Shown piece by piece: positions 1 to 64,000 of a DNA stretch of 64,000 nucleotides. Made by a program: the position numbers and the translations under genes. The number at the start of each line of letters is the position of its first letter. Positions within the stretch are counted from its first letter, which is position 1. The notes below the pieces were generated by a model. It did no database searches, had not been told where the DNA came from, and saw only the letters and a list, made by a program, of their open reading frames with translations. This stretch comes from Bifidobacterium actinocoloniiforme DSM 22766 (GTDB taxonomy: Bacteria > Actinomycetota > Actinomycetes > Actinomycetales > Bifidobacteriaceae), in contig NZ_CP011786.1 of the NCBI RefSeq assembly GCF_001263395.1, forward strand, positions 1,488,001 to 1,552,000, read 5' to 3'.

Positions 1-1
1 A

Positions 2-1777
2 GACATGAAACCCAATCAGGAGAACACCTTCGTTCGCCGCACGGAGTATGTGGGCATGACCGATGATTCTGGTGTTATCCAGAATGGCGGCAGCGGCATA
101 GGTCACTGGCACACAAGAAGCGCGGGAGGTTATACGGACACGACTAGCTTGGCCTCCTTCCCTCATGGCTATTACCTCTTGGAGGAGGTCACAGGGCCAG
201 GCAGCGGCAACCCTTATACCGATCCGTCCAATCCCTTGTTCAACCCCCGATACACTCCAGTCGAGAAGGCGATTTACGATTTGCCTTATCGGTCAACCAA
301 CACCACCACCCCAAGCCCTGGTGGCACCCCCACTCCGGTTGAGGGCTTCGTCTATAACCTTCATATCTATCCCAAGAACATCAATGACGCGCAGCTGATC
401 AAGCAAGTCGTCTCGGTCAAGAAACCCAACGGGGCATCCCGCGACAAGAATGTCGCCCAAGTCGGTGACACGGTCACGTGGAAGATAACCCAGAAGCTGT
501 ACGACGATAATCACACCACGAGCCCGAATGGTGATGGCAGGCTTGATTTAAGCGAAATACCGGATACCGCCTCGACCGCTGACGCCCTCGCGCTGGTGGA
601 TGTATTACCAACCTCGTTGGACCTCGTCTCGGGCAGCGTCCACGTCGCGCTTTCCTGGACGGATAATAACGTTGCCCATCAACCTGTTACGACTGGATTG
701 CCATCCTTCGGCGATATCGGACGTTCGAATATGAGTCGCCCTGTGGCAGGGCATTCCCAAGAGTCGATGGTGGATCCCTCCATGAGGCCTGATACGCAGA
801 AGCAGAATCGCCTGTTGAGCTTCGAGGTAAAAAATGGATCCTCTCTCAAGACCCTTTACGGGAATTACGTGTCCGGCAACACATACACTGATATTCAAGT
901 AGCCATAACCTATGACACTAAAGTGACCGCCGAGGGCGACGGGGACGCCGGACCGATGGGGCTCTTAACGAATGTAGCTGTTTCGGACAACTTGGATAAT
1001 TCAGGCTCAAACAGCAAACCCTTCAGCGTCGCGGCTTCCGTGGCTTCGCCTGGTTTCCAGTTCGCGAAGACCAATAAGGCCGAAGCGTCCCATGTCCCTC
1101 CGATTACACTGGCCGGCGTTCCTGGCGCGGTTTTCCGGCTAACCGACCCCTCCGACCGAACTCAGTTCCTGTGCGACGATGCGGCCTTCCACACCGATAC
1201 GCAAATCAACTCCTTTGGTGGCCGTGTCAAAGCCATCGAAGCCACGTCCAACGAGAACGGTATCGTCACTTTCACTGGCATCCCGATCGTCGATGATACG
1301 GCCAATGCGGTTTACAGCGATGCATCCAAGTTGAAGTTCGGCATGGTGGAGTACAAGAAACCCCAGTACTGCACCGCTAACTGCAACACGCCCTCCCCGA
1401 CGATGACCGACTATCTTGCCCCGTCGGCTAACTTCAAGACCGTTGATTTCTCTAGTCTGAGCGGTAAGCCGATCGCCGACCTGCAAGACACGGAGGTCAA
1501 GCCGGACGTAAGCAAGCTGGATTTCAAGGATTATAAGACTCCAAGCATGCCTACAGGCACCACGTCGACATTCAAGAATATGCGCGGTGACGTGATTACC
1601 CTGGGCCTGACTAACTGGCAGCAGGATCAAACTGATCCGGCTAAGGTCGGAGCGTTGCCTCTGACTGGCGGCCGGGGCATCCTCCTGATGCTGATCATTG
1701 GCCTAATCATCATGGTCATTGGTCTGGTTGTCTCCAAGCAGCGAGAACGCCGCATGGCCGCCAGGGGAGCTTACTAG
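2..1777 (+). CDS. LPXTG-anchored pilin / isopeptide-domain surface protein, 5' end possibly outside window
   Basis: This is a cell-wall-anchored surface protein, probably a pilus subunit. The C terminus carries an LPLTG sortase motif, a hydrophobic helix (ILLMLIIGLIIMVIGLVV) and a basic tail (KQRERR), the standard sorting signal. Upstream are two fimbrial-type segments. One, at about residues 150-330, has the DTVTWKITQKL pattern of isopeptide-forming pilin domains. The other, at about 355-465, is a SpaA/CNA-B-like segment with the motif GAVFRLTD. The reading frame is open up to the window edge and no signal peptide is visible, so the real start is probably to the left. Four cysteines (FLCDD and QYCTANCN) are unusual for such pilins and might form disulfides. 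A strong terminator follows and no sortase gene lies downstream, so any sortase would be upstream or elsewhere. Confidence 0.8.
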   Translation, partial: DMKPNQENTFVRRTEYVGMTDDSGVIQNGGSGIGHWHTRSAGGYTDTTSLASFPHGYYLLEEVTGPGSGNPYTDPSNPLFNPRYTPVEKAIYDLPYRSTNTTTPSPGGTPTPVEGFVYNLHIYPKNINDAQLIKQVVSVKKPNGASRDKNVAQVGDTVTWKITQKLYDDNHTTSPNGDGRLDLSEIPDTASTADALALVDVLPTSLDLVSGSVHVALSWTDNNVAHQPVTTGLPSFGDIGRSNMSRPVAGHSQESMVDPSMRPDTQKQNRLLSFEVKNGSSLKTLYGNYVSGNTYTDIQVAITYDTKVTAEGDGDAGPMGLLTNVAVSDNLDNSGSNSKPFSVAASVASPGFQFAKTNKAEASHVPPITLAGVPGAVFRLTDPSDRTQFLCDDAAFHTDTQINSFGGRVKAIEATSNENGIVTFTGIPIVDDTANAVYSDASKLKFGMVEYKKPQYCTANCNTPSPTMTDYLAPSANFKTVDFSSLSGKPIADLQDTEVKPDVSKLDFKDYKTPSMPTGTTSTFKNMRGDVITLGLTNWQQDQTDPAKVGALPLTGGRGILLMLIIGLIIMVIGLVVSKQRERRMAARGAY

Positions 1778-1803
1778 GCCTGACGTTTACCCGAATGCAA
1801 TCT

Positions 1804-1835
1804 AAGCCGTTTCCGCCCCCAGGAAGCGGCTTTTT
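1804..1835 (+). terminator. Rho-independent terminator of the pilin gene
   Basis: An 11-bp stem (AAGCCGTTTCC with GGAAGCGGCTT, one G-U pair) has a 7-nt loop and runs into TTTTT. It lies 27 bases after the stop codon. Confidence 0.85.
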
Positions 1836-2054
1836 CCATTTTCCAGCGTTCCAGTCCGTGATAATCCCAAACCGCTGAACAACGATGCAAACGCTTCCGA
1901 AGAGAGTCACAAGCAATGGATCCCAAATCGGTGTTGATGGGGAATAATCGATTCAGAACGATATGAACCGATCAACAATGACATGAGTCGTTCCGAAATG
2001 GGACTGACTGTGAGGAATGGTTTTAGGCCAAATTAAACGATAAGTAGTGAAGCG

Positions 2055-2103
2055 AATCGGTTGCCTATCGCGATACATGGGTGCAAATCGGTTGAGTCGG
2101 TTG
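2055..2103 (+). promoter_or_regulatory. Cluster of AATCGGTTG direct repeats in the 1836-2290 intergenic gap
   Basis: The 455-base gap before the metal ATPase has no convincing gene. It holds AATCGGTTG at 2055 and at 2086 (31 bp apart, about three helical turns) and TCGGTTG at 2097 (11 bp later). A related AATCGGT lies at 1926 and the inverse AACCGAT at 1966. Phased copies upstream of a metal pump would suit a regulator-binding array. No -35/-10 pair was firmly identified. The function is inferred only. Confidence 0.3.
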
Positions 2104-2290
2104 GGAGTTGAGGGTGTTTCGTGGGGGAGGAGGGCTTGCCGCACGGCAGCGGATGGGGAAGGTGCATAATGGGAATCGTCGTTGGGTTGTCGGGCGTTGA
2201 GGCGGCCGACAACTTCTTTATATGCGGCGGATTCGGCCTTGGGCGCAACCATGTATATGACCGTGGGGTTTGCGGCGCGTTGGAGGAATT

Positions 2291-4306
2291 ATGAAAGAAG
2301 GCTGGGCGTTTGCCAAACGAGTGCCGCTGTTGTTGGCCACCATTGCCTGCGGAGTGGCCATGGGGTTGCTGTGGCATGCCCACCAGCCTGTGGCCCTCTG
2401 GATTGTGACCATACTGGTTGCCGTGACCCTGGTGGATACCCTGCGAGGCATGATAGACGACGTGCGCCACGGGCATGTGGGTGTGGATATCCTAGCCGTG
2501 GTGGCCATTCTCTCCACCGTGGCCGTCAAGGAGTACTGGGCAGCCTGGGCCGTGGTGCTCATGGTCTACTCGGGAGCGGCGATTGAGCAATACGCGCAGG
2601 GCAAGGCATCCTCCAACCTGACGGCCTTGGTCTCGGCCGCCCCCCAGCTGGCGCACATCGTCAACGGATCGCAAGGCAAGGCGGCGGACCTGGCCCGCTC
2701 TGGCGGCAAATTGCAGGAGGCCGATTGGTCCACCAAAACCGTGGACCAAGTGCAGCTGGGAGATGTGCTGGTCGTCAAACCAGGGGAGACCGTGCCCGTC
2801 GATGGCGAACTGATATCACCCTCCGCCACACTTGACCTGTCCAACATCAACGGCGAACCCGTGCCCAGGCAGATGTTCGCTTCAGCCCGACTCATGTCCG
2901 GTGCGGTCAACGGCTCCGGCACCTTCCTCATGGAAGCCACCCAGCTTTCGCGCGACTCCCAATACCAACGGATTCTGGAGCTGGTGCGCTCCGCCCAGTC
3001 CTCCCGAGCGGCCGTGGTCCGAACTGCAGACTTGCTGGCTGTGCCTTTCACCGTGCTAGCCTTCATCATCGCAGGCGTGGCATGGATTGTGTCCGGCGTG
3101 CCCACCCGCTTCGCCCAAGTGCTCGTGCTGGCCACTCCCTGCCCGCTGCTGATCGCCGCGCCAGTGGCTTATATGGCCGGTTCAGGCCGGCTGGCCAAGG
3201 CAGGAGTCCTGATTAAGACGCAAGACGTGATCGAGAATCTGGGCAGGGTGTCCCATATTTTCTTCGACAAGACAGGCACGCTGACCGTCAAGCGTCCGCG
3301 CGTCACGCACGTGGACAAGCCGGCGGCTGGCGGAGGCGCCCAGGCCACCTTGGACGAGCGCCAGATTTTGGCCATGGCTGGGTCTGTGGAATCCTACTCA
3401 GTGCACATCCTGTCCAATGGCATCTCGGCGGCGGGTACGCAAGCCCAGCGGGAGTTGCAAGAGGAGGCCGGAGGCGCGCACTTGAGCTTCCGAGCTGAGG
3501 GCGTGTCGGAGGACTCGGGCCAGGGTGTGCGCGGTACAGTGAACGGACACCATGTGCGCGTGGGCCGGTTCGATTACGTATTGGAGACGGGGCAAGGAGG
3601 AGGGCCCTCACACCCTTCCAATCATTTCGCCGACTTGGCGGCCGACGAGATGGCCGCCTATGTGTCGATCGATGGACGGCTGGCGGCCCGTATTGTGATG
3701 AAGGACGTGCCCCGGGATGATGCGGCGCAAACGGTGCGGCAGCTGCGCAGCATGGGTGTGAACCGGCTTTCCATGCTGACGGGCGACAAGATGGACTCGG
3801 CGCGGTTAATCGCCGACCAGGTGGGAATCCAAGACGTGCATGCCGGGCTCTACCCGGAAGGCAAGGCGGAAATCATAGCTGAAGCCGCCAAACTCAACCC
3901 GGGCAAACAGCCTTGGTGGGACCCCTGGCTCTCACGCTTCCTGGGCGAATCCGTGACCCAGTCCATTACCATGATGGTGGGAGATGGGGTCAACGATGCG
4001 CCGGTGCTGGCCGCAGCGGACGTGGGGCTTGCCATCACCGATGGTACGACGACCGCAGCGTCCGAGTCGGCTCAGGCGGTGATCATGAACGATGACATCG
4101 CCTGCGTGCCCCGCTCCATCGCCATCGCTCGCCGCACTAAAAGGGTCATGCTGCAAGCTGTGGTAGCGGGTCTGACTCTGGCCACGGTCGGCATGGTGAT
4201 GGCCGCCTTCGGCCTGATTCCAGTGGTTATCGGGGCCTTCGCCCAGGAGATTATCGACGTGATTTCGATTCTGTGGGCCCTCACCGCCCTGATCGACAAG
4301 GATTGA
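2291..4306 (+). CDS. Heavy-metal-translocating P1B-type ATPase
   Basis: This is a membrane pump expected to export a transition-metal ion with ATP hydrolysis. At 671 aa it lacks any N-terminal metal-binding domain. Visible motifs are an A-domain NGEP, the transmembrane metal site TPCP (residues 282-285), the phosphorylation loop DKTGTLT (Asp326) and the hinge MVGDGVNDAP (about residue 565). Membrane helices occupy roughly 8-125, 245-300 and the C terminus. TPCP, rather than CPC or SPC, recalls the P1B-5 subgroup, but that group's usual C-terminal hemerythrin domain is absent, so the metal cannot be named. The nucleotide-domain SEHP motif reads SVHI, keeping the histidine but losing the proline. 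The start was chosen because GGAGG lies 4 bases before ATG 2291; an in-frame start at 2270 has no such site. Confidence 0.85.
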   Translation: MKEGWAFAKRVPLLLATIACGVAMGLLWHAHQPVALWIVTILVAVTLVDTLRGMIDDVRHGHVGVDILAVVAILSTVAVKEYWAAWAVVLMVYSGAAIEQYAQGKASSNLTALVSAAPQLAHIVNGSQGKAADLARSGGKLQEADWSTKTVDQVQLGDVLVVKPGETVPVDGELISPSATLDLSNINGEPVPRQMFASARLMSGAVNGSGTFLMEATQLSRDSQYQRILELVRSAQSSRAAVVRTADLLAVPFTVLAFIIAGVAWIVSGVPTRFAQVLVLATPCPLLIAAPVAYMAGSGRLAKAGVLIKTQDVIENLGRVSHIFFDKTGTLTVKRPRVTHVDKPAAGGGAQATLDERQILAMAGSVESYSVHILSNGISAAGTQAQRELQEEAGGAHLSFRAEGVSEDSGQGVRGTVNGHHVRVGRFDYVLETGQGGGPSHPSNHFADLAADEMAAYVSIDGRLAARIVMKDVPRDDAAQTVRQLRSMGVNRLSMLTGDKMDSARLIADQVGIQDVHAGLYPEGKAEIIAEAAKLNPGKQPWWDPWLSRFLGESVTQSITMMVGDGVNDAPVLAAADVGLAITDGTTTAASESAQAVIMNDDIACVPRSIAIARRTKRVMLQAVVAGLTLATVGMVMAAFGLIPVVIGAFAQEIIDVISILWALTALIDKD

Positions 4307-4365
4307 ACGCCGCCAGCCCAGGCACACCCGTGGCGGGGGGTGGGCTTTGCGATAGGGTGGAGGGC

Positions 4366-5835
4366 ATGAACGACAGCATGAATGAGCATGATTCCAACGT
4401 GTCCGGGCGACTGAAGGTAGCTGTGATAGGGGCTGGTCCAGCTGGCGTATACGCCTCCGACATCCTCCTGCGTCAACTCAATCAGAAGGGTGACGAACTC
4501 GGTTTGGGTGAAGACGCACGTATCGATATCTTCGAGAAGCTGCCAGTGCCCTTCGGCCTGGTCCGCTACGGTGTGGCGCCTGACCACCCCAGCATCAAAT
4601 ACATAGCTGGGGCTCTGGAGAAGACCCTAGCCAACCCCGACCTGCATTTGTACGCGGATGTGGAGTTCGGCAAGGATGTCAGCTTGGGCGAGCTAGAGGA
4701 ACGGTACGACGCGATTCTGTTCGCCACCGGTGCCGTAGCCGATCGGCCGCTGGAGATTGAGGGGCACGACTTGACGGGGGTGCATGGGGCCGCGCGCTTC
4801 GTCGAGTGGTACGACGGTTACCCGACCGCCCCGCGCGACTGGCCCCTGCAGGCCCAGCAGGTGGCCGTAATCGGCGGGGGAAACGTGGCTATGGATGTGG
4901 CGCGGATGCTGATGCGCCGTGCCGACGACCTGCTGCCTACCGACATTCCCGGTAATGTGTACGAGGGGGTCAAGGCGAACAAGGCCCGCGAGCTGCATAT
5001 GTTCATCCGGCGCGGGCCTGCTCAGGCCAAGTTCGCCGTGCAGGAGCTGCGCGAGCTTGAGAAGCTGCCTGGTGTGCAGATAGTGATTGACGAAGATGAT
5101 TTTGAATTGGACGACGCAACCATCGAAAAAGCGGGCGACGATAAGCTGACCCGGCAGATGGTGGGCGAGCTCTATGCGATTCGCGACATGGCCGAGGAGA
5201 TGGCGGCCGGCGGAGGTGTCGATTTCGAAGGGAATCCGGCCGACCGTAAGTACTGCATCCACTTTTATCAGATGCCCGCGGCCATCATCGGCAAGGACGG
5301 CCAAGTGGCTGGCATACGGGTGGAGCACACGCGCGTGAATCCGGATGGGGTTATGAGCGAGACTGGGCGCTACAGCGAATACCCGGTCCAGGCGGTCTAC
5401 CATGCGATTGGTTACAAGCCCGCCGAGGTGGCCGGCATCCCCTATGACTTCAACGCTTACACGCTGGCCAACCAAGGTGGCCGGGTCTGCACGGCTCCGG
5501 CTAGTGAGGGAGGCGAGCCAATCGCCCGCCTCTACGCCACGGGGTGGGCCAAGCGCGGACCGGTCGGGCTGATCGGCTCCACTAAGTCCGACGCTCTGGA
5601 GACCGTGTCGAACATGTTGGCCGACTTGTCCACCAGCCCTAACCACGGCCGTCTGGCGCCCGACCGTGATGAGGACTCAATCGACCAGCTGCTGGCCGCC
5701 AAGGGCGTGCGCCCCATCGACTTCGCTGGCTGGAAGAAGGTCGACGCCTATGAGCGCGCCGAGGGCGCTAAAGCCGGCCGCGAACACATCAAGGTCACCG
5801 ATCCCGACCTCCTCCGCCACCTGGCCCTGGACTGA
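4366..5835 (+). CDS. fprA: FprA-type NADPH:ferredoxin/adrenodoxin-like oxidoreductase
   Basis: This FAD- and NADP-dependent flavoprotein should shuttle electrons between NADPH and a ferredoxin or flavodoxin. The N-terminal FAD Rossmann motif is VAVIGAGPAGVYASD (about residues 17-31), followed by the family signature PFGLVRYGVAPDHP. The second Rossmann motif for NADP is VAVIGGGNVAMDVARM. The C-terminal GWAKRGPVGLIGSTK segment is typical of the adrenodoxin-reductase family. Its length of 489 aa is normal. ATG 4366 follows a GGTGGAGGG stretch; ATG 4378 is a possible alternative. It lies 59 bases after the metal ATPase on the same strand, so co-transcription is possible but functionally unexplained. 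Confidence 0.88.
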   Translation: MNDSMNEHDSNVSGRLKVAVIGAGPAGVYASDILLRQLNQKGDELGLGEDARIDIFEKLPVPFGLVRYGVAPDHPSIKYIAGALEKTLANPDLHLYADVEFGKDVSLGELEERYDAILFATGAVADRPLEIEGHDLTGVHGAARFVEWYDGYPTAPRDWPLQAQQVAVIGGGNVAMDVARMLMRRADDLLPTDIPGNVYEGVKANKARELHMFIRRGPAQAKFAVQELRELEKLPGVQIVIDEDDFELDDATIEKAGDDKLTRQMVGELYAIRDMAEEMAAGGGVDFEGNPADRKYCIHFYQMPAAIIGKDGQVAGIRVEHTRVNPDGVMSETGRYSEYPVQAVYHAIGYKPAEVAGIPYDFNAYTLANQGGRVCTAPASEGGEPIARLYATGWAKRGPVGLIGSTKSDALETVSNMLADLSTSPNHGRLAPDRDEDSIDQLLAAKGVRPIDFAGWKKVDAYERAEGAKAGREHIKVTDPDLLRHLALD

Positions 5836-5991
5836 TCACTCGGCGCTCCTGCAAGCGCCTTGCAAGCCATTGCTGGCATAGCCACCTCTGGCATATACTT
5901 GTCGTTATAAGCGACGGCCCGTGTCAGCTGTCTGGAAAGCCGCCATTCTTGCGGCTTCGCATCGTCCGCGGGCTCAATAAGGAGCTGAGTG

Positions 5992-7167
5992 ATGGCTGAG
6001 CTTACCGTCTACCCGGAGACGCTGCGCTGGGCCACGCGCGTTGCCAAGGCGGACCCGAGTGCAGTGTCGCGGCACAAGGGATTGCAGGACTTTCCCCTCT
6101 GGCTGGAAGCAACTGACCCCATTACCGTATCCTTCCAGAAAGTTCATGACTTGGCCGTCGTTTTGCAGACGAGTTTCGGTGCCCTGGTGAGGTCGGCGCT
6201 GCCGGATGAGAGCGAGGACGAACTGGTCCGCTATAGGACCGTCGGCAATGAAACCGTCGAGCCCAGTAAGAACTTGCTGGACACCATTTCGATGATGCGG
6301 GCCCGGCAGAACTGGGCTCGGGATGAGCTGATCCAGGACGGGCTTAGCGAAAATGCGCTGGTCGGGTCGGTGTCCGGCTCAGCCTCTGATGAGGACCTGG
6401 CCCAGGCGATACTGGATGCTTTGCGATTAGACGAGCAGTGGGCCAAGGGAACCGGCGACGAGAGAGTACGCTTCAATAAGCTGAAAGAGCGTGCATCCGC
6501 TGCGGGGTTGATGATCATGCAGAATTCGCAAGTGGGGCATCAGCGCCGACCGCTCAACATCGAGGAATTCCGGGCTTTTGCATTGGTGGACGACGTGGCA
6601 CCGCTGATTTTCATCAATCGGAACGATTCGTATGCCGGTATGTTGTTCTCCCTGCTGCATGAAATTGTGCATGTGCTGTTGGGCGAACCAGAGATTTATG
6701 ACGATGCCGGTCTGACCCCTGCTGGCCGCGAGATTGAGCGGACAATCAATCGGGCCGTGATGAAGAGCGTATTGAGCGACGAGGATTTCGCGGTCTTGTG
6801 GCGAGAGCAGCTGGACGCTGGGCTTTCTCGGTTGGAAGCCGCCAACGCCATAAGCCAAGAGTATGGACTGAGCGCGCTGGCTTTCGGAATCCGCGCTCGG
6901 CAGGCGGATCTGGCTGATGAGCAGTTGATAGAGCAGCTGCGTGATCAGATGCAGCAGGATTTGCGCGCCAGGGAGCATGAGCGGCGAAAGTCGAGTGGGG
7001 GGAATGGAAATGCGACTAACGCCTCACGTCTGGATACAGGCTTTGTGCGGTTGGTGAAGGGCGGCATTGAAAGCGGGACGCTCAGCTATACGGACGGATT
7101 CGGTTTGTTGAACATCAAATCCGCCAAGTCCTATGATGGTCTGCTGGCGGCCAAGGGGCTGGGCTGA
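5992..7167 (+). CDS. ImmA/IrrE-family zinc metallopeptidase (antitoxin-like partner)
   Basis: This 391-residue protein carries the metallopeptidase motif HEIVH at residues 223-227, characteristic of the ImmA/IrrE (COG2856) family. Relatives usually have an N-terminal XRE helix-turn-helix. Here the equivalent region (about residues 8-75) keeps only a faint resemblance, for example VSFQKVHDLAVVLQTSFGALV. It may be a worn HTH or a different fold. AAGGAG at 5979-5984 supports ATG 5992; a GTG sits directly before it. Its stop overlaps the start of the DUF4411 gene (TGATG), so the two should be translationally coupled. This pairing is a recognised toxin-antitoxin-like arrangement in which the COG2856 protein is the presumed antitoxin and regulator. 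Confidence 0.8.
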   Translation: MAELTVYPETLRWATRVAKADPSAVSRHKGLQDFPLWLEATDPITVSFQKVHDLAVVLQTSFGALVRSALPDESEDELVRYRTVGNETVEPSKNLLDTISMMRARQNWARDELIQDGLSENALVGSVSGSASDEDLAQAILDALRLDEQWAKGTGDERVRFNKLKERASAAGLMIMQNSQVGHQRRPLNIEEFRAFALVDDVAPLIFINRNDSYAGMLFSLLHEIVHVLLGEPEIYDDAGLTPAGREIERTINRAVMKSVLSDEDFAVLWREQLDAGLSRLEAANAISQEYGLSALAFGIRARQADLADEQLIEQLRDQMQQDLRAREHERRKSSGGNGNATNASRLDTGFVRLVKGGIESGTLSYTDGFGLLNIKSAKSYDGLLAAKGLG

Positions 7168-7736
7168 TGGCGCGACTGTACTTGCTTGACTCCAATGTGT
7201 TGATTGACTCCCACCGCCAGCACCATCCGTTCATGTACCAGGAGTTTCACCCCTTCTGGCGGTGGATGGAGAGGCTGGCCGGTCGTGATGAGGTGAAGCT
7301 GCTGGACGTGGTGTATAAGGAGCTCACTATTCAGGATACACACCACGATGTGGATGAGCTTGGGGCCTGGGTGGAGTACGTGTTTGCCGGGCGCGTTGTC
7401 AGCCACAAGACAAGCGAGATGGGCGCGGCTTACGCGCGTGTGCAGGATTATCTGGTGCGGTGCGGTTCTTATACGCGCGACTCAATCCGGGAATGGGAAC
7501 CTGAAGACAAGGCCGACCCCTGGCTTATCGCGGCGGGCATGGTTACTGGCGCGGCCATCGTGACGAACGAGGTGAGCGCGCATCCCAGTAGGAACCAGCG
7601 GCAAAAGCGCGAACCGAAAATACCTGATGTGGCGCGGGCGTTCGGTGTGGAAACCATGAACCTCCGGGCGTTTTACGATGCGAACGGTCGACTCATCAGG
7701 GGCGATTACCCTATCCAGGGCCAGATGGCGCTGTGA
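7167..7736 (+). CDS. DUF4411 PIN-like protein, probable toxin
   Basis: This 189-residue protein begins with LYLLDSNVLIDSHRQHHPF, a PIN-type start in which Asp8 would be a metal ligand. It continues with FHPFWRWMERLAG and has a late ADPWLIAAGMVTGAAIVTNE block holding another conserved acidic residue. These features match the DUF4411 family of predicted PIN-like ribonucleases. It overlaps the upstream peptidase gene by one base, the arrangement expected of a two-gene toxin-antitoxin operon. RNase activity is inferred from family and context and is not evident from the sequence alone. Confidence 0.78.
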   Translation: MARLYLLDSNVLIDSHRQHHPFMYQEFHPFWRWMERLAGRDEVKLLDVVYKELTIQDTHHDVDELGAWVEYVFAGRVVSHKTSEMGAAYARVQDYLVRCGSYTRDSIREWEPEDKADPWLIAAGMVTGAAIVTNEVSAHPSRNQRQKREPKIPDVARAFGVETMNLRAFYDANGRLIRGDYPIQGQMAL

Positions 7737-8058
7737 TCTCTTCCCCCTTCCGCCGTCCCAAGGGCCGCTCGCTCTGGGGCCCTCAGAATTTCAAAGGGTG
7801 CGAAGCTGTTCGCTGAAATGCTGGTGGTGGGCCTGCAAAACGCCCCCCAATGCCGAGTGCCTCGTATAGGCCATACTTAATTCGGGCATGCGAAGAGCAT
7901 CAGGACTCTCGTTCCGTCACGCTCTCCGCTTGTGAGCGTGCGTTTGTACCGCCGGTGTTTGAGCGCTAGACCATGACCCGATGGCGGGTTTGGGGAGCTT
8001 GGGCGGAGGTGGGGATTGCGCGTGGCTGAATGCGTGGAGGTCGGCTAGAGTGCTGTGT
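7737..8058. other. Intergenic region with one hairpin, no gene recognised
   Basis: This 322-base gap separates the DUF4411 gene from htpX. The only clear structure is a 7-bp inverted repeat CACGCTC/GAGCGTG at 7918-7940 with a 9-nt loop. It lacks a proper T-run, so it is at best a weak terminator. Short open frames here lack ribosome sites and recognisable content. Confidence 0.4.
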
Positions 8059-8997
8059 ATGAACGGCAAGCTGAAAGTGCATGGGCACTATAACGGGCTG
8101 AAGACGACCTTGCTCTTTGCAGTTATGTGGGCCATCATCATGCTCATCTGGTGGCTGACCGGCGCGCGCTCGGGCACGCTCGGCTTCTATATCCTGATTG
8201 GCCTGGGCACCACGTTCGTCTCCTACTGGTTCTCCGACCGCATCGCAATCGCCTCCATGCGCGCGCAACCGGTCTCCGAGCAAGAGGCGCCCGGGCTCTA
8301 CCGGATTGTCCGAGAGCTTTCGCAGCGCGCCGGCAAACCCATGCCGCGCATTTACATAGCGCCGACCGATTCCCCCAACGCTTTCGCCACTGGGCGCAAC
8401 GAGCGCCACGCGGCTGTGTGCTGCACCCAGGGCATTCTCAACATGCTGAACGAGCGGGAGATTCGCGGCGTACTGGGCCACGAGCTCATGCATGTCTACA
8501 ATCACGACATCCTGACTTCGGCCGTCGCTTCGGCTATGGCCACGGTGATCACCTACCTGGGGTATTCGCTCATGTACTTCGGCGGGGGCAATGACCGCGA
8601 CCGCAACCCCTCCGGCATCCTGGGGCTGCTCGGCGTGGTCGCCTCCTCGATTCTGGCGCCGTTGGGCGCCTCCCTGATTCAGATGGCGATCTCCCGCACC
8701 CGCGAGTACGACGCCGACGAGGACGGCTCCCGGCTGACCGGGGACCCGGAGGCACTGGCTATCGCCTTGCAGAAAATCACTGTGGGCGTGGAGTATGATC
8801 CTATGCCCAAGACCGCTGGCACCCAGTCCGCCGCCGCGATGATGATTGCTAATCCTTTCTCCTCCAAGGGATTCAGCCAGCTTTTCTCCACCCATCCCCC
8901 GACAGCCGACCGCATAGCCCGCCTCATGCAAATGTCCCGGGAAATGCAACTGTCCCAGGCCGCGGGCCAACAACCCACCCTCTCCCAGCCTAGCTAA
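8059..8997 (+). CDS. htpX: HtpX-family membrane zinc metalloprotease
   Basis: This is a membrane-bound quality-control protease that clears misfolded membrane proteins. Two hydrophobic helices lie near the N terminus (about residues 15-60), followed by the catalytic HELMHVYNHD with zinc ligands His141 and His145. Another hydrophobic segment and the third-ligand region REYDADEDG follow. The length is 312 aa, close to the usual 290-310. ATG 8059 gives the normal HtpX beginning, with the first helix about 15 residues in. Upstream in-frame starts would add about 26 residues of atypical sequence. The gene stands alone and faces nagA tail to tail. Confidence 0.9.
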   Translation: MNGKLKVHGHYNGLKTTLLFAVMWAIIMLIWWLTGARSGTLGFYILIGLGTTFVSYWFSDRIAIASMRAQPVSEQEAPGLYRIVRELSQRAGKPMPRIYIAPTDSPNAFATGRNERHAAVCCTQGILNMLNEREIRGVLGHELMHVYNHDILTSAVASAMATVITYLGYSLMYFGGGNDRDRNPSGILGLLGVVASSILAPLGASLIQMAISRTREYDADEDGSRLTGDPEALAIALQKITVGVEYDPMPKTAGTQSAAAMMIANPFSSKGFSQLFSTHPPTADRIARLMQMSREMQLSQAAGQQPTLSQPS

Positions 8998-9038
8998 CCA
9001 CCGTCTGGTAGGCCCTCGGCGGTTCGCGGCCGGGGCGC

Positions 9039-10418
9039 TCAGAGCACGCGGTGGCCGGCGGCGATGATGGTTTGAGGGGTGTAGGTGAGCGGGTCCAAGA
9101 GAAGGAGATCGGCGGCGTAAGCGGGGGCGAGCAGGCCCAGGGGCGCGCCGGTGATGGTGTTGGGGCGGTCCAGGCCCAGGGCGCGTGCGGGGGTCAGGGT
9201 GGCCGCTTCGACAGCTTCTGGGGCGCTCAGGCCGATGGCTTGCACCGCCCGGCGGACGGCCACGTCCAGGGTGAGCGTGGAGCCGGCGATGGCACCGTTT
9301 GAGACGAGACGGGCGTGGCCATCCCGTACCTCCACATCAAGCGATCCCAGCTTATAGGCGCCGTCGGGGCAGCCTGTGGCCTCCATCGCGTCGGTGATGA
9401 GCGCGATTCTGTGGGGGAAGAGATGGAAGGCGAGCCGTACAACCGGGTCTTGCACGTGGAAGCCGTCGTTGATGAGCTCGGCGGTCACGCGCGAATCCTC
9501 CAAGGCTGCCGGAATCGGTCCTGGTTCGCGGTGGTGGATGCCATTCATGGCGTTGAAGATGTGAGTCAAGACGCGGGCTCCAGCGTCGAAAGCTTGCTGG
9601 GTTCGCGCGTAGTCGGCATCGCAGTGGCCCACGGCAGGGACCACCCTGGCGCCCGCCAGTCGCCCGATGGCCTCCATGCCGTGCGCGCGCTCCGGGGCTA
9701 TCGTCACCTGGCGAATGCAACCGTCCGCCGCCTGCAAGAGCTGGTCTACCGCCGCTGGCTCTGGGTCGCGCAGGCAGGCTGGGTCATGTGCGCCCTTGCG
9801 GGCCAGGGCGATGAACGGACCCTCCAGGTGGGCGCCCAGAATGTCTGAACGGACACTCATGGCCTGGCGCACTTCAGCCAGGTTGGCGCACATCACGTCT
9901 AGCGGGTTCGTAATCAGGCTGAGTACCTGCCGGGTGGTGCCGTGGACCATATGCCCGGCGCGGGCGGTGCGGATGGCCTCGGCGCCGTCGTCAAAGGAGG
10001 ACTGCCAGGCCCCGTGGGAGTGAATGTCGATGAACCCGGGCGTCAGGAGCCGACCGCTGGCATTAATGAAAGCGCAGCCGTCCCTTTGCTGGGTCACTGG
10101 AGCGCCGGGGGTGGGGTTTCCGCCGCAGGCGCAGGCGCTTGCGTCTGCATTCGCTCCTGCGCTTTCGCCGGATTCTGCGCCAGCCGATGCCGCTGCGACG
10201 GGAACAGGTGGCAGCCCGAGCCCCCGTAGGGCTGAGTCCAGCCTGGAGCGTCCCTGACCTACGCTGTGAATCACTCCGCCTGTGGCGATGACCCAGGCTT
10301 GCCCGCGTCGTCCTCGCGCGTCAACCTGCTCCGCGTCATAGATGACGGTCGGTTGGGCGGGCGATCGGAGGACCTGCTCGATTCGCTCGCCTTCGCTCCT
10401 GAACGATGTGCTTGTCAT
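9039..10418 (-). CDS. nagA: N-acetylglucosamine-6-phosphate deacetylase
   Basis: This enzyme removes acetate from GlcNAc-6-phosphate to give glucosamine-6-phosphate, the substrate of the adjacent nagB product. Metal and catalytic motifs are GFIDIHSHG, HLEGPFI, AVGHCDADY and ALITDAMEATG, the last containing the catalytic aspartate. The protein is 459 aa, longer than typical NagA (about 380-400). The excess includes an N-terminal extension and an Ala/Gly/Ser-rich stretch at about residues 70-115, between the small beta domain and the barrel. ATG 10418 follows AGGAGG. It is the last gene of a minus-strand ROK kinase-nagB-nagA set. Confidence 0.93.
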   Translation of the reverse strand: MTSTSFRSEGERIEQVLRSPAQPTVIYDAEQVDARGRRGQAWVIATGGVIHSVGQGRSRLDSALRGLGLPPVPVAAASAGAESGESAGANADASACACGGNPTPGAPVTQQRDGCAFINASGRLLTPGFIDIHSHGAWQSSFDDGAEAIRTARAGHMVHGTTRQVLSLITNPLDVMCANLAEVRQAMSVRSDILGAHLEGPFIALARKGAHDPACLRDPEPAAVDQLLQAADGCIRQVTIAPERAHGMEAIGRLAGARVVPAVGHCDADYARTQQAFDAGARVLTHIFNAMNGIHHREPGPIPAALEDSRVTAELINDGFHVQDPVVRLAFHLFPHRIALITDAMEATGCPDGAYKLGSLDVEVRDGHARLVSNGAIAGSTLTLDVAVRRAVQAIGLSAPEAVEAATLTPARALGLDRPNTITGAPLGLLAPAYAADLLLLDPLTYTPQTIIAAGHRVL

Positions 10419-10609
10419 GATGTCCGCCCTCCTGCGCGTCCCGCCGATTGCGGCTTGCGCCGCCCACTGCCTCGGCGCGACAGCCCTCATGCGGGCCTAC
10501 CGCGCCGAGGCTCTGTTTACTCCACGGCTACGCCGACATTCCTATTGTCCTCGGATATTGTGCGGCAGATGCTCTCAGGTTCAAGCGCCCGCCTCGCAGC
10601 CAGGGAACC

Positions 10610-11398
10610 TCAGATGCCCTGCCAGGCAGGCTTGTTGGCGTAGGCCCACTTGTAGTAGTCGCGGTTACGTAGCCGGGAGGCGGCCGCCTCGTCGATGATG
10701 ACCGTGGCGTGAGGATGAAGCTGGAGGGCTGAGGCTGGGCAGAAGGAGGAGATGCCACCCTCCACCGTCTCTGCGACCGCTTCCGCCTTGCCGGCGCCGA
10801 AAGCCAGGAGGATTAGCTGCCGGGCCTTCAAGATGGTGCCGATGCCCTGGGTGATGCAATGGGTGGGCACCTGATTGATGTCGCCGTCGAAGAAGCGGGC
10901 GTTGTCGATGCGGGTCTGTTCGGTCAGCGTTTTGATGCGGGTGCCCGAAGCCAGTGAGGAGCCAGGTTCGTTGAAGCCGATATGCCCGTCGGTCCCGATG
11001 CCCAGGATCTGCAGGTCCACGCCGCCCGCGGCCTTGATGGCCTCATCGTACTGGCGTCCGGCCTCCGCGATGGTCTTCAAGTCGCCGTTGGGCACATGTA
11101 CCTTGGCTGGGTCCAGTCCTAGCGGCTCCACGACGGTCCGTTCAATCGTCGATCGGTAGGACTGGGGGTGGGCTGGGTCCAGTCCTGCGTATTCATCCAG
11201 AGCGAACCCACGCACCTGTAAAACGTCTATGCCCTCGTCCTGCACTTTGGCGGCCAGGGCCCGGTAGGCGGCCAGGGGGCTTGAACCGGTGGCCAGGCCC
11301 AGCACGCAGTCAGGCTTGGTTTGAATGAGCCGGGCGGCGCAGTCGGCGTAGATACGGCCAGCTTCGTCCTCGGTTTTGGCGATGATCACTTCGGTCAT
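10610..11398 (-). CDS. nagB: Glucosamine-6-phosphate deaminase
   Basis: This enzyme converts glucosamine-6-phosphate to fructose-6-phosphate and ammonia. Family motifs are GLATGSSPLAAYRAL near the N terminus, the catalytic-region LDEYAGLDPAHPQSY and GIGTDGHIGFNEPGSS. At 262 aa it has the expected length. ATG 11398 is preceded by AAGGAG at normal spacing. It lies between the ROK kinase (gap 91 bases) and nagA (gap 191 bases) on the same strand. The CTCAGGTTC/GAACCTCAG inverted repeat at 10574-10613 overlaps its 3' end and might moderate read-through into nagA. Confidence 0.95.
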   Translation of the reverse strand: MTEVIIAKTEDEAGRIYADCAARLIQTKPDCVLGLATGSSPLAAYRALAAKVQDEGIDVLQVRGFALDEYAGLDPAHPQSYRSTIERTVVEPLGLDPAKVHVPNGDLKTIAEAGRQYDEAIKAAGGVDLQILGIGTDGHIGFNEPGSSLASGTRIKTLTEQTRIDNARFFDGDINQVPTHCITQGIGTILKARQLILLAFGAGKAEAVAETVEGGISSFCPASALQLHPHATVIIDEAAASRLRNRDYYKWAYANKPAWQGI

Positions 11399-11489
11399 GA
11401 TGTGCTCCTTACTTGGGGTTTGCGCATCCCCTGCGCTCGCTGTGTTTACGTTAATGGGCAAGGCTGGTCGGGCCCAGCCTTTGATTGGG

Positions 11490-12533
11490 TTATGGCTCTT
11501 GCTCTGGGCGGATTTGCGGCTCAGGCTCTGGGCCGTGGCTGGCCTTGGGGCTTGCGCCGGGTCGCTGGCGGCTCTGCGCGGCCCCGGCTAGCGCTGCTCC
11601 AACCGCGCCGATGCGTTGATTGGACCCCACCATCCGCAGGCGGGCCGGCAGGTTCAGGAATGAGACGAAACGGCTGGTTTTCCCCCGTGCGGTCAGCTCA
11701 GCTTTGACCAGGTCCAGGAGGGCGGGGCCGGTCTTGGTCACGCCACCGCCCAGGATGATGGCATCCGGGTCCAGGGTCGCCCCCGCAATCTGCACGGCTG
11801 TCGCTATGCCGGAGATGACCGTGTTCAAAGCCTCCCGGGCGTCAGCCTGGCCTGCTTTGGCTTTCTCGATAATATCGGGCAGGGGAGGGTCGGCCTGAGG
11901 CCAATGGGCTTGGATGGCGGCTCCGGAAGCCACGGTTTCCAGGCAGCCGTGCTGGCCGCACTTGCAAGGCAGGGAGTGAGAATCCACTGGGATATGCCCG
12001 ATTTCACCAGCGTAACCGGTGGCGCCGTGCATGATTCTCCCGTCTTGGATGATGCTGGAACCTAAGCCGGTGCCCAAGTTGATGAAGACCACGCAGGGCA
12101 GGTCGAGCCCCTGACTGGCGCCCAGGGCTGCTGCGTTCACGTCGTTTTCGACCAGGACTGGCATGTTCAGGGCCGCTTGGGCCTGCGCTCCTAGGTCCAT
12201 CCGCCGTATGGACAGGTTCACGGCTTCGCTCACCAAACCTCGGGCACTGTCCACCAGGCCGGGAATCCCGATTCCCAGGCTGGCCGTGGAGGGCGAGGCC
12301 TGGTCGGTTCCCCTGGCCTGCCTGATTTGGGTCAGGAGCGAATGGGTTACGTTGACCACGTCTTCGAGCACGGATTGATTGCCTTGGTGGCTGTCCTGCC
12401 GGCAAAAGGCGACGACGCGATCTGATTCGTCCAGGGCTACGCCTTCGATTTTGGTGCCGCCCACGTCGATGCCCAGGCGAAGGCCTGGTTTAATGGTTGC
12501 CGTCGCTTTGCTTGATTGGAGCGCCTCCGTCAT
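11490..12533 (-). CDS. ROK-family sugar kinase (N-acetylglucosamine kinase or glucokinase)
   Basis: This 347-residue ROK protein has the ATP-binding start LRLGIDVGGTKIEGVAL, the catalytic VENDVNAAALG and the zinc-binding CKCGQHGCLE. There is no N-terminal helix-turn-helix, so it is a kinase rather than a NagC-type repressor. Being first in the unit with nagB and nagA, phosphorylation of GlcNAc is the likeliest role, though ROK glucokinases look very similar. GGGAGGG precedes ATG 12533. The C-terminal 40 residues are Gln/Pro/Glu-rich and probably disordered. Confidence 0.85.
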   Translation of the reverse strand: MTEALQSSKATATIKPGLRLGIDVGGTKIEGVALDESDRVVAFCRQDSHQGNQSVLEDVVNVTHSLLTQIRQARGTDQASPSTASLGIGIPGLVDSARGLVSEAVNLSIRRMDLGAQAQAALNMPVLVENDVNAAALGASQGLDLPCVVFINLGTGLGSSIIQDGRIMHGATGYAGEIGHIPVDSHSLPCKCGQHGCLETVASGAAIQAHWPQADPPLPDIIEKAKAGQADAREALNTVISGIATAVQIAGATLDPDAIILGGGVTKTGPALLDLVKAELTARGKTSRFVSFLNLPARLRMVGSNQRIGAVGAALAGAAQSRQRPGASPKASHGPEPEPQIRPEQEP

Positions 12534-12611
12534 CGCCGTCCCTCCCTCGGTTGGCCCGTCTAGAGCGCCTCGGACTGCCGAAACCGCTACTTTTCTCAGA
12601 CTAGCACCAAT

Positions 12612-12630
12612 TAGTAAACTATCTATACTA
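12612..12630 (-). promoter_or_regulatory. Inverted repeat upstream of the nag genes, possible operator
   Basis: TAGTA and TACTA are separated by 9 bases in an AT-rich patch of otherwise GC-rich DNA, 79 bases upstream of the ROK kinase start. It is a reasonable site for the nag regulator, which is not encoded in the window. No other feature was seen in 12534-12697. Confidence 0.35.
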
Positions 12631-12697
12631 TTTTGCAGCCCGCTACTTCCGGGCCTCGTGGGGCAGGCTTACTGCCGTTTCGTTGGTGCTGGCGGTG

Positions 12698-12727
12698 TTG
12701 GGCGAAATCCCCGCTAGCTGCTACACT
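12698..12727 (+). promoter_or_regulatory. Probable tRNA-Gly promoter
   Basis: TTGGGC and TACACT are separated by 18 bases, ending 53 bases before the mature tRNA start. Confidence 0.4.
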
Positions 12728-12780
12728 ACGTAACGTGCGTCCGGCTCCGTCGGTGTCAATCCGGCTGGCCAAGACAGCAC

Positions 12781-12851
12781 GCGGGCGTAGTTCATCGGTA
12801 GAATGGCAGCTTCCCAAGCTTCAGAGGCGGGTTCGACTCCCGTCGCCCGCT
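12781..12851 (+). tRNA. tRNA-Gly (anticodon CCC)
   Basis: The acceptor stem GCGGGCG (12781-12787) pairs with CGCCCGC (12844-12850), leaving discriminator T at 12851. The D-arm GTTCATCGGTAGAA, the anticodon loop TTCCCAA (anticodon 12813-12815) and the T-arm GGTTCGACTCC are all present. One C/T mismatch sits in the anticodon stem. No CCA is encoded. Confidence 0.95.
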
Positions 12852-13341
12852 CTCGGGGAATCGTTGGAATCTCAAGGAAGACAATCCGTAAGAACAGCTA
12901 ATGGTGTGCTTATCCCTTCTGAGGTGTATGGGACCTTACGGTTGAGGCATTCGCCGCCAAAGGGGAGCGTCGTGGCACGAAGCGCGGATGGAGCAGCTGC
13001 TCGCGGCTGTGTAGAGCATACCATAAGTCGCCCGATCCGCCCGTGCTAAAAAGTTAAACCTTTCCTCGCTGGCGTCGGTGGGGGTCGCGCAGCGGCTTGG
13101 GGCCGTGGTGGGCGCGTCGCCATTCCCTTTGGCTCCCGCGAAGCCAAGTCCCCGGGGTGAAGTGTGCCGTCAGTGGGTAAGGCAATGACGTGAACTCCTT
13201 TCGCGAGGTGGTTTGTGATGCTCACTCCGTCCGGCATGACTATTGTCGTCGTGATGAAGGGGTTCGCCGCCTTGCATGGGTTGGTGTCGGTTGCGGCCGG
13301 TAAAAAGTAAGGAGGGGTATAGGGGCGAGCGAATATGGGGG
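12852..13341. other. 490-base intergenic region downstream of tRNA-Gly
   Basis: No gene, tRNA or mobile-element boundary was recognised. A T-poor, GC-rich patch with imperfect dyads occupies about 13070-13170. AGGAGG occurs at 13310-13315 but has no start codon at the normal distance. An open frame on the minus strand (13046-13351) lacks recognisable content. Because tRNA 3' ends often serve as integration sites, direct repeats of the tRNA end were looked for and not found. Confidence 0.4.
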
Positions 13342-14982
13342 GTGAGGGCATTGGGAACGCAGGGAGAAGCAGGGGAATCCGGCGACGAGCGGCTGGCGGG
13401 GCAGCAGCAGCCGGCCGAGCAGGAAGCGCGGCAGGCGCCGGAGATGGTTGGCCGTGAGCAAGCGCGGCCGCAGCCTATCGAGCAAACGCGACCGCAGTGC
13501 GGGGCTCAAGCTGAGCCGCAGCCTATGCGGCAGCCGACGCAGTCTGCACAGCAGTTTGGTCAGCCGACTCAGCAAGGGGCGCAATTCGCCCAGCAGCCAA
13601 CTGCGCAATTCGCCGGTCAGCCGACCCAGCAATTCGCCCAGGAGCCGGTGGAGCCGCCAGCGCCGGCGGCTAAGCCCAGGCGCAGTCCGGTGCCCTGGAT
13701 TATCGGCGGGGTGGCGGTCGTGGTGGTACTGGCGTTAGGGCTCATTCTGCCCAACCTGGAGACCATTGGTATAGTACTGGGGCTAGGTCCCAAGAATCCA
13801 ATCGCGGTGACCCTGGAATCCTTCCGCAAACTGCCGGACGCCTCCTCGGCGCGAATCAAACTGAGCGTAGGGTCGGGCGATGACTTCTCCCTGGAGGGCT
13901 ACTACCAGCTGGGGAGCTCCACCGATAAGTCGGTGGCGGACTTCACCGTGAAGGCGGACGATTACCGGGGGCGGCTGCTGCTGTTGGATAACGGCCTGTA
14001 CGCCGGCGGGGATGGACAGTACGTCTACATGGACGGCTTGGATGTGCGCTCCGAGCTGCAGGATGTGGACTTTACCTGTCTGCCGGACAAAACCGATGCC
14101 TCCACCTGCTTTGATGGAGACTCCCTGCTCGAATTGGAGCAGAACCTGATTCGTGACGGACATTGGAACACAAGCGCCGCGCAAAGCGAGTTTATGCGCT
14201 CCTCCGAGCGGCTGCACGCCGCCCATAGGGGCGAACTCAAGCGAGGGAAGGACAAGACCACCGACACGCAGCCCCAAATGGACACGATACAGCGGCAAGG
14301 GCAGGAAGTGCTGACCAGGTTTGTGGCAAAAACGCTGGAAGACAAGGACACGCAGGGCAAGGTGTTCCCCGAGCAGAGCAGCCACCGTGAGGACAGCGGC
14401 AGCAGGTTGGAATACACGCTAGACACCGAGCAGCTGGTGCGCGTGTTCAGCCGGTACATGCTTGATTCCAAGGGGGACTACCCTGAGTTGCGCGCTTATA
14501 TCGACGACCAGCTAGGCTCAGCGGGGGGCTCTTATGACAAGCTGTTCTCTGCGGGCAGCCGTTACCGGGATGGCGGCGAAGCCGACGAGAAGCGGCTGCC
14601 GATAATCCTGCGCCTCAACAGGGACAGGACGATTAAATCGATTCGGTGTGACGCCAAGGGCGGGATGGGCTTTGAGCTTGACGTATCCGACGTGAACCGG
14701 GTCAAGACGGATGACGGCGATTTGGAAGCGTTCGCGCGCAAGGCACGTGAGGGGCAGTCGCTCAAGGGATTGGGGAAGCTGCTGCGCAGTTTGGGCTCGA
14801 ACGATGGTTGGCGGGGCCGGTGGGGCGGTGAGTCGGATTCTGATTCCGGGTTCGGCTCCGACTCGGATTCGGGCTCGGACGGGGACGATCCAGGCCAGGA
14901 CGATTCCAACGCTGCCAGCAGCGACCTGCAGCGTTCGGTCTATAGCTCGATGGCTTTATTGCGGTATCGTGGGTTGGTATGA
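13342..14982 (+). CDS. Unknown membrane-anchored protein with Gln/Pro-rich N-terminal repeats
   Basis: The function is not recognised. The protein is about 546 aa with a three-part plan. Residues 1-115 are a low-complexity Gln/Pro/Ala segment with repeated QPTQ units (QPTQSAQQF, QPTQQGAQF, QPTQQFAQ). One transmembrane helix follows at about 117-137 (WIIGGVAVVVVLALGLIL). A soluble domain of roughly 360 residues is next, then a Ser/Asp/Gly-rich tail (DSDSGFGSDSDSG). The topology suggests a cytoplasmic N terminus and an external domain. The extracellular part includes an EGYYQLGSSTDKSVADFTV segment that looks LppX- or lipoprotein-like in pattern only. The start is uncertain: GTG 13342 was chosen, and TTG 13351 is also possible. 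Its stop overlaps the hydrolase start (ATGA). Confidence 0.65.
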   Translation: MRALGTQGEAGESGDERLAGQQQPAEQEARQAPEMVGREQARPQPIEQTRPQCGAQAEPQPMRQPTQSAQQFGQPTQQGAQFAQQPTAQFAGQPTQQFAQEPVEPPAPAAKPRRSPVPWIIGGVAVVVVLALGLILPNLETIGIVLGLGPKNPIAVTLESFRKLPDASSARIKLSVGSGDDFSLEGYYQLGSSTDKSVADFTVKADDYRGRLLLLDNGLYAGGDGQYVYMDGLDVRSELQDVDFTCLPDKTDASTCFDGDSLLELEQNLIRDGHWNTSAAQSEFMRSSERLHAAHRGELKRGKDKTTDTQPQMDTIQRQGQEVLTRFVAKTLEDKDTQGKVFPEQSSHREDSGSRLEYTLDTEQLVRVFSRYMLDSKGDYPELRAYIDDQLGSAGGSYDKLFSAGSRYRDGGEADEKRLPIILRLNRDRTIKSIRCDAKGGMGFELDVSDVNRVKTDDGDLEAFARKAREGQSLKGLGKLLRSLGSNDGWRGRWGGESDSDSGFGSDSDSGSDGDDPGQDDSNAASSDLQRSVYSSMALLRYRGLV

Positions 14983-15710
14983 GCATGGACAATGATGACG
15001 AGCCTGTGGCTCCCGGCAGTGTGGGCGAGCCTCAACATGTGGATATAGTCAAGTATTCGCGCAAAGATGGCCGTTCCAACCCGCGCCGTCCGCTCTTTCT
15101 GCTGCTCCACGGCTGGGGCTCCAACGAGGAGGACATAGCCGACCTGATGCGCTACGTGGCGCCGTACAACGACTACGCCTCCCTGCGCGCGTCAATGACC
15201 GTGCCCGGCTCCGAGCGCGGCATGTTCGGCCCTGGTTACACCTGGTTCCACCGCTCCTTGCCCCAGGGCGAGGACCTGGACCGGGACGGCCTCGCGGCGG
15301 CTACGGCCGTCGACGAGTGGGTGCGGGCCAACCTGTCCGACGAGCGCGAAGTGGTGACGATGGGATTCTCCCAGGGAGGTATGCTGGCCGCCCATCTCCT
15401 GCGCATTAATCCGGAGCGTTACCGGGCGGCGATCAGCCTGTCAGGTTTCCTGGCGCCCGGCTTGGTCCCCGACAGCGCGCCTGCGGACAATAGGCTAGCG
15501 GACATGGAAAAACCGGTGTTCCACGGTTACGGTACCGCCGACCAGGTGGTGGCGCCCTACGAGGCGCGTGCTTTTGACGCTTGGCTGGACGAGCACACCT
15601 GGCTGCGCTCGCGCTCCTACGACGGGCTGGACCACGCGGTCAGCCAGGCCGAGCTGAGCGACATCCGCCAGTGGCTCTCCGACATCGACGTGACGTCCGG
15701 CCTCATGTAG
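14979..15710 (+). CDS. Alpha/beta hydrolase, phospholipase/carboxylesterase family
   Basis: This 243-residue serine hydrolase opens with LFLLLHGWGSNEEDIADLM, the oxyanion-hole region of Abhydrolase_2 esterases. It carries the nucleophile elbow GFSQGGM (about Ser131), an acid at GYGTADQ and a catalytic histidine in DHAVSQ. The substrate is not predictable. Members act on acyl or lysophospholipid esters. Its ATG overlaps the stop of the preceding membrane-protein gene by four bases, so the pair is translationally coupled. Confidence 0.85.
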   Translation: MSMDNDDEPVAPGSVGEPQHVDIVKYSRKDGRSNPRRPLFLLLHGWGSNEEDIADLMRYVAPYNDYASLRASMTVPGSERGMFGPGYTWFHRSLPQGEDLDRDGLAAATAVDEWVRANLSDEREVVTMGFSQGGMLAAHLLRINPERYRAAISLSGFLAPGLVPDSAPADNRLADMEKPVFHGYGTADQVVAPYEARAFDAWLDEHTWLRSRSYDGLDHAVSQAELSDIRQWLSDIDVTSGLM

Positions 15711-15749
15711 GAGTTCGTGCCAGACCCCGTCTCCGCCAGGCCTTCACGC

Positions 15750-17969
15750 TTACACCATCGAGTCGGTATCCACCTGCATCACGTACACGTTGCGGCGCAG
15801 GTCGCGCGCCTGCCCGCGCGAGATTTCGCCCGCTTCCACCATGTCTTGGATGACTGAGAGCTCCACCGTGTAGCCCTCGCTCTTGACTTCCTCCACCGAT
15901 TCGCGGATTTTTGGCGTCTCACCGAACTCGGTCCTGCCTTCGGCGGAGGATTCGATCAGCTGGTGGTTGATGATCGTGGCGAGCAGGTCCTCGGTCTTGT
16001 ACCGACCCTTACCCAGCTCCGCGTACAACTGCTCGACCACGTGGTGGTTCAGGTCGGCCTGGATCTGCCGCCCCGCCAGGAACACCTCGTTATCGGAGAT
16101 CTTGGGTGTCACATGCCGCAGTCGGTGAATCAGGTGCCGAGCCAGCCCTTGCGCCCGGCGCACGGCTATGTGCAGGTGCCACTTGAACTCGCTGCCCTGG
16201 TCCAGGTGGGCCAGCGAGTTGGTGATGTGGTCCAGAATCGTGGAAGCGGCCTGTTCGCGCGATTCCTGGGAGTAAGTGGGCTCCTGCTGCCTGTCCCCGC
16301 CGGGTTCGGCGTTGCCGTGAGCCTCGCCGTCTGCGCCCTCGTGGCCATTTCGGCCGCCGGATTCGTCTGATGCCGCGCTGTTCCTGGTCCGCGCCCCCTT
16401 TGCCGTCATCCCCGCGGGCCCTTGTGACGCAGCGTTTTGGCTGGCCCTGTCCTCTTCCCGCTGGATGCTGTCGAGCTCGGCCTCCATGTAGTCGCGTTCC
16501 CATTGCAGCGTCTGCAATTGCAGGGCCTGCGGCTCTTGCGGGTTGTAAGCGCCGATCTGCGATTTCATCCGCGCTATCCGCTGGTTGTACAGCGTGATGA
16601 CATGCTGCACTGCCAGCCGGTTGGAGTCGTCCGCCCGGCTGGACAGCTCCTCCACCGTCCGTCGCAGCACCTCGATCGACTTCTCGACTTTGGGCGCCTC
16701 AGGTCCGTTCTCCTTGGCGGGCGCCAGCAGGGGCAGCCCGAAGTTGGCCAGCAGGAGGGTCACGATGATCACTCCTGCCGCCACGAATATCAGCTCGTTG
16801 CGCATGGGGAAGTCCGCGCCCGAGGCGAGCGTGTAGGGGATGGTGAGCACCAGGGAGAGCGTGATGGTGCCTTTGGGCCCGCCCAGGGTCATCACCGCGG
16901 CCGAGCGCAGGCGGCGCTTGTTCATCGGTATCCGCTTGCCAGTGCCAGGGTCGGTGGCGAAGTAGAGCACCCCGGCCACCCAGACGAACCTCACTGCGAT
17001 TACGGTGCAAGACACCAGCGCGATGGCGGCCAGCAGGGTGGGGTTGCCCACCTTTCGATCCCCCCAGGAAGTCATGATCGCCGAGGGCAGCAGTATTCCA
17101 AGGATGATGAACACCGCGCCATTGAGACCGAAGGAGAGCACCTTCCATACCGATGTGGACACGATGTTGGTTTTGGAGGTGTTGGGACCTACTCCCGTAT
17201 GGTCGAAGCGGATGAGCAGCCCAGTGGCCACGACGGCCAGCACGCCTGACACGTGCAGCCAGTTCTGGGCGGCCAGATAAATCAGGAAGGGCAGGAACAG
17301 CTCCATCAAGATGCGCGTGGTCATCGACTCCCAGCCCAAGCGGCGTGCGGTTTCGAAGACCCAGTTAGTCACCGGCCCCATGATCGCGCCGAAGGCGATG
17401 CCACCGATGAAGGAGGCCAGGAAGCTGCCCAGGGCGTGTACGGGCGAGAAGGCGCCGGTCACGGCGGTCAGGATGGCGAATTGGAAGCCGATGACGCCGG
17501 TGGCGTCGTTGAACAGCGACTCGCCGGCCAAGATGGAGCGCTGCCGTTTGCTCAAGTCGGCGTCTTCGCCGATCGAGGAGACGGCGACCGCGTCCGTGGG
17601 TCCCAGCGCCGCGCCCAAAGCGAGCGCTGCTGCCAGCGGGTACATAGGCCAGACGGCGTGAAGCAGCACCCCGACCATCAGCATGGTGAAGGCGGCCAGG
17701 CCAATCGCCAGCGACAGTGAGAGGTTGAGGCTTTTGAGCAGTTCGGGCTTGTCGATCGTGTGCGCCTCGTGGTAGAGCAGGGGCGCAATGAAGAGGACCA
17801 TGAACAGCTCCGGGTCGAGCTGCATGTGCGAAAACTCAGGAAGGAGGGCTAGCGCCGCCCCCAGCGCTATCTGCACCAGGGGCGTGGATATGCGCGGCAC
17901 GAACCGGCTCAGGAAGGATGAGACGACGACCGCCGCCATGATGGTGAGGATGAGCGTGAAAAGTTCCAC
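15750..17969 (-). CDS. Na+/H+ antiporter, CPA1 (NhaP-like) family
   Basis: This 739-residue protein should exchange sodium, or other monovalent cations, for protons and help pH and salt homeostasis. About residues 1-420 form the 12-13-helix transporter core. The paired-residue region reads ALGPTDAVAV, followed by LAGESLFNDATG, both hallmarks of CPA1 exchangers. The remaining 300 residues are cytoplasmic, charged and helical, longer than in most bacterial NhaP proteins, and may be regulatory. The start is GTG 17969 after GGAAAGG. The frame stays open upstream, but that stretch has no transporter sequence. It is divergent from the P2-type ATPase gene, and the two may share a stress-related promoter region. 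Confidence 0.88.
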   Translation of the reverse strand: MELFTLILTIMAAVVVSSFLSRFVPRISTPLVQIALGAALALLPEFSHMQLDPELFMVLFIAPLLYHEAHTIDKPELLKSLNLSLSLAIGLAAFTMLMVGVLLHAVWPMYPLAAALALGAALGPTDAVAVSSIGEDADLSKRQRSILAGESLFNDATGVIGFQFAILTAVTGAFSPVHALGSFLASFIGGIAFGAIMGPVTNWVFETARRLGWESMTTRILMELFLPFLIYLAAQNWLHVSGVLAVVATGLLIRFDHTGVGPNTSKTNIVSTSVWKVLSFGLNGAVFIILGILLPSAIMTSWGDRKVGNPTLLAAIALVSCTVIAVRFVWVAGVLYFATDPGTGKRIPMNKRRLRSAAVMTLGGPKGTITLSLVLTIPYTLASGADFPMRNELIFVAAGVIIVTLLLANFGLPLLAPAKENGPEAPKVEKSIEVLRRTVEELSSRADDSNRLAVQHVITLYNQRIARMKSQIGAYNPQEPQALQLQTLQWERDYMEAELDSIQREEDRASQNAASQGPAGMTAKGARTRNSAASDESGGRNGHEGADGEAHGNAEPGGDRQQEPTYSQESREQAASTILDHITNSLAHLDQGSEFKWHLHIAVRRAQGLARHLIHRLRHVTPKISDNEVFLAGRQIQADLNHHVVEQLYAELGKGRYKTEDLLATIINHQLIESSAEGRTEFGETPKIRESVEEVKSEGYTVELSVIQDMVEAGEISRGQARDLRRNVYVMQVDTDSMV

Positions 17970-18161
17970 GTGCCGCCTTTCCGTCGCTGGCCTCGGAGCC
18001 TGACCGCGCCGTGTTGTCTTGTTGTATCCCCTCGGTCCGCCGGCTGGCGAGCGTCCGCCCCGGGCGCGCGCGCCATCCGCGGACCGGGAGCGCATCCGGC
18101 TCACCCGATGAGGGGACGGCTGGTCAATGCGCGCAAGGTCCCCGCACCCGCCCTTATAAGC

Positions 18162-18190
18162 TTGCAGAATGCTCTTGTAACCATTATATG
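18162..18190 (+). promoter_or_regulatory. Probable promoter of the P2-type ATPase gene
   Basis: TTGCAG and TATATG are separated by 17 bases, about 100 bases before the proposed start codon. It lies in the 298-base gap between the divergent transport genes; nothing else was recognised there. Confidence 0.45.
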
Positions 18191-18291
18191 AAGGTGGGAA
18201 TAAGCATTCAGCGAATTCCGTTGTTCCTTCTGGTGCCTCATATAAGGCTAAATCAGCGAAACCGACCATGCAGAAAGGCCGGCGAAAAACC

Positions 18292-21147
18292 ATGCCGAAT
18301 AACGTGACTGAGTCAATCAATAAAACTCGCCAGACAGATACCCGCTCGAATGCCCCTTCACTGGCCTCCGCAGGGAGCGCCCCCAGTGTCCCCGACCGCG
18401 CTTCCCAGCCCGCCGGGCAACTCGGCCCGGACCAGGCGCAAGCAAGCCAGGACGCCGCCTGGCACGCCCTGAGCGTCAGCGAATCTCTCGATACCCTCAG
18501 CGCCTCGCCTGAGGGGCTGTCAACCGCCGAGGCCGGGCGGCGGTTGGAATTGTTCGGTCCCAACGCCCTGGCCCAGGGCGAGGCCAAACCCAAGTGGAAG
18601 CTCCTCCTGAAGCAGTTCACCAGCCCGCTGATCGCCGTGCTCATCGTGTGCGGCGTAATCACCATCTTTTTGGGGCATTATGTGGACGCGGGCGCCATTT
18701 TCCTCGTGCTCGTCCTCAACGCCATCATCGGCTACGTCCAGGAGTCCAAGGCGGACAAGGCGGTGGAAGCGCTGACCTCCCTGGCCTCGCCCACCACAAG
18801 GGTGTTGCGCGAAGGCTCTGCGGCCACGATCGACGCCGCCGACCTGGTGCCCGGAGACATCGTGTTGCTTGAATCAGGCGACCGTGTCCCCGCCGATTTG
18901 CGGCTGATTGACGCCATCCACCTCAAAATCAATGAGTCCATGCTCACTGGTGAGAGCGAGGACGCCCGCAAAGGCACCGATGCCGTGGAAGCGTCCGCTG
19001 CCCTGGGTGACAGGCGTAACATCGCCTTCTCCGGCACTATGGTCACGTCCGGGCGCGGTCAGGGTGTGGTAGTGGCGACCGGTTCCGACACCGAGTTGGG
19101 CGAAATCAATGACTTGGTCCATGCCTCCAAAGGTTTGACCCCTCTGCAGCGCATCCTTAAGCGTACTGAGACCGGCATCGCCATCGCGGTCATCCTGGTC
19201 GCGGTCTTCGTCTTCATCGGTGGCGCCATCATCGACGGCGACCCCGCCCAGGCTTTCCTGTCCGCGGTCTCACTGGTCGTGGTGTCCATGCCCGAGGCTC
19301 TGCCCATCGTGCTTACGGTCGCTATGGCTTTGGGCGTGTCCAGGATGGCCCAATACAACGCCATCGTGCGCTCGCTGCCGGCAGTGGAGACCCTGGGCTC
19401 GATCACCGTCATCGGCTCGGATAAGACCGGCACGCTCACCCAGAACCGTATGAGCGTGGAGCAGCTGGCCATCGGCGGGTCCGTCATGCATCTGGACGAG
19501 CTGGAGCCCGGTTCCAAGCGGAACCCCGCGGCACAAGCCTTGCTCAAGGCCGGCGCCCTGACCAACGAGGCCCAACGCTCGCGTAACGGCCAGGGGCAGA
19601 TCACCTACTCAGGTGATGCGGTCGATATGGCTATGGCTCGGGCGGCCGACGAGGCCGGCGCGGTGAGCGAGGCCGAGTTGGACTCCGCCATCGAGTCGCA
19701 AACCCCGTATGAGCCTGAGCTCCTGCACTCGATGACCATCCGCCGCAATCCCGACGGCAGCCTGACCCAGTACGTCAAAGGCGCGCCTGATGCGGTCATG
19801 GCCATGTGCGTGGGCATGCAGAACGCCTCCGGCCAGTCCGTCCCGCTGGATGCCGCCGCTTTGCACGAGGCCTATGATGAGATGGGCGGCCAAGGTTTGC
19901 GGGTGATTGGCGTGGCCAGCCGCACCATCCCGGCTTCCGACGATTTGAGCGCCCATAAGAAGGCTCATGATATGACCTTCCTGGGTCTTGAAGGCATGCT
20001 GGACCCGCCGCGCGAGGGCGTGCGCGAGGCCATCGCCGACTGCGCCCGCGCCGGCATCCGCGTCATCATGATCACCGGCGACCACCCGGTCACCGCCGCC
20101 GCCATCGGCCGTCGCTTGGGCTTGGAGTCCACCGGCAGCGCCTTGACTGGCTCCGAGATGCTCGGCATGAGCGATGAGGTGCTGGCCGCCCGTCTGCGCG
20201 AGACCTCAATCGCCGCCCGGGTCTCGCCCCAAGATAAGCTGCGCATCGTCGAGACCCTGCAAGACCAGGGGGAGGTGGTGGCTGTCACCGGCGATGGGGT
20301 CAACGACGCACCGGCCCTCAAAGCCGCCTCGGTGGGCATCGCCATGGGCGAGTCCGGCACCGACGTGGCACGCGAGGCCGCCGACGTGGTGCTGACCGAC
20401 GACAACTTTGTCACAATAACCCAAGCCGTGCGCCAGGGCCGCGTCACCTTCAAGGCCATCCGTGGTTCCGCCTACTTCCTGCTGTCCACGGCCGCCGCCA
20501 TGATCGCGGTGGGCGTCAATGTGATCGCCGACATGCCCCTGCTCTTCCTGCCTTTGCAGATGCTCTGGATCAACTTCGTCACCAACGGTGTCCAGGACAT
20601 CGCCCTGGGCTTCGAACCCGGCGATGGCGACGAGCTGACGGTCCCGCCCCGCTCCAGCGATGAGGGCCTGCTCTCCCGGGTCCTGTGGTCGCGCGTGGCG
20701 GTCTGCGGCCTGTGGATGGCCACCTGCGTGCTGATTCTCTTCCATGTCATCGTCTCGTCCGGCATGGACCTGCTCCAGGCCCGTACCCTGGCCCTGACCT
20801 TGCTGGTGCTATTCAACTTCTTTGTGGCCATGTCCGCCCGCTCGGAGACCAAGCTGATCGTCCAGCTCAACCCGTTGGACAACAAGTTCCTCCTGCTGGC
20901 TTCCCTGCTGGCCCTGGGCATCCACGCCGGCGCCATGTACTGGCCGGCTTTGGCGGGGGTCCTGGGCTTCGCGCCGCTGACCTTGTCCCAGTGGGGCCTG
21001 TGCCTGGTGGTCGGGCTGACCGTCCTGATCTTCTCGGAAGGCGACAAGCTGATTCGCCAGCTCCTGGCCCGGCACGGTCACAGCCCGCGTTCGGCCCTGC
21101 GCCACACCCGCCGTTCCATCGCCGCCATGTTGCGTTCCAGCCGCTGA
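18292..21147 (+). CDS. P2-type cation-transporting ATPase (Ca2+-ATPase-like)
   Basis: This large cation pump has the complete P2 domain order. There is an N-terminal cation-ATPase domain (WHALSVSESLDTL onward), the A-domain LTGES, phosphorylation loop DKTGTLT, hinge TGDGVNDAPALK and a C-terminal block of about six helices. Length is 951 aa from ATG 18292, or 959 from ATG 18268. Neither start has an ideal ribosome site; AAAGG about 13 bases before 18292 is the better. The helix-4 ion-site motif reads PEALP instead of the SERCA-type PEGLP, so calcium is likely but not certain. The first 70 residues are a Ser/Ala/Gln-rich extension that is probably disordered. It is divergent from the Na+/H+ antiporter. 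Confidence 0.88.
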   Translation: MPNNVTESINKTRQTDTRSNAPSLASAGSAPSVPDRASQPAGQLGPDQAQASQDAAWHALSVSESLDTLSASPEGLSTAEAGRRLELFGPNALAQGEAKPKWKLLLKQFTSPLIAVLIVCGVITIFLGHYVDAGAIFLVLVLNAIIGYVQESKADKAVEALTSLASPTTRVLREGSAATIDAADLVPGDIVLLESGDRVPADLRLIDAIHLKINESMLTGESEDARKGTDAVEASAALGDRRNIAFSGTMVTSGRGQGVVVATGSDTELGEINDLVHASKGLTPLQRILKRTETGIAIAVILVAVFVFIGGAIIDGDPAQAFLSAVSLVVVSMPEALPIVLTVAMALGVSRMAQYNAIVRSLPAVETLGSITVIGSDKTGTLTQNRMSVEQLAIGGSVMHLDELEPGSKRNPAAQALLKAGALTNEAQRSRNGQGQITYSGDAVDMAMARAADEAGAVSEAELDSAIESQTPYEPELLHSMTIRRNPDGSLTQYVKGAPDAVMAMCVGMQNASGQSVPLDAAALHEAYDEMGGQGLRVIGVASRTIPASDDLSAHKKAHDMTFLGLEGMLDPPREGVREAIADCARAGIRVIMITGDHPVTAAAIGRRLGLESTGSALTGSEMLGMSDEVLAARLRETSIAARVSPQDKLRIVETLQDQGEVVAVTGDGVNDAPALKAASVGIAMGESGTDVAREAADVVLTDDNFVTITQAVRQGRVTFKAIRGSAYFLLSTAAAMIAVGVNVIADMPLLFLPLQMLWINFVTNGVQDIALGFEPGDGDELTVPPRSSDEGLLSRVLWSRVAVCGLWMATCVLILFHVIVSSGMDLLQARTLALTLLVLFNFFVAMSARSETKLIVQLNPLDNKFLLLASLLALGIHAGAMYWPALAGVLGFAPLTLSQWGLCLVVGLTVLIFSEGDKLIRQLLARHGHSPRSALRHTRRSIAAMLRSSR

Positions 21148-21297
21148 GTCCGAGGAACCCCGCCGCGCATAGTCAACAGCCAGTATTGCGGCGAGCGATA
21201 CGGCGAGCGCCAGGGCGGGCATAACTCAACCAGCGAGGCGTCGTCCCCCGGGGCGGCGCCTTTGCCTTACCCAAGCCCCCTGTGCCACACTGGTGGG

Positions 21298-21756
21298 GTG
21301 GAAGATTCCGGTATGACCATCCCCTGGCGCGCCCCCATGCAGGGCGCCTTGCGGGAGGCTGCGCTCGCCCAGGCGGCCGGCGACGTGCCAGTCGGCGCTG
21401 TCGTCCTCGGCCCTGATGGCAGCGTCCTGTCCCGTGGCCACAATCTTCGCCAGGCTCAGGGCGATCCGTTGGCCCACGCCGAGGTGGAGGCCTTGCGCGC
21501 GGCCGGCTCCTGGAACCTGTCGGATTGCACGCTCGTCGTCACGCTTGAACCCTGCCCCATGTGTGCTGGCGCCGCGCTCGCCGCCCATGTGGGCCGTATC
21601 GTCTTCGGTGCCTGGGATCCCAAGATGGGAGCCTGCGGTTCGGTCTGGGACCTGCCCCGCGACCCGCACGTCGGCGCCCGCCCCGAGGTGGTCGGTGGCG
21701 TCGAGGAGGCCGCCTGCACCGCCTTGCTCGCTGGTTTTTTCGCAGCCCGGCGTTAA
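21298..21756 (+). CDS. tadA: tRNA-specific adenosine deaminase
   Basis: This enzyme deaminates the wobble adenosine to inosine in tRNA-Arg(ACG), an essential function. The zinc and catalytic motifs are HAEVEAL (His60, Glu62) and EPCPMCAGAA with the two zinc cysteines. Length is 152 aa from GTG 21298 or 147 from ATG 21313; the choice is open because neither has a strong ribosome site. The substrate assignment is from family similarity, since guanine and cytosine deaminases share the fold. An 11-base C run begins immediately after its stop codon. Confidence 0.85.
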   Translation: MEDSGMTIPWRAPMQGALREAALAQAAGDVPVGAVVLGPDGSVLSRGHNLRQAQGDPLAHAEVEALRAAGSWNLSDCTLVVTLEPCPMCAGAALAAHVGRIVFGAWDPKMGACGSVWDLPRDPHVGARPEVVGGVEEAACTALLAGFFAARR

Positions 21757-21767
21757 CCCCCCCCCCC
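21757..21767 (+). repeat. Homopolymer tract of 11 C
   Basis: Eleven consecutive cytosines start directly after the tadA TAA codon and lie 248 bases before the next gene. Tracts of this length are prone to slippage. Confidence 0.95.
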
Positions 21768-22015
21768 TGGATTCGCCCTGCTATCGGCGCCTTGCGTTGC
21801 ACCGGCCTCCCGGTTCCCCACCTCCCGTTTCCTCGCTATTGCCCACCCCCTAGCCAAGGCGTGTCCACCATCTGGACAACGGCGTCCGCGCCCCTGCCCT
21901 TTCCGGCATACTGCCATATAACCGTCGGGTCTCTCAGCGTGGCGTATCCATTCCGGCCGCGCGCCCGTCGGCAGGCTCGCTCAAGCGGCCTGGGTCTCAC
22001 GAAAGGGGCGGAACG

Positions 22016-22984
22016 ATGAAGTATACGATGATCGGCGCTGGCGCGATGGGGTATCGGTACGGCGTTCTGCTGCAGGAGAAGGTGGGTGTCCAGGTCGATT
22101 ACATCGATACCTGGCAGCCCAATATCGACGCGGTTCGCCAGCAGGGCGGCGTCTACGCCTCCCGCGACCACGAGGACCGCCACCTGGTCCCGATCAACAT
22201 CTACACGCCGGAGGAATACGAGGGCGACCCGGACGTGTGGATGATCTTCATGAAGCAGATGCAGCTGGAAGAGATGCTCAAGCGCTGCGCTCACCTGTTC
22301 AAGGACCATCAGGTCGTCTTCTCCGCCATGAATGGTTGGGGTCATTTCGAGAAGATCAACCAGTACTTCCCCGCGGACCGCATCTATGGCGGCACGGCTC
22401 TGGTGGCGACGGTCCTCAACGGTCCAGGCGACGTGGACTTCATGGGCAAGGCGGGCGCCGGCTCCATGGAGATGTGCGCGATGAATGAGCAGATCACCGA
22501 CGTTGAGAAGGCCATGGCCGCGGACTTTGACAAGGCCGGTTTCAACCCCACGGTCACCCGGAATTTCCACGGGACCTGCCTGGCGAAGATCATCTTCAAT
22601 TCGGTGGCGAACACCCTGTGCACTATGTACCAGATTCGCATGGGCCAGTTCATCTCCTTCCCCGGCGCCATGAAGATGACTGCGCAGCTGGTCAACGAGG
22701 CCTACGATGCTTGCGAGCGCGCCGGTTACCAGATGACCCGCTCCCGGCAGGAAGAGATCAAGGCGATTGAGATTTCCAGCCGTGAGACTAACCCCCTGCA
22801 CTACCCGTCCATGTATCAGGATCTGACCAACGGGCGCCCCACCGAAATCGATTACATCAACGGCTACATAGCTGAGCTGGGCCGTGAGAACGACTATGTA
22901 TGCCGCACCCACGAGTTCGTGGTCCAGGGCGTTCATCTCGCTGAGCTGGCCTTCCAGATTCACCAAAAGGAGGCCAAGGACTAG
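22016..22984 (+). CDS. Ketopantoate reductase family oxidoreductase
   Basis: This NADPH-dependent reductase of the PanE/ApbA type has 322 residues. It opens with the dinucleotide-binding motif MKYTMIGAGAMGYRYG and contains the FSAMNGWGHFEKI region aligning with the family's lid. The helical C-terminal domain contains RNFHGTCLAKIIFNS, in which Lys would be the catalytic lysine. Divergent members act on other 2-oxo acids, and no pan genes are nearby, so panE is not assigned. AAAGGGG precedes ATG 22016. The 259-base upstream gap holds the C11 tract and no other recognised element. Confidence 0.75.
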   Translation: MKYTMIGAGAMGYRYGVLLQEKVGVQVDYIDTWQPNIDAVRQQGGVYASRDHEDRHLVPINIYTPEEYEGDPDVWMIFMKQMQLEEMLKRCAHLFKDHQVVFSAMNGWGHFEKINQYFPADRIYGGTALVATVLNGPGDVDFMGKAGAGSMEMCAMNEQITDVEKAMAADFDKAGFNPTVTRNFHGTCLAKIIFNSVANTLCTMYQIRMGQFISFPGAMKMTAQLVNEAYDACERAGYQMTRSRQEEIKAIEISSRETNPLHYPSMYQDLTNGRPTEIDYINGYIAELGRENDYVCRTHEFVVQGVHLAELAFQIHQKEAKD

Positions 22985-23176
22985 ACGGCAATGACTGAGG
23001 GCCGACCTGGCCCTAGGCCGTGTCTTCATAGGCGAATATCCCCTCCGGCGGTAGAATCGGAAGCAGGTGGGGACGTTCGCCTTTCTCATATCCAGGGTCG
23101 CGTCCCGCACGATGAGCCGGCGGGCTTGGGCGCTTACTGGAGAGCGCATGGACTGGTCGGCGTGAGAGGGGTTGTG

Positions 23177-25621
23177 ATGTCACGTCTGATTATCGTCTCG
23201 AACCGGCTGCCCGCTTCGCTGGAGGCTTCGGCGGACGGTTCATACTCCTTGCGGCAGAACGTGGGCGGTCTGGCCACCGCCATCGGCCCCTACCACAAGG
23301 CCCACCGTGACTGCCTGTGGATCGGCTGGTCCGGCATCGACCCTGACCAGTATACGGATGAGGAGCTCGAGAAGATCCGTCAGGCTTACCGGGACCGCCG
23401 CTGCATCCCTATTTTCCTGAGCGATGAGGAGATTAACGGCTACTACGCCGGCTTTTCCAACAACACCCTGTGGCCGCTCTTCCACGATTTCTCTCACGAG
23501 GCGCAATTCAATCCAGACGACTGGGAGACCTACCGCAAGGTGAACATGCGTTTCGCCCAGGTGATCGAGCCCCTGGTCCTGCCTGGCGACACGATTTGGG
23601 TCCAGGACTACCATCTGATGCTCCTGCCCAAGATGCTGCGCGAGCGCTATCCCAAGGCTTCAATTGGCTGGTTCCTGCATGTCCCCTTCCCCTCGGCGGA
23701 GATTTTCCGCTCCCTGCCCTGGTGCCGGGAGATTCTGGAGGGTGTGCTGGGCGCCGATTTGGTGGGTTTCCACACCACTGATTTCGTCATGAGCTTCCTG
23801 GCTTCCATCTACCGGCTCCTGCCTGAGTTGACTGTCGACCAGGATGGTTTGGTCCACATGCCGGATGGTCACCGGGCAGCTGTGGACGCTTTCCCGATTG
23901 GCATCGACTACAACCTCTACGCCCGCACGGCCCGCTCCTCCCTGGCTCGGGCCATGCGCCGGGGCATTGAGGAGTCCGCCGGCAAGAACACCGGGCACCG
24001 CTACCGTTCCTCCGTGACGGCCGAGGGCGACGCCGCCGCCGAAGCCGGCGATAGGGACGCCACCTGGTGGAGCCAGCATAAGCTGGAGGACCTGCCCGAA
24101 CTCACCTTGGCCCGTTCGGCCGCTTCGTCAATCGGCCGCAAGGAGAACAAGGTCATCGTCTCGGTGGACCGCCTGGACTACACTAAAGGCCTGCCCGAAC
24201 GGCTGAAGGCCTTCGGTCGCATGTTGGAGAAGTACCCTGAGTGGACCGGTCACGTCACCTACTACCTGCTGGCCACCCCCTCCCGCGAGGACGTGGAGTC
24301 GTACCGGCGGCTGAAATCCCAAGTGGATGAGCTGGTCGGACAGATCAATGGGCGCTACTCCCTGCTCGCTTGGAACCCCATCCACTACATCACCCGTTCC
24401 CTCTCAATCAAGCCGATTTGCGGGATTTACGCGGCTGGCGACGTGGCTCTGGTCACCCCCCTGCGAGATGGCATGAACTTGGTGGCCAAGGAGTATCTGG
24501 CATGCCACGACGGCCGTGAGGGCGCTCTGGTCCTGTCCGACATGTGCGGTGCCGCCGACGAGTTGACCGATGCCTTCATCGTCAACCCCTACGACATCGA
24601 TATGGTTTGCGAGGCGCTCCACGACGCTTTGGAGATCAGCCCGGACGAGTCCCGGGCCCGCAATATGCGCATGCAGGCCCGGCTGAAGGTGCGCACCGCC
24701 TCCAATTGGTGCACGAGCTTCTTGAACATTTTACGCCAGGTCACCACGTCGGGCATGAGCGACAAGCGCTTGCGGACGGGTTTGCGTAATGAGATGGTGG
24801 ACTCCTGGCAGAAAGCTAGCCGCCGGCTGATCCTGTGCGACTACGACGGCACGCTGACCCCATTGGTGCGTAACCCCGATCGGGCCAAGCCGACCAAGGC
24901 CCTACGCCGGATTCTGCGCCAGGTGGGCTCGCAACCGGGTGTGGATCTCTTCCTGGTCTCCGGCCGCAGCCACACGACCATGGAGGAGTGGTTCGCTGAT
25001 TTACCGGTTGGCCTAATCGCGGAGCATGGCGCGTGGAGCAAGCCGATTGAGCGCTCGGATTCCGGCCCCAGCCAGTGGAGGAGGGCTCCGGGCCTGCCGG
25101 TGGCTGAGCAGTGGCAGCCGATGGTCGAGCCGATCATGGAGGAGTCCGTCCAACGGGTGCCCGGGTCTTTCATAGAGGTCAAGTCGGATGCCTTGGCTTG
25201 GCATTACCGCAAGAGCGACCCCAAGCAGGCCGAGGCCGAGCGCGACGACTTAGCCGCCCGACTCAGCGCCGCAGTCGCAGGCAAGGGTCTGATGGTGATG
25301 CGCAATTCCAAGGTTTTGGAGGTCTCCCCGGTGGCCACCAGCAAGGGGCAGGCCGTCTTGCCGTGGATCACCAGCGGCGATTATGACTTCGTGCTCTCCC
25401 TGGGGGATGACGCCACCGATGAGACCATGTTCGCGGTCATGCCTGATTCGGCTTGGTCGGTAAAGGTCGGCCCAGGGGTCACTAAGGCCCGGGCGCGCCT
25501 GCTTGATCCCGCCGCTGTCCGCTACCTTCTGCTCGATTTGGCCGCCGGCACGGCTTCGGGAGCCGAACCCAAGACCCGCACGGCTGGCGTCCCCGGCAGC
25601 TTCGCCCGCGGCGAGTCGTGA
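23177..25621 (+). CDS. otsAB: Bifunctional trehalose-6-phosphate synthase/phosphatase
   Basis: This 814-residue fusion makes trehalose from UDP-glucose and glucose-6-phosphate. Residues 1 to about 500 are the GT20 synthase, with [37 protein letters not shown] and the late [14 protein letters not shown]. About 550 onward is the HAD phosphatase, with [10 protein letters not shown] (Asp555, Asp557) and [10 protein letters not shown]. An extra hydrophilic stretch of roughly 55 residues lies between PIGIDY (about 240) and VDRLDYTKG (about 330), where most synthases have only a short link. AGAGGGG supports ATG 23177. The order resembles yeast-like and some bacterial fused enzymes. It is probably used for osmotic or storage trehalose. 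Confidence 0.92.
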
Positions 25622-25657
25622 TACCGGACTACCCGCGTTTGCAGCGCCCAGCCCGAC

Positions 25658-26437
25658 TCAGCGCTGTCGCTTGCTTCGCGTGATCGTCTCGTCGACCAGT
25701 TCAGGCAGGGCGTCTTGGATGGGTCCGCGAATCAACCGCTGGGCCAGCCCGTCGTACTGGGTGCGCCCCATGTTCATGATGGTGATCGGCACCTCTGCTT
25801 GGGCTGCGGCGGGCACGAGCGAGGCCGCCGGGAAGACCTCAAGCGTCGAGCCGATCACCCAGAGCTCGTCGGCGCGCCTGACTTCCTTGAGGCTCTTCTC
25901 CATGGCCCCGTCCGGCAGCGCCTCCCCGAAGTAGACCACGTCGGTCTTGATGATGCCCCCGCAGGGCAAGTCCCCCTGGTAGGGCAGCGGACGCCGGCAG
26001 TGAGGGTCGGGCTCCTGGTCGAGCCGGTCCATGATTTCACTGGTCCGGTAAGCGGCCCCGCACTTCATGCAGTGTGAGCTGCCGATGGTCCCGTGCAGGT
26101 TGACGATCAGCTCGGGTGAGTTGCCGGCTTTCTCGTGCAGGGCATCGAAGTTCTGCGTGGCCAGCAGGGTCAGCGTTCCTGCTTCTTCGAGCTTGACCAG
26201 CGCACGGTGGGCCACGCCAGGCTGCGCGGTCCAAACCGGCGATTCCTTCTGCCAGCGCCAGGAGTATTCACGGGCGCGCTTGTTCGTCAGGAAGGCGTCC
26301 AAGTCGTAGACCTGCATCTGATCGGGATGCTTGGTCCACACGCCGTCGGGCCCGCGGAAGTCGGGTATGCCTGCGGAAGTTGAGATGCCGGCTCCGGTCA
26401 GCACGGCTATTCGTTTTGTTCTCGTATTTGTGCTCAT
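25658..26437 (-). CDS. cobB: Sir2-family NAD-dependent protein deacylase
   Basis: This sirtuin removes acyl groups from lysines using NAD. Motifs are VLTGAGISTSAGIPDFRG, TQNFDALHEKAG and HGTIGSSHC, with the catalytic histidine in LHGT. The zinc site is irregular: CMKCG is normal, but the second pair reads PHCRRPLPYQGDLPCGG, widely spaced. GSTLEVFPAASL forms the NAD pocket. Length 259 aa is normal. The start ATG 26437 follows GGGGAC. It is convergent with the trehalose gene and its upstream side faces the rRNA operon leader. Confidence 0.9.
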   Translation of the reverse strand: MSTNTRTKRIAVLTGAGISTSAGIPDFRGPDGVWTKHPDQMQVYDLDAFLTNKRAREYSWRWQKESPVWTAQPGVAHRALVKLEEAGTLTLLATQNFDALHEKAGNSPELIVNLHGTIGSSHCMKCGAAYRTSEIMDRLDQEPDPHCRRPLPYQGDLPCGGIIKTDVVYFGEALPDGAMEKSLKEVRRADELWVIGSTLEVFPAASLVPAAAQAEVPITIMNMGRTQYDGLAQRLIRGPIQDALPELVDETITRSKRQR

Positions 26438-26542
26438 GTCCCCGTCTTACCATGCTCGACGCGCCGGGCGCGAAGGTTTTTCGTCATGTGGTCGAATGTG
26501 CCCGGGTGGGAAAGTGCCTTGAAATCGTCTGGTATCGGTAAA

Positions 26543-26571
26543 TCGACACGCCGATTCATCGCCGGTATAAC
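26543..26571 (+). promoter_or_regulatory. Probable rRNA operon promoter
   Basis: TCGACA and TATAAC are separated by 17 bases, 330 bases before 16S. Further promoters may lie in the AT-rich remainder of the 463-base leader, which contains no gene. Confidence 0.45.
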
Positions 26572-26701
26572 AGTGTTTTGGGCACTTGTGAAAGTCAACG
26601 GTTTGCGTTTTTCGGCATTCTTCGGTAAGTTTATCTCTTGCCGCTTGGCGCGATGAATTCCACTCCTTGGTTTTCTCTTCTGCGCCAATGCAACTGTGGT
26701 T

Positions 26702-26720
26702 TGAGAACTCAATAGTGTGT
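26702..26720 (+). promoter_or_regulatory. rRNA leader boxA-like antitermination/processing element
   Basis: TTGAGAACTCAATAGTGTG lies in the 16S leader. A near copy, TTGAGAACTGGATAGTG, lies at 28658-28674 in the 16S-23S spacer. Recurrence before both large rRNAs is what an antitermination or processing signal predicts, and this sequence is familiar from actinobacterial rrn leaders. Confidence 0.65.
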
Positions 26721-26900
26721 TTGTACTGCTTATAGTTTTTTGATTGTCAGTCTGATGCCTGCCTGGCGTGTTTGCGTTGGGTGCGTGGGAGCGCTTAATT
26801 GGTGTCGGGTTTTTTTGTGTGGGCCTTCCATTGGACCGTTTGGTTTGGTGGTTGGCTTTTTTGTCAGTTTTGTATTGGGGCTTGTTTCTGCCCTTTCATT

Positions 26901-31924
<5,024 letters not shown>

Positions 31925-32111
31925 ACGATCACGCCCTTGCCGTGTGGTGGGGGTCGTGGCGTGGCGTGAGCTTGCCGTGACGGACGGCCTTCAACGGGTC
32001 AGGGTCCGGCGCTTCAAGCGATCATGAGGAACACGCGTCCGCTAGCCGGTCCCCGAGCCAGCACCAAGCATCCCCGTCAACGCGGGGGTGGTTCATGGAT
32101 TGTTGTTTGTT

Positions 32112-32229
32112 TTGCGGTGGTCATAGCCTGGGGGAGACGCCCGGTCCCATTCCGAACCCGGAAGCTAAGACCCAGCACGGCGATGGTACTGCACTCGGTA
32201 GGGTGTGGGAGAGTAGCGCACCGCCGCAA
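32112..32229 (+). rRNA. rrf: 5S ribosomal RNA
   Basis: The ends TTGCGGTGG and CCGCCGCAA pair. The internal GGTCCCATTCCGAACCCGGA and GGTACTGCACTCGG blocks are the universal 5S features. The length is 118 bases. Confidence 0.95.
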
Positions 32230-32240
32230 CACAAACGTTC

Positions 32241-32277
32241 GAGAGCCCCGGCAAGCACCACGCTTCCCGGGGCTCTC
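32241..32277 (+). terminator. rRNA operon terminator hairpin
   Basis: A perfect 11-bp stem, GAGAGCCCCGG with CCGGGGCTCTC, closes 12 bases after 5S. AAGC/GCTT in the loop can pair as well. There is no T-run, so it may work as an intrinsic-like or processing structure. Confidence 0.75.
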
Positions 32278-32338
32278 ACCACACCCACAGAAAATTGTAT
32301 AAACCCTTATATGTCAATGTTCCGGTATCTGAGGTGAT

Positions 32339-32779
32339 ATGGTCCATCTGGAAGAGATCACCAAGGAGAACTTTTACCAGGTGATTGAGCTGAAGCGGCC
32401 CAAAGAAGAGCCCTATGTCGCCAGCAATGTCCTTTCGCTTGCAGAGGCCTGGTTGTATAGGAACGACGGCCAGGTGAGGCCTCAAGCCATTTATGCGGAC
32501 GATACATTGGTGGGATTCACTATGACTTATGACGAGCTGGATCGGCCTGTGCGGAGCTTATGGCGCATTCTGATACCGGAAGAATATACGAATAAGGGGT
32601 ACGGCAGCCAAGCCTTGAAACTGATACTGGCCGAGGCCCGGGAGCAGGGTGGTCTTGAAAAGGTGGAGTTGAGCTATGTGCCAGGCAATACGATGGCTGA
32701 ACATGTCTATGAGCAAGTAGGTTTTCGGGCTAACGGGCGGATTGATGACGGCGAAGTGGTGATGGAATACACTTTATGA
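32339..32779 (+). CDS. GNAT-family N-acetyltransferase (spermidine/diamine acetyltransferase-like)
   Basis: This 146-residue acetyl-CoA-dependent acetyltransferase contains VGFTMTYDEL, the acetyl-CoA loop PEEYTNKGYGSQALKLIL and the C-terminal NTMAEHVYEQVGFRANG typical of GNAT enzymes. The opening HLEEITKENFYQVIELK resembles diamine and spermidine acetyltransferases, but the acceptor is not certain. GAGGTGAT lies directly before ATG 32339. It is a single gene between the rRNA operon and the small CxxC protein. Confidence 0.85.
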   Translation: MVHLEEITKENFYQVIELKRPKEEPYVASNVLSLAEAWLYRNDGQVRPQAIYADDTLVGFTMTYDELDRPVRSLWRILIPEEYTNKGYGSQALKLILAEAREQGGLEKVELSYVPGNTMAEHVYEQVGFRANGRIDDGEVVMEYTL

Positions 32780-32846
32780 GCCCACACATTCAGCGGTGTT
32801 GGCTACAATAGGTTCGCATTCGCACAGAGAGGGGCATGGGCGTCCA

Positions 32847-33101
32847 ATGCATTACTTCGTTCCAAAACGCTGCGCGTTCACCTCCAAAATCATGTACCAC
32901 GACAAGCTCGCGGCCGAACGGGCGGCTGAGCGAAGCCAGCTGGAGCGCAGCGTGGACCTGTGGGTATACCGCTGCCAGGACTGCGGCTGCTGGCACCTGA
33001 CCAGCCATGAGCCAGGAAGATACCTTGGCGGACCTTTCGCCAGAGGGCAAGGCCATAGGCACTCCCGTAAGCGTGGCTACAAACCCCGCCAGCGAAAATG
33101 A
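32847..33101 (+). CDS. Small basic CxxC protein of unknown function
   Basis: This 84-residue, strongly basic protein is predicted from ATG 32847. A short motif YRCQDCGCWHLTSHEPG gives CxxCxC plus a histidine, which looks like half of a zinc ribbon. Another cysteine sits in PKRCAFTSK near the N terminus. The tail RKRGYKPRQRK suggests nucleic-acid binding. I do not recognise a named family, although short actinobacterial proteins with a WHLTS motif exist. An upstream AGAGAGGGG is 11 bases from this ATG; an out-of-frame ATG at 32836 does not extend to a comparable protein. Confidence 0.6.
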   Translation: MHYFVPKRCAFTSKIMYHDKLAAERAAERSQLERSVDLWVYRCQDCGCWHLTSHEPGRYLGGPFARGQGHRHSRKRGYKPRQRK

Positions 33102-33196
33102 GTACGTGCCGGACCAGGAATAACATTCACCCAGTAGTAGAGAACAGGGTGAAGGCGACGTGAGAAGAAAAGATAACATGATGAATGTTTAGTAAC

Positions 33197-33225
33197 TTGA
33201 AATGGAAACGTTACCAGTATATGAT
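33197..33225 (+). promoter_or_regulatory. Promoter with embedded LacI-type operator for the alpha-galactosidase operon
   Basis: TTGAAA (33197-33202) and TATGAT (33220-33225) are spaced by 17 bases. The spacer begins with TGGAAACGTTACCA (33203-33216), a 14-base palindrome with one mismatch centred on CG, as LacI-family operators are. TGGTAACG recurs at 33308-33315. The neighbouring LacI gene at 39220 is the likely regulator. Confidence 0.7.
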
Positions 33226-33228
33226 GTT

Positions 33229-33307
33229 AATCAGCTCTGATAGCAGAGGTGCAACAAGGTATTATCCCTACAGTACTGTGGGTTGCCGCGTCTAATCAGA
33301 GTTGATT
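33229..33307 (+). other. Structured 5' leader of the alpha-galactosidase mRNA
   Basis: Bases 33229-33243 pair with 33292-33307 in a 15-bp stem containing one G-U pair and one bulged A. Inside it, GCAAC (33251-33255) pairs with GTTGC (33282-33286). Inside that, CC-ACA (33267-33272, bulged T) pairs with TGT-GG (33277-33281) around GTAC. The element sits between the -10 box and the start codon, so it would be transcribed. It matches no RNA family I know. Confidence 0.55.
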
Positions 33308-33342
33308 TGGTAACGATGCTAAAAGGAAGGTATTGGGCAATA

Positions 33343-35568
33343 ATGTCTTCGCTGAAATGGGGTAATAGCGAACTGGAGTTAGAGTTCGGTATTGCTTCGA
33401 CGCGCCCAGTCGTCATTCGTTCCGTGACCATGCTTTCCGCCGCGCGGCATTCGACATCTGCTATTGGGGAAACCATTGATGCCAACACGAATCTGGGTGC
33501 CGGTGGGGGAAATGAATCGACGGAAACCAAGGTGGTTTTTGAGCGGCCAATGCCGGTGGTAGAGCTCATGGCCGCACAGCGAGGCAGTGGGCACACCAAA
33601 TGCAGCAGACGGTTGATTGAGACATCGCTGGGCGCGTCTCTCAGATACACCGGCGCTGTGAAGAAACATACTGATGACGCGGATATGCTGACTATATCAA
33701 TGGACAGCGAACTGGGGTTGGCTGTAAACCTGAGTTTTGAGCTGCCGGCGGGTTGCACCATGATGCGGGTGACAGCAGAGGTGACGAATACGATTGACGC
33801 GCCGCTGGTACTGGAATCCTTGGCTGTATGCTGTCTACCGTTCGGAGTGCGAGCCCATAGCGGTGGTGAGAAAAGCACCGACCTGCTGGACGGCTGGGCC
33901 CTCACAGAATGCGCCGCAGATTGGCTAGGCGAAGGTCGCTGGGCCACGAACCCCATGCGGCGGTTGTGCCCGGCCCTCGGCAATGACCTGGTGGGGCGGA
34001 ATCCGCAAGGGGCACACTCGGTCGTCTCGGAAGGTACGTTCTCGACGGGCACCTCGATGCCTATGGGGATTGTGAGCAACCAGGGGGAAGGCATAGCCTG
34101 GCTCTTCCAGGTGGAGCACAACGGAGCCTGGCGCTGGGAAGTCGGTGAGAGGGAAGACAAGGAGGGGTACCTGGCCCTCAGTGGTCCCACTTACCGCGAC
34201 CATGGCTGGTCCACAACCCTGATGAAGGGATGCAGCTTCACTTCGGTACCTGTTTCAGTGGCTTTGGGGCACAACGTGGATGATGTGATCGCCAGCGTTA
34301 CCCGGTACCGCCGAATGGAGCATTCTGCCCTTGATGAGATAGGACGCCCCGGGATTATTTTCAATGATTATATGAATACGCTGAACGGCGATCCTACCCG
34401 GGACAAGCTTATGCCGCTAGTGGAGGCTGCCGCACAGGTCGGCGCGGAAGTATTCTGCATCGACGCCGGCTGGTACGACGACACCGGCGATTGGTGGCCT
34501 TCCGTGGGCGAGTGGATGCCCTCCAGCAAGCGCTTCCCCAACGGACTATCCGAGGTAACCGACGCTATCCGAGAGCGTGGGATGGTGCCGGGCTTATGGA
34601 TGGAGCCTGAGGTGATTGGCGTGAAGAGCCCGCTAGCCGCTGAACTGCCGGACGAGGCGTTCTTCTTGCACGCCGGGCAGCGGGTTGTGGAACAAGAGCG
34701 CTACCTGCTGGATTTCAGGAACCCGGTCGTGATAGAGCGAATGAATGGCGTAGTGGACCGCCTGATTAAACAGTTCGGCGTGGGGTATTTCAAATTCGAC
34801 TACAACGTGATGCCCGGTCCCGGCACAACCTACAAGGCTGATAGTCCAGGAGATGGCCTGCTGGGTCACAACCGGGCTTATAGCGCTTGGATACAGGGGC
34901 TACACCGCAGACATCCGAACCTGATATTAGAGAACTGCTCGTCGGGGGGCATGAGGGAGGACTTTGCGCAGACAGCGCTTTTCCGCCTCAACTCCACCTC
35001 CGACCAGCAGGACTTCCGTAAATATCCAACCATCACGGCTACCGCGCCATTGGCGATGCTGCCGGAGCAAGCAGGGAACTGGGCGTATCCATCGGCCGAG
35101 ATGGACGATGAGGAATTCGTTTTTGCGCTGGTGAACACCATGCCCGGACACTTCTTCATGTCCGGCTACCTCAACCGCTTCTCCGACCGGCAGATTGAAC
35201 TAGTCAAGGTGGCCGTTGCGGCCTACCGTGAGAGCATCCAGCCGGTCATCACCCAAGCTGTTCCTTTCTGGCCATTAGGGCTGCCCCAGTGGGAGGACAA
35301 GAGCGTGGCTTTGGGGCTGGACTGTGGCGGTGGCCGAGCACTGCTGACGGTGTGGGCCCGCTGCTGTGAGGAAGGCCGGTTGAGCGTGCCGCTGCCGAAG
35401 TGGCGAGGCAAAGCCTGTGAAGTTCGGCCGGTCTTCCCTGCTTTTGATACTCGAGAATCTGGGATGCAGGCTTGGTCCTGCAACTGGGACGAAGAAGGAG
35501 GTGAACTCAAGCTAGAGCTGCCGAAAGGCATCTACACGGCTCGGATATATGAAATATCGGTGCGCTGA
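33343..35568 (+). CDS. aga: Alpha-galactosidase, GH36
   Basis: This enzyme hydrolyses alpha-1,6-linked galactose from raffinose, stachyose or melibiose. It is 741 residues long. The N-terminal beta-sandwich covers about 1-320 and the barrel follows, with FCIDAGWYDDTGDWWPSVGEW, the nucleophile in YFKFDYN (Asp486), ENCSSGGMREDF and the acid/base in STSDQQDFRKY (Asp554). There is no signal peptide, so it is cytoplasmic and works on imported oligosaccharide. AAGGAAGG about 12 bases before ATG 33343 supports that start; earlier in-frame starts fall at or near the leader hairpin. It is the first gene of an operon with a binding protein and two permeases. Confidence 0.92.
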   Translation: MSSLKWGNSELELEFGIASTRPVVIRSVTMLSAARHSTSAIGETIDANTNLGAGGGNESTETKVVFERPMPVVELMAAQRGSGHTKCSRRLIETSLGASLRYTGAVKKHTDDADMLTISMDSELGLAVNLSFELPAGCTMMRVTAEVTNTIDAPLVLESLAVCCLPFGVRAHSGGEKSTDLLDGWALTECAADWLGEGRWATNPMRRLCPALGNDLVGRNPQGAHSVVSEGTFSTGTSMPMGIVSNQGEGIAWLFQVEHNGAWRWEVGEREDKEGYLALSGPTYRDHGWSTTLMKGCSFTSVPVSVALGHNVDDVIASVTRYRRMEHSALDEIGRPGIIFNDYMNTLNGDPTRDKLMPLVEAAAQVGAEVFCIDAGWYDDTGDWWPSVGEWMPSSKRFPNGLSEVTDAIRERGMVPGLWMEPEVIGVKSPLAAELPDEAFFLHAGQRVVEQERYLLDFRNPVVIERMNGVVDRLIKQFGVGYFKFDYNVMPGPGTTYKADSPGDGLLGHNRAYSAWIQGLHRRHPNLILENCSSGGMREDFAQTALFRLNSTSDQQDFRKYPTITATAPLAMLPEQAGNWAYPSAEMDDEEFVFALVNTMPGHFFMSGYLNRFSDRQIELVKVAVAAYRESIQPVITQAVPFWPLGLPQWEDKSVALGLDCGGGRALLTVWARCCEEGRLSVPLPKWRGKACEVRPVFPAFDTRESGMQAWSCNWDEEGGELKLELPKGIYTARIYEISVR

Positions 35569-35669
35569 TAATCACTGCGCCGGTTAAGGGGCGGCGGTGC
35601 AGTCCGCAGCGGGTATCCGCCCGGGCTGCTCGCTGATAATTGGAAGATACATTCGAGAAAGGGATAACG

Positions 35670-37052
35670 ATGACGTTAATCCACAAGAGCACTAGCAAGC
35701 GCGGGACGGCCAGAGTCATACGGCTGCTGGCGGCAGTAACTGCGGCAGGACTGGGTGTTTCACTGATGGCGGGCTGCGGCAATCCTGCATCAAGCGCGGA
35801 CGATACCGACACTTCAGCATCGGGATACTGGCCAGCAGCCCAGCAGAAGCTTGGCGGAGTGACCCTCAAGTTCTGGACCTCACCTCAGGCGAACAAGATC
35901 CCCGCCCAAGTAATTAAGGATTTTGAGAAGGCTACTGGCGCCAAGGTCGATCTGATAACGATTCCCGAGGTCTACGAGAACAACGCACAAACTAAAATCA
36001 CCACCGGTGATGTGCCGGACTTGGGCTTCTGGCAGCCCACCAGGTCCATGCTTGCTGGTTTCGTGGCTCAGGGCAAGCTCCAGAAACTGGACAACGCTCC
36101 ATTCGAGAAGAACTACAAGCCAGGTATTGACGATCAGGCGGGTCTGTACAACAAGACCCGTTATGCTGTGATGGTGAGCGCCCCATCGACCATGGGCGTT
36201 TACTATAACAAGGATGTGTTCAAGTCTGCGGGCGTGGATGAAACACCACAGAATTGGAACGAGTTCGTGCAGACTGCGGAGCACATCAAGGATGCCGATG
36301 TGCCTGGGGTGCAGTCGCCGCTGTTTGAGATGGGCGGTTCACAGTGGGGGACTCAGTGGGCCGTGCAGGTCCAGCTGGCAGAGGCAGCCAAAGCCGGGCT
36401 GTGGGATCGGGTGAACTCCGGCAAGGAGAAGTTCACCGATAAGACCATCATGGAGGCCATCACCAACTACCAGGACCTGTTTAAGAAGGGCCTATATAAC
36501 GCGGACGCTGGTTCAGCTAAGGACACAGCCCAGGAGCAGGCGCTGTGGGACGGCAAGACCTCGATGATATTCGGCAACACCAGCCAATTCATGGCTGTTG
36601 CTGCGCTCGCCGGCAACGACAAGGCACAGTTGGACCAGAAGATTGGGTACTTCCCCATCTCCAAGGACGGCAACTACACTACGACGATTCCCGATGGGTC
36701 CAACGGCGTGGTGGCCTTCAAAACCGGAGACAGTAAGCGTGAGGCGGCCGCTCGTCAGTTCATCAACTTCTGGATGAGCGACGGGTACGAGGCATTCATC
36801 AAGCAACAAAATAACATCTCAGTGTTCAAGAACGTGGAATCGCCCAGCACAGTGCCGCAGGCGGCTCTGGACGCGTCCAAGTCCATCCAGCACAGCGTCG
36901 GCTCCATGCAGTTGCAGGCGCTAGCTAACCCTGACTTATACGTGAACCTGGCCAGCATGGTCAACGGTACGATGACGCCGCAGCAAGTGGCGCAGACTAC
37001 CCAGGACCAGTTCGCCCAGGTGGCGAAGGCCCAAGGAGCCAAGGGCTTCTAG
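35670..37052 (+). CDS. ABC sugar-binding lipoprotein (probable raffinose-type substrate)
   Basis: This extracellular solute-binding protein of family 1 has 460 residues. A lipoprotein signal ends in SLMAGC, giving a lipidated Cys36. Typical binding-protein blocks follow, such as VTLKFWTSPQANK, APSTMGVYYNKDVF and GKTSMIFGNTSQF. It lies 101 bases after the alpha-galactosidase stop and before two permease genes. AAAGGGA precedes ATG 35670. The substrate is inferred from the operon: alpha-galactosides such as raffinose or melibiose. Confidence 0.9.
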   Translation: MTLIHKSTSKRGTARVIRLLAAVTAAGLGVSLMAGCGNPASSADDTDTSASGYWPAAQQKLGGVTLKFWTSPQANKIPAQVIKDFEKATGAKVDLITIPEVYENNAQTKITTGDVPDLGFWQPTRSMLAGFVAQGKLQKLDNAPFEKNYKPGIDDQAGLYNKTRYAVMVSAPSTMGVYYNKDVFKSAGVDETPQNWNEFVQTAEHIKDADVPGVQSPLFEMGGSQWGTQWAVQVQLAEAAKAGLWDRVNSGKEKFTDKTIMEAITNYQDLFKKGLYNADAGSAKDTAQEQALWDGKTSMIFGNTSQFMAVAALAGNDKAQLDQKIGYFPISKDGNYTTTIPDGSNGVVAFKTGDSKREAAARQFINFWMSDGYEAFIKQQNNISVFKNVESPSTVPQAALDASKSIQHSVGSMQLQALANPDLYVNLASMVNGTMTPQQVAQTTQDQFAQVAKAQGAKGF

Positions 37053-37165
37053 GCTGACCGGCGGGCGGCATCGCTCTTCCCGGCCGTCGCCCGCTTTGCC
37101 CCTCTCCCCAGGATCGTTGACGGAGACGAGCACTGCATTTATGGATTTAACAGAAAGGAGCTGCG

Positions 37166-38179
37166 ATGTCTGAGCCAGTAACAGCGGCCGGCCGCGGTTC
37201 ATCCGCAGAGAGCGGAGCTGCGTCTGCGGGCGCCCTTGAACGCGGGCAGAAGCTGGGCGGGGCACTCGGGTCAGGTTCCGCCAGGAGCGGCCGGGTGCGC
37301 GACAACGTCGTGCTGAAAAAGAACTATCCGCTGCGATTTCTGGTTCCCGCTGCGGCGGTGCTGATGATGTTCTTCTTCGTGCCGACCGTGCTCAACTTCA
37401 TCTACGCGTTTACCGATTGGTCAGCTTTCAAGACGACTATATCCTTCAATGGGCTCGACAACTTCCTGAGTCTGTTCAATAACGGTATACTGCTGCGAGA
37501 TTTGCGCATTACGTTAATGTTTGCCGTGTGCGTGGCATTCTTCCAGAATGTGTTCGGCCTGATTCTGGCGGTCCTGCTGGAAAGGGACACCACCGAGAAC
37601 CGTATAGCCCGGGTGCTCTTCTTCGTCCCGGTGCTCATGTCCGCTTTGGCCGTCGGCTACGTCTGGCAGGCTATTCTGCAGGCCAACGGCGCCCTGGACC
37701 AGATTCTGAGCTTCTTCGCAGGGCACGCAATCAGCACGGCTTGGTTGGGCAGCACCACCTGGTCCATCGTCATTGTCTCCGCCATCCAAGGCTGGAAATG
37801 GGCGGGTCTGGCCATGCTCATCTATTTGTCTGGACTCAAGACCATTGACGAGGACATATTGGAGGCGGCGAGGATGGACGGCGCGAACGAGTGGCAGGTT
37901 TTTTGGAAAATCAAGTTCCCGTTGCTGGCTCCCGCGCTCACCTTCAATGTGGCCACATCCCTGTTAGGTTCGATGAATGGTTTTGATACTGTGCAGGCAA
38001 CTACTGCGGGCGGCCCCGGCGGATCTACTGAAATTCTGAATTTATTTGTGTGGAGGACCTTCGGGCAGGGACTCTATTCGCAGTCGACCATGATGAGTCT
38101 GCTGCTCTTCCTGACCGTGATGGTTATCGCAATACCGCTCATCTGGTATTTGCGTAGGAGAGAGGCGAAAATCCTATGA
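37166..38179 (+). CDS. ABC sugar permease, MalF-like
   Basis: This 337-residue inner-membrane subunit has about six helices after an unusually long polar N terminus (residues 1-48, Gly/Ser/Ala/Arg-rich). The cytoplasmic EAA loop reads EAARMDGANEWQVFWKIKFP, the docking site for the ATPase. AAGGAG precedes ATG 37166. Its stop overlaps the next permease start as ATGA. Confidence 0.92.
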   Translation: MSEPVTAAGRGSSAESGAASAGALERGQKLGGALGSGSARSGRVRDNVVLKKNYPLRFLVPAAAVLMMFFFVPTVLNFIYAFTDWSAFKTTISFNGLDNFLSLFNNGILLRDLRITLMFAVCVAFFQNVFGLILAVLLERDTTENRIARVLFFVPVLMSALAVGYVWQAILQANGALDQILSFFAGHAISTAWLGSTTWSIVIVSAIQGWKWAGLAMLIYLSGLKTIDEDILEAARMDGANEWQVFWKIKFPLLAPALTFNVATSLLGSMNGFDTVQATTAGGPGGSTEILNLFVWRTFGQGLYSQSTMMSLLLFLTVMVIAIPLIWYLRRREAKIL

Positions 38180-39060
38180 CGAACGCGAGTTTTGAGGCGA
38201 GTAAAATTAATTCCGGCGGTCATGTCGTCGGTACAGGTGGCGGGCGGAAAAGCCGGATCATACATTCCCTTGTGCTGGTCGTGCTGGTGGTGGCCTGTCT
38301 GGGTGTGCCCTTCTACTTGCTGGTGGTGACGGCGGGTAAAGACCAGGCGGAGGCGCTCAGGCTTTCCCTGGCGTTGCCCACCAAGTGGCATCTGTTCGAG
38401 AATTTTGGCACTGTGCTCTCCCAGGGCAAAATGATTTCGGCCTTCTTTGGCAGTTTACTGGTGACCGTCCCCTCGGTGTTGTTGGCGCTGGTGTTCGGTT
38501 CGATGGCTTCGTGGATCCTGGCGCGCCGTACTACCCGGATGATGGCCGTGGTGTACGCGCTATGCATCTCCGGGCTGATTTTGCCGCCGGCGGTGGTGAC
38601 TGTGATGTTGCTGCTCAAGATGATTGGGTTGGCTGGTACGGCCATAGGTATGATTTGTGTTTATGTAGGTATCTACTTATCAACTGTGATTTTCTTCGTG
38701 ACAGGCTTCATCAGAACGATACCGGTGTCGTTGGAGGAGTCGGCGCGCATCGACGGTGCCTCACCCATGCGGGTGTTCTTCACTATCGTGCTGCCCCTGT
38801 TGGGCCCGACGATGGCGTCCGCCACCATCCTGCTCATCCTCTACATTTGGAACGACGTGTTTTACGCCTTGTTCATCCTGTCCGGGAAGATGGATACCTT
38901 GCCGCTCAACCTCTATAATGTGGCGAATGCAGGCTTGTACCTGAACAACTGGCACTACATCTTCGCATACATCATTCTAATGAGCCTGCCGCTTCTGATT
39001 ATCTTCGCTGTGGCGCAGAAGAAGATCATCTCCGGCATTACCGGTGGCGCGGTCAAGTGA
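38176..39060 (+). CDS. ABC sugar permease, MalG-like
   Basis: This 294-residue partner permease has six predicted helices and the EAA loop EESARIDGASPMRVFFTIVLP. It is translationally coupled to the upstream permease by a four-base overlap. No ATPase gene follows; the next gene is the LacI regulator. The importer must therefore use an ATPase encoded elsewhere. Confidence 0.92.
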   Translation: MTNASFEASKINSGGHVVGTGGGRKSRIIHSLVLVVLVVACLGVPFYLLVVTAGKDQAEALRLSLALPTKWHLFENFGTVLSQGKMISAFFGSLLVTVPSVLLALVFGSMASWILARRTTRMMAVVYALCISGLILPPAVVTVMLLLKMIGLAGTAIGMICVYVGIYLSTVIFFVTGFIRTIPVSLEESARIDGASPMRVFFTIVLPLLGPTMASATILLILYIWNDVFYALFILSGKMDTLPLNLYNVANAGLYLNNWHYIFAYIILMSLPLLIIFAVAQKKIISGITGGAVK

Positions 39061-39219
39061 GACCGGGATTGGTTGACCATCACTCACCACCGTCGGTTTG
39101 AAGCGATGGTTCAAAGTGTGGCAAAATCGAAACGGTGCTGAACGGTAGTCGTCGTACGGGTTCGCCTGGCTGAGGAATCGCTCCCTGGCCGGGCGAATCC
39201 GTGTAGGAAGAGGCAGTTC

Positions 39220-40293
39220 ATGGTCAATGCGCAGCAGCGAATGCCGTCCATCAAGGACGTCGCTCGGCAGGCGGGAGTATCCGTTACGACAGTGTCGCGC
39301 TATCTCAACGGTGGGCCGCACCTGAGCGAGCAGAAGCGCTTGGCCATAGCCAAGGCGGTGGAAGAGCTTAACTACCGGCCCAACACAATAGCTCGGGCCC
39401 TGGTATCTAGCGAATTCCAGTCCATAGCCGTCATCGCGACCGACATCAGTCTGTATGGCACCATGCAACTGGTGCAGGGCATTGAGCAGGCGGCTCGCCA
39501 GCGCGGTTATCTGGTGACGGTGACGCTGGTGGGAAACGGTAGGGGAAACGTACGCGAGACCGTTGACCAGCTGATACGCAACAGGCCAATTGGCTGCGTT
39601 ATCCTTGACATCGAACGGTCCAGCCTGCTGCACTCCTTTGCTGGATATATAGCGAAAGCGCTACCGACGGTGATTGTCGATGAGACGGACCGGACCCAAG
39701 GCAATCTGCCTATAGGCGCATACCATGGGGGTTATCAGGTGACCCAATATCTGCTTAGGCTTGGGCACAAGACTGTGTATCACGTGGCGATTCCTGAGAA
39801 TGGCAACACATATACGCGCTCCTTTGGCTGGCGGAAAGCGCTGGAAGAAGCGGGGGCGGTGGTTCCCAGTCCGATACCTTGCTCCTGGGATCCGCGCGAG
39901 GCCGAGCAGATAGGGCGGTACCTTTCTTCGTACTTGGAGGTCACCGCGATTTTTGCGGGAAACGACGAGATTGCGGCCGGTGTCATACGTGGGCTACTGC
40001 TGGAGGGTAAGCGAGTGCCCGCTGACGTAAGTGTAGCAGGATTCGATGATAATCCAATCGGCGAGCTGACAGTGCCGAGCATCACCACCTGGCGGCAGGA
40101 TTTTCAGGAGATTGGCGCGAGGGCGGTTAGCAGACTGGCCGATGAGCCCGACGGCAAGCCGGGCGACAAGAGTGGAGTGAGCGGCGGCAGAGCCTCGAGC
40201 GAAGGGTGCACAGTTGATGATGAGGTGCCGGCTCGGCTAATCATTCGTGAGTCCACCGCGCCGCCGCCTTCGCTGGCGGCAGCGGAGGGGTGA
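39220..40293 (+). CDS. LacI-family regulator of the alpha-galactoside locus
   Basis: This 357-residue regulator has an N-terminal DNA-binding domain, PSIKDVARQAGVSVTTVSRYL, a hinge helix ending in RPNTIARAL and a sugar-binding core of about residues 62-330. The tail (DEPDGKPGDKSGVSGGRAS) is a polar insertion near the C terminus. It lies 159 bases after the permease gene, with the inverted repeat TTTGAA-N7-TTCAAA at 39097-39115 between them, possibly its own control site. It most likely binds the operator inside the alpha-galactosidase promoter and responds to galactoside. Confidence 0.88.
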   Translation: MVNAQQRMPSIKDVARQAGVSVTTVSRYLNGGPHLSEQKRLAIAKAVEELNYRPNTIARALVSSEFQSIAVIATDISLYGTMQLVQGIEQAARQRGYLVTVTLVGNGRGNVRETVDQLIRNRPIGCVILDIERSSLLHSFAGYIAKALPTVIVDETDRTQGNLPIGAYHGGYQVTQYLLRLGHKTVYHVAIPENGNTYTRSFGWRKALEEAGAVVPSPIPCSWDPREAEQIGRYLSSYLEVTAIFAGNDEIAAGVIRGLLLEGKRVPADVSVAGFDDNPIGELTVPSITTWRQDFQEIGARAVSRLADEPDGKPGDKSGVSGGRASSEGCTVDDEVPARLIIRESTAPPPSLAAAEG

Positions 40294-40397
40294 ATTGCTC
40301 CGGGCGGGTATCGATGCGAGCCTTGTCGCCATTGTCTGGGGCTGTGTGGCGGGCGAGAAATACCAGTGGCTAGAGCGATTCTGGGGCAATCGGGGGA

Positions 40398-41237
40398 TCA
40401 GCGGGTCCAGTCAAAGCCCTGCCGCTCGATGGAGGGCGCCATGGGGTGGTGGGCGTTCTCCTGGCCGAAGGCTTTGTCAGCTATGATCTGCCTGAAAGTC
40501 TTACGCGGTGCGTCCATATGGCGGATGTCCCGGTAGTAGCGGAACACGGTCTCGTCGAAGTCAGACAGAGCTTCGCCGATCTCGTCTTCGCTGGGTCTAC
40601 GGTAAGAGTTCTCGAAAATCTGCGCTGGCCGGGGCATACGCGGCTTCAGAGCCGGACCCTGAGCCGGTTTCCCGATGGCGAGGCCCAGCACCGGGTAAAC
40701 CAGTTTCGGCAGTTGCAGAAGCTCAATCAGCTCGTCTGGGTCGTTGAGGACCGAGCCCAGGATGACGCATCCTAAGCCGAGCGAGTAGGCGGCGGTCTCC
40801 ATCGCGTGGAGGGCCAGGACCGCATCATTCTCCGACTGGAGGAAGACGTAGCTGGAGTTCAGGTTGAAGGAGTCCGCGTCCATGTCGGCGTCGGGGTTTT
40901 CCGCCGCTACCAGGTCTGCGTTGCGCCGTTGGTCAGCCAGGAAAATGTAGAGGAGGGGGGCTTGGACGATGTAATCCTGACCCGCTTCCTGGGCTATGGC
41001 TTGGGCAATCTTCGGATCGGTGACACGGATGGCTGACCACTCGTTGAAATAACGGCTGGTGGCGGCGTGCTGGGCGGCTGATTCCAAGGACTGCACGCTC
41101 GCGGGGTCAATGGGATCCGGGGAGAAGGCTCGAATGGAGCGACGCTCCAGCAGTACCCGGATGGTTTCATTGGGGGCCGCGCCTCGCAGGTCGGTAGGGG
41201 CGCAGCTGTGCATAGTACGGTCTTTTGGATTGGTCAT
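40398..41237 (-). CDS. Nitroreductase-family flavin oxidoreductase (NfsA-like)
   Basis: This FMN-dependent, NAD(P)H-using reductase has 279 residues. The opening LLERRSIRAFSPDPID is the phosphate-binding Arg-Arg-Ser motif of the family. AAYSLGLGCVILGSVLNDPDELIELL and PVLGLAIGKPAQGPALKPRMP mark the NfsA-type group. The natural substrate is unknown. The 5' start has only a poor ribosome site; Met9 is an alternative. It is convergent with the LacI gene, and the 104-base gap between them has no recognised element. Confidence 0.85.
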   Translation of the reverse strand: MTNPKDRTMHSCAPTDLRGAAPNETIRVLLERRSIRAFSPDPIDPASVQSLESAAQHAATSRYFNEWSAIRVTDPKIAQAIAQEAGQDYIVQAPLLYIFLADQRRNADLVAAENPDADMDADSFNLNSSYVFLQSENDAVLALHAMETAAYSLGLGCVILGSVLNDPDELIELLQLPKLVYPVLGLAIGKPAQGPALKPRMPRPAQIFENSYRRPSEDEIGEALSDFDETVFRYYRDIRHMDAPRKTFRQIIADKAFGQENAHHPMAPSIERQGFDWTR

Positions 41238-41350
41238 ACTGCCATTCTGACAGTCCGGGGGTATGAGCGCAAGGTTTGGAGCCGCGATTACGTTGCTCGG
41301 GAAAATCGGTGGTCTCAGATGCCGGTGGTGATATCGGACCCGTCTTAGGC

Positions 41351-41740
41351 TCAGTGTTTGTTCTGAGTGCGCTGGTGACGCCGGTCGATCAAGGCTTGGG
41401 AACCGCGATCGGAGAGTTCGGAGACCACTGCGGTAAAGGCCGCCGAGAGGGCCGCGAAAGCCACGCTGGCTAGGGCGGTCCCTTGTCCCTGACCATCGCC
41501 CTCCTGGTCTACGCCCGAATTGCGCGCCTTGGAACGCGCATCCCGCACCGAATCGAAGAGCTTGCCGGCCACTAGGCCAGTAACGCTGGGTAGGGCGAGC
41601 TTGACCAGCTTGTCGCCTAAGGAATCAGGATCGTTGTTCACATGCGCTCGCATCTCGTCCACCTTCTCGTCCAATTTGCGCAAGCGCTCCACCGCACGAT
41701 CGGTGGCAGCGCTAGCATCATGCCTATCCGCTTGGCTCAT
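41351..41740 (-). CDS. DUF4235 small membrane-associated protein
   Basis: This 129-residue protein matches the DUF4235 pattern with KLVKLALPSVTGLVAGKLFDSV followed by a second hydrophobic stretch (ALASVAFAALSAAFTAVVSEL). A heptad-like charged N terminus (DRAVERLRKLDEKVDEMRAHV) suggests a coiled coil. The function is unknown in the family. GAGGGG right before ATG 41740 fixes the start. It shares its direction with the nitroreductase gene downstream. Confidence 0.75.
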   Translation of the reverse strand: MSQADRHDASAATDRAVERLRKLDEKVDEMRAHVNNDPDSLGDKLVKLALPSVTGLVAGKLFDSVRDARSKARNSGVDQEGDGQGQGTALASVAFAALSAAFTAVVSELSDRGSQALIDRRHQRTQNKH

Positions 41741-41827
41741 GCCCCTCATTATCGCACAGGACGCCACGGTCCGCAGGGAGCAGCGCGCTTGAGCGAAAAG
41801 GGGTTTGCTGGATGTTAGTCTAGGACT

Positions 41828-42529
41828 ATGGTAGACAAAGCTCAGTATGCCAACGATGAAGCTGAAGCAAGAGGTTGCCTGGTGCTCTTACGCCATGGAG
41901 AGACGGAGTGGAGCCAATCAGGACAATACACGGGCAGAACCGATCTGCCCCTGGTCGGACAGGGAAGGCGCCAAGCTGTCGAGGCGGGTCTACGCCTGGC
42001 CCGTGAGTTCCCGGATGGGTTCGACGATGGCTGCGTTTTCTCAAGCCCGCTGGACCGTGCCCAACAGACTGCGGCTCTGGCTGGCTTCGAGCATGCGCGA
42101 ACCCTGGAGTCACTCGCGGAATGGGATTATGGTCGCGCTGAAGGCCGCCGTGAGGAGGAGGTCTCGCGTCTGCTAGGCAGGCCGTGGAAACTGTGGGAGG
42201 ATGGTCCTGAAGCAATTGACCGCCGGCTGGGCGGTGACCGTGAGGCGCCTTTGCCTTCGGGCGGTGCCGTCCTTGTGCGGAATAGCGATGGTGAGAGCTT
42301 GAGGCAGGTGAGCGAGAGGGCCGCGGCTGTGGTGCGGCGGTTGCAGCCCTTGATCGAGCAGGGGCAGCGGGTCTTGTTGGTGGCCCACGCGCATGTGCTG
42401 CGCATACTCACGACTCAGTGGCTGGGCTTGGAGCCGTCTGCGGCCCAGCTCTTGCGCATGAACACGGCCCATTATGGCGTGCTGGGACGGTATAGGGGGG
42501 GCAACGTCCTTAAACGGTGGAACTGCTGA
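41828..42529 (+). CDS. Histidine phosphatase family protein (phosphoglycerate mutase-like)
   Basis: This 233-residue protein has the catalytic signature LLRHGETEWSQSGQYTGRTDLPL, with the phosphorylated histidine in RHG and a later LLVAHAHVLRIL carrying the second histidine. It probably dephosphorylates a small phosphometabolite. The sequence does not separate a mutase from a phosphatase, but the lack of the dimeric mutase's extended C terminus favours phosphatase. AGGACT precedes ATG 41828. It is followed 10 bases later by the YesL-like gene. Confidence 0.85.
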   Translation: MVDKAQYANDEAEARGCLVLLRHGETEWSQSGQYTGRTDLPLVGQGRRQAVEAGLRLAREFPDGFDDGCVFSSPLDRAQQTAALAGFEHARTLESLAEWDYGRAEGRREEEVSRLLGRPWKLWEDGPEAIDRRLGGDREAPLPSGGAVLVRNSDGESLRQVSERAAAVVRRLQPLIEQGQRVLLVAHAHVLRILTTQWLGLEPSAAQLLRMNTAHYGVLGRYRGGNVLKRWNC

Positions 42530-42539
42530 TTGGAGCGTT

Positions 42540-43184
42540 ATGAAGCTCCTCTCGCCTGATTCCGGTCTGATGCGTGGGCTATCGGATTTGGCTGATGCCG
42601 TTTGGATTAACGTCTTGATGCTCCTGTCCTGCATTCCAGTCGTGACTGTCGGCGCGGCCCTCACGGCTGCGCATGATGTTTGCAGGCGCTCGCTGGAGGG
42701 GCGGGGGCATGTGACAGCTGACTACTGTAAGGCATTTCGCGCTAACTTCTTGAAAGCTACCGGGCTTTGGCTGTTCTTCGGCCCCATGCTGGCCTTGTTG
42801 GTCTGGGCTTGGATTTTTCTGCAGATCACGCCTTTGCTGGTCGTCAAATTCGGGTTGTCTGTAGTCTGGGTTCTCGGCTTCGAGTGGGTGTGGGCCTTGC
42901 AGGCTCGTTTCGAGAATTCGCTGGGGCGCACGCTATGGAACTCCTTCATCTTTTCGGTCTCCCACATAGGCTCCAGCTTGACTATGATCGCCATGGACGC
43001 CCTCTATCTGGGGCTGATAGCGGCTTCCTGGGTTTACATGCCGCAAGGGCTCTTCTTACTGGTCATCCTTGGTTTCGGTAGCTTAATCATGCTCCACACC
43101 CCAGTTCTAGAGCGTGCCTTCGCTCGGTACGTTCGGCAGGAATCCTGGCGAGGGGCGAATCAGTCGATTCCGGGCGAACGTTAG
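42540..43184 (+). CDS. YesL-like (DUF624) membrane protein
   Basis: This 214-residue membrane protein has about four to five helices. It contains the YesL hallmark AVWINVLMLLSCIPVVTVGAAL near the N terminus and YCKAFRANFLKATGLW. The family has no firm function but is recurrently found beside carbohydrate ABC transporters, as here. It lies 11 bases before the LacI gene of the second sugar locus. Confidence 0.82.
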   Translation: MKLLSPDSGLMRGLSDLADAVWINVLMLLSCIPVVTVGAALTAAHDVCRRSLEGRGHVTADYCKAFRANFLKATGLWLFFGPMLALLVWAWIFLQITPLLVVKFGLSVVWVLGFEWVWALQARFENSLGRTLWNSFIFSVSHIGSSLTMIAMDALYLGLIAASWVYMPQGLFLLVILGFGSLIMLHTPVLERAFARYVRQESWRGANQSIPGER

Positions 43185-43195
43185 GATAGTCAACC

Positions 43196-44206
43196 ATGGT
43201 CACACTGCAAGATGTCGCGCGCGCGGCCGGGGTTTCAATCGCTACGGCCTCTTGGGCCGTCAATGACAACAAGGACGTACGTATCCCCGAAAGCACTCGG
43301 ATTAAGGTTCGCAAAGTAGCCGAGGAGCTGGGCTACAGGCAGAATGCGCTTGCGCGGAGCTTGGCCCGGGGTCGCTCCGATCTGATTGGTTTTATCAGTG
43401 ATGGTGTGGCAACATCACCCTTCGCCGGTCAGGTTATACAAGGGGCCCAGGATGAGGCTTGGCGTAACGGTAAGATCCTGCTGATCGTGGATACCAATGG
43501 TGACCCACTGATTGAGCAGCGTGCTTTTTCCTTCATGTTGGAACGCCGGGTGGAGGGGATCGCGTATTCCAGTTGGGTGCATCATGCGGTAAAGCCACCC
43601 GAGGAGCTCAAGCAGGTCAACTCTGTGTTGATTAATTGCTTCGATGAAAGCAGGCGGTTTCCTGCAGTGGTGCCTGACGAGGTGCAAGGTGGGCGCACCG
43701 CCACTGAACTCCTGCTGGCTGCGGGCCACAGACGCATAGCTTTCATTAATGAGAAAGAGCCCTCGCCCGCGTCGGTCGGTAGGCTCACGGGATATAAGAA
43801 AGCGTTGTCTACAGCAGGTATTGAGTTCGATGCCGGGCTGTTGACCGAGAGCACGGCCGACCAGGAGGGTGGATATCGGGCTGCTGGGCGTGTGTTGGCA
43901 TCCGGGGCCACTGCTGTCTTTTGCCACAATGACCGTACCGCTATGGGCCTGCTGGACGCCTTGCATGAACGTGGGGTGCGAGTGCCGCAGGACCTTTCCC
44001 TGGTTGGCTTCGACAATCAAGAGGTCATTTCGGCGCACCTGCATCCAGCCCTCACGACTGTTGGCTTACCGCAGTATGACCTTGGGCTGCTGGGTATTCG
44101 CGCTCTACTGGCGCATGGGCGACAGGCGGGTGCTGTATCTGCTGTCGGAGAGGTTCTTCGGGTGGCGTGCCCGGCGATCGTGCGTGAATCCATCCGGGCT
44201 CTTTAA
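43196..44206 (+). CDS. LacI-family regulator of the GH32/GH13 sugar locus
   Basis: This 336-residue regulator has the DNA-binding start MVTLQDVARAAGVSIATASWAV, the hinge NALARSLARG and a periplasmic-binding-like effector domain. It should repress the GH32-ABC-GH13 genes immediately downstream through the sites at 44291 and 45881. It is preceded at 11 bases by the YesL-like gene. Confidence 0.9.
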   Translation: MVTLQDVARAAGVSIATASWAVNDNKDVRIPESTRIKVRKVAEELGYRQNALARSLARGRSDLIGFISDGVATSPFAGQVIQGAQDEAWRNGKILLIVDTNGDPLIEQRAFSFMLERRVEGIAYSSWVHHAVKPPEELKQVNSVLINCFDESRRFPAVVPDEVQGGRTATELLLAAGHRRIAFINEKEPSPASVGRLTGYKKALSTAGIEFDAGLLTESTADQEGGYRAAGRVLASGATAVFCHNDRTAMGLLDALHERGVRVPQDLSLVGFDNQEVISAHLHPALTTVGLPQYDLGLLGIRALLAHGRQAGAVSAVGEVLRVACPAIVRESIRAL

Positions 44207-44231
44207 ATCAGCGCTTTGCGGCGAGGAGCGC

Positions 44232-44256
44232 CTGGGCAGGTGCTTTTGCCTCCCAG
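44232..44256 (+). terminator. Terminator-like hairpin after the LacI gene
   Basis: CTGGG(C)AGG pairs with CCTCCCAG around an 8-nt loop, with one bulged C and only TTT after. It separates LacI from the following promoter. Confidence 0.5.
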
Positions 44257-44257
44257 T

Positions 44258-44302
44258 TTGACAACCTAAAGTAAGCCCTTATAATATTGCTTAATCGCTT
44301 AA
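44258..44302 (+). promoter_or_regulatory. Consensus promoter with LacI-type operator for the GH32-like gene
   Basis: TTGACA (44258-44263) and TATAAT (44280-44285) are both perfect consensus hexamers with a 16-base spacer. TTAATCGCTTAA (44291-44302), a CG-centred near-palindrome, lies just after the -10 box, where a bound repressor would block initiation. The remaining 88 bases to the start codon hold no further obvious element. Confidence 0.8.
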
Positions 44303-44390
44303 ACTACTTTGGTAGCGGTTTTCGGACTTCGTAGTCCTGGATGCATTGGTCGTAGATGACCTAGCCGCTGCCTGTGTCAGAGAGGAACTT

Positions 44391-45785
44391 ATGAGCAAGC
44401 TCTACTACCAATACCTGGGCACTTGGTTCGGTGACTGCATGCCATTTGGCAGTGGTGATGAGTTCTTTCTCTTCCATCAGCGTGACACCCGTCGGCCAGG
44501 ACCTTTTGGAGAACCGTTCGGTTGGTCGCTGGCTACCACCAAGGATTTCGTTCATTATAAGGATTGCGGCACTGCCATAGAGCGGGGCGGCGATGAGGAT
44601 CAGGATCAGTTCATCTACGCTGGCAGCGTCTTTGAAGCGGAGGGCCGCTACCACGCCTTCTACACCGGTTATAACCGTGATTATCCTGCTCAGGGCAAAG
44701 CCTCGCAGGTGTTGATGCACGCGGTCAGTGATGATTTGTATAGCTGGACGAAGACCAAGGATGCTCTGACCTTTACTCCGCAAGAGGGCTACGATCAGGA
44801 CGATTGGCGCGATCCCTGGGTGATTCGCGACGATGCTCGCGGGCTCTATCTGCTGATACTGGGCGCCCGACTTCAAGGACCCAAGACGCAGCAGACCGGA
44901 CGAACCGTCAAATTCAGCTCGCCTGACTTGGAGCACTGGACCTTTGAAGGGGACTTTTGGGCTCCTGACCTGTACACCATGCATGAGATGCCAGATCTGT
45001 TCAAGATGGGTGACTGGTGGTATCACATCGTGACCGAATATAGCGATAAGCACGGCATGGTCTATCGGATGGCTCGGAGCTTGGATGGACCTTGGACGGC
45101 GCCGACGGATGATGCCTTTGACGGCAGCGCTTATTATGCCGGTCGTACGTTTGAGCTTGGTGGGAAGCGCGTACTGTTCGGCTGGGTCGGTACCAAAGAG
45201 AAGAACGACGATCGGCGAAACTATGAATGGGCTGGCACCTTCGTGCCCCACCAGGTGTACCAGCGTCCTGACGGGAGTCTGGGGGTCAAGCCTGTTGATA
45301 CGCTCTGGGAGTCGTTTGCGCAATTTCGCCCCATTGATGATTTGCGCCTGAAGTCGACGGATGGCCGTCGGAAGCGGGTGCTGGCGAGCGACTGTGGCGA
45401 TCTCTTCTCTTTCGATGCTCACGTCAAGTTTGAGGAGGGAACCCGATCCTTCGGGTTCCGGATATACGGGGATGAGGGAACTGGGCAATCCTACCAGTAC
45501 ATATTCAAAGTCAGGGAGAACCGCTACCTCTTTGAGGGCAGTCCTAATTACCCCTGGTTTACGAACATGAACATCGGCCTGGAGCGTCCAATCGAGCTGG
45601 CGCCCGATCGTGATTATCACATCCAGTTGATTGTGGATGACAGCATTGCCACCCTGTATGTCAATGGCGTGGCTCTGAATGCGCGCGCCTATAAGCACTA
45701 TGGCGACGACCTGAGCGTCTTCGTCACCGATGGGGCAGTCGAGCTGTCCGGTATGTCCATCAGTCGATCGTTGAAGGAGGAATAG
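44391..45785 (+). CDS. GH32-like beta-fructosidase family enzyme
   Basis: This 464-residue glycosidase has a five-bladed propeller pattern of clan GH-J and a C-terminal beta-sandwich (about residues 330-460). The catalytic triad can be mapped: nucleophile Asp15 in FGDCMPF, transition-state Asp141 in WRDPW and acid/base Glu199 in HEMPDLF. The nucleophile block differs from the usual NDPNG of GH32, and the acid/base block reads EMP rather than ECP. The exact substrate (fructan, sucrose or another fructoside) is open. There is no signal peptide, so it is cytoplasmic. AGAGGAAC precedes ATG 44391. It lies between its LacI regulator and an ABC importer. Confidence 0.75.
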   Translation: MSKLYYQYLGTWFGDCMPFGSGDEFFLFHQRDTRRPGPFGEPFGWSLATTKDFVHYKDCGTAIERGGDEDQDQFIYAGSVFEAEGRYHAFYTGYNRDYPAQGKASQVLMHAVSDDLYSWTKTKDALTFTPQEGYDQDDWRDPWVIRDDARGLYLLILGARLQGPKTQQTGRTVKFSSPDLEHWTFEGDFWAPDLYTMHEMPDLFKMGDWWYHIVTEYSDKHGMVYRMARSLDGPWTAPTDDAFDGSAYYAGRTFELGGKRVLFGWVGTKEKNDDRRNYEWAGTFVPHQVYQRPDGSLGVKPVDTLWESFAQFRPIDDLRLKSTDGRRKRVLASDCGDLFSFDAHVKFEEGTRSFGFRIYGDEGTGQSYQYIFKVRENRYLFEGSPNYPWFTNMNIGLERPIELAPDRDYHIQLIVDDSIATLYVNGVALNARAYKHYGDDLSVFVTDGAVELSGMSISRSLKEE

Positions 45786-45880
45786 AAAGGCTACCACTTC
45801 ATGATTGTGATGTCGGAGGTGCCTGCCGATGTTGCCAATGGCACCGCCGGGCATCCTGGCCGTTGTGGTCTACGGCCGTA

Positions 45881-45943
45881 TTGCTTAAGCGGTTATCCAT
45901 AGGCGGGTATCGCTAGAGCGGACCATTTCCCGCCGTAGGCGGG
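45881..45943 (+). promoter_or_regulatory. Second copy of the operator and a hairpin before the binding-protein gene
   Basis: TTGCTTAAGCGGTTATCC (45881-45898) shares TTGCTTAA and the CG centre with the site at 44291. At 45929-45943, CCCGCC-GTA-GGCGGG forms a hairpin. A GGCGGG copy at 45902-45907 could pair with the same CCCGCC instead. Both lie in the 187-base gap before the importer genes. Confidence 0.5.
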
Positions 45944-45972
45944 CTCAGACAGATATATATTGGGAGCGTCTT

Positions 45973-47286
45973 ATGAACACAATAGTGAGAGTGACGGCAG
46001 CAGTCGGGGCTCTGGCCATGTCCTTGACAGGGTTGAGCGCCTGTGGCTCATCGTCGGCCAGTTCGGACAAAGGGCACGTGTACTACCTGTCCGCTAAACC
46101 CGAACAGCAAGATGAATTCAAGGATTTGGCCAAGCAGTTCACCAAGGATACAGGCATTCCAGTCGATGTCTCCGTCGCGTCATCGGGCACCTATGAGCAA
46201 TCGCTCAAGAGTGAGCTGGCAAAGTCCAACGCGCCGACCATGTTCGACGTCGACAATAACGATTTCCAGAACTGGGGCAGTTACTACGCGGATATGTCTG
46301 GCACGCAGATATACAAAGACCTGAAAAAGTCCGAGTGGGCGCTTAAGTTGCAGGACAAAGTGGTGGCCGTGCCATTTGTAATGGAACGCTATGGCATTAT
46401 TTACAACAAGGCGCTGATGAAGAAGTACTTCGACGCTAAGTGGTCCACGGTCAAGTCGATCAAAGAGGTCAACAACTTCAAGGCGCTGAAGACTGTGGCC
46501 GATGAGATTCAGAAGCACAAAGACGATATTGGGGTTAAGGGCGCTTTCAGCTCTGCTGGGTTTGACTCAAGCTCCAGTAAGAGATTCGGCGATCAGCTGG
46601 CCCACATCCCCGTGTATTACGAGTATCGCGATCAACACGTGACCGCCGAGCCGCCAACCCTGACCGGCAAGTATACGGACAATTTCAAGCAGATCTTCGA
46701 CCTGTACATCACTGACGCTACTGTTGAGCCCACGCAGCTGTCGAGCGCCACAATGGACGACTCGAACAACGAATTCGCCAGCAAGCAGTCGGTCTTCCTC
46801 CAGAACGGTTCCTGGGGTTATCCGCAAATCAAAGGTCAGGAAGTGCCGGACGAAGACATAGGCGTGCTGCCTATCTACATCGGTGTCCCCGGCGAGGAGA
46901 AGCAGGGGCTTACTGTAAGCTTCATGTATTTCGCAAATAATAAGAACGCTTCCGCCAAGGACAAAGAAGCAACGGCCAAGTTCCAGGAATACATCCTGAA
47001 CAATAAGAACGGGCAGAAGATATTCACGGACGATATGGGCTTCGAGACGCCGTTTAAGTCGTATGACAAGGCTGGATTCAAATCCACGAACCCAGTGCAG
47101 CGCGCTAATGACGCTTACGCAAAGGCCGGCGACTATGACACGGTGATATACCCGCTACCCAGCGCCCAGTGGGTGGCCTCGCTCAGCGATGCGATGCTGG
47201 AGTATGCCCAGGGGACCGGTAAGTGGTCCAAGGTGCAAACTGCGTTCGTGGACGGTTGGGCCAAAGAGTACAAGACCACCCACTGA
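45973..47286 (+). CDS. ABC sugar-binding lipoprotein of the GH32/GH13 locus
   Basis: This 437-residue solute-binding protein has a lipoprotein signal ending in GLSAC, giving lipidated Cys24, followed by a Ser-rich linker. The body has the family-1 pattern, for example AVPFVMERYGIIYNKALMKK and a conserved FLQNGSWGYPQ. The substrate is unknown. The neighbouring GH32- and GH13-type enzymes point to a fructose- and/or glucose-containing oligosaccharide. Confidence 0.9.
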   Translation: MNTIVRVTAAVGALAMSLTGLSACGSSSASSDKGHVYYLSAKPEQQDEFKDLAKQFTKDTGIPVDVSVASSGTYEQSLKSELAKSNAPTMFDVDNNDFQNWGSYYADMSGTQIYKDLKKSEWALKLQDKVVAVPFVMERYGIIYNKALMKKYFDAKWSTVKSIKEVNNFKALKTVADEIQKHKDDIGVKGAFSSAGFDSSSSKRFGDQLAHIPVYYEYRDQHVTAEPPTLTGKYTDNFKQIFDLYITDATVEPTQLSSATMDDSNNEFASKQSVFLQNGSWGYPQIKGQEVPDEDIGVLPIYIGVPGEEKQGLTVSFMYFANNKNASAKDKEATAKFQEYILNNKNGQKIFTDDMGFETPFKSYDKAGFKSTNPVQRANDAYAKAGDYDTVIYPLPSAQWVASLSDAMLEYAQGTGKWSKVQTAFVDGWAKEYKTTH

Positions 47287-47387
47287 TGGCGGCCCCGGGA
47301 CGTCGCTGACGCCCCATGCGCGCGGGCGGTGAAGCTATTCCGCCCGCGCCTCTCGTGAGAACTGATCTGTGGGCTTGGGAGGTTCCT

Positions 47388-48242
47388 ATGATCTCTATGA
47401 TTGGTAAGTCGATACGTCGGTGGTGGATGCTCTTCTCCCTACCGACTCTGGCGGCTTTCATTATTGGCTTTTTAGTACCTTTCGTGATGGGCATATACTT
47501 GAGTTTCTGTCATTTCACTACGGTGACGGACGCCCGGTTCATTGGTGCGGGCAGCTATGTAGAAGCTTTGCAAGATCCGGAATTCTGGCATGCGATGGTG
47601 TTTTCGATTGCCTTTACGCTCATCACTACCCTGGTCATCAACGTCTGTGGTTTCGCTGTGGCGTATATGCTGACGAAGGCAATTAAGGGTGCCAATGTAT
47701 TCCGCTCCGTGTTCTTCATGCCCAACCTGATTGGCGGCATCGTCCTGGGCTATGTGTGGCTGCTCCTGCTCAACGGTGTTCTGGTTCATTGGGACCGGTC
47801 CATCACGTACTCCGGCGTCTATGGATTCTGGGGCATGGTCTTGCTCTACTGCTGGCAGCAAATTGGTTACATGATGATCATTTACATAGCAGGCCTGCAG
47901 GCCTTGCCGGGTGATGTGATCGAAGCCGCTTCCGTCGACGGCGCCAATGGTCGTCAAACTTTGTTCCATGTGACTATTCCCTTGATGATGCCTTCGATAA
48001 CGGTTTGCGCGTTCTTAACCATGACCAATGGATTCAAGATGTTCGACCAGAACCTGGCGCTGACCAACGGCGCCCCATCCAACGCCTCGGAGATGCTGGC
48101 GCTGAATATCTACCGTACCTTCTACGGGCGTGCGGGATTCGAAGGGGTGGGGCAGGCTAAGGCCGTGATTTTCTTCGTCATCGTGGCTTTGATTGCTTTG
48201 ATTCAGAACAGATTGACCACATCCAAGGAGGTGGTGGCATGA
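47388..48242 (+). CDS. ABC sugar permease, MalF-like
   Basis: This 284-residue permease has six predicted helices and the EAA loop EAASVDGANGRQTLFHVTIP. GGGAGG lies before ATG 47388. Earlier in-frame sequence is not transporter-like, so the shorter start was chosen. Its stop overlaps the next start as ATGA. Confidence 0.92.
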   Translation: MISMIGKSIRRWWMLFSLPTLAAFIIGFLVPFVMGIYLSFCHFTTVTDARFIGAGSYVEALQDPEFWHAMVFSIAFTLITTLVINVCGFAVAYMLTKAIKGANVFRSVFFMPNLIGGIVLGYVWLLLLNGVLVHWDRSITYSGVYGFWGMVLLYCWQQIGYMMIIYIAGLQALPGDVIEAASVDGANGRQTLFHVTIPLMMPSITVCAFLTMTNGFKMFDQNLALTNGAPSNASEMLALNIYRTFYGRAGFEGVGQAKAVIFFVIVALIALIQNRLTTSKEVVA

Positions 48243-49075
48243 GCGCCAAAGTAAAGCATGAAGGCTGGTGGAGCCTGCTCTTCGCTGTTGTCAGCTTGGT
48301 ATGGATTTTCCCCATCGCGCTGGTCGTAATCAACTCTTTCAAAAACAAGGCTTATATCACCCGTAACGCGTTCTCCTTGCCGACCGGCCATGCGTTCGTC
48401 GGGTTCGAGAACTACTCGCGCGGTATCGAAAAGACCAATCTGATCGCTTCCTTCGGCTGGACGGTGATGATTACCGTAGGTTCGGTGGCTCTGATTTTGG
48501 TATGCACGTCCATGTGCGCCTGGTGGATTGTGCGCGTTAATAACTGGGTGGCTAAAGCGCTCTATCTGCTTTTCCTTTTTAATATGATCGTGCCCTTCCA
48601 GATGGTCATGTTCACCCTGTCCAAGATGGCTGACATCGTCGGGCTGAACACGCCCTGGGGATTGTGCATTGTGTATCTTGGTTTTGGAGCCGGGCTCGCT
48701 GTCTTCATCTTCACCGGTGTGGTCAAAGGCATTCCCCAGGAGTTGGAGGAGTCGGCCATGATGGACGGAGCAAGCGTGCCGCGCACCTTCTTCCAAATCG
48801 TGGTGCCGATCATGCGCCCCTCGGTCGTTTCCGTGGCAATTCTGGAAGCCATGTGGATTTGGAACGACTTCTTGCTGCCGTACTTGACTTTGGACATGCG
48901 CCGTTTCAAAACCATGAGCATCGCGATTCAGTACCTCAAGGGAGGTTATGGCTCAGTTGACATGGGTGCGATGATGGGTTGCCTGGTTTTGGCGATTATC
49001 CCGATTGTCGTTTTCTACCTGGTCTGCCAGAAGTACATCATCAAGGGGGTGTTGGCTGGAGCGGTCAAGGGGTGA
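48239..49075 (+). CDS. ABC sugar permease, MalG-like
   Basis: This 278-residue partner permease has six helices and the EAA loop EESAMMDGASVPRTFFQIVVP. It is coupled to the previous gene by a four-base overlap. As in the alpha-galactoside locus, no ATPase is encoded nearby. The GH13 gene follows after 92 bases. Confidence 0.92.
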   Translation: MSAKVKHEGWWSLLFAVVSLVWIFPIALVVINSFKNKAYITRNAFSLPTGHAFVGFENYSRGIEKTNLIASFGWTVMITVGSVALILVCTSMCAWWIVRVNNWVAKALYLLFLFNMIVPFQMVMFTLSKMADIVGLNTPWGLCIVYLGFGAGLAVFIFTGVVKGIPQELEESAMMDGASVPRTFFQIVVPIMRPSVVSVAILEAMWIWNDFLLPYLTLDMRRFKTMSIAIQYLKGGYGSVDMGAMMGCLVLAIIPIVVFYLVCQKYIIKGVLAGAVKG

Positions 49076-49167
49076 AGGTCGTCTGCCCTGTAGCGTTCTC
49101 GGGATAGGCTTAAGTCTACGGTTATATCGCGATGCAGGGGAGCAGCGTCGGGAGAGGGGTTTGCGTG

Positions 49168-50913
49168 GTGGCAGACAGAATAGACGGGGACTGGTGGAAG
49201 CAGGCGGTTGTGTACCAGGTGTATCCTCGGTCCTTCAAGGATGCTGACGGGGATGGCTTGGGTGACCTGCGGGGCATCATCAGCGAGATAGGCTACCTGA
49301 AGCAGCTGGGTGTAGACGCCGTATGGCTCTCGCCCTTCTACCCGTCGGAGTTGGCGGACGGCGGTTACGACGTGATCGACTACCGCGATGTGGACCCGCG
49401 CCTGGGCTCCATGAACGACTTTGACCAGCTGGTCGACGGGTTGCATAAGGCTGGAATCAGGCTGATCGTTGATCTCGTGCCCAATCACACCTCGGACCAC
49501 CATGCCTGGTTCAAGGAGGCGTTGAAGGCGGGCAGGGGCTCCGATGCGCGCAGCCGCTACATCTTCCGTGAGGGGCGCGGGAAGCATGGGGAGCTCCCGC
49601 CCAACGATTGGGCTTCCATGTTCGGTGGGTCCGCTTGGGAGCGTGTGCCAGACGGGCAATGGTACCTGCACCTGTTCGCCAAGCAGCAACCGGATTTGGA
49701 CTGGAAGAATCCGGAGGTGCATGAGGATTTCAGACGCACCCTGCGTTTCTGGTCGGATCATGGGGCCGATGGTTTCCGCATCGATGTGGCCCATGGGCTG
49801 GCGAAAGACCTGGACAGCGTCCCCCTGGATCAGATGGATCCTGCCGCCGTCCAGCAAGGGTCCTTGAGCGATGGTTCGAGTCCTCTTTGGGACCGGGATG
49901 AGGTTCATCAGATTTACAAGGAGTGGCGGCAGGTCTTCAATGAGTACGACCCTCCTCGGTTCGCAGTGGGCGAAGCCTGGGTAGCCCCGGAGCGCCAGTA
50001 CCGCTATGCGTCGCCCGACGAGCTTGGGCAGGTCTTCAACTTCGAATTCGCTAAGGCGGACTGGGACCTTTCGCAGATGCGTCGGGCCATCGAAGAGGGG
50101 ATGGCGAACGCGCGCCGTTCAGGGTCCACGACTACCTGGGTGATGAGCAACCACGATGTGCCTCGCCATGCCAGTCGGTACGCTCTGCCGCAGGTCGGCT
50201 CGACCAACTATCACCAGTTGGCCAAGGATTGGCTCTTGCGCGATGGCCGTTCCTACCCCGAGGACCGGGCCTTGGGCACCAGACGGTCCCGTGCGGCCAT
50301 CCTGCTGGAGCTCGGCTTACCTGGTTCCGCATACATCTATCAGGGCGAGGAGCTGGGACTCTTCGAAGTGGCGGATCTGCCTTGGGAACGTCTGGAAGAC
50401 CCGACAGCGTTCAATACCTCGCAAGCCGCTAGCGACAAAGGTCGTGACGGTTGCCGGGTGCCCCTGCCCTGGGACTGCGGGGATCGGCCTGACCCGGATG
50501 CCTCGGCACCGGCTTTCGGGCGCGGGGCCTCGTTCGGCTTCTCGCCCGCAGCGCGGGAGGACGGCTCCGCGTGTGCGGACCCTCATTTGCCGCAACCGCT
50601 TTGGTTCGGTGATTTTGCGGTCAACCGCGAGGAAGCGGACCCTGGTTCCATGCTCAACCTTTACCGGCGGGCGTTGGCTGCGCGCGCCTCCATGCTGACG
50701 GGTTTGAGCCAGGAAATTGCATTGTCCCAGCCGCAGGAGCGGACTCTGGCGTACTCCCGAGCCGATGCGGCAGGGAAACCCGCCTTCGTGAACCTGACGA
50801 ATTTCGGTCCCAATCCCGTCGCGTTGCCTGATGGCGAAGTCATCCTGAGCTCGGTGCCGCTGGCCGACGGCTTGTTGCCTTCGGACGCTTCGGCCTGGTT
50901 GAGTCTGAGCTAG
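49168..50913 (+). CDS. GH13 alpha-glucosidase-type enzyme
   Basis: This is a cytoplasmic (no signal peptide) GH13 enzyme of about 581 residues, likely cleaving alpha-glucosidic bonds in small sugars. It starts with WWKQAVVYQVYPRSFKD. The catalytic residues are Asp206 (GFRIDVAHG), Glu269 (VGEAWVAP) and Asp330 (SNHDVPRH). This pattern is shared by actinobacterial alpha-glucosidases and some sucrose-active relatives. The C-terminal domain ends in a short beta sheet. The start is uncertain: GTG 49168 and 49165 both follow GGAGAGGGG, and ATG 49132 is possible. A strong terminator follows. Confidence 0.85.
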   Translation: MADRIDGDWWKQAVVYQVYPRSFKDADGDGLGDLRGIISEIGYLKQLGVDAVWLSPFYPSELADGGYDVIDYRDVDPRLGSMNDFDQLVDGLHKAGIRLIVDLVPNHTSDHHAWFKEALKAGRGSDARSRYIFREGRGKHGELPPNDWASMFGGSAWERVPDGQWYLHLFAKQQPDLDWKNPEVHEDFRRTLRFWSDHGADGFRIDVAHGLAKDLDSVPLDQMDPAAVQQGSLSDGSSPLWDRDEVHQIYKEWRQVFNEYDPPRFAVGEAWVAPERQYRYASPDELGQVFNFEFAKADWDLSQMRRAIEEGMANARRSGSTTTWVMSNHDVPRHASRYALPQVGSTNYHQLAKDWLLRDGRSYPEDRALGTRRSRAAILLELGLPGSAYIYQGEELGLFEVADLPWERLEDPTAFNTSQAASDKGRDGCRVPLPWDCGDRPDPDASAPAFGRGASFGFSPAAREDGSACADPHLPQPLWFGDFAVNREEADPGSMLNLYRRALAARASMLTGLSQEIALSQPQERTLAYSRADAAGKPAFVNLTNFGPNPVALPDGEVILSSVPLADGLLPSDASAWLSLS

Positions 50914-50981
50914 CCCGCCGCCCGGTTTGCCCGGTTCCGATCAGGGATGCTCGGGTGCGGCACGCCGTCTTCGCGGGCGCG

Positions 50982-51023
50982 GAGCCGTTCCTAGCCATGC
51001 GCTGGGGGCGGCTCTTTTTGTTT
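50982..51023 (+). terminator. Rho-independent terminator of the GH13 gene
   Basis: GAGCCG pairs with CGGCTC, with an inner CTAGC/GCTGG stem, and is followed by TTTTTGTTTT. Confidence 0.85.
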
Positions 51024-51054
51024 TCGGATGTTTTGGCGAAGCGGGAATAATGAG

Positions 51055-51087
51055 TTGCCTACGGAAGTTGAGTGATGTAGGCTCAAG
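51055..51087 (+). promoter_or_regulatory. dnaK promoter with HAIR operator
   Basis: GTTGAGT-N7-GCTCAAG (51067-51087) matches the HAIR consensus CTTGAGT-N7-ACTCAAG, the HspR binding site. It overlaps a promoter, TTGCCT (51055-51060) and TAGGCT (51078-51083) with a 17-base spacer. HspR is encoded at the end of the same operon, giving negative autoregulation. The 133 bases on to dnaK hold no clear gene. Confidence 0.85.
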
Positions 51088-51219
51088 TTTCAGTGGCGGG
51101 TTGCCGGGCTCCTGGAGACGGGAGCGGGCGGGCCGCTGATGGATGAGAGCGATAACGTAACGCAAGGAAACGAGGCTCCGGGCGCATGGCCCGGGCCGCA
51201 AAAGCCAGGAGGCAACACA

Positions 51220-53097
<1,878 letters not shown>

Positions 53098-53098
53098 C

Positions 53099-53764
53099 AT
53101 GCCGACGTTCGACAAGGACGATTACCTGAACGGCATGCCGGACGCCGAGTCGCTCAAGGGCGACCCGGCGTCCGCCGGAAGTGACCAGCATGGCAGCGAT
53201 TCCAAGGCCGATAAGGGCGGGGCTGACGACACCGCCCAGCAAGACACAGCCAAGGAAACCGATGCGGTTGCAAGCGACGGCCAGGACCAGCAGCCAGGCT
53301 CCGACTCCAAGCAGGAGGACGACTTGACCCCTCTGGGCAGAGCCAAGAAGGAGGCGGCCGACTATCTGGACGCCCTGCAGAGGGAGCGGGCCGAGTTCGT
53401 CAACTACCGCAACCGCACGCTCAAGGAGCAGGACACCTTCCGCCAGCACGGCATCATTGACGTGCTCACGGCCCTGCTGCCCGCCCTGGACGACATCGAC
53501 CGCATCCGCGAGCACGGGGAGATGGACGACTCGTTCAAGGCCGTGGCGGCCAAGATCGACAAGACCTTCGAGAAGTTCGGTGTGGAGAAGTTCGGCGAGA
53601 AAGGCGCGGACTTCGACCCCACCAAGCACGAGGCGATCCTGCGCAAGCCGGACCCTGAAGCCAAGAAGGAGACCGTGGACACGGTCGTGGAGGCCGGTTA
53701 CCGGATTGGTGACCGCGTAATCCGCGCGGCGCGTGTGGTGGTGGCCGCTCCCCAGAAGCAATAG
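53099..53764 (+). CDS. grpE: Nucleotide exchange factor GrpE
   Basis: This 221-residue protein is the ADP-release partner of DnaK. After an acidic, disordered first 75 residues come the long helix AKKEAADYLDALQRERAEFVNYRNRT and the beta-wing VEAGYRIGDRVIRAARVVVA, the family signature. ATG 53099 lies one base after the dnaK stop. ATG 53087, overlapping dnaK, would add four residues (MASD) and is equally plausible. Confidence 0.95.
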   Translation: MPTFDKDDYLNGMPDAESLKGDPASAGSDQHGSDSKADKGGADDTAQQDTAKETDAVASDGQDQQPGSDSKQEDDLTPLGRAKKEAADYLDALQRERAEFVNYRNRTLKEQDTFRQHGIIDVLTALLPALDDIDRIREHGEMDDSFKAVAAKIDKTFEKFGVEKFGEKGADFDPTKHEAILRKPDPEAKKETVDTVVEAGYRIGDRVIRAARVVVAAPQKQ

Positions 53765-53822
53765 GTCGGTGGTGGCGTCTGATAAGGAATAAGGAAATTT
53801 CTAGTGAAGAAAGGAGACATGG

Positions 53823-54842
53823 ATGGCTGAGAACGAATGGCTGAACAAGGACTTCTATAAAGTCCTCGGTGTCTCCAAGGACGCCAGCGATGCGCAGATC
53901 ACCAAGGCCTACCGCAAGCTTGCGCGCAAGTACCATCCTGACCTGAACAAGACCAAGGAGGCCGAGGAGAAGTTCAAGGATGTATCCGAGGCCTACGACG
54001 TGCTGAGCAACAAGGACGAGCGCAAGAAGTACGACGCCATCCGCCAGTTCGGCATGGGCGGCGCGCGGTTCGCCGGAGGGACCTCGGGTTCCGGTGGATT
54101 CTCGACCGACGACATCTTCGGCGCCATGTTCGGCGGCGGCGCCGGTGGTCAAGGTGGGTCCAGGATCCGCTTCTCCAGCCCCGGCGCTGGCGGACCCGAC
54201 CTGTCCGACCTCTTCTCCGCCTTCGGCGGGGGAGCGGCGGGCGGCGGTCCGGCGGGATTCGGGCGGCAGGCCTACCAGGAGGAGCCGCCCAGGGCGGCCA
54301 AGGGGGCTGACCGCAACTCGAGGATCTCCCTGACCTTCCGTCAGGCGGTCAAGGGTGCCACGGTCTCCCTGAGCGTGGGTGGGTCGAAGTTCAAGACCCA
54401 TATCCCCGCTGGGGTGCATGACGGGCAGAGGATTCGTCTGCCCGGCAAAGGCAAGCCCGGCATCAACGGCGGGCCTGCTGGTGACCTCTACCTGGAGTTG
54501 AGCGTCAAGTCCGGCGGCCGGTTCTCGATGAACGGCAAGGACGTGGTGATGGATTTGCCGGTCACCCTGTCCGAGGCGGCGCTGGGGGCTAAAGTGCGGG
54601 CGCTCGGCGTGGACGATGAGCTGGTGACCTTCAAGGTCCCCGCAGGGTCGTCCAGCGGCAGTGAAGTCAGGATTGCGGGCCTGGGAGTGCAGGACCGGCG
54701 CGGCAAAGGTGATTTGGTGGGCCGGGTGAGCATCCAGCTGCCTGCCAAACTGGGCCTGGGCTCCAAGCGCGCTGTGAAGGAATTCGCCAAGACCACCGAG
54801 GAATTCGACCAGCGGGTGGCTGACGACCGTATGAGGATTTGA
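53823..54842 (+). CDS. dnaJ: DnaJ-type co-chaperone without zinc finger (CbpA/DnaJ2-like)
   Basis: This 339-residue J-protein has an N-terminal J domain, with [20 protein letters not shown] and the essential HPD in KYHPDLN. A Gly/Phe-rich linker (about residues 80-150) and the C-terminal substrate-binding domains follow. The four CxxCxGxG zinc-binding repeats of classical DnaJ are entirely absent, making it a type II J-protein. A zinc-finger DnaJ would be encoded elsewhere. AAGGAG precedes ATG 53823. It lies 58 bases after grpE. Confidence 0.92.
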
Positions 54843-55010
54843 GCTGGCGAAACGCATACAGGGCCACTGACCTTGTATGTGAGTACTGATGAAGTTGCGA
54901 AGGCGGGGGGCGCTGGGGCTGATGGCTCCGGCGCTTCCCGTCCACTCGATGGGGTGGCCTGGCGCGGCCCGGTCGGGTCGGAGACGGACTGACGCCTGGA
55001 GGGGGAAGCG

Positions 55011-55619
55011 ATGACGGCGATGGATAAGCAGATTCGCGAGACCTACCTGGCCTGCGGCCGGGCACTGGTGGAAGGCTCAGCCGGGCTGGACCTGATCGAC
55101 GAGCGGGGCATAGACATCAGCCTGCCTGTGTTCAGTGTGGGGCAGGTGGCGCAGATGGCCGACGTCCACCCGCAGACCCTGCGCCAATACGACCGCCTGG
55201 GGTTGGTGGTACCCAGGCGGACCGGGGGCGGGGCCCGGCGCTATTCCTTGCGTGATGTGGACCGGCTCTGCCAGGCCCAGCACCTGAGCCAGGACGAATC
55301 CATCAACCTGGCTGGCGTGACGCGAATCCTGGCCCTGGCTGAGGAGAACCGGCAGCTGCGCCGGCAGATTCGCCGCCTGAATCAGCCCGATGGCAGCAAT
55401 GTTTTCTCCGCCGACAGCGACGGCGAGGTGGTGGAGATGGAACGCTCCGGCCGGGCGCGGCTCTGGCGGCATCAGGCGCAGGTCAAGGTCCGGGGGCTGT
55501 TGCCGCCCGCCGACGAAGGCTACCGGGATGAGGGTGATTACGGGGATGACGACTACCGGGAGGACGGCGACCGGCCTTTAGGCGAGTCGAAATCCCTGGT
55601 CATTTGGGGCCTGCTTTGA
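55011..55619 (+). CDS. hspR: Heat-shock repressor HspR (MerR family)
   Basis: This 202-residue protein represses dnaK through the HAIR site at 51067. The MerR DNA-binding domain reads VFSVGQVAQMADVHPQTLRQYDRLGLV, continuing with GARRYSLRDVDRL. It has a 38-residue N-terminal extension and an acidic tail of about 70 residues (DEGDYGDDDYREDGD), longer than short HspR proteins. AGGGGG precedes ATG 55011. The 168-base gap before it contains CATACA/TGTATG inverted halves at 54855-54879, a possible weak terminator. Confidence 0.93.
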   Translation: MTAMDKQIRETYLACGRALVEGSAGLDLIDERGIDISLPVFSVGQVAQMADVHPQTLRQYDRLGLVVPRRTGGGARRYSLRDVDRLCQAQHLSQDESINLAGVTRILALAEENRQLRRQIRRLNQPDGSNVFSADSDGEVVEMERSGRARLWRHQAQVKVRGLLPPADEGYRDEGDYGDDDYREDGDRPLGESKSLVIWGLL

Positions 55620-55702
55620 CCCGGCATGGAAGGCGTTGAGCGCTGCATCGGTTTTGCTCGCTGAGCAGGCTGCCGCGCGGCCGTCCTTGTAGGGCTGGCC
55701 AA

Positions 55703-57583
55703 TCATTGGAATTCCAGGGAATGCTCAAGCACGCCGCGCTCAGGCAGGGAGGGGATGATGCCCTCGTGGCCTAGGGAGAGGCCGGCGGCTTTGTTGGCTA
55801 TGCGGATGGCCTGGTCGAGCGGACGGCCGTAGAGCAAGTATGCGGCCAAGGCGCTGATGAAGGCGTCGCTGGCACCGGTGTCGGCCGCGGCTTTAACCGG
55901 AGTGGTTGGGAAATCCTGTTCGCCGTCGGCCGTGTAGAGGGTGCAGCCATCTTGGCCGGTGGTGACCAGGACCATGCCCGCCCCGTGGTTGATGAGGGCA
56001 TGGGCCTTGTCGGCGCGGCTGCCGGGACCGGGGCATAGGCGCTCCAACTCGGCGGAACCGGGCACCAGTAAGTCGCACTCGTGCAGCAGGCTGGAAGGCA
56101 GTTCGGCGGTATGGAAGGGTTTGATGATGGTCTTGGCGCCGTGGCGGTGGGCGAGGCGGCAGGCCTCTTCAAGAGCGGGGAAGGGGACCACGGTTTGCGC
56201 CAAGCAATACGAGGCCCGCTCGAACAGGTGCTCAGCGGCGCGCACGTCTTCCACGCTCATCAGCGCATTGGCACCGGCCGAGCGCGAACTCATGGTACGG
56301 CCCCGGTTGTCGACGAAAATATAGACTTTGCCGGTATCGCTACCGGGTTTGCGCCGGATGCCATCGGTGTCGACACCGCTCTCGGCCAGGTAGCGGTAAA
56401 TCTGGTCGGCTTGGCTGTCCGAGCCTACATTGGCGATGAGGGAGACGGGCTGACCCAGCTTGGCAACGCCGACCGCCTGGTTGGCCCCCTTGCCGCCGGG
56501 GACCGAGAAGGGGTCGTGGGAGTCCACCACGTTTCCGGCCTTGGGCAGGGTCGGCACGCCCAGATAGGTGTCGGTGTTGATGCTGCCCACCACCACGATC
56601 GAGCGCTGGGTCAGCTCGGCCGGCCCGGCCAGTGTGCGCTCGCTGCTTAAGTGGAAGGTCTGTGTGAAACCTGGCGCTTCCTTGCGGCCGCCTTCGATGG
56701 CGTTGACCATGCGGGTGCATAGGTAAGCGCCGAAATCCGCGTTGCGCATGGTGTAGGAGGATATCTCGCTGGAGCCCGGGTAGTGCAGCACTTCGCTGGT
56801 GTCGTTGCGCACGGTGAGGATGGAGAAGTCCTCGGGCACTCGGTAGTGCAGGCTGGAGGCGTATTGGAAGAGTTCCAGGGCGTGCTTGTAGTGGGAGGAG
56901 ACCACGCCGGTGACCTGTCGGGAGCTGATGCGCTCCATCAGGGAATCGCTTGGCTCGTGGATGACCATGTCCTCGCTGAACTCCATGTTGTGCTCGAACA
57001 GGCAGCGTTTGAAGCCGTTTAGGAAGCTTTCGGCGCGCCGGCCCGGGGTCAGCAGGCAGACCAGGTGCTTATGGCCGCGTTCGATGAGCTCCTGGGTCAG
57101 GCTGTATGACGCCTGCTCGTAGGGGAGCATGGTGAATTCGTCGTCGCCCAGGGGGCCGATGGTCAGCTCGGGAATATGGATTTCCGGGCGGCCCTTGCCT
57201 GGGAGCAAGCTGCCCGAGTCGACAGGCTCCCAAATCAGGCCGTCGACGCGCTGTGACAGTGCGGCGGCGATGTTGGCGCGTTCGCGCTCTCGGTCCTGGA
57301 AGCTGTTGAAGACCAGGGTGCCGTAGCCGTGGCTCTGGGCGGTCTGGACGATGCCGTCGATGGTGGTGTCGGTGGCGACGGAATCGCGCAGCAGGACGCC
57401 GATTCGCCAGCTGCGGCCGGGCTGGGCTGAGACTGAGGCGTAGGGGCGGTAGTGGTATTGCTTGACTAATTGGAGCACGCGCTCGCGGGTGGCCTCGGCG
57501 ATGCTGTCGTCTTTATGGTTGACGATTTTTGACACGGTTGACGTGGAGACGCCGGCAAGTTGCGCGATTTCTTTGATGTTCAT
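55703..57583 (-). CDS. LacI-family regulator fused to a PfkB/ribokinase domain
   Basis: This 626-residue protein joins two normally separate proteins. Residues 1-55 form a LacI DNA-binding domain (MNIKEIAQLAGVSTSTVSKI). About 58-320 form the periplasmic-binding-like effector domain. From 327 to the end is a complete PfkB sugar kinase with GSINTDTY, the substrate motif GGKGANQA (363-370) and the ATP/catalytic block DTGASDAF (568-575, presumed catalytic Asp573). The kinase motif lacks one residue of the common DTTGAGD form but keeps the aspartate. AAGGA about 13 bases before ATG 57583 supports the start, and no stop interrupts the joint. It is divergent from the nucleoside hydrolase genes and probably controls them while phosphorylating ribose or a nucleoside. 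Confidence 0.88.
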   Translation of the reverse strand: MNIKEIAQLAGVSTSTVSKIVNHKDDSIAEATRERVLQLVKQYHYRPYASVSAQPGRSWRIGVLLRDSVATDTTIDGIVQTAQSHGYGTLVFNSFQDRERERANIAAALSQRVDGLIWEPVDSGSLLPGKGRPEIHIPELTIGPLGDDEFTMLPYEQASYSLTQELIERGHKHLVCLLTPGRRAESFLNGFKRCLFEHNMEFSEDMVIHEPSDSLMERISSRQVTGVVSSHYKHALELFQYASSLHYRVPEDFSILTVRNDTSEVLHYPGSSEISSYTMRNADFGAYLCTRMVNAIEGGRKEAPGFTQTFHLSSERTLAGPAELTQRSIVVVGSINTDTYLGVPTLPKAGNVVDSHDPFSVPGGKGANQAVGVAKLGQPVSLIANVGSDSQADQIYRYLAESGVDTDGIRRKPGSDTGKVYIFVDNRGRTMSSRSAGANALMSVEDVRAAEHLFERASYCLAQTVVPFPALEEACRLAHRHGAKTIIKPFHTAELPSSLLHECDLLVPGSAELERLCPGPGSRADKAHALINHGAGMVLVTTGQDGCTLYTADGEQDFPTTPVKAAADTGASDAFISALAAYLLYGRPLDQAIRIANKAAGLSLGHEGIIPSLPERGVLEHSLEFQ

Positions 57584-57736
57584 GGGATGCTGATTCCTTT
57601 TGGTCTGCGCCAGTCCCCTTTCCTCCATAGTAGCGTGGCTCCCTAATGTGACGAGGGTCCCGGAGGGCCGCAAGCCCGTGATGGGCGCGATTCGGCTCCT
57701 GACCGAGCGGCCGTTATTCTCTGGGTGGCGCTGTGG

Positions 57737-57784
57737 TTGACAGCTTGTGGGGGCTCTGCTATCTTGTCGGGGGAAAAACGTTTC
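57737..57784 (+). promoter_or_regulatory. Promoter and operator of the first nucleoside hydrolase gene
   Basis: TTGACA (57737-57742) and TATCTT (57760-57765) are spaced by 17 bases. AAAAACGTTTC (57774-57784), a LacI-type CG-centred palindrome, lies just after them. It lies in the 274-base divergent gap with the regulator gene, so one site could control both directions. Confidence 0.75.
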
Positions 57785-57857
57785 GGAAAGTATTTTACTC
57801 CCATGCGTCTGTTGTGGGGACGGTCGGACTTCTTCGTGGAAAAGCAGGAATAGACCA

Positions 57858-58775
57858 ATGAATTCACGCCCAATCATCATCGACACCGACTCGGGGGTCG
57901 ACGCTGCCGCGGCCATCGCTCTCCTGAACGCGGAGCCCACTATCGACGTGCGGCTGGTGGCCAGCGTGGCGGGCCGCACCGCGGCGGACCAGGCGGCGGT
58001 CAGAGCCCTGAGGCTGATGACATTCCTGGGTGGGGCCACCCTGGTTGCGCAGGGCTCCAAGGGGCCGCTCGCCAGCTCGTCCGGTTTGCCGGAAGTAGGG
58101 CCCTGCCACAGCGACCTGGATGCGGCGGGTCTGCCCGAGCCGGACATGGGGCGCATGAGCCGGACCGGGGCGATTCTGAAGGAGCGGCGGATTCTGCTGG
58201 CCAGTGAACGGCCGGTCACGATGGTGACGCTGGGTCCGCTGACCAACCTGGCGCTGCTGCTGACCTCCTTCCCTGAAGTGCGCGAGCGCATCGAGCGCAT
58301 CGTGATGATGGCGGGCTCCACCGAACGGGGAGACGTGAGCCCGTATGGCGAGTTCAACGCGGTCTGTGATCCGCATGCGGCCGACGTGGTGCTGCGCTCG
58401 GGGCTGCCGCTGGACATGGTCGGTCTGAACGTGGGGCGCAAGCTGCTGCTGAACGAGGCGGATATGCCCGCGCTGGCGGCGACCGGGCGGACCGGCTCCA
58501 TGCTGGTGAGGCTGCTGAGGACCATGAGCGCCCGTTGCCAGGCCACGTTGCTGGCAGCGGCGCCTGCGGCCGCTATGTACCTGCTGGAACCCGGGCTGTT
58601 CACGACCCGTGGGGCCAGGGTCGACGTGGAGGTATCCAGCCCGCTGACCCGGGGCGCTACGGTCGTGGACTTCGAGGCTGAGCCCAACGCCACGGTGTGT
58701 GTGGACGCGGACAGCTGCGGATTCCGGGCGAGCTTCCTGCGGCGTATGGCCGCGCTCGACGGCGCGCGGAGGTAG
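57858..58775 (+). CDS. Nucleoside hydrolase homologue with degenerate active site
   Basis: This 305-residue member of the inosine-uridine nucleoside hydrolase family aligns across its length, with IIIDTDSGVD, LGPLTNLAL, EFNAVCDPHAA and ELFTTRGARVDVEV-like segments. Key positions differ. The family's DTDxGxDD calcium motif reads DTDSGVDAA, with the last aspartate replaced by Ala16. The HDPLA block reads AAPAA (Ala234, Ala235), losing the catalytic histidine and a calcium-binding aspartate. The EFN motif is intact. The protein is probably not an active hydrolase by the usual mechanism and may be a binding or regulatory paralogue of the next gene. AGGA precedes ATG 57858. Confidence 0.8.
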   Translation: MNSRPIIIDTDSGVDAAAAIALLNAEPTIDVRLVASVAGRTAADQAAVRALRLMTFLGGATLVAQGSKGPLASSSGLPEVGPCHSDLDAAGLPEPDMGRMSRTGAILKERRILLASERPVTMVTLGPLTNLALLLTSFPEVRERIERIVMMAGSTERGDVSPYGEFNAVCDPHAADVVLRSGLPLDMVGLNVGRKLLLNEADMPALAATGRTGSMLVRLLRTMSARCQATLLAAAPAAAMYLLEPGLFTTRGARVDVEVSSPLTRGATVVDFEAEPNATVCVDADSCGFRASFLRRMAALDGARR

Positions 58776-58790
58776 CGCGGAAATGCCAGG

Positions 58791-58819
58791 TTGCCAAATC
58801 TGATAAAACGTTTTATTGT
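58791..58819 (+). promoter_or_regulatory. Promoter with perfect palindromic operator for the second nucleoside hydrolase
   Basis: TTGCCA (58791-58796) and TATTGT (58814-58819) have a 17-base spacer. ATAAAACGTTTTAT (58803-58816) is a perfect 14-base palindrome centred on CG that overlaps the spacer and the -10. It shares AAAACGTTT with the site at 57775. Confidence 0.8.
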
Positions 58820-58924
58820 TATTCATGGATGCAATGCGGCCCTAAGCCTGTCTAGAGTTGAAGAAGACTCCACGGAGACTTCTTTTGCTCCGGGCGCCAT
58901 GGACACTGTTGAAAGGTGACGACA

Positions 58925-59881
58925 ATGAAGAAAATGATTCTCGATCTTGATACGGGCATCGACGACACCCTGGCCATTTCGTACGCCCTGGGCAGCCCTG
59001 AGGTGGAGCTGATTGGCATTACAAGCACGTACGGCAATGTGCTGCTTGAGCAGGGCATGCGCAACGATCTGGCGATCACCGACCTGCTGGGTCACCCGGA
59101 GGTCAAGGTCTATCCGGGCCTGCCCCACTCCTCCACGACCGACTCCTTCTCGGTGCTGCCGATTTCCGAGTTCATACATGGCAAGAACGGCATCGGCGAT
59201 GTGCAGATCCCCGATTCCACGCGCAAGCCCGAGACCCAGTCCGCTGTCGACTTCATCATCGACGCGGCCAAGACCTATGGCCAGGACCTGATCTATGTGC
59301 CCACCGGCCCTATGACCAATATCGCCGCGGCCCTCCGCAAGGCGCCCGAGATCAAGGACCAGATCGGCAAAATCGTGCTGATGGGCGGCGCCCTGACTGT
59401 ATGCGGCAACGTGTCCGCCTGGTCCGAGGCCAACATCTCCCAGGACCCCGACGCGGCTAACGAGCTCTTCCGCTCCGGCGCCCCGGTGACCATGATCGGC
59501 CTGGATGTGACCCTTCAGACGCTCCTGACCTATAAGGAGACCGCGCGCTGGCGCGACCTGGGCACCAAGGCCTCCGCCTTCCTGGCCGACATGACCGACT
59601 TCTACATCAAGGCTTACGAGACCACGTCTCCCCACCTGGGCGGATGCGGTCTGCATGACCCGCTGGCTGTGGCCGTGGCGGTCGATCCCACCCTGGTGAA
59701 GACCCTGCCGATCAACATGCAGGTCGATGTGGAAGGCCCCACCCGTGGCCGCACGATTGGCGACAACACGAGGCTGAACGACCCGCACAAGACCATGCAA
59801 GTGGCTGTCGAGGTGGACGTTCCCCGCTTCCTGAACGAATTCATGAGCCGCATCGGTGGGCTGGCCCAGCAGGCAGGCTGA
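58925..59881 (+). CDS. Nucleoside hydrolase (inosine-uridine preferring family)
   Basis: This 318-residue enzyme hydrolyses ribonucleosides to base and ribose. The calcium site DLDTGIDDT (Asp7, Asp9, Asp13, Asp14), PTGPMTNIA and the catalytic block GLHDPLAV (His244, Asp245) are intact. The EFN substrate motif appears as EAN. AAAGGTG precedes ATG 58925. It lies 149 bases after the degenerate paralogue and 110 bases before an MFS transporter. Base specificity cannot be read from the sequence. Confidence 0.92.
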   Translation: MKKMILDLDTGIDDTLAISYALGSPEVELIGITSTYGNVLLEQGMRNDLAITDLLGHPEVKVYPGLPHSSTTDSFSVLPISEFIHGKNGIGDVQIPDSTRKPETQSAVDFIIDAAKTYGQDLIYVPTGPMTNIAAALRKAPEIKDQIGKIVLMGGALTVCGNVSAWSEANISQDPDAANELFRSGAPVTMIGLDVTLQTLLTYKETARWRDLGTKASAFLADMTDFYIKAYETTSPHLGGCGLHDPLAVAVAVDPTLVKTLPINMQVDVEGPTRGRTIGDNTRLNDPHKTMQVAVEVDVPRFLNEFMSRIGGLAQQAG

Positions 59882-59991
59882 CCACACTTTGGCCGGTCCG
59901 TCCACAATAAGGCCCGGCGGGCGGCGCAATCCGACACGCCGCATACAATTTGAAATTGGCAACGTAGTTTGCACACAAGAAAAGGAACACT

Positions 59992-61404
59992 ATGACTGAG
60001 TCGTCAACTCGAGCGGCCGTCGATCCATTCGACGACCCGGAGACCAGCAACAAGATGGCCGTCCGGGCCCTCGTTTTCCTCCTTATCACCTTCATCCTGG
60101 GCACCTTGTGCCTGCAAGGATTCAACCTGGTCTTCCAGCAGGTCGGTAAGGATGTGGGCGCGGTCCAGCAGGCCTCGCTGATCACGGCCCTGCCGAGCAT
60201 CGTGCTGGGAATTGTCTGCTTCATCTACGGGTCGCTCGGCGACTTCGTCTCCCTCAAAAAGCTGGTGGTGACCGGCCTGGTCGTCCTCTTCATCGGCTCC
60301 ATCTTCGGTTTCGTGGCGAACTTCTTCTTCACCGCCAACCTGTGGACGGTCATCATCGCCCGCATCCTGCAGACCGCGGGTGAGCAGGTGGCTGGCTCGG
60401 TCTACCTGGTCGTCACGACCAAGTACCTCAAGCCTTCGCTCAAGGTGGTGGCCTTCGGTGTCTTCACCGCCGGCTACCAGGTCTCCGCGGCCATCGGCGT
60501 GTTCGCTGCCGGCTTGCTCAGCTCCATCTCCTGGCAGTACCTGTTCCTGATTCCGGCGATCACCATCTTCTTCCTTCCCGCCCTGCTCAAGTCCCTGCCG
60601 AACAAGAGCGGCTCCGGCGATAAGGTCGATTGGTTGGGCTTCACCATCTTCGGTCTGGCCACCGCATTCCTGACCTTGTTCTTCTCCTACACCAAGGTTT
60701 GGCTGCTTATCGTGGCCGCTGCGCTGTACGTCGTGTTCGGCGTATACATCACCAAGGCCAAGGACCCGTTCGTGACCCCCGAGTTCTTCAAGAACACCCG
60801 CTGGATCATGGCTATCTGCCTGATTCTGTTCTTCTACTTCAACAACTACTGCATGTCGCCCATCTTCAACGCGATCTGCCGTGACGTGTTCGGCATCACC
60901 AACTCGGCCACCGTCTCCATGCACATCGTCTGGGCCTTCCTGGTGGCGGCGTTCTTCGGCACCACGTCCGGCGCGATCGTGGACAAGATCGGCCGTCAGC
61001 CCACGCTGATCATCGCCGCCTGCCTGATGATCGTGGGCTGGGCCGGTTCCGCCTTCGTCATCTCGTCCGGCCTCATCCCGCTGACCCTGATGGCATGCGT
61101 GTTCTACGCGGGTGCAGGCCTCATGTACTCCCCGGTGGTCTCCACCGTGCTTGACACCCTGCCTAAGGAGCAGTCGGGCCGTGGCGTGGGCATGAACGAT
61201 CTGGTCATGAACGTGACCGGTTCAATCGGCATCGCCATCTTCGGTGGCCTGATGGCCGGCACCGGCCTGGGTGGCGGCTCCATCGCTGGAGGCGCCGGCC
61301 AGCAGGCGGTCTACGCCAACTTGCTGCTGATCGCGGCGGTCATCGCGGCCCTGGGCCTGGTCATCTACCTGGTCTTCCGCAAGAAGATCTACGCCGAGGA
61401 CTGA
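59992..61404 (+). CDS. MFS transporter, probable nucleoside or related uptake
   Basis: This 470-residue major facilitator protein has 12-14 predicted helices and the family loop YGSLGDFVSLKKLVVTGLV between helices 2 and 3 (GxLaDrxGrkxxl type). Another loop, GAIVDKIGRQPTLIIAA, marks the second half. The substrate is unknown; the neighbouring nucleoside hydrolases suggest nucleoside or nucleobase transport. AAAAGGAA precedes ATG 59992. A strong terminator follows. Confidence 0.82.
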   Translation: MTESSTRAAVDPFDDPETSNKMAVRALVFLLITFILGTLCLQGFNLVFQQVGKDVGAVQQASLITALPSIVLGIVCFIYGSLGDFVSLKKLVVTGLVVLFIGSIFGFVANFFFTANLWTVIIARILQTAGEQVAGSVYLVVTTKYLKPSLKVVAFGVFTAGYQVSAAIGVFAAGLLSSISWQYLFLIPAITIFFLPALLKSLPNKSGSGDKVDWLGFTIFGLATAFLTLFFSYTKVWLLIVAAALYVVFGVYITKAKDPFVTPEFFKNTRWIMAICLILFFYFNNYCMSPIFNAICRDVFGITNSATVSMHIVWAFLVAAFFGTTSGAIVDKIGRQPTLIIAACLMIVGWAGSAFVISSGLIPLTLMACVFYAGAGLMYSPVVSTVLDTLPKEQSGRGVGMNDLVMNVTGSIGIAIFGGLMAGTGLGGGSIAGGAGQQAVYANLLLIAAVIAALGLVIYLVFRKKIYAED

Positions 61405-61424
61405 TAGCCCTCCTGTAGTACCCC

Positions 61425-61461
61425 GCCAGCGCGCGTCCGGTTCCTCCGGGCGCGCGCTGGC
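61425..61461 (+). terminator. Strong GC-rich terminator hairpin after the MFS gene
   Basis: A 16-bp stem (one G-U pair) with a 5-base loop starts 21 bases after the stop codon. There is no long T-run, only CTTATAAG downstream. The rest of the 330-base gap to 61734 holds no gene and no firm promoter. Confidence 0.75.
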
Positions 61462-61734
61462 CTTATAAGCCCTGCGATTCGCGCTCCGCCCGCCTTGACT
61501 TTCGCTGTTCGCCGCTGCTTGCGGATTGCGGATAGCGAATCGCGGCGGGGGTGCTCACGAGGGCCAGGGAAATGCATGGATGGCGGAGCCGGCGGTATCC
61601 GATGCGCAAGGATTGGGGGCCATCAGCGTGGGGAATATGTGCAATATCTCTATGGTTTCCAGGGGTGAAATGGGGATTGGGCTTCTAAAATCGCATGTAG
61701 CGGGTGTATTGAACGAGAGAACAGTGGAGACTGC

Positions 61735-62700
61735 ATGGAGCGCGAGGGCGAGATGGTGCTGGGACTGCCGCATGAGGGCTACGGACGTACTTGGGCCAAG
61801 GCCATCCTGATCGGTGAGCACTCCGTGGTCTACGGGCATCCGGCGCTGGCGCTGCCGCTTCACAGCCTGCGGATGCAAGCATGGGCCGCCCCAGCCACCG
61901 AGGGCGAGGAGCCCCAGCTGAGCGCGTTGGACTATGAGGGGCCGCTCGCTGGCTCGGGGGAGCGCTTCGGTGGGTTGCGCCGGGCTGTGGAAGTGACGCT
62001 GAACTACTTAGGGACGACCGGGCAGGGTTTCCATATCCGCACCGAATCCGACTTTCCCGCTGGGCGGGGACTGGGGTCGTCGGCCGCCGCGTCCGGGGCT
62101 GTGGTGCGCGCCCTGTTGGACGCATACGACGCTGCGGTGAGCGATGAGGACATACTGCGGCTGACCAACCAGGCCGAGCAGGTGACACACGGGCACCCGT
62201 CCGGGCTGGACGCCGCCACTACCTCCGGTCAGGGGCCTGTACGGCTGGAGCAAGGCGCTATGCGGACCGTCCGCCCCCGGGGCGCGGCCTACCTGGTGAT
62301 TGCCGACACCGGCGTGGCCGGCTCGACCAAGGAGGCCGTGGAGGGCGTACGCGGGCGGCTGGAGGCTGACCCGGACGGCGTGGGCCGGCTGATGGACGAG
62401 CTAGGCAACCAGGCGGCCGCCGCGATTGCCGACCTGGAAGCCGGACGGATGGAGCCGCTGGGCGACCACATGAACCAGGCCCAAGAGCTGCTGGATGCCC
62501 TGCAAGTGGGGCATCCCACACTCGACAAGCTGGTCCAGGAGGCGCGCTCCAACGGTGCGCTGGGCGCCAAACTGACCGGAGGCGGGCTGGGCGGCTGCAT
62601 GTTGGCCCTGGCTGCGGACGGGGATGACGCCGACCGGATTGGGCAGGCGCTCAAGGCGCAGGGCGCGCAGCAGGTGTGGGTGCACCGGCTCGTGGCGTGA
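61735..62700 (+). CDS. mvk: Mevalonate kinase
   Basis: This 321-residue GHMP kinase phosphorylates mevalonate in the mevalonate route to isoprenoids. Motifs are KAILIGEHSVVYGHPALALP, the ATP loop GRGLGSSAAASGAV and the C-terminal LTGGGLGGCML. GGAG precedes ATG 61735. It is followed by diphosphomevalonate decarboxylase, as in known mevalonate clusters. A phosphomevalonate kinase gene is expected beyond the right window edge. Confidence 0.9.
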   Translation: MEREGEMVLGLPHEGYGRTWAKAILIGEHSVVYGHPALALPLHSLRMQAWAAPATEGEEPQLSALDYEGPLAGSGERFGGLRRAVEVTLNYLGTTGQGFHIRTESDFPAGRGLGSSAAASGAVVRALLDAYDAAVSDEDILRLTNQAEQVTHGHPSGLDAATTSGQGPVRLEQGAMRTVRPRGAAYLVIADTGVAGSTKEAVEGVRGRLEADPDGVGRLMDELGNQAAAAIADLEAGRMEPLGDHMNQAQELLDALQVGHPTLDKLVQEARSNGALGAKLTGGGLGGCMLALAADGDDADRIGQALKAQGAQQVWVHRLVA

Positions 62701-62939
62701 TAGCCATCTGGTAACGGCCCGTGACGGCCGAAAACGATTGGGATCGGGAACTGGACTACGCTGTGGTGCGGCACCGGTCGAAGGTAAAGCGAAAACGGCT
62801 GGTATACCAGCTTCGCGACGTTGGAGATACGCCGCAGACTGGAGCCCGCTTGGATGCGCTCCCTGCGGATAGTGGGGATACTGTCAGATTTCCGGCGCAA
62901 ACGTGCGGACGGGCGGCGGAACTGGCTACCCTATTGGAT

Positions 62940-64000
62940 ATGAACCTGAGAAGAGTAGGGGGCCGGCCGCTCCCTGGCGCCGCAGCGACGGCCACGCTGG
63001 CGCAGGGCGAGCGGGCGGACGGAGCGCCGTTAGGCCGCGGCCAGGCGCGGGCCAACGCCAATATCGCTTTGATTAAATACTGGGGCAAGGCCGACGAGGA
63101 CCTCATCATCCCGCGTACTTCCAGCCTGTCGCTCACTCTGGACGGATTGAGCACGAGGACCGATGTGGAGTTTCTGCGGTCCGGCGCTGCGGACGGGCCA
63201 GCGGCGGACTCCCTCACCATTGATGACGAACCGAAGTCCGGCAAACCCCTGGAACGAGTCAGCCGGTTCCTGGATGTAGTGCGCGCCCAAGCAGGAATCG
63301 ATGCCCCGGCGCGCGTGTGTTCCTATAACACCGTGCCTTATGGGGCGGGGCTGGCCTCCTCGTCGTCCGCCTTTGCGGCTCTGGCTGGGGCGGCTTGTGC
63401 GGCGGCCGGGTTGGAATTGTCGAACCGGGAGCTGTCGCGCTTGGCCCGGCGCGGCTCGGGGTCGGCCTGTCGCTCGATTTACGGAGGGCTGGTCAAGTGG
63501 GAGGCCGGGCATGATGATGCCAGCTCCTATGCCGTGCCTGTGGAATCGGACCTGGATCTGGCGTTGATAGTGGTGTTGGTCTCCGGGCAGGAAAAAACGG
63601 TTTCCAGTCGGCTGGCCATGCGCCGCACCGTTGAGACATCACCCTTATACCAGGCTTGGGCGGAGCAATCGGCCGTCGACCTGGATGAGGCGCTGGCGGC
63701 CATCCGGGCGCGCGACCTGGAGCGCCTGGGCGAGCTGGTGGAGGCCAACGCGCTCGGTATGCACGCGGCAATGCTGGCGGCCCGACCTGCCATCTGCTAC
63801 TGGCGGCCGGAGACCCTGCGGGTTTTTGAAGCCGTGCGTGCCGTCCGAGCTGACGGGTTGGGAGCCTGGTCCACTCTGGACGCCGGGCCTAATTTGAAGG
63901 TGCTGACCGGGGGAGGGCAGGCGGCGGCGGTGGCCGATCAGCTGCGTGCCAGGCTGCCGGGTGTGAACATCCAAGTGCACCGGGCTGGCCCGGGCTTGCG
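62940..64000 (+). CDS. mvaD: Diphosphomevalonate decarboxylase, 3' end beyond window
   Basis: This enzyme makes isopentenyl diphosphate from mevalonate diphosphate. Family motifs are ARANANIALIKYWGKAD, SLSLTLDGL, SSSSAFAALAGAAC and RRGSGSACRSIYGGLVKW. The frame runs off the right edge after about 353 codons, near the usual family length. The start is uncertain: ATG 62940 leaves 37 residues before the conserved ARANAN block. The frame is also open from GTG 62721, but that upstream segment (DNA 62721-62939) has no family similarity. The ribosome site of neither start is convincing. Confidence 0.85.
   Translation, partial: MNLRRVGGRPLPGAAATATLAQGERADGAPLGRGQARANANIALIKYWGKADEDLIIPRTSSLSLTLDGLSTRTDVEFLRSGAADGPAADSLTIDDEPKSGKPLERVSRFLDVVRAQAGIDAPARVCSYNTVPYGAGLASSSSAFAALAGAACAAAGLELSNRELSRLARRGSGSACRSIYGGLVKWEAGHDDASSYAVPVESDLDLALIVVLVSGQEKTVSSRLAMRRTVETSPLYQAWAEQSAVDLDEALAAIRARDLERLGELVEANALGMHAAMLAARPAICYWRPETLRVFEAVRAVRADGLGAWSTLDAGPNLKVLTGGGQAAAVADQLRARLPGVNIQVHRAGPGL

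Follow-up and report, generated by a model that had tools for sequence, protein, structure and literature searches.

The window, by which we mean the whole 64-kb stretch of Bifidobacterium actinocoloniiforme DSM 22766 DNA that was analyzed, carries on its reverse strand a gene for a 626-residue protein in which a LacI-type helix-turn-helix (HTH), a LacI core and a PfkB/ribokinase domain follow one another in that order. Next to it on the forward strand lie genes for two nucleoside hydrolases, both of the IU type, and for an MFS transporter. The features of the locus are:

55703..57583, reverse strand: LacI-PfkB fusion gene, ATG start at 57583, 626 aa; an uninterrupted open reading frame with no stop
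57443..57580, reverse strand: LacI-type HTH, residues 2-47 (PF00356); the best-conserved part of the fusion family
57410..57442, reverse strand: hinge-helix region of LacI proteins, residues 48-58; its signature is missing here and in nearly all fusions
56669..57409, reverse strand: LacI core (periplasmic-binding-protein-like), residues 59-305 (PF13377/PF00532); canonical effector Arg and Asp replaced
55739..56605, reverse strand: PfkB/ribokinase domain, residues 327-615 (PF00294); base Asp retained
57737..57765, forward strand: sigma70-like promoter TTGACA-17-TATCTT with a TG preceding the -10, located ahead of hydrolase 1
57768..57801, no strand assigned: composite site of two dyads set 13 bp apart, predicted as the operator of the fusion; it lies immediately past the -10 (matrix from 23 loci)
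57858..58775, forward strand: nucleoside hydrolase 1 (RihC-like; PF01156, NCBIfam), divergent from the fusion and its predicted target
58801..58818, no strand assigned: RbsR2/RbsR3-type operator TGATAAAACGTTTTATTG, a near-perfect match to the published motif
58925..59881, forward strand: nucleoside hydrolase 2 (UriH/RihA-like; PF01156, NCBIfam)
59992..61404, forward strand: MFS transporter 3' of hydrolase 2 (Pfam)

The original prediction, that LacI DNA-binding and effector domains and a PfkB kinase are encoded in one unbroken frame, is borne out, in that all of these Pfam domains are recovered from 626 residues without a stop. These are the HTH (PF00356, residues 2-47, 1.7e-14, 53.8 bits against a cut-off of 27), the LacI core (PF13377, 43.7 bits, cut-off 26.5; PF00532, 24.9 bits, cut-off 22.2; Peripla_BP_3 match at residues 164-302, 4e-11) and the kinase domain (PF00294, residues 327-615, 2.5e-48, above the cut-off). 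The kinase part resembles ribokinase most closely, yet its 223.7 bits lie below the 299.65 cut-off of the NCBIfam RbsK equivalog TIGR02152, under which several genuine-looking stand-alone kinases also score. The predicted kinase domain has the same fold as E. coli ribokinase with ribose and ADP (1rkd; Z 43.1, 1.7 Å over 301 residues), with which it shares 33% identity. In the predicted structure of the window protein, the hinge region forms no helix, and pLDDT drops below 50 at residues 49-54.

A search for orthologues with the same domain order returned matches from Bifidobacteriaceae, Lachnospiraceae, Enterococcus and another actinomycete. Of 189 Bifidobacteriaceae genomes, 22 encode full-length collinear fusions, 44-70% identical to the window protein, and the end-to-end alignment of those in the 21 other genomes rules out a frameshift or assembly join near 56590-56620. 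Collinear versions are also present in 27 of 348 sampled Lachnospiraceae (most of them full length), on two Enterococcus raffinosus plasmids and in a single actinomycete among 245 other sampled genomes of the same phylum; further end-to-end relatives come from Anaerostipes, Mediterraneibacter, Ruminococcus and Ruminiclostridium. Separate domains in all close relatives, the outcome set beforehand as speaking against the fusion, are excluded by the collinear fusions in those relatives. In a maximum-likelihood tree, the kinase halves of the fusions constitute a single clade with a support of 100/100, whose sole unfused row, L110_5578, is itself a truncated fusion. The LacI-PfkB fusion is thus genuine, old and present in two bacterial phyla. 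Its ancestral state was likely a pair of separate, adjacent lacI and rbsK genes, such as those in two Bacillota genomes (L068 and L070) and on Thermus plasmids. We found no description of a LacI-ribokinase fusion in the open-access journal literature, and an InterPro-type listing of architectures very likely already contains the LacI-PfkB arrangement. Two irregular forms were seen among the relatives: at L110:4688-5578, a second, truncated copy lies close to a full-length one, and in L062/L066 (G555) the fusion is split into two overlapping 358-residue frames, one with the LacI part and the other with the kinase part, by a frameshift or a secondary split.

In LacI and PurR, an Arg and an Asp of the core hold the effector, and a Leu of the hinge helix inserts into the minor groove; these roles are established for LacI and PurR, although our own literature search on the effector and hinge residues returned nothing. 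We compared these positions between 51 fusions and 17 other LacI proteins (15 from the window's own genome and two from separate lacI-rbsK pairs). The Arg of the R-x-x-G motif, which we take to be the equivalent of LacI R197 and PurR R190, is found in 15/17 controls as against 0/51 fusions, and the first Asp of the D-D motif in 16/17 as against 0/51. The hinge Leu is retained in 15 of the controls, as opposed to just five of the fusions, the window protein not being one of them. Its lack of both the hinge Leu and the hinge helix makes the window protein a divergent member of the LacI family, and the residue losses suggest that the effector pocket in the LacI core of the fusions has decayed.

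For the kinase domain, the 51 fusions were set against 46 other PfkB kinases, taken from the same genomes or from related ones, using E. coli RbsK numbering. The sugar-site residues N14, D16, G42, K43, N46 and E143 are retained in 46-51 of the fusions, and the catalytic base D255 in 50. The GxGD glycine is G in 45 of the 46 other kinases, the one exception being a truncated fusion, as against only 11 of the 51 fusions, with A (19), S (18) or C (3) in the rest. The fusions therefore appear to have kept the ribokinase sugar pocket while altering the phosphoryl-transfer loop; residual catalysis is quite possible, because D255 is almost invariant and the glycine persists in a minority. In the best-sampled group, dN/dS is about 0.10 for the kinase domain and for the LacI core alike, indicating purifying selection on both. 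A PfkB signature pattern was discarded, as it missed many good stand-alone kinases. The L029 fusion has a wholly degenerate kinase active site (NGSA for GGKG and K for D249) in a full-length architecture.

The suspected tie of the fusion to nucleosides or ribose is backed by its genomic context. Among the 40 fusion loci with flanks, 34 have a nucleoside hydrolase no more than about 8 kb away, six having none nearby, and 26 have a separate PfkB kinase within the same distance, none being seen in the other 14. In the usual layout, shared by Bifidobacterium, Anaerostipes and Mediterraneibacter, the fusion is divergent from genes for the S component of an ECF transporter (CD3073-like), the T component and two ATPases, after which come a PRAI-like protein, a PfkB kinase and a nucleoside hydrolase. 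The conserved divergent operon can be seen at L074:9662-17503 and L031:1-5738, with the CD3073-like ECF transporter, the PRAI-like protein, a PfkB kinase of the GGGTxANT type and the hydrolase. Queuosine salvage was considered as the role of the ECF locus, and no support for it was found. The window clade has lost most of the ECF-type layout and retained the adjoining hydrolase. The MFS transporter at 59992-61404 probably carries nucleosides or ribose, a substrate read from its position only.

A palindrome close to TTAGGAAAATATTTTCCTAA recurs in the regions upstream of the fusions, and exactly 13 bp further along comes a second dyad. When a matrix derived from 23 loci, none of them from the window clade, was scanned over both strands of the window, its top match was 57768-57801, with 21.5 bits versus 11.0 for the next independent place (29412); the latter reads like 23S rRNA sequence and was taken as chance. 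The top match begins 3 bp past the -10 of the hydrolase-1 promoter, where a repressor would sit. Likewise, with a matrix trained without Enterococcus, the top score in an 18-kb Enterococcus plasmid stretch, an unrelated locus with the same gene set, falls precisely in the interval that separates the fusion from the ECF S component. These held-out rankings are the tests on which we rely, the p-values of consensus matches being partly circular since the consensus derives from the same loci. Some fusion loci have no operator match. A genome scan with a single dyad for more fusion operators yielded weak, scattered matches no better than a reversed-pattern control, and such a scan would itself miss the diverged operator of the window.

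Two sites, at 57774 and 58803, had been put forward as operators of the fusion. The first holds up as the second dyad of the conserved predicted composite site; the second instead matches the motif of RbsR2 and RbsR3. These Bifidobacterium regulators, for which rbsK is listed as a gene separate from the regulator, recognize TGATAAAACGTTTTATCA (Khoroshkin et al., 2016; PMC4746261). They resemble the fusion in exerting LacI-family control, within one bacterial family, over genes for nucleoside hydrolases, transporters and ribokinases, and differ from it in their motif, that of the fusion being TTAGGAAAATATTTTCCTAAAATGTTTTCTTA. The RbsR2/RbsR3-type motif is present in the window's own genome at 58801, before hydrolase 2, and at one other place, 201601, where it lies next to the genes for a separate LacI protein (200269) and for a stand-alone kinase (201935). 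Because the sole other copy of the motif has these neighbors, the genes for hydrolase 2 and the MFS transporter probably answer to a separate RbsR-type regulator, and it is probably this regulator, not the fusion, that 58801-58818 serves.

We propose, with a probability of roughly 0.56, that the protein is a single-chain repressor of the LacI family which controls a nucleoside-salvage operon and whose captured ribokinase domain acts as the ligand sensor. The fusion is most likely a repressor of such an operon. Sensing would have moved to the kinase domain, because the LacI pocket decayed while the ribokinase pocket was kept with an altered phosphoryl-transfer loop; further, as the GxGD glycine is mostly lost and a separate PfkB kinase is at hand in 26/40 loci, the domain probably serves as the sensor and not as the main enzyme. 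Thus, of the original prediction that one chain senses, controls and phosphorylates, the single chain stands, but the picture of two working domains only in part, given the absence of the core effector residues from all 51 fusions and the frequent loss of the glycine. Likewise, of the two roles it offered for the kinase, a real enzyme or a ligand sensor recruited from one, the second is the better fit to a kept sugar pocket with that same loss.

Mechanistically, the HTH would block transcription by binding the composite operator, which separates the fusion gene from the salvage operon diverging from it and in the window lies at 57768-57801, just past the hydrolase-1 promoter. After nucleoside cleavage, the kinase fold would bind ribose or a closely related compound together with ATP/ADP, and closure of the kinase lid would be transmitted via the LacI core, now chiefly a dimer scaffold, to release the DNA. 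Any phosphorylation by the fusion would be secondary, because separate kinases are available. We infer repression, the identity of the ligand, the allosteric direction and the near or complete absence of catalysis alike from sequence.

For the subfamily as a whole, we give even odds to a history in which a single fusion was followed by the loss of the native effector pocket and the hinge helix, the captured ribokinase domain came to sense ribose (or a nucleoside), the operator is a composite with dyads offset by 13 bp, and the sensor of the window clade is evolving towards either a new ligand or independence from ligands. E. coli RbsK has the ribose Glu E143, N187, the K+-site residue D249 and the GxGD glycine G254; in the window protein all four are changed (E143V, N187G, D249A and G254S), with the equivalent of D255 present. 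E143V is common to all four species of the clade, and N187 is replaced by G or S in three of them. Because the kinase pocket is altered again here, the ligand or the response in the window clade may differ from the ribose case, or the response may be weak, and sugar binding in this clade is uncertain.

Three other readings have to be weighed against a sensory kinase domain. Under the first, the protein would be truly bifunctional, in that an active ribokinase also represses, its turnover being coupled to gene control through the loss of ribose or the build-up of ribose-5-phosphate. This accords with the nearly invariant base Asp, the retention of most sugar- and ATP-site residues, the purifying selection on the kinase domain, the 14 loci with no separate kinase nearby and the precedent of RikA, a ribose kinase of the PfkB type for which a DeoR-type domain is predicted at the N-terminus. 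We nevertheless hold it to be unlikely, since the A, S or C that replaces the GxGD glycine in 40/51 fusions occurs in no genuine stand-alone kinase compared, a separate kinase accompanies most loci, the window copy has four active-site changes, and in L029 the fusion persists with its kinase site gone altogether. It is more doubtful still that the LacI core senses a ligand of its own, with altered specificity, and carries the kinase domain as a structural or vestigial passenger. Although the core is under purifying selection equal to that on the kinase, and the kinase site is decaying in the window clade (E143V, N187G, D249A), it is the core that has lost its effector Arg and Asp throughout while the kinase kept its sugar pocket and a dN/dS just as low. 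The neighboring separate lacI-rbsK pairs of L068, L070 and the Thermus plasmids might, for their part, suggest that adjacent rbsR and rbsK genes were joined by ordinary read-through or by an artefact of assembly. However, those pairs retain the hinge, the effector Arg and the GxGD glycine, and the identical collinear fusion recurs in dozens of independent genomes from two phyla as one clade, so that this reading has next to no probability; the independent collinear genomes and the single kinase clade refute an origin by assembly join or frameshift.

A kinase-type sensor has a parallel in the ROK repressors (NagC, Mlc and XylR), wherein a sugar-kinase fold serves as the sensor of the repressor; these differ from the fusion in their hexokinase-type ROK fold, as opposed to PfkB, and in lacking a LacI core. 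E. coli RbsR and RbsK represent the same two partner families as separate proteins. RikA/STM3547 of Salmonella is a ribose kinase of the PfkB family whose annotation includes a DNA-binding domain at the N-terminus. This domain is a DeoR-type HTH alone, without a LacI core, and the authors present evidence against production of the N-terminal extension under the conditions that they used (PMC13432705). If our reading of the fusion is right, it exemplifies how a modular transcription factor swaps its sensor, with a metabolic enzyme from a neighboring gene of the operon becoming the ligand detector as the original detector decays. Many 'ribokinase' annotations in fusion-bearing genomes may then be repressors. 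The analysis also specifies a sequence-predicted operator and the exact residues concerned, and delineates a conserved nucleoside-salvage locus of gut and bee bacteria comprising the fusion, an ECF transporter, a kinase and a nucleoside hydrolase.

Two further observations concern the genome of the window. The segment with hydrolase 2 and the MFS gene (58925-61404) is about 90% identical to its counterpart in B. xylocopae, the neighboring fusion only 69%; in L079, a species from a different genus, the values are 89.6% for hydrolase 2 and only 48% for the neighboring fusion. A recent transfer of this segment is possible, because its identity far exceeds that of the adjoining fusion. Elsewhere in the genome, the canonical rbsK (C1:1637812-1638691) is broken into two frames with several stops, and the RbsK-like kinase gene at 201935 is intact.

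What the first reader, a model, noticed from the sequence alone, without database searches (positions are those of the whole stretch)
57858..58775. Nucleoside hydrolase paralogue that has lost calcium and catalytic residues
Compared with the intact neighbour, the calcium aspartate of the DD pair is Ala16 and the HD of HDPLA is AA (Ala234-Ala235), while the substrate EFN motif remains. This looks like a pseudoenzyme kept next to its active paralogue, under its own promoter and operator. It may bind nucleosides as a sensor or form hetero-oligomers.
Basis: partly seen in the sequence, partly recalled or inferred. Interest (0 to 1): 0.7.

Follow-up and report, generated by a model that had tools for sequence, protein, structure and literature searches.

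The report
Dead nucleoside hydrolase kept by selection
A gene that should encode a nucleoside-cutting enzyme in a bumblebee gut bifidobacterium has lost its metal site and catalytic residues, yet four related species keep it intact as the only predicted target of one repressor, so it probably binds or signals rather than cuts.

Summary
The ORF at 57858-58775 is a full-length nucleoside hydrolase (NH) fold with Ala for two calcium aspartates and the catalytic His: A16 (CfNH D15), A234-A235 (H241-D242). The window genome matches Bifidobacterium actinocoloniiforme DSM 22766 in length. Three congeners (one B. xylocopae) carry syntenic orthologues, and each lost the site differently: D10 in three, D15 in two, D242 in all four. 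The other 80 or so NHs inspected keep all three calcium aspartates. The four form one clade (100/100), sister to proteins with an intact calcium site. The protein is not a copy of its neighbour (29% identity, distant clade), and the neighbour is absent in two species. What is conserved is the divergent LacI-ribokinase fusion plus a promoter with a 25-bp operator that occurs once per genome at 0-1 mismatch. dN/dS is about 0.3, so selection maintains it, though relaxed. Most likely: a catalytically dead NH-fold protein without calcium, repressed by the fusion and acting as a ligand-binding partner or sensor. Loss of the standard reaction is well supported; the role is inferred. Known inactive NH-fold proteins (XopQ, Sde_0182) keep calcium, so this is a new variant of a known kind. 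A slowly decaying relic is the main rival.

The parts
57858..58775 (+). NH-fold pseudoenzyme (RihC-like, 305 aa)
   Evidence: PF01156 5e-59; AlphaFold pLDDT 90.4, Z 44 to RihA 3g5i; A16, A234, A235 at metal/catalytic sites
57903..57905 (+). codon 16 (Ala) at the CfNH D15 calcium-ligand position
   Evidence: alignments
58557..58562 (+). codons 234-235 (Ala-Ala) at the CfNH H241-D242 position (general acid, calcium ligand)
   Evidence: alignments
57737..57765 (+). predicted promoter TTGACA-17-TATCTT of the pseudoenzyme gene
   Evidence: conserved in the orthologous loci
57773..57797 (+). predicted operator GAAAAACGTTTCGGAAAGTATTTTA, an imperfect palindrome directly downstream of the -10
   Evidence: one site per bee-species genome at 0-1 mismatch; also before the ECF genes of sister species
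55703..57583 (-). LacI-ribokinase (PfkB) fusion regulator, 626 aa, divergent
   Evidence: PF00356 + PF13377 + PF00294; syntenic in all four species; ribose-site Glu143 equivalent is Val
58801..58818 (+). RbsR-type operator TGATAAAACGTTTTATTG of the following NH-MFS unit
   Evidence: consensus from PMC4746261
58925..59881 (+). intact nucleoside hydrolase (not the conserved partner)
   Evidence: PF01156 3e-91; close relative of solved 6BA1; absent from this locus in G007 and G018
59992..61404 (+). MFS transporter of the NH-MFS unit
   Evidence: PF07690

Best explanation
The gene encodes a catalytically dead nucleoside-hydrolase-fold protein that cannot hold the standard calcium ion. It descends from the hydrolase of a nucleoside/ribose-uptake locus (LacI-ribokinase repressor, ECF transporter, NH, MFS). 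In a bee-associated bifidobacterial lineage the ECF genes went, the NH lost its metal and base-activating residues, and the ribokinase domain lost one ribose-site residue, but repressor, operator and NH-fold protein stayed. Shown: residue losses, monophyly, synteny, conserved operator sequence, purifying selection. Inferred: the protein keeps the ribose-facing residues that do not hold metal (D9, D15, E165, N167), binds a ribose-containing ligand without cutting it, and acts as a ligand sink or accessory sensor in a small circuit with the LacI-ribokinase repressor that controls it.
For: Dead: A16/A234/A235; orthologues lost D10, D15, D242 in different combinations, none of 80 or so others did. 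Fold kept: pLDDT 90.4, Z 44. Selection: G000-G006 dN/dS 0.31 (bootstrap 0.23-0.38); 61% aa identity against 19% expected under drift; 1 of 300 neutral runs kept the frame open. Partner: LacI-ribokinase and this NH orthologue group (intact or dead) occur in the same 16 of 27 genomes of the genus; same divergent arrangement in all four species; operator occurs once per genome at 0-1 mismatch, at this promoter. Binding: metal and base-side sites 0 of 7 kept in all four, ribose-side non-metal sites 4 of 4 kept. Precedent for binding without catalysis: T. vivax NH Asp10Ala crystallised with inosine (entry titles).
Against: No ligand, interaction or expression data. D15/E165/N167 may be kept for folding. 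dN/dS is higher than for neighbours (0.31 against 0.09-0.20), so constraint is weaker. The active-site entrance loop is free to vary and modelled at pLDDT 63. In the wider family the fusion and the NH do not always co-occur. Operator function is predicted, not tested.
Confidence: 0.4

Rival explanations
1. Slowly decaying relic: the locus lost its uptake genes and enzyme function, and the protein is on its way out, with only weak residual constraint.
For: ECF genes gone from the locus; dN/dS 2-3 times that of neighbours; ribokinase-domain Glu143 to Val, so the partner's ribose site also changed; active-site loop freed.
Against: Intact frame, promoter, operator and ribosome site in four species with nearly saturated synonymous sites; dN/dS clearly below 1; long conserved blocks (241-260: 15 of 20 invariant); clade-specific C170 and C287 fixed in all four.
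Confidence: 0.25
2. Changed chemistry: an enzyme acting without calcium on another riboside, for instance through the newly fixed cysteines.
For: C170 (five residues after E165 of the EFN motif) and C287 are invariant in the four and absent from the sister clade; S. solfataricus CU-NH shows that the site can change metal (Na+ instead of Ca2+; PMC8910321).
Against: Metal and base positions vary freely among the four (D/G/A/A, A/D/N/D, A/G/G/S, A/P/C/Y), unlike a shared new active site.
Confidence: 0.15
3. Hetero-oligomer partner that tunes the active NH at 58925, as Arabidopsis NSH1 does for NSH2.
For: Adjacent genes in G000 and G006; the NSH1-NSH2 precedent (PMC8910321).
Against: NH and MFS absent from the locus in G007 and G018, where the pseudoenzyme persists; distant clades, 29% identity; E. 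coli RihA/B/C form only homo-oligomers.
Confidence: 0.07
4. Ordinary active hydrolase misjudged by alignment.
For: The family tolerates loss of H241 (Tyr, Cys, Trp, Gly seen).
Against: D15 and D242 are both Ala, and orthologues lack D10 as well; no substitutes in the alignment or nearby.
Confidence: 0.04

Closest known systems
RihC/RihA group I nucleoside hydrolases (8QND, 3G5I, 1YOE)
   Same: Fold (Z 43-44, 33-37% identity), EFN motif, first three Asp of DxDxxxDD
   Different: Calcium ligands D15 and D242, His241 and the His82 loop lost
XopQ and Sde_0182, inactive NH-fold proteins (PMC8910321)
   Same: NH fold without nucleosidase activity; proposed riboside/furanose binding
   Different: Both keep the calcium site; this protein does not. 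No added domain here
Arabidopsis NSH1-NSH2 hetero-oligomers (PMC8910321)
   Same: Idea of one NH modulating another
   Different: Both keep the NH fingerprint; here the presumed partner is not conserved
RbsR2/RbsR3 regulons of bifidobacteria (PMC4746261)
   Same: LacI-family control of nucleoside/ribose genes
   Different: This regulator is fused to a ribokinase domain, uses another operator, and has one predicted target in the four species

Membership tests
PF01156 IU_nuc_hydro fold family | Profile match and fold | tested here: met
   E 5e-59, 200.7 bits against cut-off 34.2; Z 44
Active group I nucleoside hydrolase | Calcium ligands D10, D15, D242 | tested here: not met
   D10 kept; D15 and D242 are Ala
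Active group I nucleoside hydrolase | His before the last calcium Asp (leaving-group activation) | tested here: not met
   A234; the intact sister clade has Tyr there
Active group I nucleoside hydrolase | Riboside hydrolysis | not testable with these tools
   needs an assay
RihC equivalog (NF008036) | Score above curated cut-off | tested here: not met
   235.8 bits against 382
XopQ-like inactive NH proteins | Inactive NH fold with calcium retained | tested here: not met
   calcium ligands lost; NF041355 19.4 bits against 500
LacI-ribokinase regulon | Shared operator sequence at the promoter | tested here: met
   operator at 57773-57797, same in orthologues and, weaker, before sister-clade ECF genes; binding itself not tested

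The most novel reading that the evidence does not exclude
A retired enzyme has become the dedicated ligand-binding partner of the repressor that once controlled it: a one-repressor, one-target circuit in which both the NH protein and the repressor's ribokinase domain have lost active-site residues and now sense a riboside together.
Probability: 0.2. Interest if true: 0.75.

Novelty: new variant of a known kind. Interest (0 to 1): 0.5.

Why it matters
Bacterial pseudoenzymes with a traceable active sister clade, a fixed genomic partner and a single-site operator are few. This one lets the step from enzyme to non-enzyme be placed on a tree and tested, and it would be the first NH-fold clade described without the calcium site (as far as the papers read here show). 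It also warns against annotating all PF01156 proteins as nucleoside-salvage enzymes.

Tried and rejected
Hetero-oligomer with the neighbour as the conserved function: made unlikely by synteny. The RbsR consensus TGATAAAACGTTTTATCA as this gene's operator: it lies before the neighbour NH instead. Codon model YN00 failed for most pairs (math errors), so NG86 is used; most other pairs are saturated. The genome-contig scan found one named orthologue, B. xylocopae. Literature searches for NH pseudoenzymes and LacI-ribokinase fusions gave nothing specific.

Full report
Identity of the window. The genome holding the window is one contig of 1,830,060 bases. That is the size published for Bifidobacterium actinocoloniiforme DSM 22766, from bumblebee gut (PMC4582582). 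Of the related genomes, G006 is B. xylocopae XV2 by its contig length. G007 and G018 are unnamed species of the same genus. I call the four 'bee species' from the two that I could name.

The observation. ORF 57858-58775 is a full-length PF01156 protein nearest to RihA/RihC. Aligned to solved enzymes and relatives, the last Asp of DxDxxxDD is A16, and the late His-Asp pair is A234-A235. In group I enzymes two Asp of the fingerprint and the late Asp hold the calcium ion, and the His before it activates the leaving group (PMC8910321). The CfNH residue numbers used here (D10, D15, D242, H241, N39, H82) are partly from my own knowledge of that enzyme. The GN residue at 40 and the His82 loop are gone too. 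The predicted fold is intact (pLDDT 90.4; Z 44.4, rmsd 1.4 over 292 residues to 3g5i).

It is a clade, not one odd gene. Orthologues in G006, G018 and G007 (54-61% identity) sit in the same place between dnaK-grpE-dnaJ and a mevalonate-kinase-like gene. Their D10/D15/D242 positions read G/D/G, A/N/G and A/D/S; the window protein reads D/A/A. The four form one clade (support 100/100), sister (100/99) to proteins that keep all three calcium Asp but have Tyr for His241. The other NH sequences inspected (69 plus 22, some overlapping) all keep the three Asp. The neighbour at 58925 is in a distant clade, so the pseudoenzyme is not its inactivated copy.

Selection. Between G000 and G006, NG86 gives dN 0.33, dS 1.08, ratio 0.31 (bootstrap 0.23-0.38), against 0.195 for the LacI-ribokinase fusion, 0.147 for DnaJ and 0.087 for the neighbouring NH (bootstrap medians). 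dS is high, so ratios are rough. Drift at that distance would leave about 19% amino-acid identity and on average 4.5 stop codons; observed are 61% and none. Of 129 sites invariant in the intact Tyr-type proteins, 62 are kept in all four. None of seven metal and base-side sites is kept; all four ribose-side, non-metal sites are (Fisher p 0.014 for the former against the rest; the placement of 82 and 223 is less sure because those parts align poorly). Two cysteines, C170 and C287, are fixed in the four and absent from the sister clade.

The locus. Divergent to the gene lies a 626-aa fusion of a LacI repressor and a ribokinase domain. In the genus, the fusion and this NH group occur in exactly the same 16 of 27 genomes. 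In the wider family this is not strict: three genomes have the fusion without the NH, and five have the NH without the fusion at the thresholds used. In sister species the fusion faces ECF-transporter genes, followed in several by the Tyr-type NH and an MFS gene. In the four bee species the ECF genes are gone from the locus; a genome search with the sister S component found none in G000, G006 and G007 and only a 38% match elsewhere in G018. The NH-MFS pair at 58925-61404 is present at this place only in G000 and G006.

Promoter and operator. TTGACA-17-TATCTT (57737-57765) is followed by a palindrome, consensus GAAAA-N3-TTTC-N-GAAA-N3-TTTTC, at 57773-57797. It is present in all four species and, weaker, before the sister ECF genes. 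Genome-wide it occurs once at 0-1 mismatch in each of the four genomes, at this promoter. So the only predicted target of the fusion is the dead hydrolase (and perhaps the fusion itself). The RbsR2/3-type site (PMC4746261) at 58801-58818 belongs to the neighbour.

The partner changed too. Ribose in E. coli ribokinase is held by Asn14, Asp16, Gly42, Lys43, Asn46, Glu143 and Asp255 (PMC9604405). The fusion keeps the equivalents of Asp16, GGK..N and Asp255, but the Glu143 position is Val in all four species; it is Glu or Asp in the other fusions. The position is by motif alignment, not by structure.

Reading. Loss of the standard hydrolase reaction is about 95% sure. Selection on the protein is well supported. 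What it does is inference: retained ribose-side residues, loss of everything that breaks the bond, and a private repressor point to a ligand-binding protein in a small circuit. A decaying relic is the main alternative, and the weaker constraint is its best argument. A new chemistry is possible. A role through the neighbour is unlikely to be the conserved one.

Known or new. Inactive NH-fold proteins are known (XopQ, Sde_0182), but both keep the calcium ion (PMC8910321). A clade without the calcium ligands was not found in the papers searched; absence in this library is weak evidence.

Noticed in passing
55703-57583 (-): LacI-ribokinase fusion whose ribose-site Glu143 equivalent is Val in all four bee species (Glu/Asp in the other fusions), although Asp255 is kept: the kinase domain may be non-standard as well.
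   Followed up: partly
58801-61404: NH-MFS unit present here only in G000 and G006, with its own RbsR-type operator and lower dS (0.5-0.7) than neighbouring genes (1.0-1.3): perhaps a later arrival.
   Followed up: partly
L007-L021, L033, L034, L036: Sister NHs in bifidobacteria and Atopobium have Tyr instead of His241 with an intact calcium site; leaving-group activation there is unexplained.
   Followed up: no
codons 170 and 287 of 57858-58775: Two cysteines fixed in the four pseudoenzymes and absent from the sister clade.
   Followed up: partly
G000:C1:201601-201618 (outside the window): Second RbsR-type operator of the genome; target not examined.
   Followed up: no
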